From Xiphophorus maculatus (Eukaryota > Chordata > Actinopteri > Cyprinodontiformes > Poeciliidae): a stretch of DNA of 64,000 nucleotides. Location: assembly GCF_002775205.1 (NCBI RefSeq), contig NC_036464.1, positions 2,448,501 through 2,512,500 on the forward strand, read 5' to 3'. Both the position numbers and the translations under genes were made by a program. Positions 1 to 64,000 of the stretch are shown here, in pieces. The notes beneath the pieces were generated by a model. It was given only the letters and a program-made list of their open reading frames with translations, did no database searches and had not been told where the DNA came from. Position 1 is the stretch's first letter, and the number at the start of each line of letters is the position of its first letter.

Positions 1-834
1 TAAACTATGAAGGCTTTTCACATGAAACCTGCAGGAAAAGCAGAACTTTCTATTAAAATAAAAGGTCAGGTGCAACTTATCTGTAAAGAAAAAGATTTTT
101 CCAAAGAAAATAAGTTAATAGCTGCAAACTTAAATAGCTGGAGTGTAACAGCACAATGTTTAAAATAACATGAGGCAACATGAAAATATGACTCGCATCG
201 TTAACTAGATTATTACTGACCTGCATTTGCTCTGATGTCTAATTTAATTTATATAAAAAGGGATTTAAGTCTTAAAAGAAGATTTATTAAAGCTCAATAT
301 CTATTATGTTCAGTTTTAGCTGCGTTATATTTAACAATTCAAACTTTTTCAAACATTTTTCTCAGAATGGAGAACCTGAAGGAGCCTGCTGCAAAATGAT
401 GTTTAAAAAGTTAAATCTGCATTTTGTTAAAATATGTAAGTGGTAGATCTGTATTAATTTATCCCACAATAAATGCAGTTTGTAGATTTTTGATACTTTT
501 GTTTGTTCAGAACCAAAACCATCAATGAAATAAAGACACAATCAGACTTTATTCAAATAAACGATGGAGTTTTTAGTTTTAGGTTCTCTCACTCAGTAAC
601 TACAGCAGCGTCATTTTTCTGTCTGTTTTTTAAGGTTTTATCGTTTTAATTTCATTCTAAAGTTAAGAAAAAAAATCTGGACTAGATTTAGTCGAATAAA
701 AAAAACCCCGCAAAATTTAATTCAACAATGATGCAAAAAAAATATTGATTTATGAATAATAAATGAATATTATCTTACCATACATGAGGATGACTCCTTC
801 AGCTCACATCCACACACCTGAGGAGATAATCCTT
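1..834. other. AT-rich intergenic DNA, no gene seen
   Basis: Strongly AT-rich non-coding sequence with many A and T runs. I see no open frame of useful length, no exon-like GC-rich block and no clear repeat family before the CA tract that follows. Confidence 0.6.
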
Positions 835-858
835 ACACACACACACACACACGCACAC

Positions 859-895
<37 letters not shown>
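835..895. repeat. (CA)n microsatellite
   Basis: About 60 bp of alternating AC with two GCAC interruptions. It is typical of fish intergenic DNA and likely length-polymorphic. Confidence 0.95.
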
Positions 896-898
<3 letters not shown>

Positions 899-1169
899 CA
901 TCATGGCTCCGCCCACTTTGGTGGAGTTACAGGATCTGAGAGGAAAAATGTTCTGAAAGCTGGAAATGTTTTCAGATTAATAAGGAAGAATTGATTAATT
1001 GATTTATTATTGAATCTTTTAAATTTGCAGAACCTTCTAGATGCTGACCTTCTAGACGGCATCGCCGTGGCAACGACCGCAGATCCACAGGAGCAGAAGA
1101 AGAAGAGGCGGTCCTAAAGTAGAAGAAGAAGAAAGGCTCTGTATTTAGTAAAAAATAAAAAGTGACAAA

Positions 1170-1660
1170 ACAATAAAACATTTAATATTTAAAAATGACA
1201 AAATCAGATGGACCAAATTACAGATTTATGTGGAAATATTGTATTTTTGAAGACCAAATTTAAAATACTAAAAACTCAGAGATGGGTAGTAAGTAGTCAA
1301 AATTACTCAATTACATTGGAAAAATATACATTTATTAGTATTTTTACTAAGCTGTATTTTTTTCTACTTTTACTTGAAATATTTTATTCTGAAGTATTTC
1401 TACTCTTATTTGAGTAAAATTTGTGGGTTTTCCACCCACTGAATGAAAAATTCACCAGACACAGAAACACCTGCAGGTTTTGTTGAAGTTTCATAAGATT
1501 TTTTATTGAAAGAAACTGATATGGAAATTTTGTCTTTTGCCTGATTTTGCTACTTATATGAAATTATTGTAACTTTGGTCCTGAAAATGTCAAAATTTCC
1601 ACTTAACTTCACATTTTGGTCCATCTGATTATGTATTTTTTAAACATTAAATGATTGATA
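1170..1660. repeat. Inverted-repeat-flanked AT-rich segment, likely MITE remnant
   Basis: The 16-mer AATCAGATGGACCAAA at 1202-1217 recurs as its exact reverse complement at 1616-1631. Imperfect complementarity continues outwards (AAACATTTAATATTTAAAAA against TTTTTTAAACATTAAATG). The interior and the DNA to about 1765 carry several TACTTTTACTTGAGTA-like motifs common in teleost non-autonomous DNA transposons. No coding capacity and no clear target duplication were found. The family assignment is inferred. Confidence 0.4.
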
Positions 1661-1904
1661 ATTTTATCAGTTACTCAGTATTTGCCTAAACTTTTTAATA
1701 AGTACTTTTTTACTCTTGAGTATTTTTTTACTGCTATTTGAAGTACTGCTTCTCTTACTCGAGTATAATTTCCTCTATCCGCCTGTTCTATAAGTTTTTA
1801 CTGCGTTTCTGCTCTTAAACCATCTTTGCGCGCAGGATTTATGCACAGACTTTGTTTTTAATGCACAAATTTTCTGTAACTTATGCTTCGTTGCCATGGT
1901 GATG

Positions 1905-2194
1905 ATGGTCTCAGTCGTGGCGTGCTTCTCTTCCTCCATCCACGGGTCGTACCGGTCCAGCAGCTGCATCAGAGGCGGCGCCTCGGGGATGAGCTGGCGG
2001 ATCACGACCCGGCTGATGTTGGGCGCCTGCTGCAGCAACAGGATGCTGAGGATCTGCGAGTGGATGCTGTGGAGCCGCAGGCTGAGCGCGGCTCCCAGCA
2101 GGCTGAGCGCGGCTTCCACCAACAAGGCAGAAATAGCAAGCGAACCGAAGCACACCACAAACAGAGAAAACAATCCAACATTAAAAACCTTCAC
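1905..2194 (-). other. Exon-like GC-rich open block, unidentified
   Basis: A GC-rich stretch stands out from AT-rich surroundings and is open on the minus strand (frame 2194 to 1775). Its product has a hydrophobic leucine/alanine-rich part followed by a polar part containing [18 protein letters not shown]. The composition and the low-complexity-free C-terminal half look like a real or recently decayed exon of a membrane-associated protein. I do not recognise the family. It lies just downstream of the pkmyt1 fragment but does not match the pkmyt1 tail as I know it. Splice sites are not clear, so it may be a single exon or a pseudogene piece. Confidence 0.3.
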
Positions 2195-2202
2195 CTTTAT
2201 TA

Positions 2203-2544
2203 AATGTAGAGTGGAACCAGTACTTGGCAGAAGGAGACCAGTGTCGGGATGGTCTCAGCCACTGTGCGGTAAATCCATCTGCGTTTCCTGACGCACGGCA
2301 GAGCGAGAAGCTGAGAGACGGTGGGTCTTTCATTTGGTTGTGGGGTCAAATTCATCCTCAGGACTGACTGAAGTTCAACAAACAGGCCTGGAAACACAGG
2401 AAGAAAAAACCTGGATAGATTCATTACTGGCAGACGGAGGGCGGATGTTACGCTGGTGAACTCTGAGGGAAGGTGGCGCTGTTGGAGCTGCTGCCATCCT
2501 TCACCGCCGCTATAGGCCAGCAGCTCCAGAATAGAAACACCCAA
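2203..2544 (-). pseudogene. pkmyt1 (Myt1 kinase) C-terminal kinase-lobe fragment
   Basis: On the minus strand two exon-like pieces read GVSILELL, then GGEGWQQLQQRHLPSEFTS, then after a 64-bp intron-like gap (2388-2451) ELQSVLRMNLTPQPNERPTV and LLALPCVRKRRW. This is the end of the kinase domain and the start of the membrane-association region of PKMYT1, the inhibitory kinase of Cdk1. It looks broken in three ways. The residues expected between LEL and GGEGW are deleted. Joining the best GT and AG sites puts the second exon out of frame by one base. None of the upstream kinase exons (glycine loop, HRD, DFG) is present before the next gene. A decayed duplicate is the best reading; the working pkmyt1 gene is expected elsewhere. 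Confidence 0.7.
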
Positions 2545-3154
2545 AATAAGAACATAAAAAGGAGTTTTTATTAAAATTTAACTTTAATAATAAACGTGTG
2601 TTTAAAGGTGACCCATTTAACAGGTTAGGATAAGTTTATGGTCTATACAAAACATGTTCATTACATTTTTTTCTTATCTTAGTAGAGTTTAAGGAAAATC
2701 ATTAGATAATGAGAATTTAGTCTGATCAGTTCTGCATATTTTGAGAATAATCCAAGTTCTGTCACTTTAAATCCTAATGAGCTGCTGTTGGCCACGCCCA
2801 CAATTCAATGTTTACACTCATGAAAATGGCTGCAAACTGTGGGTCGGTTTTCACTCCAGGTCCTTATGAAGAAGTTATTTGAAACTCACATTTATCTGCA
2901 AATGAAAACCAAAAGCAACCAGATGGTCGATAAAACATCTAAAAAATGAGGAAAGTCTCAGCACAGTGAATATTTAAACTGACAACAGATGTTGAGTTTT
3001 TCCGGACAGTTATGTACCGGTTCAATACGGGACGCACATTTAACAGCCAAATATGGGGCGACTCGACCTGATTCAGGGGAGCTGAGAAACAGTTTTATAG
3101 TGCTAAAGCTAAAGCTAAAACAGGGCTAGAATCGCCACTGGCATAAACAATATT
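2545..3154. other. Intergenic DNA, nothing recognised
   Basis: AT-rich non-coding sequence between the pkmyt1 fragment and the minisatellite. No exon, RNA gene or repeat family could be supported. Confidence 0.5.
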
Positions 3155-3545
3155 TTTTTAACTTCCGTTTTAACATAAACTACTTTGTACCTTAGTCCAA
3201 ATTTCATTTTAGTATAACATCCATTTTAACCTAAATTCACTTTTTGGCTTAAATTCCATTTTAGCATAAATTTTATTACAACATAACTTCCATTTTATCA
3301 TAAATCTCTTTAGTGAATAACTGAAATTGTGTCTCAGTGTAAATTCTGTGTAGCATAGAAACAGAATTTATGCTAACTGATGCTCAGACCAGGTTTTAAG
3401 CAAAAATGGAATTTAATGTAAATTAAGTGTTAGCATAAATTTCTAGAATAGCCAAAATTACATTTTTGGCTTAAATTACAACTTAGCACAAACTCTGTCA
3501 CCATAAGTTCTGTTTTTACATAAACTGTTATGAATAACTTTGTAG
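3155..3545. repeat. Degenerate minisatellite, about 17-bp period
   Basis: Variants of AATTCCATTTTAGCATA follow one another for almost 400 bp, with frequent small indels (CATTTTAGTATAAC, CCATTTTAGCATAAAT, TTCCATTTTATCATAAAT, AGTGTTAGCATAAAT). The array is too divergent for recent slippage, so it is an old tandem repeat. Confidence 0.65.
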
Positions 3546-3899
3546 CATACATACCTGGAAAATATATGGAACTGGTCTGAGAAACTATTGTGGACGTTTT
3601 TAACTTTATCCAATCGGTAACTTTGGTGCACGTCATGTTCCGCTATAAACCGGAAGTTGACTGTAAACAACCGTCCTCCGCTGCTGAGAAAAGAGCCGAG
3701 CCGAACCGAACCAGAAGGCTGTTCATTCAACGCTAATACAGACCAAACAGCTTCCTTCACTTCCTGCGCCGCCATTGCTAAACCTACACATAGACATAAT
3801 ATAAGGGTAGACGCCGCATTGGCCGCTCCGGCGCAGGAAATATGGCGGCCATCTTAGAGCGGTATACCCTCATACTTTGCTGAACCAAAACAACAGAAG

Positions 3900-5306
3900 A
3901 TGCCTCAGTTCTGCTCGGCTTATTCGTGTTTAAATCTACGAACTGTTGATGTCAGGGACCGGGGGATAACTTTTCACAAGTAAGAATGACACATTATTGT
4001 TAGTATGTTGTGAATGTAATATTACTGTACTGTATTTATGCCCACCAGCGAAATGACAGCAAATGTTAGCTATCGGTCTTCAGCCGGAGATTTGATGACA
4101 GGAATATGTTTCAAACAGGCCTACTCACAATTTCAGTAGCTTTGTTTAATTATCATTATCAACAAATTTTAATCAAATTTGGAGTTTTATGTTCTTTAAA
4201 ATATGAAGATCAAAAATAGTGAGTGTAACGTTTTTCTGAATGCTCAGCTTAAGCAGGCAACAAGGCTTCTTAGTTTCAACCGTTGCAAATAACATGGACC
4301 TCATTCGGACAATGTTTTTGTTTACACACTCCCAGATATCACGTTTTTGTTTTAAAGGTTTCCAAAAGATAAAGAGAGGAGGAAGAGGTGGGAAATAGCT
4401 TTGAGGAGGGATGGATTCACTGCAAGTGATTCATCTGTACTATGCAGAGAACATTTCAAAACGGAGGATTTTGACAAAACAGGTCAGATTGTCAGACTGA
4501 GAGCTGATGTGATACCATCAATTTTCAGCTTCCCAGTTCACCTTCAAAGAATAGGTGCATTATTAAAAGTTCATTAGCATTCATAAATGTGCATAATATT
4601 AGCCTTAAGGGATATATGTGTGTTTATGTACAGGTAGTATATACTATGAAGTCCATATTCATAAGGTTTTTACATTTAAGGTTGAAAACTACAGAACTAC
4701 AATAACCTCCACAAAAGCCCAAAGTAGTGAGTATGTGGCCTCTCAAGATGACCCAGAAACTTGTAGTTCAGACCTGCAACCTCAGTCTAATGATGTGAGT
4801 ATTTTTTCTATTGTAAATATCATATCATAATGGTCAAGATCATATTAAAATCTAAATTATTTTCTAACCCTCATGTTGAATGTTCTCACAAATAAAACAA
4901 ATAAAACCAACATAGTTGAAGACACACACAGTGCTGCTGTCGTCTGAAAGAAAGTGTGCCATAGTGATGTCTAAGTGATGGGTGATGTCCATCTCTCTGT
5001 CTTTAGGATCATTGCTATGCTTTGCCAGCTTCTCTTACCGCTGTCACTGCAAAACATAAGAGAGCGTTGGCAAGAGTGGAATATCTGGAGCGGGACAAGA
5101 AAAACACCATGGCCAGAGAGAAGAGGGCAAAGACCACAGCAAAGTCACTTTTGGGGGAATTGAGTGAAAAAAATCTCATTACTGAAGAACTCAAAGAACG
5201 GCTTGAATTCTACTCTGCATTTGTGCATTATATGTATATATATATATATATGTGTGTGTGTATGTATAAGGCTATTAGATTGTGTAAAAATGTAATGAAT
5301 ATGTAA
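3900..5306 (+). CDS. THAP-domain protein of P-like transposon, catalytic domain missing
   Basis: Four exons join in frame: 3900-3979, 4358-4554, 4634-4794 and 5007-5306, giving 245 aa. The first two encode a full THAP zinc finger: MPQFCSAYSC with Cys5 and Cys10, GITFHKFPKD, RKRWEIALRRDGF, then CREH for the last Cys and His, and a VIPSIF box near the end. Exon 4 gives a charged helical segment (ARVEYLERDKKNTMAREKR to ELKERLEFYS), probably the dimerising coiled coil of P-type transposases. The frame then runs into a TATATA/TGTG tract and stops, so the GTPase-like and RNase H parts are absent. The product could bind element ends and dimerise but not cut DNA, like the KP repressor of Drosophila (an inference). 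The acceptor at 4634 is the least certain junction. Confidence 0.7.
5227..5257. repeat. (TA)n(TG)n tract inside the transposon
   Basis: TATATATATATA passes into TGTGTGTGTATG directly after the coiled-coil codons. It replaces the expected continuation of the transposase and probably marks the internal deletion junction. Confidence 0.75.
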
Positions 5307-5708
5307 ATACTGTCACAACAGATAAGTATGTATGTGTGTATATATGAGATTATCGGAATATATACATAATGTGTGTGAATAAATTGCATCTTTGGTTGTA
5401 TCTTGCAAAACATGTCATACTTTAAAACATTGTATTCCACCAAAATTATTTAAATATGCTAAACTATACGTTCCTATACATGCAATTTTAATAGCTGTAT
5501 GCCTAAAATTTAATTATGTGACAATGTGATTACTATTCAGCGTGTTATGATCTATTAAATGCGCTGATCCTTTATTGTGCCTGCCAAATATATAAGGTTG
5601 AGTGGAGTGGTATACCGCTCCAAGATGGCCGCCCTAAATCTCGTCAGCTCCAATAGGCGAGAGCGGCCCATGAGGCGTCTATCCATATATTATGTCTATG
5701 AACCTACA

Positions 5709-6090
5709 GGCTACCAATCTAAAGCGGCGCAGGAAATCAACGTCATCGTCCGTAACTCAGTCTGTTCACTGATTGGCCCAGAAGAAATCAAAATCAAAGA
5801 TCTTTGATGGATTTAGTATTCAAAAATTACCTAAGATGGCAAAAAGGTTAAGCAAAGTTAAAATGTTGGCATTTTAAAAAATAAAAAGAAAAAAAAATCA
5901 AACTTACAAAATTAAATCAGGCGAAAGAAAAAAAAATTGTCCAAATCTATTATTTTTTTTCCAATATAACTGCAGATTTATGTCTTTTGATCTTTTGGTT
6001 GAAACAAACGTCATTCAGTGAAGTTACTGCAATCTAAAAAATAACATTAAACACAGACTTTAAATAGTCTCAGTGTAAAATGAATCAAGC
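5709..6090. other. Gap between transposon and kif11 3' end
   Basis: The first 30 bp complete a palindrome split by the transposon (see findings). The rest is A/T-rich DNA without coding signs, leading to the kif11 poly(A) site. Confidence 0.5.
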
Positions 6091-6096
6091 TTTATT
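6091..6096 (-). terminator. kif11 polyadenylation signal
   Basis: AATAAA on the minus strand lies 66 bp after the kif11 stop codon. A very short 3' UTR is predicted. A second AATAAA on the same strand lies inside the last coding exon (CCAATAAAGTC, near 6190). Confidence 0.75.
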
Positions 6097-6161
6097 ACAA
6101 GTTAACAACAAAAAATGACAAATGGACGATAAAAATGTTAAAACTGATGTGTGCGGCGGGT

Positions 6162-16625
<10,464 letters not shown>

Positions 16626-17105
16626 GGTGGCCGCAGACAGAAGCGCCTCTCCGCGGTCTGACAGCCTGCGGACGCCGTTAAAGCTCCGGTTAGCAGAGAG
16701 CAACACACCGACCGGACCGCAGAAAACTTCACAGCGATGTTTTAGAACCGGTAGAAACGAAGCCATTCAACGCAGAATAAACCGCCCGTTGTTTGAAATC
16801 CGCCGGTAAAGATTAGCGTCGCGGAGCAAAACGAGCCGTTAAAACTCAGAGTAACTCACCGAGTGAAGGAGTGTCTTTTCCTCCTGTGCCGCTATAAAGT
16901 CTTGTGATCTAATTCCGATCAATTTAGATCAGTAAAATGTCGGTAATCCGTTTTTAATTCCTCCTCCGATTCCTCAAGAACTAACAGAAACCTCCTCTGG
17001 CGCTCAGAGCCACAAATCTTCAAACTGTACTTTTAAAGTTTAACCCACCAATAGCCGTGCAGCAACGGACAAACTAAAGACGCGATTGGTCGTAAAGAAC
17101 ACGTG
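16626..17105 (-). promoter_or_regulatory. kif11 5' region and candidate cell-cycle promoter
   Basis: Upstream of the kif11 start the sequence becomes CpG-richer. It holds CCAAT on the plus strand at 17048-17052 and CCAAT on the minus strand (ATTGG) at 17085-17089, about 37 bp apart. On the minus strand a TTTGAA motif (17019-17024) lies about 28 bp nearer the gene. Paired NF-Y boxes with a CHR-type TTTGAA are typical of G2/M genes controlled by the DREAM and MuvB complexes, which fits kif11. The transcription start is not mapped. Confidence 0.5.
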
Positions 17106-17109
17106 ACTC

Positions 17110-18070
17110 CTTCAGGGTGGAGCATCATGGGAGTTGGGGAAATAAAGTACCACAGTGACTCCAGTAGATGGCGACATTATTCTGAAAACGGTCCAATGAA
17201 CTTTCAATTTAATTTCCGCATAAAAACATGATACAAAGAGGCTCCATCGGTTGTTGTAGCCAGATTATTTTAGCATCGAAACTTTATAATAAAATACATA
17301 TTTAAAATTTTAACAGTTTTACATGTTAAAAGATGAAATATTTAGTTCTTTATTAAGAAATGCTCACATTCTGCTGTCTACTGTATAACTGTTATACATC
17401 TCTGGAAAATAAAGTTATTTTATTCCCCGCAACAAAAAAAGGCTTGCTAATCTGGGCTTTCTTGTTCTTTCAGTTTTAAGTCAGATCAAAGTCTGGGTTT
17501 TGACTAGACCCAAGACTTCGTATTACAGACGTACGTAATACAGAGAGGGATAGAGAGCCGACAGAAATTATACTCAGGTAAAATCAGCATCACTTCAACA
17601 CATTTTTACTCAAGTAAAAGCAAAAAGGAGCCGTTCAAGAAATTATTCCAGTCAGTAAAAACTAAGAAATTCATCAAAATACCTGATTTAAGATTTAAAA
17701 TGATTTAATCTGACAGACTAAAATGTATTGCTGGAGTTTAAAGACTAATTCAAAACAAAAAATATAAATAAATATAAATACCAAAATTATAAAATAATAA
17801 ATTTAGACAAAAGAACTGTCTCAGCAGATCTGTAGATCTGTGTCTCTGACTTCATATCTACATGAGTTAGAGTCTGCTGTATGTCATGATGACCTTTCAG
17901 GTTTTTGGAGACTTCTTTCAGCATACTGCAGCCTGCTTCCAGGGTGGATTTGCTTTAACTAGGCCGGGCCTGGAGGAATATGGTGAATGTTTTCCGTCCA
18001 GCAGAAAGGCTGATTTCAGGTTGCAGGAGGTTCTGTCCCCTCCAGAATGAGGTCCGCCTCATTTCCATAA
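17110..18070. other. Intergenic DNA between kif11 promoter and 18.1 kb
   Basis: AT-rich, no coding signs and no recognised repeat. Confidence 0.5.
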
Positions 18071-18103
18071 CTATTTTAACTGTGAGGGTGGCAGCAAACT
18101 GAG

Positions 18104-18332
18104 GTGGGAACGGCATTGTTCCCTCCCTCCCACTCGTTCCCGGCCTCTGCGAGTCTTTTTGTGATCAGCGGCCCACTCAGGACCCGGATGGACCCTCTTT
18201 TCCCCCCGTCCCGCCGGGCCAAGCCGCAGATCCAGAGATCCAGAGGAGCGGGTAACTTCTGGGCGACGAAGAGGAGCATCTCGTCTTCCTCTCCTGAAGC
18301 CTTCATCTTCTCTCAGGCGACCCAAAAGCGGT
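18104..18332 (+). other. Possible isolated 5' exon (unidentified)
   Basis: A GC-rich island in AT-rich DNA is open on the plus strand from 18104, with a likely start ATGGACCCTC at 18188. It ends at a good donor, AAGCG|GTGAGTCC, near 18330. The peptide would include KRSISSSSPEAFIFSQATQK. No downstream exon could be matched, and the minus strand is also open, so coding status is uncertain. It could be the first exon of a long non-coding RNA near egr2. Confidence 0.3.
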
Positions 18333-18369
18333 GAGTCCGTCCAGAGCCGACCTTTTCTCACGTTTGGGT

Positions 18370-20900
18370 CAGAAAATGAAAAATGTAACTGTAGGTTTGG
18401 TTTTTAGTTGGTTTCTGCAGCTTCATGGCGACTTTTTGGTTGAAAACACGAAGGACTGAATGCTGCTTCTGTGTTCTCAGGTTCGATGAAAGCTGCAGAA
18501 ATATTCAAACATGAAGCAGAAAATTAGTTTTCCTTCAGGAACTCTGGAAATTTTCTCACCATCTGTAAATAAGCTGCTTTTGTGTTGTGAGAAGATTTGT
18601 TTCTTTGTTTTCCGAGTCAAACTCTTAAATGTTCTTTTCATTCGGAATCAGTTTGGATCCTTTATCTAAAATGAAAAAAGGAAATAAAAACATTAGATTA
18701 TCATTTTTAGCTGCTTATTGTCATTACAAAGACAAAAGAATTAGAAAACTCTGCATTTCAAAGAAAGTCTTGGCTGCAGCTTTAACGTCAAAACTGGAAC
18801 ATTTATGTAAAAGTTCACCTCCAGTTTGTTCATTTTAGAAATATATTAAGTTAAAAGTGGATAAAATATAATAAAAAGCATAAATTATTCAGACTTTAGA
18901 GGTTTTTTAAATTTCATGTATTAGAAAGACGAGTGAAAGTTCAGGCCAAAGCTGCACAGATTCTCTTTTTACAGAAATGAAGCTTCAAAATGCAACAGAA
19001 TAATATTTTAAGTCTTCCTGGGTTTTTTAAAAAGGTTTTTCATATTTCTGTTACAGATTTAACAACTTAGAGCCTTTAAACGAAACTTTAACCTGCAAAG
19101 TTTCTTCATGTTTTCTTTATTGGCTGAAAAACAAAATAGTTTTATTGGAGTTTAATTCAAAGTCAGAAAAAAGATGCAAATGATCTGTTAACCTCTAAAT
19201 TGTAACTATTACTAATAAATGATTATTTTAAGACAAATAATCCAAAAATAAGTTTTTATACTTTGTGTTTTGAAAAGATTTTTTGACTTTTTTTATCGTC
19301 TTCATTCATTTGAAGCCTTTGCTCCAATTTGAGATCAAAATGTTGCCCTGATGTCACAGCTGGAAGATTTTTAGTTAAAATCCACTTTTCAGTTTTTGCT
19401 TTGTAAACCTTAATATGAATAAATGAAAACCTGGAAATAATTTTAGTATTTGGTTCAATAAAGACAGCTGGAAGTTCACTAAATGAAATCATTCATCATT
19501 GTAGAGGTTATTTAATTTGTTCCCTGGTAAAAACGGGAGAATAAGAATTAAAAGGAATAAATTATTTTAAGGGTTTGTTTAATTTTAATTGCTTAAAGTT
19601 TAAGGAACAGAAATGGAAATGCAGGAGGAAGACGACAGGCCGTCTTCATCACTAAACCCAGAAGAAAAGACGTTTTATTGTTTGGTTTTTTTTGGATTTG
19701 CATCCAAACGGACCAACATGGACGTTTCACATTTTCCCTTCAGTTTCTCTCATTTTGTTTAGGAAACAGCAGATTAAGCTTCTGCAGAGCAACGTTAACA
19801 TTTTTACATTTCCTTCAAGTTTCAACTAGGAAGCACAAAAATGCTTCTAAACAACTGAAAGTTTAACTTGAATAAAGATGATTTTCATGACGATTATTCA
19901 TTTTGAAGCCGTGTTTTCTGTTTTTGTCAGTTTAATTTGGTTTAAAGTGGAACATTTTCAATGTTTTATTCAAAATGCAAAATCCCAACAAAGACAAAAG
20001 AAAGTTCAAATGTTGCTCTGATGTCACAGCTGGAAGATTTTCATGAAAATCAACTTTTTACTTCTTGATTTTTAACATGTTTCGCTGTAAAAAATGGGGA
20101 AATGTACATTTCTGACAATAGTTTCTTTGAAGTGGAGGAGAAAACTGCAGAAAGTCTTTTTAACAGATTTATGTGAATATGAAGCTCTAAAATGCATCAT
20201 TAAGCCTAAAGAGTTTCATCTTCAGTTCAGCTTTTTGGAAAACCTTTAGATGAACCTTTGCTTTTAGTTATTGGTTCTGCTTCACGGCGTCTTTATGGGC
20301 TGGAAAACACAAAGAGACTCATTTATCCTGCAGGTTTAGAGTTTAGATTGAATTAAAGCACAACAATATTCAAATAAAAAGATGGAAAAAGACAGAAAAC
20401 CATCAGTTATTCTCTTAAATGAAAAACATTTAATCATTAATGAAACTTAATTTGTAGGAATTTTGTGCAGCAAATCAGACAAAATATTAAATATTTAGTT
20501 AATTATGGAGAAATGTTCATTTGTTTTTTTGTTCATGCTTCTTTTATTCTTCTAGAGATGAAAATCATAACTTTATCAACATAAAATAAGTTTATATATT
20601 CATGATCTGGCAGCTGAAGGATGATAAAACAAAGTTCACCAGAGTTTTAACTGCAGATCTGTAAATAATAGATTTACAACGAGACATTTTGACCAATTTC
20701 TAGAATAAAATGGAAAAAAAGAAATCTGAAAAATTATAGAAAACTAAATCCATATTTTAAAGATTTTAAAGCTAAAAAAAATCTACTGCATTAAAAGTAG
20801 ATTTTTATATGATCTATTAAAAATATAAATGATAATATTTTTATTTTATTTGTTGTTTTCCATGTTCATTTTATTTCCAGATTTTTAGAAACACCGGCAG
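18370..20900. repeat. Intergenic block with old internal duplications
   Basis: Long AT-rich block in which segments recur in direct orientation: TGATGTCACAGCTGGAAGAT appears at about 19350 and 20020 with similar flanks, and a GGTTTCTGCAGCTTCATGGC-like segment at 18410 resembles one at 20270. No gene is seen. Confidence 0.5.
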
Positions 20901-22030
20901 GAAAACTCTGGATTACTTTCAGTATTTTACTCGGTTTGATCTGCAGGAGTTTCTCTCGTTTTCATCCATTTTTGTTTTGGTAGTTTAACCAAAAGTTTGT
21001 GCAACTTTAAATTTAAGTTAAAAAAATGTAATTTATGTTGAATTTAGAAAGAATCTGAAATTTAAACACTTAAAAAGTGTCAGAAAGTAAAAACACGACT
21101 TTTGTTCATAAAATAGAAACCAGGTTTTTCTGTTTCAAATCAAACTGATGAATATTTTTGTGTTTTTGCTTCTTCAAACTAGAAGTTGTTCTGTTTTATC
21201 CACCAACTATCACAATAAGAGCAGCTGGGCTGTCAGGACTCCTCTGGTTCTTTGTTCTGGCCCATCAGAACCACAGTCTGTTTAGAGCTAAATAATCTGG
21301 GCCTGGTTCTGGTTCTGAAGCCTCTCACTCATGCAGATCCTTCGCTCTATCATCCGACCCCCAGCAGTCAATACCTTCACACGAATATGCAACCAGAGTC
21401 GATCAGCAACGATCCGACTCCACTGGTCCTCTGAACGGCAGGGACCAAAATCAGAACCAGCAGTAAACCAGTTTATTCCCACAAACTGGGAATAAACCAG
21501 GAAAAACAAGCAATAAACCAGAGAAATAATCCAGGAATAAACTGTAAACTAAAGCAGGAATAAAGCAGGAGGAGGTTTTCCCTCCACCGTGAGTCACAGC
21601 TTCAGCTTCGGCTGCGGACCCACGCAGGGAAGCTGCTTCTAAAAAAGGCCAGAATGAGTCCAGATGACGGATCCGACCCACAAATAAGGATTTGTTTTCA
21701 TTTTATGAAGATTCAGACCTGAAGCGTCTTTCAAACTGGAGGAAAACGGATAAAAACCTGAGAATCTGGCAGTGAGAACAGAAACATGCAGGTTCAGATC
21801 TGATGGTAAAGAATCAGGAACATCTCTGGGTTTAAACATGAGGTCAAGCTGAGGCCTCAAAGGTCACGGCGGCTCGGACAGCTGCTGCAGGTTCCACCTT
21901 CAGAACCTGCGGTTTGCTGCGTTTCTGTCTGTTTTTGTGTTTGTAAAAATGTTAGAGGGGCAGCAGGCGGAGAGCTGCTGCCCAACATGAAGACAAAGAT
22001 CCATATTAACAAAAACCCCGAGATGACAGA
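20901..22030. other. Intergenic DNA
   Basis: AT-rich, then mixed composition. It includes a run of AATAAACCAGGAATAAAC-like short repeats at about 21470-21570. No gene is recognised. Confidence 0.5.
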
Positions 22031-22035
22031 TGATT

Positions 22036-22205
22036 AATCGGCGCGGCGGGCTCTGCCGGGCCGCCGGACCCCCGGCTGACACCCAGAGCCGCTCCACACA
22101 AAACCACAAACCCCCCAGAGCCCCGGCGGCCCGCAGGAGCGTGGGCGAAGGGTGGACGAGGGCGCCGTCCCCACGGAGACGCGGCGCACTGGCGCACAGA
22201 GAGCG
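22036..22205. other. GC-rich island of unknown role
   Basis: About 170 bp of GC-rich sequence (GGCGCGGCGGGCTCTGCCGG and similar) between AT-rich flanks, about 1.8 kb upstream of egr2. Frames are open on both strands but look like composition effects. It could be a regulatory element. Confidence 0.3.
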
Positions 22206-22345
22206 GAAAATAAAGATGAGCTGCAGCAAAATCTGACAGGAACAGGAGAGGAGATCCAGTTTGTTTGCTGCAGAGCAACCGGAGTGTGTGGGAGGGTTTA
22301 CACGTCAGATCGGGTGTGTTTTCTGACTCCATTCACTGCACTCTG

Positions 22346-22379
22346 AGTGTGTGAGCGTGTGTGTGTGTGTGTGTGTGCT
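22346..22379. repeat. (TG)n microsatellite
   Basis: Short GTGT tract with GAGC interruptions. Confidence 0.85.
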
Positions 22380-22654
22380 GCTACCAAACCCCCATCTGCC
22401 ACGGGGTGGGCGGCTCGCCACACAGCGACAATGCACGGCAACATTTTTGGATCTGTGGGCGTTGAAAGGCTGCAGAGTCTCCTGCTCTCAGATTCAGCAC
22501 AAACAGATCAGACCGAACTGGATCCAGTTTCACCAGTTAAAATCTGAACAGTGCGGCAGGCCGATGTGGACAGACTCCTTACATTACTAGTGAATGTAAG
22601 GAGTGAACAAGTGAAAACATGCAGTTATAGTATTTATAGTATTATGGGATGGTT

Positions 22655-22710
22655 TTAGATCAGGGTGTCTAAAGTGCGGCTCGGGGCCATTTGTGGCCCT
22701 CAGAATGATT
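22655..22710 (+). mobile_element. Fragment of a hAT-like repeat end
   Basis: AGGGTGTCTAAAGTGCGGCT then GGGGCCATTTGTGGCCCT resembles the ends of common fish hAT-type non-autonomous elements. A second, inverted copy of this motif lies at 53567-53610. Only the end motif is recognisable. Confidence 0.45.
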
Positions 22711-23386
22711 CTGAGTGGAACTGCGGTTCTGGTTCTGCAGGAGGTTCCTTCTTGTTAAATGGATCCATTCTGTTCTGGTGTTGCCATGACGACGGCTCAG
22801 GATGAGGGACCGGTGCAAACCACAGGCCTCAGTTCAGGATGTAACTGGACTACATCAACTTTAAGGTCACAGATATTCAGTCAGGTCTGGACTCCAGAAC
22901 AGAATGGATCCATTGTAACAGAACCAGAACCAGAACCAGAGTGGTCAGCCATCAGACCTGGACTCTCAGAAACAGAGTCAAGTTATGGCAGCATTAACTA
23001 CTGATGATGCAGGAGGAGGAGAGCAGTAGGAGAAAACAGCAGAGGAAGAGTGGGCAGTTCCTCCAGCAGCCACTAGGGGGAAACCCACGGAGTTCAGGGA
23101 AACAGCCAGTCTGACATTTTAATGTCACAACAAAACCTTTAGACATAAAATCTAACTAACAAAGATAATCAGAGCAAAATCAAAATGTAGTTTTCAAATC
23201 ATGATTTAATTAATTAATGTAAAATATAAAAACCAACCAGCAGCAGCTGAAACATTTCTGGATACAGATGAGTTTTTATCACGTGATAGAAACTCATTCA
23301 GGATGAAAACCTGTTAGAGGTTCTGACGCTCATAATTTGTCAGATTAGACTTTGACTAGGCCACCTTCATTTTGGACTTTTGGTGT

Positions 23387-23446
23387 GATGGTTGGATGGT
23401 CAGATGGTTGGATGGTGAGATGGTTGGATGGTCAGATGGTTGGATG
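23387..23446. repeat. 16-bp minisatellite
   Basis: Almost four copies of GATGGTTGGATGGTCA with small changes. It lies about 590 bp upstream of the egr2 start. Confidence 0.9.
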
Positions 23447-23534
23447 TCTCGGGGTCCAGGCCGGCCTCCAGCTGCTCCCTGCCGGCGGTGTGTGGGCTCC
23501 TGGCCCCGCTCCTGGTCCCGCTCCGCCGGATTGC

Positions 23535-23880
23535 GGCCATATAAGCAGCCGGAGCTCCTGCCGCCTCACCGGAGGACCTTTTATGGAGACACGCGGCCGG
23601 AATTCCGAATCCCGCATCTCGTTTCCCTCTGAAAAAAATCGTGAAAATGATGCGTGATGATCTTGGGGAATAAATCCGTGACTTAAACCTGAACGCCTCA
23701 TTTAAAACCACTTTGGTCTTTTTATTTTTAATAATCCGGCTTCTGTCCTCACCGCGGCTCCACTTCTTCTATTTCTGGAGTTCCCTCTTTTTTTAAGGCC
23801 AAGTCCATATTTGGTCAGTGACGTCAAGGGACACCCAGAGATCCCCTTTATAAGCATCGTGAGGCGCGTGGGAGCCGTTA
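23535..23880 (+). promoter_or_regulatory. egr2 promoter with SRE, CRE and TATA motifs
   Basis: Two exact CArG boxes are seen: CCTTTTATGG at 23577-23586 and CCATATTTGG at 23805-23814. An imperfect one (CCATATAAGC) lies near 23538. A full CRE, TGACGTCA, is at 23819-23826, and a TATA-like TTTATAAG at 23847-23854 lies about 120 bp before the start codon. Serum-response factor plus CREB control is the known mode for EGR immediate-early genes, so this layout predicts rapid induction by growth factors or activity. Confidence 0.8.
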
Positions 23881-23881
23881 A

Positions 23882-25129
<1,248 letters not shown>

Positions 25130-25642
25130 AATCTACCACCATTTCACAGAAAATGTCGTTTTTAGCAGAAACCATCTCGTTATTTATGAACTTAATCTGC
25201 AACAATGAGCAGAAACCTCCACCAAGTTTAGTTTAGATGACAGAGTAGATTGAGCAGCTAGAAGAGTCTCACGTTCTGGTCCAGGACCTTCCTGTCTGTG
25301 TTCTGATGCTCTCAGGGACCCAAACAGCCCAGATTAGACATGAACTCAGCAACACGTGGCTCCGTCATCTCAAAGGCCCAAATCCCAACTTCTTCATGCA
25401 GTCAAACGTAGAATCAGTTCCTCCTCCACGTAGCTCAGGTGGTTCGGTCTCTGGAAGACATGTTGAATGTTTCAGTTTCAGTTTGTTTGCTCAGGAAGTG
25501 AACTGGAAGGACGATCTGCAACTTTCACTGGATTTCAGGTTTTTACCTGATGAATGTAGGAGGAGAAGTCAGAGTCCAGGCCGAAAAGCTTCTTATGCAA
25601 ACGTGACGAGAACTAAAGCAGCTTCTTGTTGATGCAAATAAA
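25130..25642 (+). terminator. egr2 3' UTR with poly(A) signal
   Basis: AATAAA at 25637-25642 follows the stop by about 510 nt. TTATTTATGAAC near 25180 is an ATTTA-type element, in line with the short mRNA life of immediate-early genes. The UTR end is inferred. Confidence 0.55.
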
Positions 25643-25749
25643 TGTTGGTTTTGTTCAGGAGGTTCTGGTGATTTGTTGTTTCTAGACAATCTGAACCAAA
25701 ACTGATTTGGTTCTGGCTGCATTGGGGGAAACCAGAGACACAACTAGAC

Positions 25750-26120
25750 TGGTCACTCAGCATGGTGCCTTCAGGGTTCGTACATCTTACAGGGAACTTG
25801 CACAGAGTAGATAGAAGCTGGTTTACAGTCATTTCTCAGGGATCTTTGGGGAACTGAAAGTGTATGTTTACCCCTACAGAGGACATCTGGGGTACTTACT
25901 GCACATGTTCAGATGGGAACTGAACAGGGTTATACTCAGCAGGAACAGGAAACACATCAGCAGTAAAATGAAGGAATTATCCGAATTTCTTGGGTGGGAG
26001 AGTCTGAATAGTCTTGGCATCGGGTGGATCAGCACCAGGAGGCAGGTCCTGCTGGCAGAACATGAATAAAAGGAAAATGTTCATGGTGAATCTGACATGT
26101 TTAATCTTAATCTTTATCCA

Positions 26121-26152
<32 letters not shown>

Positions 26153-27850
26153 CCCCCTTTTTGATGCTGCTCTGGGCAAATGCCCAAATGGTCCCTATCA
26201 ACAACGTGGGTACATTCGGTCCAGTACCTTCTGGTTGGTATGTACTGGGAACTTAAAGGTATTTATTTACACAGTACATCCAATGTGCTACTTTTTCTAA
26301 TACGTACAGGTACCATGATACCTACAGGGTAAATATAACCAAATATTTTACAGATGACTTATGTGTTACTTTCTGTCAGGTATATTCCTGTTTCTAACTA
26401 CTTACCTCTATACTTCAGAGATGTATGTATGAGGCACATACTACAGTATTTAAAAGTTTATTGCAGGCCACATTTAAATCTCTTTGGGGGTAAAGCTAGT
26501 CTGTTTCATTCCTAACCTATGGTTAACTCAAGTGGAACCTACTGGATGTTGTATTTTAGCATTTCTTCCTGAAAGTCTGCCTGTGTAGATCTGGACACAG
26601 ATGGGTTTTAACGGCTACTTTCGTTGTACAAACAGTTCTGTAAAATCCTGCTATGCAGGTAAAATATAAGTAGTGTTAAAATCCTAATCAGTGTAAACTC
26701 TGTACCTACCAGGTGAGTAGAGAAACCGACAGGGTGGTGGAGGCCGTCTGGCGCTTTCTTACTTACTGAACGCTGATCACAACAAACCGACTCAAACTAC
26801 AGGAAGCTGCAGGCATCTGAAGTGTCTGTACTTCACCATTAGCTTATAAAGTGAATATTCTCACACACAGCCCTGTATGGTCCTGGTGTTTAAAGACTAA
26901 TGGACAGTTAGATAATACTGCCTCGTTTCCACTCAGCGGTATGGCACAGGTCGGTGCGGTTCGGTACAGGAGAGTGTTTCCACCGCTAGTTTAAATGGAG
27001 TTAAACCCAAACACTTAATGTTGCACCATAGTCTGATGACAAACGGACTCTCACCAGTGCAGAGGTTCTCAACTCCAGTCCGTAAGGAGTTTAGAAACTT
27101 TTAGATGTACAACAAACCTCAATCAAATGCCTGAATCAGTTAAAATCGCCAGATTTCTACTGATGACTATTTTACTCAGGTGTGTTCAAGCAGAGACATC
27201 TAGAAGTTACCAGACACCGACTCTAGAAACCTGGGTTTGAAGACACCTGAGCTGGTATATCTCATGTTCGCTGCAAGCAGTGATGTTTTTCTGTCCCCCA
27301 ACCAATGGACAGTGTTGACTGACGCCATTCGCTCCATCCTAACTGTACCAAACCATATGGACCAACAACTGAAGGGAGTCCAGGACTGGTGAGGTACAGA
27401 TCAGTTCTATGAACTACTTCTTAATGGGAACAGACTGAAGTGTCTACGGAAACTTGTACACACTTCCATCTTCTTCCACTCACCTTCTACCTTTAGATCA
27501 CCGTTTCTCAGGTCCAGTCCTCAGAGATCACTACCCAGCGTATTTTAGATGTGTCTGTTCCAGAACACCTGATTCATGAAACCAAGAGAAGCCTGTTAGT
27601 CACCCACTTATTCGAGCCAGGTGTGTGGCAGGAGGGAAACACCTACAACATGCAGGCCAGTCTGGAGCTGAGAAACATGGCTATTTTATGAGGTACTCAC
27701 AAGGTACCAGTAGGAAACTTCCAGTAGGTCATTTCCTGGGCTCCTCTACCCTAAAGTCCTTGGTTGTATATATTCTGTAGGTCTAGACTGCACCAAGTGG
27801 TATCCTAGAAACACCCTGTAGGTATTCAGTAAAGGTCAAGAACTGAAACC
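25750..27850. repeat. Degenerate region rich in GTACC/TACAGG motifs
   Basis: Motifs such as GGTACCATGATACCTACAGG, TACTGGGAACTT, ACAGGGAACTT, CAAGGTACCAGTAGG and CTGTAGGTATTC recur through about 2 kb without clean periodicity. This suggests a very old tandem array or a decayed transposon. No coding frame was found. Confidence 0.4.
26124..26151. repeat. (TG)n microsatellite
   Basis: Fourteen TG units within the GTACC-rich region. Confidence 0.9.
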
Positions 27851-29040
27851 ATTAATCAAATCACTGGACACTAAAAAACACAATTTTGACAGAATAACAC
27901 TCAGAGTTAAAAATAAGCCAGAACTGTATTAAAAATATATACATTTTGCACTTAGAATAATAATAAGCAGCTTTAGCTTCACCTGGTTCAAATTCTGTGG
28001 AAAAAAAATCCTATTGAGCAAATCTTCATAACTTTATTCAAAATCAGATCAGCTTTGCACCGTACTGATGGAGACCTAAGAAAGGCTGAGATCTTTACAT
28101 GTTAATGTTAGATTTTCTTAGTTGAACCTTTTTTTAGTTTTTAGGATCTAAATTGGGCAAAAACTTATGTTGTAATTAATTTTAGCTGATTAAAGCACTG
28201 AAGAGATTTTTACCTGGGCAGATTTAAAATGTCAAAGTTTTGATCTACTTTCCTAAATACCAGGAGTCAAATCTCTTCAATCTGTCATCAAACATCGATC
28301 AAAGAACATAAATCTATCAGTTATCAGCTCATTTATCTGCTTCCTGTTCCCTCCTCCGCCACACGGTGGCAGCAGCGATCTCTCTAGATCATTTTAGAAA
28401 GAAGTGAACTTCTAAAAACTGGAGTTTTATTTATTCTACACAGCTTAAAACCGAGGCTGAGACAAAATCATGTTGATTATCTTTATTTTGGAATCAGGCA
28501 GACAGCTTTAACCTGCACAGATCCACAGAACCACCCAGAACCCCAGCAGAATCTCAAAGTTTTGATTTAATGCAGCAACCATCACATCCAGGTTCCCTGA
28601 GGATCTCAGAGATAAAAACCACAGAGTCCAGATGAGAGGAGAAATCTGGGCTTTCTTTCTGTGGCTGAAGGCAGGAAGACGAGTCGGCGGCTGCAGCCTG
28701 GAGGTTACTTGGTTCAAAGCTGCTTCCTTCATGCAAACGCTGGAATAAACAGCAGTGGAGCCGAAACGAATCAGATGGACGGATAAATCAGAGCGCAAAC
28801 TGCTGAGATCAGGAAAGAAAACTGATTTTAATTCATCTCTCCTGGTCTGAAAATGTTCAGTTATAGAGCAGCAAACGTCTCCTCTGGGTGTGTTGTTTAA
28901 TTATTACTAAAAACATAAAGCGTGTCATAAAGTCCAGCTCTGGAGCAGCAGATCACAGGTCAGGTCTGCACAGATTAATGACTGACTGCCTGCAGGAAAA
29001 CTCACATTCTGAGTCACAATTATGTTTCATTTGGGTCAGA
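27851..29040. other. Intergenic DNA between egr2 and the ado-side repeat
   Basis: AT-rich; no gene, RNA or repeat family recognised. Confidence 0.5.
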
Positions 29041-29043
29041 ACA

Positions 29044-29736
29044 ACAGAACTACTTTACAATGAGGCTCCTCTTTACAGATGGCTAATAAATATTTCATAG
29101 ATATGTTAATTACTACTTTATAAACCATTAATTAAAGGAGATAAGGAGAAAAACTATTGTTGAGCCTGTATATTTTATCTAGTTATTATACTACTTCGCA
29201 CAATAAGCATTTGTAAATGTTTCATTTAGCATGTAGCCTAAATAAAACAATAACAGTTTCTAATGATTCATTAAGTGTTAATAGATGAATGGTAACATTT
29301 TTACTAGGTGCAGAAAAAATGATTCTGTAGAGAATCGCAATAATGAAACGACTCAAAATGCTCAAAAATCATTTTCAGTCTGCTTCATTTATTGTAAAAT
29401 GATATTATGAATAATTGTTTGACATGTTTGTTTTGACTTAAGGAAAAACGTAATGCTGCAGATTTAAGTTACAGAATTTTATGCACAAAAATATTCATGT
29501 TTAAATATAAACTGATGGATTTGATATATATTTGATATATGAAATAAATGTTTTTATCAGACTTGTCAGGAACAGTTTAAACAGAATCTCTAGACCGCTT
29601 TAATCGAAAGTCGTTTTGAATCGAATTCTAAAAATCGGAATGAATCTGAACACTGAAAGATTTGCATCTCTAATATCTCTAAACTATTTATTAGCCATCT
29701 ATAAGGGGAGCTTTATTCTAAAGTGGTACCAGAATA
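29044..29736. mobile_element. Inverted-repeat DNA element abutting the ado 3' end
   Basis: The left end (ACTTTACAATGAGGCTCC ... AGATGGCTAATAAAT at 29050-29092) is repeated inverted at the right end (29680-29736, ATTTATTAGCCATCT ... GGAGCTTTATTCTAAAGT). The interior holds TTTATAAACCATTAATTAAA, typical of a widespread teleost non-autonomous element. No transposase and no certain target duplication are seen. It ends about 75 bp from the ado stop codon. Confidence 0.65.
29712..29717 (-). terminator. Candidate ado polyadenylation signal inside a transposon end
   Basis: AATAAA on the minus strand about 95 bp after the ado stop codon. It lies within the right terminal repeat of the neighbouring element, so ado may use a transposon-derived signal. 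Confidence 0.5.
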
Positions 29737-29809
29737 AGTCTGGCCAGGTCCGTGAAGCCCGGTACGGGACCTGGGCCAGGTCCATTTAACCCGGTCCGGT
29801 CCGGGCGGA

Positions 29810-30571
29810 TCACAGGTGCACCTCCGGGCCGGGGTACGGCTCCCCTCCGCACCAGAAATGAGGCGGCTGGGAGATCTCCATGAGCCAGACCTCCTTCTCT
29901 TTCCCGTCCGCGGAGTTCGGTTCCGAATTGGTGAGAACCTGGTAGTAGTGGCAGTCCCTGCCGTCGTCCGGGTCATACGGCGGGGCCAGAATATCCATGA
30001 ACGCCGTCGGCCCGTCCACGGCGTCGATCTGGTGAAGGTTGTCCCGCTCCGGAGAGAGGACGCAGGGGCCGCTCTCCTCCGTGTATTCGGCGGAGGACCG
30101 CAGCACGGAGCGCCGCAGAGCGCCCATCTGCGCCGGGGGCAGCGGCGGCGCCGCCTGCGTCCCGCCGCCGTGCCGCTCCAGCCGGTCGAAGCAGCTGATC
30201 CTGACCTTCCCGTAGAGGACTTTGAGCACGCCGTGCATGCCCGGATGGTCGTGCAGCGGGATGGAGGCGCCGCTTTTCAGCAGGAACACCCCCATGCTGA
30301 ACTGGTCCGTCTCGCAGATGTGCATGTAGGTGACCGGCGGCACTCCGTGGTGGTACGGGTTCGGCCGCGGCGCGCTGTCCTCGGCTCTCCGCGGGACGAG
30401 CTTCAGGTCAGCCGCTCTGACTTCCGTCATCAGGCTTTTCAGCTTACCGTGGTTCTCTACGAAGGACTTTCCGCTCTCCTCACCGAGTCCTGGTGGGTTC
30501 CTGAAGGTGACCAGAGCCTGTCGGGCTATTCTCTGGACGATGGAAGTCATGGTACTGTCGCTTGGCATCAT
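29810..30571 (-). CDS. ado: 2-aminoethanethiol (cysteamine) dioxygenase
   Basis: Non-haem Fe(II) thiol dioxygenase that oxidises cysteamine to hypotaurine and N-terminal cysteines of proteins such as RGS4/5, acting as an oxygen sensor in the cytosol. A single intronless frame gives 253 aa (human 270). The iron ligands are His107 and His109 in IPLHDHPGMHG and His180 in DNLHQIDAV. Cys207 and Tyr209 in RDCHYY match the human Cys220-Tyr222 cross-link pair. The ends are conserved too (QRIARQA near the start, FWCGGEPYPGP near the end). Two consecutive Met codons start the frame; the second aligns with the human start. It lies beside egr2 as in other vertebrates. The local GC content is high, with a CpG island over the gene. 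Confidence 0.97.
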   Translation of the reverse strand: MMPSDSTMTSIVQRIARQALVTFRNPPGLGEESGKSFVENHGKLKSLMTEVRAADLKLVPRRAEDSAPRPNPYHHGVPPVTYMHICETDQFSMGVFLLKSGASIPLHDHPGMHGVLKVLYGKVRISCFDRLERHGGGTQAAPPLPPAQMGALRRSVLRSSAEYTEESGPCVLSPERDNLHQIDAVDGPTAFMDILAPPYDPDDGRDCHYYQVLTNSEPNSADGKEKEVWLMEISQPPHFWCGGEPYPGPEVHL

Positions 30572-30649
30572 CCCGGATCAGGAGCGCAGCTGCCCGGCTC
30601 CGCTGCCTGCTGTTAGCCGTAGCCCCTCTGCTAGCTTCAAAGACAGTTT

Positions 30650-33600
30650 ATTGACAAGATGCTCCACTCCGCTGTCAAACCGCTTCGAACTGAAGGACCT
30701 TTGCTCGGAACCGAACTGTTTAAAATGATTTTACAAAATTAAAATTAAACAAGTTTCAGTCTAAACATTAAACATTTAAACAGAATATTCATCATACTTA
30801 CAATGAATACGATTCTATGGTAAAGCGACTTTATGGATAACACGTCCTGATGTTCGTTTAGTAGCTTTGTTATTTTATAAACACATTAATGTTTAAATGT
30901 TTCGGAAAAAATTACGAAATTCATAATAATTTCTGAATCTATGACCTTTAGGCATAAAATCTGAATTTAACGGTCACTTCGAAACCCCATTTTTAAATAA
31001 CTGTCAAACACGTCCGCACCAGGCAGCTCGAACGCAGAGAATCATGGGAGATGTAGTTATATATATATATATTTTAGATAAAAAAGCTCTACTTTCTTGT
31101 CACAAAGTAAAATTAACTTGAAATACTGATAGAGAAGACTTAATACAGTTTTAGTACTTTATTTAAAAAATGACTAAATGATTACTGTCAATATGTTTGC
31201 TAGTTTGAGATTGAGCTTCCGAAAGGATACACTACATTTCCCAAGATGCCACAGACGGCATAGCGATAACCAGCTATTCCTCGAATACAAGCGGTTAGGC
31301 AGTGAAAACAAGTTGTCTTTCTGTCAAACTGTGTCAAGTTTGATGCTTATAGATCAGAAACTGAAACAAAAAGCGACTGTGTGTCGGACTGATACTAACA
31401 GAGACCCTGAAGATCCCATTTTAAACTGGTTTCATCTGGTGTCTAATTTCAGGAGCCTTTTTATGCATCACAGAAAGCATAAAAAAATAAGATTCTCCAG
31501 GGAGAGATGATTATACAACACATAACTGCAAGGATTTATAAAAACAAGTGTTGGATCCACATGGTAGAATTTATTTTTAAAAAATTCTCTGACCAACAAG
31601 GCTTGAAATCTCCACACAGTGTAAATTTGTGTAAATCTGCAAAGAAATGTTACTGAAGGTCCTAGATCAGGGGGTCAACGACCTTTGCAACTTTTCAGTC
31701 CAGCTAAACCAAATTTATTTAGAGTTGCAACACCACTCTTCAAAATAAAATAATTTTTTATAGAACCAACTAAAGGAAATTTGTTCCATTTTTCAATTAT
31801 TAAAAACAGCAACTTGTTTTATGTTATGTTTTGTGGAAATATTTTGCAGATGGTGAATGAAAATGCTCAAGAAAAAGTGCTAAAGATATTATCACCTTAA
31901 CTTTTATAAACATATTTAATTTCTTTAGCATTTTTAGCCAAATAGCTTCCATTTCATTGACAATAAGTCCTTTTAGCTTCACATTGATGATCATGACTGA
32001 CCTCAGGTACCTCAAGTATTTCAGAGCCTTTCCCAACACTTATAGAAAACTACAGATTCCAAGATCATTAGTTAAAGAAACTGTTCAGCAAATACATCAA
32101 GTTTTTTCACCATATTGAAAAATCCCCTTCAGACTGAAGGAAACGTTCATTGACCCTCCTGCACTCTGTAACAGGTGATTTCAAAACAAACCAGGGGAAG
32201 ATAACATGTTTTCCTTTACTAATCAGTCTTTCAATTGATTTTAAAGCTCAGCTGTTTTTGTAGTCTTCAATAACGCAGCACATGAGCAAAACTAACTCTG
32301 GAGAGTTAAACATGTTTTCATAAGCCCACCAAATCCTTAACACTTCTAAATGCTTATAACTGCCTATTTTAATAGTTTTAACACCAAATATACCTTAATA
32401 TACATTAATACACACAGTAGAAACCATCATAGCACTACCTTAGAAGCTCACATTTACCGTCTTCCTTATCTCAGTAACTGGTAGTAGTAGCTCAGGAAAA
32501 AGGACTAAGGAAATGAATGGCACTCCTGGATTAGCTGCATTAAGCCGAGATAGGCCAGCTTCCAAAGCTGCATTTTATTTTGAATATTTTAGATATGCTC
32601 TGTGAGAAAAAAAATCAGCAGATAGGAAAATTTTCCCAGATTCAAACTGCTGCATCCTGGGTGCCCAAATTAGCGTTAACATAGATCCTTCCTCCCAGCT
32701 GTTAGACTCTATAACTGTCACTGCTTCCAACAAAATCAATGTCACTTACTGTAAATAGTCTGTTTTACAGCACAAATACACGACCACACTTTGTAATTTC
32801 TGGTTAAAGTAACCTATCCACTTATACATTCCTCTGGATCAGAGAGTGCTATTTTTAAAACCTACACAGTGTGTTGAAATGTGTTTACAGTACAATATGC
32901 TATTCTTTATTCTGTTTTTATGTATTTAATATTTTTTTTATCTTTGTGTGAATCTACTTGCACTGCATCACCTGTCACTTTGCTGCTGTTGCCCTCCTAT
33001 GGCACAACAAAGGTCATTTCTATAAAAGAATAATATTTGGAGAGTTATGTTCCAGATAAAAATTAGGCAGCAGTCCACCGTGGCGTTAGAAAAACTGGCC
33101 TTAATATCACATAATAGAGAAAAACACAACACTATATTTCCAAATAACAATCATTTCCTGGTCTGGCGGGACAACAGCAGGTGTCTCTGACTGATAAAAA
33201 CCTTTAAATCTGCTCACAGATTTATTTGTTTTGCTTGGACAGATCAAAGCAGACAGAAAGAGAGGATCCGCGACCCGCTTCACACCAGAACCGGATGTAT
33301 AAACCACATGCTAGGCTTTTCCCACACATGAAGGAAAAGGAAGCACCTCAACCATGATGTCAGATTCCCATCAGTGGTTTTACGGTTCACTTCTCTAAAA
33401 AATAAACAGCATGTGAATACATTATTCAGCCAATAAACAAAAAGCAGAGGCTTGAGATAGGAGATAAATCGGCCTAATTGTCTTAATGTTGGGAGATCAG
33501 CTGATTAAATGGTAAATCAATCTGATCCACCGATCTTATCAACCTCCGCAAAGTTCTGAAAACGAGTCACTGTTTCCTTTTACTCTGCTGCCGACTTGTC

Positions 33601-36535
33601 GTTATATTTAGCCTCGACAAAAAAATCAATATTGACCAAAATCAATATCAGTAGGTCAGGCTTTTTAAAGATCACCGATTGGTCAGAAAACTGCAGCCGG
33701 TGCAGCAGCAGCTGCAGGAGCCGACTGGACCTCAAATCCTTCTGATCTAAACAAAAATGGAGGATCTGGACAAAAAGAAGAAACTAAATATTAAGTTTAC
33801 AAACTAGATATTTAGTCTCTTATCAAATATTTAGCTTGCTAACTAAATATTTATAAATGAATGACTAGCATGGTAAAAACCTGACAAATGAAACAACCTA
33901 ACATTATTGTGGTTTACTTTGATAGTTTCAGGAACTGATCCTGTTTATGGCCTAACATGATAAAGTCACTGCACTTTAGTTTTTCTTATTGTTTGTGCTT
34001 ATATGTAAATAACAATCTAAAATAAAACCAATAATAGTGGAAATATAATTAATTAGGTTATTCCAGTGTTATTATGCCTGATGTATTCATCAATAGTGAA
34101 CATTTTGATTATTCATTTTTTGTCAGGATTTTGTTTTCTGTGTTGATTTGAGTTTTTCTGTGTCTGGAGTCTGATTGTTCCCAGGTGCGTCTCGTTCCCT
34201 GATTACCTCTGTGTTTAATGTCACCTGTGTTCCTTGGTCCTTGTCTCACCTGTACAGCTGTATTGTCTTGTTTAGCTGTTTATTTCTACCAGTGGCTAAC
34301 AGCTCTGAGTGTTTAGTATCTGCCATCTGTGCTGCCTGGATTTTGGACTTTCTGGATTTGTATTTTCATCATTAAATCATCTCTTCTTCATCCCACTCTG
34401 TCCTCAGCGTCTTCCTCACCACCATTCACCGCAAATTGTGACTTTTTTACTTTTTAAAAAACATTGTATTGAATTAGGATCACAACTGAAAGAGTTTATA
34501 TTAACATTTGAGTATTTTTTGTTTTTTTTATTAATTAAATCGAAGCTCAAGAATAAAAATACAGATTCATTTGAAGAACATGTTTTCATAATTAGTTTTT
34601 GTATCATTTGTTTTGGGATGAAAATGAAAACTTCCAAGACTAAGACTGCAGTTTGAAGCTGACAAAGGCAGGAAATGCTTTTAAAATACAGTCAAACATA
34701 ACAGATGGATGAATGTTTTCTCCTCATTTTAGGTATTTTTTACATTTTATTCTGAGTTTAATTAGTTTTTTGCAGTAAGGTAATGTCATTTTGTGTCTTT
34801 TTCTGGTAAAACAGATTAGAAATGTGGTGAGCGTTGAGTTTTTGAAGCTTCCCTTGAATCAGCCGTTCTCTCCAACACCTCCAGTAAAAATAAAATGTGC
34901 TCCCCGTCAGAGCCAGCAGGACGCCGGCGTCTCGGTGCGTGGAGCCATCACCCTCTCCCACGCAGCTCCTCAGCCTCCGTCTGATAAACATCTGACACCC
35001 ACCTCCACACGAAAACACTGCACAGCTCGCGTGGCGTCACGACTCGACTCGACTCGACTCGACTCGACTCTCCTCCCCTCCCCTCCCCTCCCCTCCCCTC
35101 CCCTCCCCTCCCCTCCCCTCCCCTCCAGCAACATGTTGGGTTTTTTCTACAAGCAGGAAGTGGAGAGAGGCTGAAAATAGACGCAGTGATTGTGGGCCTG
35201 ATGTGGAGCCAAGCAGTGGAAGCCCTGCGTGGCTCATCGTCCAAACCAAATAAACAGGATGACTTATTGCAGAGCAACAGGCCATCAACACACCGCCTTG
35301 TATATTTAGGACACGGCTGTAAACAGTTTACCTTGTTTTGTGTCGATAACAGACCGTCGATGTCTTTTAAACGCTCTGAGTTCAGTAGCAACATTTACAC
35401 AAAGAAAACCAGTGAATTTACTGTCTACTTTAGTATCAAGTCTGCATGTTTATTTTGGTCGTTTCACTGTTAATTCAGGATGAATTTTGTACACTTTGTC
35501 CTCTAATTAAAGGTATTTTCAGTCAAGGTCAAAGGTGAGTTAAAATCCCAAGAACAGGAGGAAATAAAAGGATTAAAATTTGTTAGTTTATTGTTCCAGG
35601 GTTGCTGTTTATTCCCATTTGGTTTCAACTCAACAGACTTAAATTCAAACATGTCATTAATTTCTGTGGTTTGGTCTAAGATTGGAAACAATGAGACATG
35701 TTTTTGTTTAAAGGTTTTTTTTCCAGCAAAAAAAGATCAAATAAATAAATCCTGAAATGCATGAAGCAAAAAAAAACTCACATAATTCACCAAACATCAG
35801 CGTATTGATCCACACAGATCAATAACAGCATTATTTAAAATCAGCAGCCTGGCTCAGCTTCACACTGGGAACCAGAAACAGCTGCAGCTGCTGAGGTCTT
35901 ATAAAGTGGTTCTGAGTCGGTTCTGGTCCGGAAGATACAAGCAAAAGCAAAAATATTAAACTACTCCTTCAGGTAGATGTTTATGATGAATGTTGACTTG
36001 AACTGAATTAACTGTTACTGAACTTTTGGGAGAAGCAAAGAAGAAAACGACAGAACAGAAAATAATTTGTCTCCAGCCAGAACAGAGACACGAATGTCTT
36101 ATTGGCCTAAAATACTCAGTTATAATAAAAATAACAGCATTTTCACTGTATGACAGCCTACAAAGATCAGAAAAGCTCCTTCAGGGTAATCATGTCATCA
36201 GTATAATCTAACTAGCTACTGATTATTAATAAAGATGCTGAAGTCATTAAGACGTTTTAGTCACATGTTCTTGTGTTAGCATTAGCATTAGCAGCTGACA
36301 TCACTCTCTATCTAAACTGTCTCAAATGCAGGAAATGTTTTCTAAAACTGGAAAACTTTTAAGCGTTTCTGCCCGACGTTTACATGAGTTCCAGAATTAA
36401 CATGTTGTTCATGTGAATCCCAATCTCTAACCTAACCCCAAATTAATCCTACTCATCATACACAGCAGCAACAAGGGCAGATCACATATCTGCATGACCT
36501 TCAGGCAATAAAAACAGCCTAATCCAACTCCAGTC
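30650..36535. other. Gene-poor interval, part 1
   Basis: AT-rich non-coding DNA. I see a short (TA)n near 31060 and the simple repeats listed at 35039-35126. No exon or RNA gene could be supported. Confidence 0.5.
35039..35126. repeat. Adjacent (GACTC)n and (CCCCT)n repeats
   Basis: Six GACTC units are followed directly by about eleven CCCCT units. The minus strand of the second part is (AGGGG)n, a polypurine tract able to form G-quadruplex or triplex structures. Confidence 0.95.
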
Positions 36536-36539
36536 CATT

Positions 36540-37022
36540 TTCCTAGAAAGTCCGGTTTACTTGGGGAGGTGTGAATCAGCAAACTCTGGTCCACATAAAC
36601 CTCGGTCTGGGTTCGCTTGAAGTGAACTCTGGTGTGGTTCCAGTGCAGATATGAGACCAGAGGCCGCTCCAAAAGCCGGTAGCGGACTACAGCACAGGGC
36701 ATTCTGGGTAATTTCAACCAAAACGAGCGCACTAGTCTAACGCTGGTGGGAGAAATGTCCCTTGATCTTTTACCAATGAGAAAAGAAAAATCCTCCAACT
36801 GCTAAAATCTGACGTCTAAGTCTATGTTTCAGTTTTGTGAAGAAGGAAGTTGTGCTCAGAGGTTTTTGTGTCGTGCAGCGCCCCCACAGGCCAGGAGGGG
36901 AACAGGTTGTTTGGTTGGTTTGACTCAGAGCAGAGAGAAACAGAACCACAGCAGCTGGAGATGGAGCAGATGATACAACTTTGGTCCCCAACAGAACCAA
37001 GTCTACCGGACTATCAGGTGGA
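36540..37022 (+). mobile_element. MITE-like dispersed repeat, copy 1
   Basis: Starts AAAGTCCGGTTTACTTGG and ends ACCAAGTCTACCGGACTATC. Copy 2 at 51325-51792 shares long blocks in the same order (TGAAGTGAACTCTGGTGTGG, TTCTGGGTAA, CAGAGGTTTTTGTGT, GCGCCCCCACAGGCCAGGAG, CAGCAGCTGGAG). The ends form a short inverted match, GTCCGGT to ACCGGAC. There is no coding capacity. Confidence 0.75.
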
Positions 37023-37984
37023 AATCTAGAGAGTTCTGGTTTGTTTCTCCAACAAGCCAGAACAACTTCACTGTCTTCAACGTCAAATAAAGCAAATGAA
37101 AGGCCTGGACGGTGGATCATCAGTTACTCCAGCAGGTACAAAGAAAAACCAGCTTTTAAAATAAAACTAGCATTAAAACCAATTCTTCCTGACCCAATCA
37201 GGATGTATGAATAGGTTATAGACCCGATGTAGACCTATAGACCTGGTGAACATGCCCAATCCTTAAAAAGGCAACAAAGGGGCGGTTTGAGACTTGCGTG
37301 CCGTTATCCCTCTGACACTTCAACGTGAGGGGATCCAAATGTGTTTAGTGACAGACTTCTGTCCTCAGGGTAAAGACAGGAAACTGAATCCGGAGGCCAA
37401 ACAATCCCGTAGGGAACGTTCACATGCAGACACTGACATCACACGTAACCCCGCGATGTTCTTCATTTCCGAGACATGAAGTGCTTCCTACAATCCTGCA
37501 GCAACTAATTTATAGTCTGTTTAAGTTGAACTGCCTGCGAGCTGCATTTCATCTGATTTTCTCAGCGAGTCTGTGCCAGCAGAGATGCGTTTATCTGCGG
37601 CCCACGTGGGCTGTGACGGGGTTACAGTCTGCAGATGCTCGCGCTGATACGTCCGTTTCACAAAAACACATTTTCTCCCAGCAAAGATGGCGACGTCAAC
37701 GAGGTGACTTCACGGCCGGGAGCGCGAACAGAGAGCGGTGCCGTGCGAGCGGCGGCGTTGACGTCAATGTGTTGCGTTATCGTGTTTACTCTCTGTGTGG
37801 AAGACCAACACACGCCTGCTTTATTTATTGACACACTCAGAGGCAGTTATGAACCATAACAAAACAAGTCATTTAACATTCTGTCCAGGCCTCCTGTTCA
37901 TGTTTTCTCTCCAGATAGCAATGAAAAGAATATACACCAACACATCCTATTGCAGAGGAAACATGATGTCCATCATACTGAGAG

Positions 37985-38375
37985 TTTTTCTGAAACAGAC
38001 TAAAATAAAATAGTAACAGAGTGAAACAGACTTTCTATTTATATCTAGTCATCTTGGTTCTTTTCTAGAAAAATGTTCTTTATTTTGGCTTTTATCCAAA
38101 AACAGCATAAAAACTGAAAGAAGTCAGAACTGTATAAAAACATTAAATAAACTATTTTAAAATGGATTTTAAGCACATTCTGTCAATGCCAAGAATATTA
38201 CATGAACACATTGTTTTTGCACTTAGGGAACATAAAATCTGCTGTATTTACAGTTTTGACTCACATTTCCTTCAACAGACTAAAATAAAACAGTAACTTT
38301 CAGAGTCAGATAGACTTTCTGTATTTACAGTGACCTTGGTTCTTCTCCAGAAAATGTTCTGTATTTTGACTTTGG
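37985..38375. repeat. Local direct duplication of about 100 bp
   Basis: The segment at 37997-38090 (CAGACTAAAATAAAATAGTA ... TTGGTTCTTTTCTAGAAAAA ... TTTATTTTGGC) recurs at 38276-38372 (CAGACTAAAATAAAACAGTA ... TTGGTTCTTCTCCAGAAAAT). The offset is about 283 bp. Confidence 0.7.
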
Positions 38376-41279
38376 TTCCCCTCTGTTAATGACCCACAAA
38401 GGTCAGAGAAATAAACTGAACCTAATAAGAACGATTTACTGTTTCGGGTTTGAAAGGTTCCTTCTGTAGATGTTTGACTTTCTTTGAGACTTGGAGGTCC
38501 GGTCAGAACAGTCCAACACTTTACTCTCAGCCGTTCTTGGACGTCTCTAGTGGTTTTGGGTTGTGGTTCTGTTGGAAGACCCGTAACCAAGCTGACACCA
38601 GCTGACCATTTCTCTGCAGACAGTCTTGAGTTTCAGTCTGAAGACAAACAGTTAGCTTACCTCTAAATTGTACTATACTGTATTCATGTTACTGGTAATA
38701 AAAGTATTTTTAATTTAACTAAAGAGAAAATTTGCCTCTGGGACCCATAAGCAATATAAACAAAAAAAACGCATCAAATTTGAAGTTTACAACATTTTGA
38801 CAGATAATTCGATTTTAATGCTGTCATTTGTATGACTTTTAGCTGAAATCATGCTTTTATTTTCAGAAAACGTTCATATACAGTAAATATGTACTTGCTC
38901 CATGTTTGTGTAAACACCATTTCACCAAACCGCACAGTGATCAGCCTTTAAATAGGCCGACTGACTGATTCCAGGCCTGAAGACGCATGGACACACCTTA
39001 GAGGACACGCCTTAGTTCAATACGTCCCTATGGTCAAATTATTATTCAGTCTTTTCAATCCAGGTTTGTTTCATTCGTTTATTTCTGAAAATATTGTCGT
39101 TGAACCACAATTCAAAAGCAACACCTGATTTTCACAGGTTAATTTTCAGTTATTACTTTAATCAGCTTCAAGGTATTTCAATAACCACTGTGGGTTTTTC
39201 GGTGATTAGCAGGGAGCTACCAGCCATTTTGTCAGGAGTGACCCAGTGATGAAGGTGGAAATGAGTTGAACTGAGAGGAGCTGCTGTGTCTAGAACAGGC
39301 ACCAGAAGGTTGACATCAAGCAGCAGCCAAAGGATCTTATTGTGAGTCAAAATGACCAGTAAAGCCAAGAAAACACAAAAGATGCTTTATGGACGCAGTG
39401 GGACAGAATCAGCAGCACTTAATGAAGTCTCACTGCGGTTCTGGATTCTGTCATGGTCATGTGATCATACCTCTACAACACCTCTAACCTGTTGCGAAGC
39501 TCTAAAACTCTGTCCACTTAGTGACTCGGGGTTAGGACCCGACTCACTTCAGAGTCCAGATCCCATATCAGCAGCGTCCCCAAAGGAGACCCAGAGGGAA
39601 AAGGTCGTAAACCTCCTGGAAGTCAACAAAACACATACAACTGATTGCTTGAGGTCCCAGATGTCCTCAAGCATCCAGAGAATGACCAGAACAAACAGAT
39701 GAATCAGAGCAGAAAAACCCAAACTGGTTCAATAAAAGGCAAAAAGCCCCATTTGGTTTCCTCTGTGGTTCTTAGATGTTCTCCATGTTCTCATGAGAAA
39801 CAAGAACTGGAAGGAAAAATAGTTTTTCTTTCCTCAAACCCCGTGAGAAATATTTTCACACACAAACATGAATAAAAAAACATGTTTTTCCTGCTTTAAG
39901 ATTCCATCACATTGCTTGTTTTTAATGACGGAGGTATGATGTGAGTGGAACTGTAAGGGAATAAACTTTAAAATAAATTATTCTGTCTGAGCTTTAAAAA
40001 TATTCAACATGTTAAACACTGTATGCATGTTATTGTAATTGTTTTTTATCAAACTGCACATTAACGTTTAATGGATGTTTTTCTCTTTCGCTTCATTTCC
40101 TCTGAGTTGTTATGCAATACCTCCCCCTGCTGGCCAACATACCGCACTGCGCCTAACACCTGTCCAGTTTCTGTTTAAAAACTTGATAAAGTTTTAGCAG
40201 CAGTAAAACTACTTTTGAGTTTTTCAACCTAAACAGCTCTCTTGGTGCTGTGACAGTTTCTGTTCTTCTGATTACCAACCAGGATGATCAGAAACATTAA
40301 TTTCTGCTTTCTGAGTTCTTCCATCTTTAAACTCCTGATTCTCGTTTTTGTAAAACTGGATTTTTATTGATTTTTTAAAACAGCGTTTAGATCTAAACCT
40401 GGTGTGACCCTGGACCAGCTGTTCCTCTGGAAAATGGAAGAAAACATTAATATTCTTAAAAGGAAAATGTTTGGTGACACAAAGTATTTTTCTTTTATTA
40501 GCCATATTTATTTAAAGATCATAGCAAGTTTGGCTAAAAACATTCTCCCACTTTTTACTAAAAACAAACTTTGCTACATTTATTCCATCAACCTGTAAAG
40601 GGAGTTTTTGTTGCTGGGAATAAAATAAATAAAATAGAAAACATTAAACTAGAAGAGTCAGGAAAACATCTACAATATCTGTTTCCCTTTTTAACCTTGT
40701 GCCATTAAAATAACATTTTGCATGTTTAATTAATTTCTGAGCTGGTAAAAATAAAATAATTCATAATAAAATTAGAATTATGGATTCAAAACAGGAAAAA
40801 TGGCCGCAGAGTTTTGGATGTAAAACGTTTGGACACTCCTGATGTAAATCATTTCAAAACGTTTTTTAAAGGTTCTTTTTAGTGTTTCAGGTGATTTTGG
40901 GTTTTTTAATGATATGATGCTTTTATCATTGACCTGACAGAAATAAAGCCTCTTTTGCTCCTTGAGGAACCAGCAGAGCTGAACAATTTGGAGGTGTGTG
41001 TGTTTGAACGGCAAGAACGTCTCATTCTGCTTCCTGTGTGTTTTTGGACGAAGCACAGCAAACTTCTTATTACAGTTGAAAAGAGTCTTATCTTTCACAC
41101 TTTCACGCATTTATTTAACTTATTTCTTTCTAATTTCCCAAGTTTTGTACGTCTGGTTGCCATGGAAACGGCTCAGCTGATATCACATGATCTGCAGAAA
41201 CGATTAAACAAACGGTCTGAGGAGTGTGTCCTCGCTTCTACTGTTCAAGTTCACCAATCTGCATTAATTCATCTGCCTC

Positions 41280-41281
<2 letters not shown>

Positions 41282-41317
<36 letters not shown>
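41282..41317. repeat. (GT)n microsatellite
   Basis: Seventeen to eighteen GT units. First of three alternating GT/CA tracts within 400 bp. Confidence 0.95.
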
Positions 41318-41318
<1 letters not shown>

Positions 41319-41438
41319 TACATGCTTCATGAGCGTTGATCTTACTTCATGTGTGTGTGAGTTTACACTTGGATGAGCCTTCTGTTCAGTGTGCGGTCGC
41401 TCTCACTGAGCTGGGTTTTTAGGTCGCAGTGTTCTCTA

Positions 41439-41440
<2 letters not shown>

Positions 41441-41475
<35 letters not shown>
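41441..41475. repeat. (CA)n microsatellite
   Basis: Pure CA tract, complementary to the GT tracts on either side. Confidence 0.95.
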
Positions 41476-41478
<3 letters not shown>

Positions 41479-41603
41479 ACACACGGCAATGTCAGAGGAC
41501 GATGTTGGGCGCTATTAGTCGCTGGACGGCCGCGGCTGTTTGGATGTTTAGGGGGTCCCAGAGGTCTTGTCAGGCGTACAGGGAGGAAGTGGAGCTGAGA
41601 GGC

Positions 41604-41690
41604 TGTGTGTGTGTGTGTGGGGTGTGTGTGTGTGTGGGGTGTGTGTGTGTGTGTGTGTGGGCGTGTGTGTGGCGTGTGTGTGTGTTGCTG
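41604..41690. repeat. Interrupted (GT)n microsatellite
   Basis: TG tract broken by GGGG and GGC interruptions. Third of the cluster. Confidence 0.9.
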
Positions 41691-42329
41691 CAGGGTTTAC
41701 AGCCTCCACTGCTGTGTAACATGTCGACTTGTTTTAGTGATGTCATGCTGTACAAATACACACACTCTTTGTGTTATTGTAACCTTCACACACACTCCTC
41801 CATGAGCTCTGTCCCGAGTCAAACACGGGGTAACGAGTCTCTGACGGGGCGCGACTCGGCAGCAAACGGCCTCGGGTCCATTAAAGCTGCAGGACCTCCA
41901 GGTTCTGATCCAGTCAGTGAGCCTGATTCAGGTCAAACCCACAGCTGACCAACATCAACCACAGAGTAACTGCTGACATCACATCACTGGATCTGACACC
42001 AGACCGGAACCAGAACCGCGGTTCTGAAACCTCCAACTGGCAACAACTTGATATGTTTCAGAACGAAACATAAGGAACTTTACCAACGTTATGGATGATG
42101 ACAGTTAATGCAGTTGGACCTGGATTGTTGCCCAATCTGATCCCAGCAACAGGGAAAGGAGTTTGAGGAAGGAAACGGATCTGATGGAGACCCGGAACCG
42201 GGACAAAGAATTCCTGGTTTGATCCGAGGAAAACCAGCATAGCAACCAGCATAGCAACCGGCAACGAGCTTCTCCTCGGTTCCCTCTAAGATCAGGGCCA
42301 GTTTGTCACAGGATGAAGCAGCTAACAAA

Positions 42330-42330
42330 C

Positions 42331-42362
<32 letters not shown>

Positions 42363-42363
42363 G
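42330..42363. repeat. (CAT)n microsatellite
   Basis: About eleven CAT units, with no coding context. Confidence 0.95.
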
Positions 42364-43486
42364 GTCAGTCTGATCTCTGATGCTCCGTCTGAATCCTTAA
42401 ACTGTCCAGCAGCCGAAGCTGCGATGGCTCACACGTCCTCACAGATCCTGACCCTGCTGCTCCTGGACCCGCCTGGACCCGGACTGAGCCACTAGCTGGT
42501 TCTACGCGGGTCCAGCTTAGCGCGTGACTGTCTAAACTTGGCCAATCATCAACCCTGGTCTGTTTGGAGTTAATCTGCTGACCCGACCCGGTTTTCTTTT
42601 CAGCCAGTTTAAAGGTGCTGCTGCTCTGAAGGGTTTCTGGTTTGGCGGATCTGCCTGAGTTTGAAAATGGATCAATCTGCATGTTGATTCAATCGGGTCT
42701 GAATTGAGTAAAACATCATCCAGAACCAATGAAGTCGTCATGAAGGAGAGTTTGTTTTACTGTCCAGCTGAATATTGAGGTTTTGTTTTGCTAAATATGA
42801 AGAAAATAACTTGTACACATCTTTATAATATATTATTGGTTTCTATAATTATTAGAATCTGATCTGTGCCTGTTCCACCAGGCCGCTGGCTGTGGACCAT
42901 CTGTGGATAAACTCTCTGCTTTAATCCATCAGATGATGCTTTGTGCTCCACCTTGCACCTCCAGCCTTTAGCTGGATTAAAAATTGTTAATCAAAACCTC
43001 GTCTCTCTCTGGTGACATCTTCAGGGCTCCACTCCCATTTTGTGAACGCACCGATTTCCCCCGCTGACCCGAACCGCTCAGGGTGTTCCCGGACCACGAT
43101 CCGAGTTATTCCAACCAAACAACCTGATGTACCGGAAGCTTGAGGCACGCTTCCAAACAGACGCTAAGCTGGAACCGCGTAGAACAAGCTAGTGGCTCAA
43201 TCCGGGTCCAGGTTGGTCCAACGAGGCTTCGCTCCAGAACTCCATCCTGAAAACCGTGTGAAGCTGCGTAGCTGGAGCTGCATCCACCTGAATCAGTCCT
43301 CCGTTCAGAAAGAGCCACCAGGTGACGCCCAGCGGACGCTTCCAACCAAAAGAGTTCACCGGACGTGACCTGATCTGTTGTAGAAGTTACAAAATAATCC
43401 CAATAATCACAAAACAAATCCACATTAAGGACTTCCAGCTCATTTAGGTCAGTCTGACTCCAGCAGGTCAGTCCTCTTACCTCAGA

Positions 43487-43882
43487 GCGTTTTCAAATCC
43501 ATCCATCTTCTGGTCACCCTTTGTCCCTAATGGGGTCGGGAGGGTTGCTGGTGCCCATCTCCAGCTACGTTCCAGGCGGGAGGCAGGGTACACCCTGGAC
43601 AGGTCGCCAGTCTGTCGCAGGGCAACACAAAGACATACAGGACAAACAACCATTCACACACACACTCATCTCTAGGGAGAATTTAGATAGACCAATTAAT
43701 CTAACAGTCATGTTTTTGGACTGTGGGAGGAAGCCGGAGTACCCGGAGAGAACCCACGCATGCACAGGGAGAACATGCAAACTCCATGCAGAAAGACCCG
43801 GGCCGGGAATCGAACCCAGGACCTTCTTGCTGCAAGGCAACAGTGCTACCAACTGCGCCACTGTGCAGCCGCGTTTTCAAAT
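43487..43882 (-). mobile_element. tRNA-derived SINE with 12-bp target duplication
   Basis: The element occupies 43499-43870 on the minus strand. Its head has a pol III A box (TGGCGCAGTTGGTAG) and B box (GGTTCGATTCC) as in tRNA genes. The body (GAGTTTGCATGTTCTCCCTG and TCCTCCCACAGTCCAAAAAC) and the 3' end GATGGATGGATT match a SINE/LINE-tail family very common in fish. GCGTTTTCAAAT is duplicated exactly at 43487-43498 and 43871-43882. The intact duplication suggests a fairly recent insertion. Confidence 0.9.
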
Positions 43883-46800
43883 ATATTTTATAAAACGTAA
43901 TAACTGACAGACAAAAACTGAATAAAAGTTTCTACGACGGGATCAGAGTCAGGAAAGATGGGAGATCGTTCTTCTGCTCCAGCATGATCAGGAGTAAAAG
44001 CTTCTTAATCTGGTCTAATCCAGAACATTAGAACAAAACCAACTCGAGATGATCCATCCTGTGTTTGGTTCTGTTAGGAGCCATGATGGATTAACTTTAC
44101 AATGTAGAAGCTGCTGAGTAACAGCAGATCCTCCGTCACTGGTTGCTATGGCGACGGTAGGGGAAGCCCAACCAGCTTCACCATCAGACAAATAGTCAGA
44201 ATTTAAGCCTCCAACAAACAGTAACAAAAGGACAGGTCGCATCAAGAAAATGTTCAAACCAAGAGTTTCAACTCTGGGAGGAAACGGACAGAAACGCCGT
44301 CGACTCCATGAGCAAAACGTTCCTTCATAGGGAGAAGAAACGAAAAGGTTCCAGTCAGAATCAAGATTGTGACGTCATTCAAATCTGAGCTGAAGATTCT
44401 CAGAGAAAATCCTGAAACTTGAACTCAGATTGTTAAACTGCAGAACAGATCAAGGTGTGGATTCAGAGTGAAGTTCCTCCTTTCTGAGTTTCAGCTGGAA
44501 GTTTAGACTAATGGCCGCCGTTCGTTTCCGTGCTTTTTATAGCTTTTGTGATTTTTTATGAATGATGGTATATTTTATGTATTTTTTACATTCCTGTAAC
44601 AGAAACATTGAGCAGGAAATCATAAGACTGAACTTTGGCCACTGATGCTTCATAAAACTCAGTCATAGACAAACAAACTGTTGCTGCAGAACATTTTCCA
44701 GGCTATTCAACCTGGAAACTATTGAAATGAAACAAAAAGAAAAAAAACATAAAATCTTGATCCAACAGCAGAAACCAAATCAGTCAAATTAAACATTTTA
44801 CAAGTTTTTACCACGGCGCCTGTTGGCCTGGAACAAATAAAACATCAGAATAAAACTGAAATGTTGGCAACAAGCCGCAGATTAGTGGAGAACAAGCCCA
44901 GCAGCAGACTGCCAGCCCCTGCTGGTGATTGCTGCTCATCTCCTCAGTTCTTGCTGCACCATCTGATGCTGAACCTGAGCGGAGATTCGTCGTGAACAGC
45001 CGCAGGACAGGAGGAGGTAAACGGTTCCCTCCTCGGGTCGGTGTGGTGGCGTCACTTCAAATCTTCTTATGGAGGTGCAACATGTCACGATCCCTGCGAC
45101 CCGTCGCTGACCCGGACCTCTGACCTGCAGCTGACCCCCTGCAGCTAAATCCTGCAGTAAGCAGCGGCGCTGAGCCGGGCTGCGGCCGCCCGTCCTGGAG
45201 CTGCAGCGGTACCGTCATGAATTAGTCAGACCCGGACCGTCCTCCATTCCACCCGGCAGCGGCGCCGCTAACGTTCTCATGGTCATGCATAATTTACCGG
45301 CTCCACAATCTATGCTTTAGAGGGAGCTCCGGGGTTTTCACACAAACGTTTAGCTGGAGTTTAAGGTCACGGTTGGTTTTTAATCTGCCATGGGGAAAAC
45401 AAACACAGCGCCATGTTTGGACTCCTGAGAACAGAATCTCACCGACAGCACGACGATACGCGTCTCAGTGTCAGTTTGGATCAACGATTCTGTGTCTGAG
45501 CTGCAATTTACGTTAAATTTTCATCAAGTTTCCGTCACAGAAAGAATTCAGCATTAGAATGAATGATTGGGTTTTAAATAAATGGGTGAAGGATCAGATG
45601 TAATAAGGAAAAAACTAATTCATTAAGGAAATAATCCAAACTGGTTGCATAAAAGCAAACTAACAAACACACCTGCCATCTGGCGCCAAGGATCCGAGGA
45701 ACCGGAAATTAAACTCTGCGTCTCAGCAGGACCTTCCAGACATTTCTTCATTTGCAAAAACTCAAGTAAAAACAGTTTGCTGAAAGGTTCTGAAAGGTTC
45801 TGAAAGGTCCAAACTCTGGTCCTGTGGGCATTTGAAGCACATGATTCATTTTTGAAATGGCTCGTTTTCTAGACACCAAAAAACATGAACTTAATGCAAG
45901 AAAACAGCTGGCTGGTTTTTAGCACTTGGATTGTTTCAGTAGAGACAAAATGGAAACAGCAGAAATGAATTGATAGAGAATTACAGCCTGGTATCCGTCT
46001 CACTCTGTCACTGATCTTCACTCTGTCTGAAGAAACTGAAAGGTTTGAAATGAATTATCATGTTTTTTATATTACTCAATCCACAAAAAGTTCTTTTAAT
46101 ATCAGAGTCACGGAAACATTAATTATTAAATATTATTATTATTCTATTGATTTCTCTCTTTTATCTATTTCTACAGATCTTAAAGGGGCAGTTCAGGTTT
46201 TTAAAGAACCATCTATTAGGTCTTCTAATGGTTTATTTCATGTTTAACTGAAGTTGGTGCCAACAGGAAACGGCCTGAACTGGGTCAGAAGTCCTTCCAG
46301 GTCCGAGGCAACATGAACACAGCATTATTACCCATAATTCATCATAAAATGATCTGAAATATAAATGGCAGAAGCCAAACTCAGTCCTGTGCAATAACCC
46401 GACAATGATTACCTCGTCTACTAACTGAAACACTGCAGTTATCCTCAGAAATACTTTGTTGCCTAAAAACAAACCTTGAAAATTAATCAGTTTGCAAACT
46501 TTGACTGTTTGTGTTGAATGAAACAGATAAAAATGTTTGCATGGCAGAGGAAGATTTTCATCACCAGATTGGTTCCACTCCACTGCTTCCTGTTACATCA
46601 GTGATGCTAAAACTACAATCACACAAAAAATGCTGCAAGCTAAACATAGCTTTGTTTCCATCTGCTGTGTTTTCACTACGTTTCTAACTGTCTGTGGTGT
46701 TTTCCAGCAGAGCTGCTCTGATCCTTCCTCCTCCTCCTCTTCCTCCTCCTCCTCCCTCTGCGGCGCTCGGCTGAACTCTGCCTGAACCTTCGTCTGAACC

Positions 46801-49800
46801 CTGCATGAACTTTCCTTAACTGACCCATTTAATCTACGCTCAGCGTAAAGCGGACTGCATAGAGAGAGGAAAAGAAACGGGAGAAACGGCGGTCCACGAG
46901 CAAATCCTCTGACATGGTCAGAGTCAGCATCGCAGAAACACCTGCTAATCACCAAACACGTGTGTGACGGCGGCGAGCGAAAGCAGCTTACATAAGAGCT
47001 GGAGAAGGAAGGGCGGGAAGCCGGGCGGGAGCGGGAACACGGCTGCAACCAGCACAAACTTTTTATTTCAACAAGTGAGGAAACGTCAGTCAGAAAAGGT
47101 CGGATGTTACCAACCAAAAAACATCTGAAACATCTGAAACTGGAGCTTCAAGAGCTCCAACCAAACATCCCAGTTTGAAACAACAAACTCCAGCACACTG
47201 TAAAAACACAACCTTGTTTTTGGTCCAGTTTCTAGTGTAGATATATTAGTAACTTCAAATAAGACTAAACTAACTCACAAGTAACTTTTCAGTAAAATAA
47301 AGGAGCTTGTTTTAAGTTAATAATTTATTAATATTCATAAAGAACTAATAGTTACAAGTGAAATAATGAACTTTTGTTGCTGATTAACTGGAGAGATTAT
47401 TCAGGGTTCTATCTTTATGTTTCTGTGCATATTTGAACAATTTTGTGTAAATTTTCTTAATTCTGCAGCAGGAACTGGACCAGAAGTTGGTATTTTTGCT
47501 CTGGATCGCAGTTTAAACCCAGCGGTCAGCCTGATGGCCGCAGATTCAATGCAACATTTAATGCAACATGTTTCTGCAGGACAAACTGGAGAATCACATC
47601 TTGGTGCTTTAGAGCGGCCGGCTTGTTTGGACAGGAGCCGATCCAGACTCAGATCCAGTTCATCTCAGCTAAGTAGATTTATTCAAAGTTTGCACACTTT
47701 GGCTGTTTGACCCTAAGAGGCTCTGAATTCAGAGAAAAATGTAATCTGTTCATAATCTGGAGGAACCTGTTACCACTAACCAGATTTGTTCCACTGGGAA
47801 ACAAGCTGATAATTGACTTGCAGGACCGTCGGTGAGATCAGTGACCTTTCGCTCTAGGTGTTCCTGTCGGCTCCAATCAACCCGTCTGATGGACGGAGAA
47901 AAGTCCAAACAGCCCCGACAAAATTCACATCATGATACTGAAATGGTTCTGACATCCAGGGATTCTCAGCGTCCAAATGGGACAATAAGAGTCTGAATGA
48001 AAAGGTGGAGATTTAAAGACCTTGAAGGTGAAACTGGTCAGCTGAACTGGAAGTGGAAACCAGTGGTACCAGTTAACGCCTTGGTGGTCAGGGCCTGGCT
48101 CCACGTGGATCCGCCATGTGCAGGGAGGGAACCTGGAGGTTTCCCTTCACTCTGCTCCACAGAACAGTAACGTGAGGAACTGCATTAGGAAATGGAAAAA
48201 CTCCAAATCAATTATTTAATTTTGCACAAAAGGTTTTATTCCAGCTTGAGGCGATTTTTAGATTTAAGGAAAAGAGTTACTGCGCTAAAGCAGAGATGGA
48301 GACACGTTATCAGGATAAGTTCTGATGCTGCAAACGGTTCCAGCCACCGGTGGATCTGTTCCTGACCCGAAGTCCAGACGGATCCAGCTGGACGGAGGAT
48401 TTTTAGTAAATTTGTGCTCCATGCTGGTTTGTTGCGTCAGCAGCTGATGAAAAACCAGATGGAAACAACTAATTTACATTTTAATTTTCTAAAAACTCAC
48501 ATGAACGTTTCGGTCCTCCGTAACTTTAACATATTTAATGTGCAAAAGTAAAGTACAGATTTATTATGTTGTTGTCACATTTGGATGTTTCACATCATCA
48601 AACTAATTTTAGTAAAAGACAAAAACAACCAAACCAAACCGATCTGAACAGCGAAGCATCTCCTGATTCTAATAACTGGCTCCTTCCTTTGGCAGTGAGA
48701 TCTGTTGTTCTGCATCACTGTGGATGAAATGTTTCATTTCAGAGGCAGTGGAGCTTTTCCAGCATGAACGTCTTCAGTTTAAGGACTGAAGACGTGGATC
48801 GTGGAGTAATTCTGGTATGTGTGCATAACGTATCGCACCCAGCGGCCCGGTGGCCAGCAGAGCCGACCGTTGGTTCAGACCAGCTGTCTGTACAGGCAGC
48901 AGTTTTCCAACAGTTGCCCTTCTGCGGTGCATTCAGGTGCAGCCGATTCTCCGGTCAGTTCTGCACCGGCTGCAGTTAAAATACTAGAGCGTCCTGATGA
49001 AATGTACCAAACTCATTTCATTTACACCAAAATGAAACATGTGCATCAGGTGGGCAGTTCAGATATGAAAATACAGCGGTCAGTAAAGGGATGGTGCAGT
49101 TTTTATAAACGACATTTTATAGCACAATCAAATTCAGTTGTTATAAAAATGTTATATCAAAGGAAATGTTATGCCTTGAAATTGAGTCTCTGTCTCTTTA
49201 AGAAGCTCCCTCTGAAGCTCCGCCCCCAGGTAGTCATCCCAACATGGCTCCTCTAATAACCCTTTAATGTTTTCACCAGCGTTGCTCTGAGCAGCAGCTC
49301 CTGTAATGAGCTCAGCAGGTGCTGCTAATTGCTGCTGGCTAGTCTGAAGGAGCAGAGTGGGGGAGGAGCTGCTCATTGAAGGCGGAGCTAAGTCCATCCA
49401 GGCGCTTTGCACGGCTGAGTGGAGAGGAAGTGATTTCTCAAAAAGCAACAGTCCAGGTTTGTTTTTGATGATGGAAAAACTTTAGAACACGATGAAAAGC
49501 TAAAAGAAGTTAATTTTAAATGACACTGCGCCTTTAAGGAATCCAAAATCTGACATTTCCAAAGGTTTGTTTGTGTTGCTGCTGGTTGTGTTGCTGCTGA
49601 GAGGCAGAAGAAGGTCTGGCTGATAGATCTTTATGATCCTGTTAGCGGTGATTATCTGAGAGGCTAAACGACGCCGCATGTCTGATGACGATGCTGAACA
49701 GGAAGTCCTGACGATCCAGACGTCCAAACTGGACATTTCTGCTTGATCATCACACCAGAATTCAACTTTATTTTATTCCCTCCCACATTATTCCTTAATA

Positions 49801-51320
49801 CGATGCTTGATGTTTGAAAACACCATAAATTATTCAACCTTTACGTCGTGGCTGAGCAGGCAGCAGCTGTGAAGTGAGCAGCGCTGTCCTGATGTGGGTC
49901 ACTGTGTGAGCCTCCTCAACCCAGCAGGGGGTTCTGGCTGGGGGGAACCCGGGTTGGATCCAGTAAATGTTTGGATCTGTGACAGACATGTTTGGAAACA
50001 TGGCGGCGTGTTTGTGCCGCCGCCTCGCCTCCATCAGGGGATGTGGCGCTGAACATCCAGCGTGTTCAGGGGGTTTTCTAGTGCAACACCCGGAGTATTA
50101 ATAGCCGTAAACTCCAGCTGACCCCAGACGCCGCCGGCGACTCAGGCTGATGCGGTCTGCCGTCCCTCGATGTGACGGCTGTGCCTGCAACCGTATCGCC
50201 AACACGGAGGACGAGGACGCATCGTACGGTCCGACCCGGTCCAAACCGGACAGGAAGGAAGTCCTGAAACGGTCCTTCAGACCGGCCAAGTCAGTCTCTG
50301 TTTGACGGACGGCTGCAGGTACCAGAAGCCGGGTTCAAAGGTCAAACAGGGCATCCCGAGGAGCGGGACGGCGGCCCCGTCTCGAACCGCGCGGCTGCGG
50401 AGACGTGGATGACAGAGGTCGAAGCGGAGACGCGGCGAAGGCCTCGGAGACGTCCGTCATGCAGAAGACTCGCTGTCATGTCACATCACCGCCGTAAAAC
50501 GTCTCCAGGTTCCTGACACACATTTCCTGGTTCAAAACGTGATAAAACACTCGATCCGTCAACCGCTCAGGTGAAGGAACGGAGAGCAGAGCGACTTTAC
50601 GCTGCTTCAGAACCCGATCAGAACATCAGGGTCTATTCCTGCTGACTGGACTCTGTAGGTTTTATTGATCTGTAAACATCAGAATGAACAGAAATAATCA
50701 GTCATTGATCTTTGATCCACCTGATTGTAACGTCCCTCATTTAAAACACTTTACTGGTTTCCAAAACCTCAATTTACACAAAACTCAAGAACTTTATGAC
50801 CAATTTCATCAAATTCAAGAACCATTTAGCTTCCGCTGAATATATTATCAATAAACAGTTTTAATACAATAAACCCAATAAAAACTGACTCCGTTACGGC
50901 TGAACCACGTCAGAAAACGTAGATGGAGATAATATTGGTAACTGTTTCCTCTCTGCCTGCTGCATGAAACTGTCGACCTGCTGCACTGGAGCAACACATC
51001 AAGTTACCAACTCTGAGAAAACATCAGCCGATAGTTACTGACCTCCACACATCAATATCCCACTGATATTCTGCAGCTCCAGTCTCACCAGTACTGAGTC
51101 ATTACTGGATCATGTCCACTAAACCAGACAGGATGAGCAGAAATCGTTCACAAAATCGATTGTAGCTCCATAATTTAATATCCGGTTCCTATAAAATATG
51201 GTTTTATTAAAAGTGAGTCACATTTTTAACTGAAAAAAACTCTGAATTTCTCTGATCCTTTCAGGGATCCTGATTAAATGAATCCATTTCATTTAAATCC
51301 ACCATCCCTGTTCAGTCTGC
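43883..51320. other. Gene-poor interval, part 3
   Basis: Intergenic DNA of mixed composition. It includes a GC-richer patch at 45120-45320 with TCATGCATAATTTAC and CTATGCTTTAGAGGG, and a (CCT)n patch at about 46725-46757. Several frames are open by chance, but none resembles a known protein. Confidence 0.45.
46723..46758. repeat. (TCC)n tract
   Basis: CCTCCTCCTCCTCTTCCTCC with further repeats. It produces a glutamate run in an antisense frame that is not a gene. Confidence 0.85.
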
Positions 51321-51324
51321 CTAG

Positions 51325-51792
51325 TCAAAGTCCGGTTTGGTTGGTGAGGTGTGAATGCTAATCGGACTCTGGTCCTCCAAACTGGTCCCAGTTCGGTTGA
51401 AGTGAACTGTGGTGTGGTTCAAATTCATGTGAACACCAAGCAGACTGGACACCGCAAAAGCAGGAAGTGGACTACAGCGCAAAGTATTCTGGGTAAATAC
51501 AAATAAAACAAACATGCTAGCCTAGCGCTAGCAGCAGAAATGGCTCCTGGTCTTCAGCCAAAGACTAAAGAGAAAAATCTGACGCCTCCATCTTGTTTCC
51601 ATCTGGTGAAACAGGAAGTTGCTCTCAGTGACTTCAGAGGTTTTTGTGTTGTTTCCTTCGGTGGTTCTTGGTGCAGCGCCCCCACAGGCCAGGAGGGGAA
51701 CAGGCTGGTTTGACTCAGAGCCACAGCAGCTGGAGGGGGAGCAGATGTTCTGGTTCCAGTAGAACCGGGTCGACCGGACCATCAGGGGGGAA
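51325..51792 (+). mobile_element. MITE-like dispersed repeat, copy 2
   Basis: Starts CAAAGTCCGGTTTGGTTGG and ends GGTCGACCGGACCATCAG. It lies in the same orientation as copy 1, about 14.8 kb away. Confidence 0.75.
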
Positions 51793-52624
51793 AACATCCT
51801 AAATGAAAAAGTTTGTGAACATTTCCCATCCTGGACTGAGAAAGCTGATCGTCCTGAGAGCAAAACTCCAGATCATATTCGGTTCATTTCAGGTTATAGA
51901 AACACGGAGGGGACAATTAGCCGCGGTTCTGTTCCTGCATGAGACCGCTCAGAACCGGGTCAAAGCACAAAGGCAGTCAGGGTGAGCTAAGGTAAAGCAA
52001 ATTAATTGGTTCTCGTTGCCTCGTGACGTTCCTGAGTGAAAATCTGCTTCCTGGCACGAAGCCTCGCTTCTGTTTACTGGGGCTTTAAACCGTCACCTGC
52101 TGGGTTCCTGCTCCAACAGAACCCGGTCAGAATCAACAGAGAGCCTTAATGGGACTCAGACTCCTGGAGGAAAACAAAAGTTTCTGCAGACGTTTGGTGA
52201 CCGGAGCGGTTCTGCCGGAGCGGTTCTGCTGGCTCGGTCCAGGTCTCGGTGAAATGTCTGACGGTGAGCCAGGAGTCAGCCCAGGGCCCGGTTCTGTGGG
52301 AGCGGACTCGTGATGATCTAATTCTTGAAAGCTGCTCCTGTTTTGGCAACACAGTTTTAATCCCAGCGAGGGTCCGATGGAGCGGGAACAAAAAAAAGGT
52401 CCAACGCAAAAACTAATGGAAGATTATTACATTTTTCACTTTGTTGTGTTTTTAGCAACACGACAGAAAATAACAAACAAGGAACATTTAATTACAGAAT
52501 AAAATTAATAAAAAGTAATAAAAACATTATAAATATTCTCAGTGAGTTACAGAAAATCACTTCACTGCTTCAACAGGTTAAACAGAAAATCAGGTTTCAG
52601 CTGCTGACATCCTTCAGATTAATA

Positions 52625-52728
52625 ACTATTATATTATATTATATATATTATATTATATTATATTATATATATTATATTATATTATATTATATTATATTAT
52701 ATATATTATATTATATTATATATATTAG
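52625..52728. repeat. (TATTA)n array with TATATA spacers
   Basis: ATTATATTATATT runs alternate with TATATATATT at intervals of about 20-45 bp, a higher-order simple repeat about 100 bp long and able to unwind or form cruciforms. Confidence 0.9.
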
Positions 52729-53059
52729 CTCATATTTACCACTCTGGATCGGAGGAGTTTGTCAATAAGGAATTTCCCCCTGAGGAATAATAAAGTATAT
52801 TCTGATTCTTTTGTTTGTTTTTCAAAATGATTCATAAGATTTTCACCAGTTCATTTTTATTTATTATTTCCTGACGGGGCTTTTGGTTCATTAGCCGAGG
52901 ATCCATGTGTTTATATACATGGTTTAAAATATAGTGTGAGTTTTTATTTTGGAGCCCTTGGACCCATTATTTGGGTTCTGCAGAAATCTCAGCAGTTAAA
53001 TTTTAAATTTTCTCTAAATTAGAGATTAGACTCATTATAGAAGGTTCTGGTCCAAACCC

Positions 53060-53610
53060 AACAGTTTAATTCAGGGTCTCCAAACTTTTTACTAAAGAGG
53101 GAAAAATGGGTCAAATCAAAAGCAAATGAGGGGAAAATTATTTTACCAGCTAAATATGAAACTAAACATGCAACACTTTAAACACATAAAGGTTGATTGT
53201 TCTATGAACAATGAATCTATAATCTATGAATTATTATTGGGATAAGAAACTTTGAAGGTTTGTCTTTTCAAAAGAAACTTTAAGGTTCAATTGGAATAAA
53301 GAATAAAATCAGGATTGAGGTCAGTATTTCCTCGAAAACACTTGTTGTATTTAGCCAAGATTAATAAAAGAGTTCAAAGCAGATTTGGGTTTAGTAAAGT
53401 AAACTTTAAAAGTCTCTGATAGAACCAGAAAAACGTTAACGCTGTTAAAAGACAAAGATTGGTTTTCTAATGAAAGAAGATTTTACTTTGTAATAATTTT
53501 ATCCTGATTAAAAACAGAAAGTCTAAATCAAACACCTGTAAGCTCATATCATTCTTGATTTGAAGTCAGGGGCCACAAATGGCCCCCGGACCGCGCCTTG
53601 GACCCCGTCT
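53060..53610 (-). mobile_element. Probable hAT-like non-autonomous element or fragment
   Basis: CAGGGTCTCCAAACTTTTTA at about 53074 and GGGGCCACAAATGGCCCCCG at 53572 resemble the two ends of a fish hAT-type repeat. The second is the inverse of the fragment at 22655. No target duplication was identified, so the boundaries are uncertain. Confidence 0.4.
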
Positions 53611-54977
53611 GCCTGACAGCAGAGACTCAGACGTCCCGTTGCTTCTGCCAGGTTCTGACTTTAAACGTTTGACTCCACTGATCAGAGCTGAGAGGAAACT
53701 GATGATACAGCCTCTGATTGGCTGAATGCAGTTTGGTGATGGTTGAACTGGTGTTGCTGGTTGGAGGCGCAGCCGGCTCCATGTTGCACCAACAGCTGCT
53801 CTGTTGTGGGTCGCCGCTTCTCGTTGTGTTTCTGTTTTCTGCAGCTTATCCGGGATTATTCGCTTATCCAAAGTGAGCTTTGTTGGGCTCAGAAACAAGG
53901 TGGGCGACTTTCAGGCGGCACCATGAAAACGGTTCGGCCCGGCCCGGCCCGGCCCACCTTCAGGCTGCAGCTCCACAGACGCCTGGCTGGTTCCCAGTCC
54001 CAAACTGGGACCGAACTAGGATGAATCTCCATCTGACTGCAGGTCGGCTGTAGAGCGCCGCATGGAGCCGTCGAACGCAGCTCACAATGTTTACTGTTGA
54101 CGCAGCGCTGACATTCAGGGGTCAAAGGTCAAACACAGAGCCCACACTGAACAGCACCAGATTTTAACGGGTCTGGAGGCTCAGCAGGAGGCCGGCTGGA
54201 CGCTTTCAGACCCGATCTCAGACTGGAAGAAGTTCAGAACCAGAGGAAAGTCCAAGAAGTCCGAGAAGATCTGAGTGGAAGAACTTTGGAGAAATTTATA
54301 AGAAAATGAGAAACATGAAACTTATTGATTCTACAGGCTTAAAGTTTTATCCCCATATTTAGGAGAATTATCATAAAAACTATTTATTACATCTCATTTA
54401 GGCAATAATAGCCTGATGAGCATGAATATCTTTAGAAAACATATTTGTTGTTGATGTGCTTCATTAGGGAACCAGAAACATGAAGTGTGATTTATTTCAC
54501 TAAGCTGAACAAAGTATCTGCGTTTCATCATATTTTCAAATTAATTAATTCTTATTGATGCTTTTATTGATCAAACTGTGAAGAAAATAGTAAAACTAAA
54601 ACAGTTTTGAGGAGTTTTAACTGTCAGGCCACCGGTGAGGGTTAAATGTTATTAACTATAATTTACCGTGATAATGATAATTCAGAATTGTTGTCATAAT
54701 AACTTTTTATCTTAATTAATCACAATAAATGGTAAACAACATGATGAATCCATGTATGAATATATTGGATCATTTCTGACCCAAGAAAATCCAGAAATTC
54801 TCTGAAAATCTGTTTTATTCACCTGAAAGTTTCCTGCCGGGTCAAAGGTTCTGAAACCTGCAGCCTGTGGAGAAGAACCGGACCGAAACCTCAAACCGGA
54901 CCAGAACCATCTCAGCTTTAAACGACGCTGAATCGTTAAAACCAGGTTAATGCTGATGATGAGAGGATGGGAAGGTC

Positions 54978-55011
54978 TGACCCCTGACCTCTGACCTCTG
55001 ACCCCTGACCC
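54978..55011. repeat. 7-bp tandem repeat containing a DR1-like site
   Basis: Five units of TGACCYC. Inside, TGACCT-C-TGACCT (54985-54997) is a nuclear-receptor half-site pair with one-base spacing. Function is speculative. Confidence 0.6.
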
Positions 55012-56349
55012 GGTCCGGGTTCCCCAGCGTTCGGACCCAATCAGAACACAATGCAGCACCGGTTGGACCAGAACAACAAACTGCAGGACCAGAGGGGATT
55101 CGGTTCTGTTTGGATTTTAAAAATGGTTGAATGCTATAAAATAATATTTTCATTTGCTAATTTTATTTTAATTGTTTATTTTGCCAAAGTTTTCTTAATT
55201 GTTATTATGGATTATTAATTAATCCTTAAAATAAATCCACTCATTTTATTTCACTATATTTTAGAAAAAAGTTTAATTTCTAGATTAATTTATTTTTAAT
55301 TAAAAAATCAATTATGCTAAATATGTAATAAATAAACTCATTTGTCTCTGTTTATATAGCAGATTTTAGTTTATTTGTACAAATATCAATTAAAGACACA
55401 GGAAATAAAACAAGCAGTTTATTTATAAAATACAGCAGATCCAGAAACACATTAAACAAAACAGTTTATATCAAATTTAAAATGTTTATAAAAACTGTTA
55501 TTTAGCTACAAATTACTCTTTATGAAAGAAGAAAATACTTTGAACAATATTTGCATTTGTTGGAGGTTTAAAAAATTTGACACATTTTTCCTTTTATTTA
55601 ACATAAAACAAAAATTCAAAAGTTGAACATATCTCACATATATTGACTGTAAATTAAAAAGCTTCGAATGGAGCAGGAATCAGTTTCTGTGCGTCACAGA
55701 TTATCGTCCCCCTGCAAACAAACAGGACAGAAAACAAAATTATCCAAACAAACGAGACAAATAAGCAACTTAAATTCCTAAATAGATTTTATAATAATAG
55801 TTATAATAATAACTTCTATTATTAATCACATTATTAGACACTAAACTGGTGGAAATATCCAGAAACCTGTTTGGACAAAAACACACAAAATGATAAACAG
55901 TAAAACATGAGATTGAAGTTTCTAATTATAGTGTCTATTTACTATTAATAATTAAATAAAATTAACAAAAGGCACCTAAATATGCAATTAAAATGAAAAA
56001 CTAAATCAGAACAAATAGAAAAATAAATGAATGAAAATTAATTACTTAAATGTACAAATTACATAATAATTAAATTAAATAAATGAGGAAAATAAAAAAT
56101 GTAAATACATATAATTCCAGTAATTCAAAGTCATAAATTTAAAAGAAAGATTTTGAATAAAGATGAAACAATTGTAGAATCAAAAATTAAAAACGGAAAT
56201 TAAAAACTAAAGAACTAGAAAATAAAATCCTAAGATTAAGAAACAACCAGAATAATAACAATACAACTAGTAACAAAAATAACACGAATAATTCCTGATT
56301 AATAATAAGAATTAAAAACAAAAGGTTTGTTTACCTGTCAGTTCCTCGC

Positions 56350-58362
<2,013 letters not shown>

Positions 58363-59190
58363 CCTCCCCGCCTCACCCCTCCGGACTCTCAGCGGAACAA
58401 AAGACGTCTGTAAAGGGCAGAAAATACGCGGTAAATATCAGACAATGCGCAGATTTATAGAAGTATATTAATGAAACTTTTTGGCCATATTCTGGTTTAT
58501 TTCGATTATTTTCAAGAGGAAAAAAAGGGACAAACTTTTGTTACCCGCGGGTGTAAAACTGTAAACTAGACTTGCCAAAGGTAACAAACACTAGAAGATT
58601 ATTTCAAACTATTTATATCTTGTACAAAGATTTTCAGTACTTTTCTTTGAGTCGTTTATTATTTATGTTTTGTATTTATTGTACAATGTATTTAAATTTT
58701 ATTCTCAGTGTATTTACTCATCAGTATTAATGAACACGGTGGGTAGGGGGGCTGGGATCATTATTATTTATGAAGTTTGGAGACAATCACAACTTTTTCT
58801 GTTTATTTGGGTGGAAAAGGCGTTTGAATAAGTTAATAATTAATAATAAGCCTTAAAGTTGTGAAAACAATCAGGGGTTTCAGAGGAAAAATAAGCCTAA
58901 AAATCATATCTGCACTCAGGTTTGACCCCAGACAGGAGAGTTTCCTTCCAGAATGAAAATATCCAAACTGAAAGTTTTTATTTCTGTGAAACAGAACAAA
59001 AACAAAAACAACAACAAAAATAATAATAATAATAACTAATCTCTGCTGCTGCTTAAAATCCGAATATTTGACCCGGATACTAAAGATTTTGGAACAGAAC
59101 TCTTCATTTTAAAGTATGCAAAGTAAATCCACGTGTTTTAGAGACTTATAGGGTTTGGTGTGTGTGTAAGTGTGTGTGTGAAGGCCTGTA
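58363..59190 (+). other. 3' UTR and downstream DNA of the foxg1-like gene
   Basis: AT-rich, with TGTAAATATC, TATTTATTGTACAATGTATT and ATTATTATTTATGAAG, typical AU-rich UTR features. The first clear AATAAA on this strand is near 59351, so the transcript end is not fixed. Confidence 0.4.
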
Positions 59191-59194
59191 GGAG

Positions 59195-59345
59195 CCCAAC
59201 CCCCTCTCTGCGCATGTGCGTAAAAAGGCCCGGCGCTCGTAGTGTTTGGAGCGGAGCGGCTCCCCCCTGATGGCGCTCCTCCGCCCCGCTGAGCTGAAGC
59301 GGAGGCCCCGCTCCGACCGGCGGCTCCAGTTTACCACTTATTACA
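59195..59345. other. Small GC-rich island with NRF1-like site
   Basis: CTGCGCATGTGCGT (about 59207-59220) followed by GC-rich sequence to 59325, in AT-rich surroundings. It resembles a small promoter island or a conserved element. No exon was identified. Confidence 0.3.
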
Positions 59346-62300
59346 ATATTATAATAAATCCAAGCCTCACACACAAACAGGCTCCGTTAAAACTCGTTTT
59401 TGTTCCTTAAGAACAATCAGAACAAATCCTGACAATCAGCCGAACCTTTTTGGGTTCAATTCTGCTGCAAACAGAAAATATGCAACTTTTTCTGCTGTTT
59501 TTATATTTTTTCTGACTCAGATGCAGAAATTTATTTACAAACTTTTCTGAAAAGAAAACTTTGCTCGACGTGTTTCATCTCAATCATTTTCAATTAATAA
59601 ATAAATAAAAAATCCCAGATTTTCTAAATTATTTTAAATGTTTTATTACAAATTAATTATGTAAGGCCCGCAATATTTTTACAAAAGTAAAAAAAGATTT
59701 TGAAATGACTTCTCACAAAAAATTGGGAATTAGATTTTTTTTCTTCCTGGAGCTGATTTTAAATTATTCAAAATAACAAATAATTTATGTTTTTATTTTG
59801 TTTGTTTTTTATTTTTAGAAAGCTAGAAATTTTCCAGCAAAATTATAAAATCAGGTTTTATTTTGAATTAATTTTTTAAGTCCACTTAAGATGAAATGCA
59901 ACATTCGTTTAAAAAATGCAGGAATTAATTTTTTTCTGAGGCAAAATATGAATATTCTCATTGGTTTTGCTGCACAGAAAAATAAAGAAAATGTCTAATT
60001 TTCTATGCAAACGTCCCAATAATCAGCATTGATCAGTTTGTTTATTGATCACTGATCTCAGGTCAGTTAAAAACAAACTGAAGCTTCAGATTATTTTAAT
60101 CACAGGAAGATAAAAATGTTTTTGTTAAATAAATGCAGGAGTTTTAGCCGCCATGTTCCGGAAGCGGTTTGGGTTTCTGTCTGTTCTGGAGAGTTGCCGG
60201 TTAGATTCCTGCCTCAGACCGAAGCCTAAAAGCACAAACCGTCCAGCGGGTCTGACTCAGGATCCTGGACACATTTTCTCTTCGTGTCACTTTGTTTTCT
60301 CATATTTTGGGTTTGTAAAAGAAAAATGTTTTGCAGATTTATTTGTTATTATTTTACTTTTTTTTTTTTTTTTTTTGCACTTTTGTAGTTAGCGTTCACC
60401 TGTATGAAGTCTGTACCGTCTGTTTCGTTGCTGTTTGTCTGTCTGTTTTTTCCAGAGAAACTAAAAACTGATTAAAAAGAATAAAATAACCTGACGGCGA
60501 TCAGACTGTCATTTCAACTTCCAACAAAAACGGTTTGAACTGTTTGCATGTAAAGATGCTCCGTTGTTTCATTTGACCTTTTAAATACATGCAGATTATA
60601 ACTAGATGTTTTCCTTCCACAAAACTTTGATTTAACTGCCAGGACAAAACCAACCATATTTAAATTTATATATAAACCTGAAGAAAATCAGGAATTTTAT
60701 TTTTTATGTAAATGTTTTCATCCTTCTCGCTCAAACTGGTTAACTTTATTAATAAATATTTTATATATTGAAATTGCCCCTCGGGGACACAAAGAATTTA
60801 TATTTTAAAATAAATATTTTTTATGTATATATTTGAGGAGATAAATAAGCATCACTAAAAATAACTAAAAATAAAATCCTCAAAGTTACTTTTTCTGTTT
60901 TTCCAACATTGAACTTGTTTTAATTTTGTCTTTTAGAAACTTTTCTTTGTTTTTAAGGATTTTTTTATTATATTATTACATATTATAATGTAACGCGTTT
61001 AAATTTTTTTCTGTTTCAGGCAAATGTTTGTGCTTTAAAAAGAAAGTTTGACCTTTAGGAAATCTGGAAACAATGAATATTTAATATGTTTGTTGAATGA
61101 TTCTTGCAGCATGGAGCTCTCAGGTTTAGCCGTAAACTCAGTTTGTCAGGCTGAAGTTTATTTTTTATTCAAAGTCAGATGAATTCTGTGTTATTCTTCA
61201 TGTCATCAGTGTGGTTTTGGTCCAGAGGCGACTCGGCTCGACTCGTTTTGGACCTTTAAAAGTTAAAATCCAGTTTTTTGAGCGTTTTTCTTGAGCTGTT
61301 GTCCCGTTTCAGGAGCACAAAGCCTACAATCGAGCATTCAGTCAGTTTCCAAACAGTTTGAGCTTCTTGGACTCGGTGAAGCGTGCAGAGTCACATGATC
61401 CATCTGTGTGTGTGTGTGTGTGTGTGTGTTTGCTCCCCAGCGTTCAGCTGGACTGACCTAGAAACAGGCCAGCACTGCGGCGGGATTAGAAATAAAAGAC
61501 TGAATTTTGTTAAAGGAAAGTGACAGTTTTTCATCTCTTTCTGACAGAAATTGTAATAATTTTTGCACCGATAAAAACAACAACGTTCCTCTGATTGTTC
61601 GCTGCAGCGGCTGCAGGCAGCGGCTACCTCCACGCTGCAGCCGTCTGCAAACACACAGCAAGGATCATTCAGGCAAATTATTTACATTTTATTACAATAC
61701 ATTAATATATTTGCAACTTAATTGAAATTTACAAAAAAAAATAATCCCAGAGAGAAAATAGATGTTAGAATACAGATTAGCAATCAAAGAAATAAACAAA
61801 GTAAAAGATTTGAATAATGAAAGAAAACAGCTCATGAAACGTTACTAAAGACAATCAATAGTAATAATAATACTGATTTAAACTGAGTTATTTTCTGCTT
61901 GAAAGAACATTTTTAGTTCTTTAGAAAGAGAAACTCCTGATAATTCAAAAATAGAAATAAAACATAAACACTCATCAGGATCCATTTAGTTGGATAAAGT
62001 TATTATTTCACAAGTCCAACTACAAAAACAACATATTAGTTTTAGAAATAATCTCAAACGCATCACCAGGTTTCTGCACAGGGCCGCTCCAAAGATTTTC
62101 AGGGCCCGCTCCAAAGTTTAATTTGGGGGCCGTTTCTACTTAAGCCCCTCCCCCTGCCGTCATCTTTAACATGTTTTTATTAAACATGCTTGCTAGTTTA
62201 TGTGCTGCTAACAAGCTGTGATCCTCATAAATGATGAAAACACAGAAATCATCTCTTCCATAAAAGATCTGCCAGCAGCAGGTTCTGCCACTCATGATTC

Positions 62301-64000
62301 AGTTTAAACAGATTTGGTTTGAGACGCATCAAATCATCATCCTGTCATTAATTCAGCCACAATTTAACAACTCTGGTGGAAAAATAAAAAAATATATTTT
62401 AAACTAAATGATTTTAATGGAAGGTTGAAGAGCAGCTTGTAGTTTTTAATCTGTTCTTGTTTTTCAAACATCAGATTGTAGCAAAGTTTTATTCTAACTA
62501 TGGAACTTCTTTAGAAATGTAGACCGAGGACATTAGCGCTAGATGCTACATGTTTAGCATTTAGATACTACTTTAGCCTTGAATAGCTTCACTTACAGGC
62601 TAACTCCTTTTAGCACAACTTGAACACAATAACAGTCTTTTCCTGCTTCCCATCAGATCCGTTTATGAAGCAGAAATTAACCTTCAGTGGGCCGAGAGAA
62701 GCAGCTTAGTTGTCCGTTGCTGTTAGCGGATGTAGCTTGTGGTATGCTAATTTACATTCACACCAGAAAAACAAGAATACAAACATCCCAGTTCTGAATT
62801 TTATATGTAAAAGAAAATCTAAATGTGCTAAAATCCACGTAGTTAATGAAAATAAAAATGTTACTGTAATTATTAAAATAACTGATAGTTAGCTTTGCTG
62901 TGGTTTATTTTTCTGAACATTTTGAGGTGATTTTTTAACGGACCAATCAGACGACGGGGTTGAAGTCAGCCCACCTGATGATGTGGCCATAAGCGGTACT
63001 GCATGTGAAGTTGAGGTTAGCTTTCAGTATTAGCATTGGTGTTATAGGTGTTTTACATCACGGCGTCTCAAAGCTGAGCAGCACAAAGTGATAACTGTAT
63101 GAAATGATGAATTCAGAAGTTCTTTAAGATGTAAACACTGAATTGGGACCAATTAGAGAAACAGAAAAGCTCCTGGTTCTGACAGGAAACGGTCAATCTG
63201 ACGATGATGAGATTCAGAGCGACAGGCCTGATGAAGAGCAGCAGACAGAGGTGATGAATCAGGACTGACTAAACTCACGACGGCGATGGAGAAACGTGGC
63301 GGCTGCTCCAACATGTTTCCATGTTTTATGAGGAAACTAGTTTTATTGGAGGACAGAAAGTTTCACCTTTAGAGTTTGATGCAGCCAGAATTAAGTTTAT
63401 GTGGAAGAGAAGAAAACTTTGAAGTACAAAGTAATAAAAGGCTATAAATTTATTTCTAGTTTTAAATTCAAAAGTTTATTTTATCGTAAACCTGTTGAGG
63501 AAAGAAGACGGCGATGGAAGCAGCATGGACCGAACGGACCGGCAGAACTCGGCGTGTTTGTGGATTTACAGCAAACAGTTTTTCATGGTAAGAAGAATAA
63601 TGTTCATATACTTCATAAGTAAGATCCAACCAGATATTATAGAGAAGTTAGGAGTCCAATCAGTTACCATGGAGAAAATGTCCCTCCATCATGTAGCCTA
63701 GCATGTAGCATCTGGACATCTGTCCGTTTTTCAGTCTGATCCAGTGGAAAGAGAAACACGGTCGTAAACGGTGTTACGCCGATCCATGATGGCGGAAATC
63801 ATGTGACGCAAATTCAACCAAAGTCGACGATTTGATCAAATCAACAAACACGTCAGCATGAAGAAGGTTTGGGTCGTTTTCCGAGCTGAACGGTCGACCA
63901 GCAGAGTCTTCACACCGACAGTCCGGTTGGTTCTGTGAATCTGAACCGAACCAGAATCACTTCAACCGAACCGAGACCGACGTTTGTAGACGCACCAGAG
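59346..64000. other. Intergenic DNA to the window end
   Basis: AT-rich sequence with a poly(T) run at about 60357-60376, a (TG)n tract at 61406-61430 and a GGGCCGCTCCAAAG patch near 62080. Nothing coding could be supported. Confidence 0.5.
61406..61430. repeat. (TG)n microsatellite
   Basis: About twelve TG units. Confidence 0.9.

Follow-up and report, generated by a model that had tools for sequence, protein, structure and literature searches.

The window, by which we mean the whole stretch of 64,000 nucleotides analysed here (C22:2448501-2512500 of the 704-Mb assembly of Xiphophorus maculatus), contains a short P-type transposon that is bounded by an exact 8-bp duplication and encloses a predicted gene of four exons. 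Its features are as follows.

3781..3788, no strand: left copy of the 8-bp target-site duplication AACCTACA, an exact match to the right copy
3789..5700, plus strand: P-type element of 1,912 bp, a form with an internal deletion when compared with the long copy L026 (inverted-repeat and alignment data)
3789..3828, plus strand: left terminal inverted repeat, 40 bp (inverted-pair comparison and alignment)
3829..3840, plus strand: left spacer between terminal and subterminal repeat, 12 bp (position of the inner repeat conserved)
3841..3868, plus strand: left subterminal inverted repeat, 28 bp, a candidate transposase binding site
3900..3979, plus strand: predicted exon 1, first part of the THAP domain (gene model, Pfam)
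4358..4554, plus strand: predicted exon 2, second part of the THAP domain (gene model, Pfam)
4634..4794, plus strand: predicted exon 3, whose 5' border is the least certain part of the gene model
5007..5306, plus strand: predicted exon 4, a charged, leucine-rich segment (suggested coiled coil) and a tail derived from the deletion junction and an AT-rich repeat, with a TAA stop (gene model)
5217..5218, plus strand: deletion junction; identity with L026 ends at 5217 and filler starting CATTTGTGCATT comes next, which among the 18 young loci searched recurs in L023 only
5609..5636, minus strand: right subterminal inverted repeat, 28 bp (inverted-pair comparison)
5637..5660, minus strand: right spacer between subterminal and terminal repeat, 24 bp (position of the inner repeat)
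5661..5700, minus strand: right terminal inverted repeat, 40 bp (inverted-pair comparison)
5701..5708, no strand: right copy of the 8-bp target-site duplication AACCTACA, an exact match to the left copy

The window also holds a C2H2 zinc-finger frame (23975-25126), a PCO_ADO frame of the cysteamine dioxygenase type (29810-30571) and a forkhead frame (57079-58359). The first two are reminiscent of EGR2 and ADO, which are neighbours in vertebrates.

Ends and predicted gene of the window copy

The element ends begin with CATAGACATAATATAAGG and each has a 28-bp inner repeat nearby. The terminal arms (3789-3828 and 5661-5700) are 90% complementary over 40 nt, and the second inverted pair (3841-3868 and 5609-5636) is 93% complementary over 28 nt. 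Local alignment of the two ends scores 88, compared with a maximum of 27 in 500 shuffles and of 31 when pairs of equal spacing were placed at random in the window 2,985 times. Within the window, the first 25 bp of the element end match only at the two ends when up to 3 mismatches are allowed. The inverted ends and the exact duplication described by the sequence-only reading, an earlier interpretation of this DNA, are thus borne out, and its coordinates, 3781..5708 with the two duplications included, are exact. With an 8-bp duplication, terminal inverted repeats and a THAP domain the window copy shows the marks of the P-element superfamily; the RNase H-like catalytic domain with its GTP-binding insertion is not in the window copy and is found in L026, a long member of the family. 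A search with the terminal sequence in viral, bacterial and archaeal contigs gave no match, as expected for an animal element. Four matches to the pattern AANATGGCNGCC, which resembles a YY1 site, occur in the window, where 0.07 would be expected, and three of the four fall in the inner repeats; matches lie at 3839-3855, 5622-5633 and 13952-13963. In the inner repeats the pattern may belong to the promoter that drives the transposase gene.

The three introns of the gene model are all of the GT-AG type, and the predicted splice product is a single open frame of 245 aa. The internal THAP gene proposed earlier is real in the sense that Pfam recognizes the domain in this predicted product (E 4e-16, 87 of 87 model positions), the domain itself being split by introns. 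Exon 4 may form a coiled coil, as judged by eye from its sequence. Compared by eye, 216 of the 245 residues correspond to the N-terminus of the transposase, with four differences from L026. The identity between window copy and long copy stops at the last base of the long copy's exon 4 (window 5217), so that the splice donor of the long form is lost in the window copy. A second locus, L023, has a frame of the same plan that is open over 250 aa and ends in another repeat-derived tail.

By sequence, the solved structures closest to the THAP domain of the window copy are the THAP domains of THAP2 and THAP1, and host genomes carry many THAP genes. One could therefore imagine a domesticated host THAP gene that happens to lie between chance or unrelated inverted repeats. 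However, the same gene part is found together with the same ends at different sites with different duplications, and in L026 it runs on into a P transposase. The family of copies rules out a stand-alone host THAP gene, and we regard the idea of domestication as practically untenable.

The young family and its long member

We searched the same genome with both element ends. Of 65 left-end candidates 40 were scored, of which 15, the window copy included, matched at 97% or more; of the 40 scored among 127 right-end candidates, 17 matched at 98% or more. The union of these matches together with one left match at 96% constitutes the young set L011-L028 (L011 being the window copy) and is a lower bound. 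A search for further copies, which had been proposed as a check on the sequence-only reading, thus returned at least 18 young loci, and both ends are present in 14. Three of these (L014, L015 and L018) have the same flanks and the same duplication and therefore represent one insertion that was later duplicated with its surroundings, which reduces the 14 two-ended loci to 12 insertions. The identical flanks of L018 and its copies L014 and L015 are found on C13 and on two short contigs, C36 and C35. The 8-bp duplication is exact in 11 of the 12 insertions, and in L020 six of the eight bases agree. The mean pairwise difference amounts to 0.57% in the part kept by all 12 insertions (66 pairs) and to 0.60% in the first 1,313 bp (28 pairs covering it). 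Neutral rates are a few 1e-9 per site per year, which would place the age of the family, uncalibrated, of the order of a million years or less.

The remaining loci are incomplete. L012 (C14, ~21.327 Mb) ends in an assembly gap (N); about 2.1 kb of other DNA, its border marked by about 5 repeated bases, interrupts this copy, and the gap follows. L027 has its left end cut to ~14 bp and the exact 8-bp duplication GGCGCGGC on both sides, and L028 consists of the last 348 bp only. L012 and L027 could have been two pieces of a single element that a 3.8-Mb inversion on C14 had separated; we rejected this because L012 enters the assembly gap and L027 has its own GGCGCGGC duplication on both sides. Older ends, roughly 83-86% identical, occur on C13 (~6.3-8.15 Mb), C35, C36 and C96, many of them at repeated intervals, and are apparently carried in a large duplicated array.

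Within 500 bp around the 12 insertion sites the observed/expected CpG ratio averages 0.78, compared with 0.46 in controls (three 500-bp stretches per site, 3.4 to 5.3 kb away on one side). CpG is higher at the site in 11 of 12 cases (one-sided Wilcoxon p 0.0024); against random places in the window only, p is 0.002 for CpG and G+C does not differ. The fly P element favours promoter-like DNA, and the CpG excess would fit a similar taste in this family. A palindromic target consensus is at best weak among the 12 sites. The window copy is flanked by inverted host copies of a GCGGCGCAGGAA-type sequence (3756-3772 and 5724-5740), one of which has 13 nt in common with the left spacer of the element (3829-3841). 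L021 sits in an array of GCGGCCAT spaced at 35 bp, and 14 nt of its flank recur in the inner repeat of the element; in the remaining 10 insertions the sequence in common with the element is 7 to 9 nt long. Such sharing may hint at a choice of targets by element-like DNA.

L026 (C24, ~13.15 Mb) is 5,376 bp long, starting at element position 41 and reaching the right end. Identity between L026 and the window copy amounts to 99.1% in the left part (1,389 bp) and to 97.1% in the right part (478 bp). Ten exons with GT-AG introns are predicted to encode an open frame of 883 aa, whose exons match the TNP-like RNaseH_N domain (6.7e-48), the GTP-binding insertion (2.4e-29) and RNaseH_C, the latter split over two exons with 5.4e-07 for the first. 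In a phmmer comparison the frame matches the Drosophila P transposase (6p5a) with E 1.7e-31. Its D, D and E align with the aspartates of AFDEM and VSDLG and the glutamate of DIVEHFF in the fly protein, which we take to be the catalytic residues of fly P transposase. For the zebrafish homolog zfTHAP9 the available text of PMC10983969 gives the catalytic residues as D347, D434 and E679. These matches also decide about a hAT-type element, with which the 8-bp duplication alone would be compatible since such duplications occur in hAT too: the RNase H and GTP-binding domains of L026 are of the P/THAP9 type, and together with the match to the Drosophila P transposase they rule out hAT membership, to which we attach next to no likelihood.

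A full-length partner with GTPase and RNase H domains had been expected from the sequence alone. L026 provides the THAP, RNase H and GTP-binding domains but not the left 40-bp terminal repeat, its position 41 abutting other DNA. In this adjoining DNA an opposite-strand frame matches an endonuclease family below the Pfam cut-off, and from this sequence we would guess that it is a LINE. The missing repeat was not found in the next 9.9 kb upstream (best 20 mismatches in 40) or in the adjacent 2 kb. When the genome was searched with the RNase H exon (220 aa), 16 matches came up; after L026 the deleted copy L015 ranked first (173 aa at 99%), and the others cover less. We found no complete autonomous copy with both ends in the assembly, and L026 is the only long copy that we found. 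Since it is devoid of the left 40-bp repeat, the assembly's source of transposase has probably lost its mobility. The absence of a complete copy bears on the present activity of the family, which we infer, and not on its kinship with the P superfamily.

Deletion derivatives and their movement

All 12 insertions are deletion derivatives of the long form. In long-copy coordinates the deleted stretches are those listed below, where the right borders near 4900 are rough and lie in an AT-rich repeat.

L013, L016 and L020: ~695-3950
L017: ~419-3263
L025: ~1273-3971
L019: ~1911-4904
L022: ~1811-4732
L014: ~2262-4936
L021: ~1482-4947
L024: ~1384-4895
L023: ~1389-4895
Window copy: ~1389-4899

Junction microhomology and filler are known in the P element from interrupted gap repair. 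Several junctions of the present family have short shared bases or filler and look, by analogy, as if left by the same process. The window copy and L023 have a common filler that occurs in no other of the 18 young loci, and their duplications differ (AACCTACA and GTTGCAAT). L013, L016 and L020 have one junction at three sites with different flanks and differ at 2 to 5 positions in ~2,170 bases. Because junctions recur at different sites, the deleted elements moved after the deletion had arisen, and because copies without catalytic domains occupy several sites, they were moved by transposase made elsewhere. An origin of the shared junctions by segmental duplication is disfavoured since duplications and flanks differ. 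The grouping of the window copy, L021, L023 and L024 as products of one deletion was rejected, as the junction is common to the window copy and L023 only. The window copy is a mosaic: three of its 14 differences from L023 agree with L021 and/or L022, a pattern that fits gene conversion or recombination.

The window feature is therefore best read as an internally deleted P-type transposon that was moved in trans by the transposase of its family, and we estimate the probability of this whole reading at about 93%. A non-autonomous P-superfamily DNA transposon would have arisen by internal deletion of ~3.5 kb from a ~5.4-kb element of its own family and would have entered the window site by cut-and-paste with formation of the 8-bp duplication. 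The THAP9-like transposase of the family would have acted in trans, its source being L026 or possibly a sister copy that was lost or is missing from the assembly. If made, the 245-aa THAP and coiled-coil protein could bind the element ends and dampen transposition. Direct support for this reading comes from the two ends and their duplication, from the young family with the open frame of L026, and from the post-deletion movement of the deleted forms. Against it stand the missing complete autonomous copy, the L020 duplication with six of eight bases and the mosaic structure of the window copy. The gene model and the expression of the transposase are predicted. Recent mobilisation by an autonomous relative, as had been suggested from the clean borders, agrees with the junctions shared across sites, whereas the autonomous relative itself is not represented by a complete copy in the assembly.

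The deletion form might also have been kept and spread because its THAP and coiled-coil protein represses the family, as a natural repressor of the KP type. According to the available text on Drosophila, KP is missing P bases 809-2561 and encodes 207 aa, of which 199 are the start of the transposase; its product binds P elements and represses (PMC4938643). The predicted window protein resembles it in that 216 N-terminal residues of the transposase, compared with about 200 in KP (PMC4938643), are followed by a short new tail. The frame of 245 aa comprises the DNA-binding and dimerisation parts only (THAP by Pfam, coiled coil by eye) and is open in both copies sharing the junction, the window copy and L023. 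However, five of the 12 insertions (L013, L016, L017, L020 and L025) break before the end of exon 4, and the junction of L013, L016 and L020, which leaves no coiled coil, is found at more sites than the window junction (three vs two). The coding changes in the THAP frame among the window copy and 15 other loci (8 non-synonymous, 5 synonymous, 1 stop and 4 gapped columns) show no clear constraint and are too few to decide on selection. Overall, we consider it rather unlikely that repression accounts for the maintenance and spread of this form; the transposon moved in trans remains our preferred reading.

Unlike ends and known P systems

In the window copy 12 bp lie between the 40-bp and 28-bp repeats on the left and 24 bp on the right, and two types of spacer, one for each end, are conserved. 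The inner repeat contains a CATCTT box, whose distance from the element end is 62 in all 15 young left ends and 74 in 16 of the 17 young right ends, L018 having it at 73; these young ends share a recent ancestor. In older relatives (~75-87% identical) the box is found at 61-63 in five of five left ends and at 69, 70, 73, 73, 74 and 74 in six of seven right ends; the remaining one (64) belongs to L049 and has a left-type interior. This count left out ends with no recognisable start (left L030 and L052; right L041, L042, L046 and L051, of which L041 and L042 are in one array and not independent), L045, whose location coincides with that of L029, and L053-L056, which yielded no end. For Drosophila P, the accessible part of a review gives spacings of 9 bp (left end) and 21 bp (right end) and likens them to the 12/23 signals of V(D)J recombination (PMC7776569). 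The 12-bp difference between the ends that characterizes the fly element (9/21) is thus found here as well (12/24). The two values may have to be assigned to the fly ends the other way round. The conserved 28-bp subterminal repeats are candidate transposase binding sites; lying 12 bp inside the terminal repeat on the left and 24 bp on the right, they would allow unlike ends to be paired as proposed for Drosophila P. Among the literature matches listed, titles and the beginnings of abstracts name no such spacing in a vertebrate P element.

The family shares with Drosophila P and KP the 8-bp duplications, a transposase composed of THAP domain, dimerisation region and RNase H with GTP-binding insertion, and internally deleted derivatives. 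In contrast, its terminal repeats are 40 imperfect bp rather than 31 perfect bp and its gene is longer, with ten predicted exons; its inner repeats are 28 bp long and are candidate sites, and a KP-like repression would apply by analogy. P-superfamily elements had been called rare in vertebrates, which overstates their rarity in fish: at least 50 Pdre sequences are reported from zebrafish (PMC10983969). In the available text of that study, Pdre2 with zfTHAP9 is likewise a fish P-like element: its duplications are 8 bp long, its transposase is of the THAP9 type and some of its copies carry internal deletions. Its terminal repeats, CATACCTGTCAAC, however measure 13 bp and its subterminal repeats 12 bp (PMC10983969). 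The terminal repeat CATACCTGTCAAC is not present in the window element, agreement being limited to the first CATA. The spacers of Pdre2 are ~400 bp long in the accessible part of the review (PMC7776569), compared with 12 and 24 bp in the window element. The zebrafish study also reports that no transposase-type motif was found in Pdre2 and that zfTHAP9 supported excision only and no transposition (PMC10983969). In Anopheles gambiae, as far as the available text goes, P elements and P-MITEs also form subfamilies of differing age, with short relatives that have long-form ends and 8-bp duplications, whereas the cores of the P-MITEs are unrelated to P and their copies number 44 to 571 (PMC1562414). 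The young short forms described here are plain internal deletions, with about a dozen insertions. The family is a new P member, P-like elements being already known in zebrafish; it may already be catalogued in Repbase or by Hammer et al. 2005.

As a tentative proposal, about which we are more doubtful than confident, a vertebrate P family pairs unlike ends by a 12/24 rule, with the same 12-bp offset as fly P (9/21) and recalling V(D)J (12/23), this being an ancient property of P transposases in general, and the family described here is dying out under its own deletion products, with an open transposase frame left in a copy that has lost one terminal repeat and THAP-only copies acting as KP-type repressors. 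In this family the inner repeats of the two ends are clearly delimited and offset by 12 bp, a dozen insertions are recent, and the transposase frame of one copy is open. With it, the generality of pairing unlike ends by spacing among P transposases becomes testable in a vertebrate element, as does the notion that deletion derivatives which keep the DNA-binding part hold their family down. The 12-bp offset of the ends and the KP-like frame are worth experiment.
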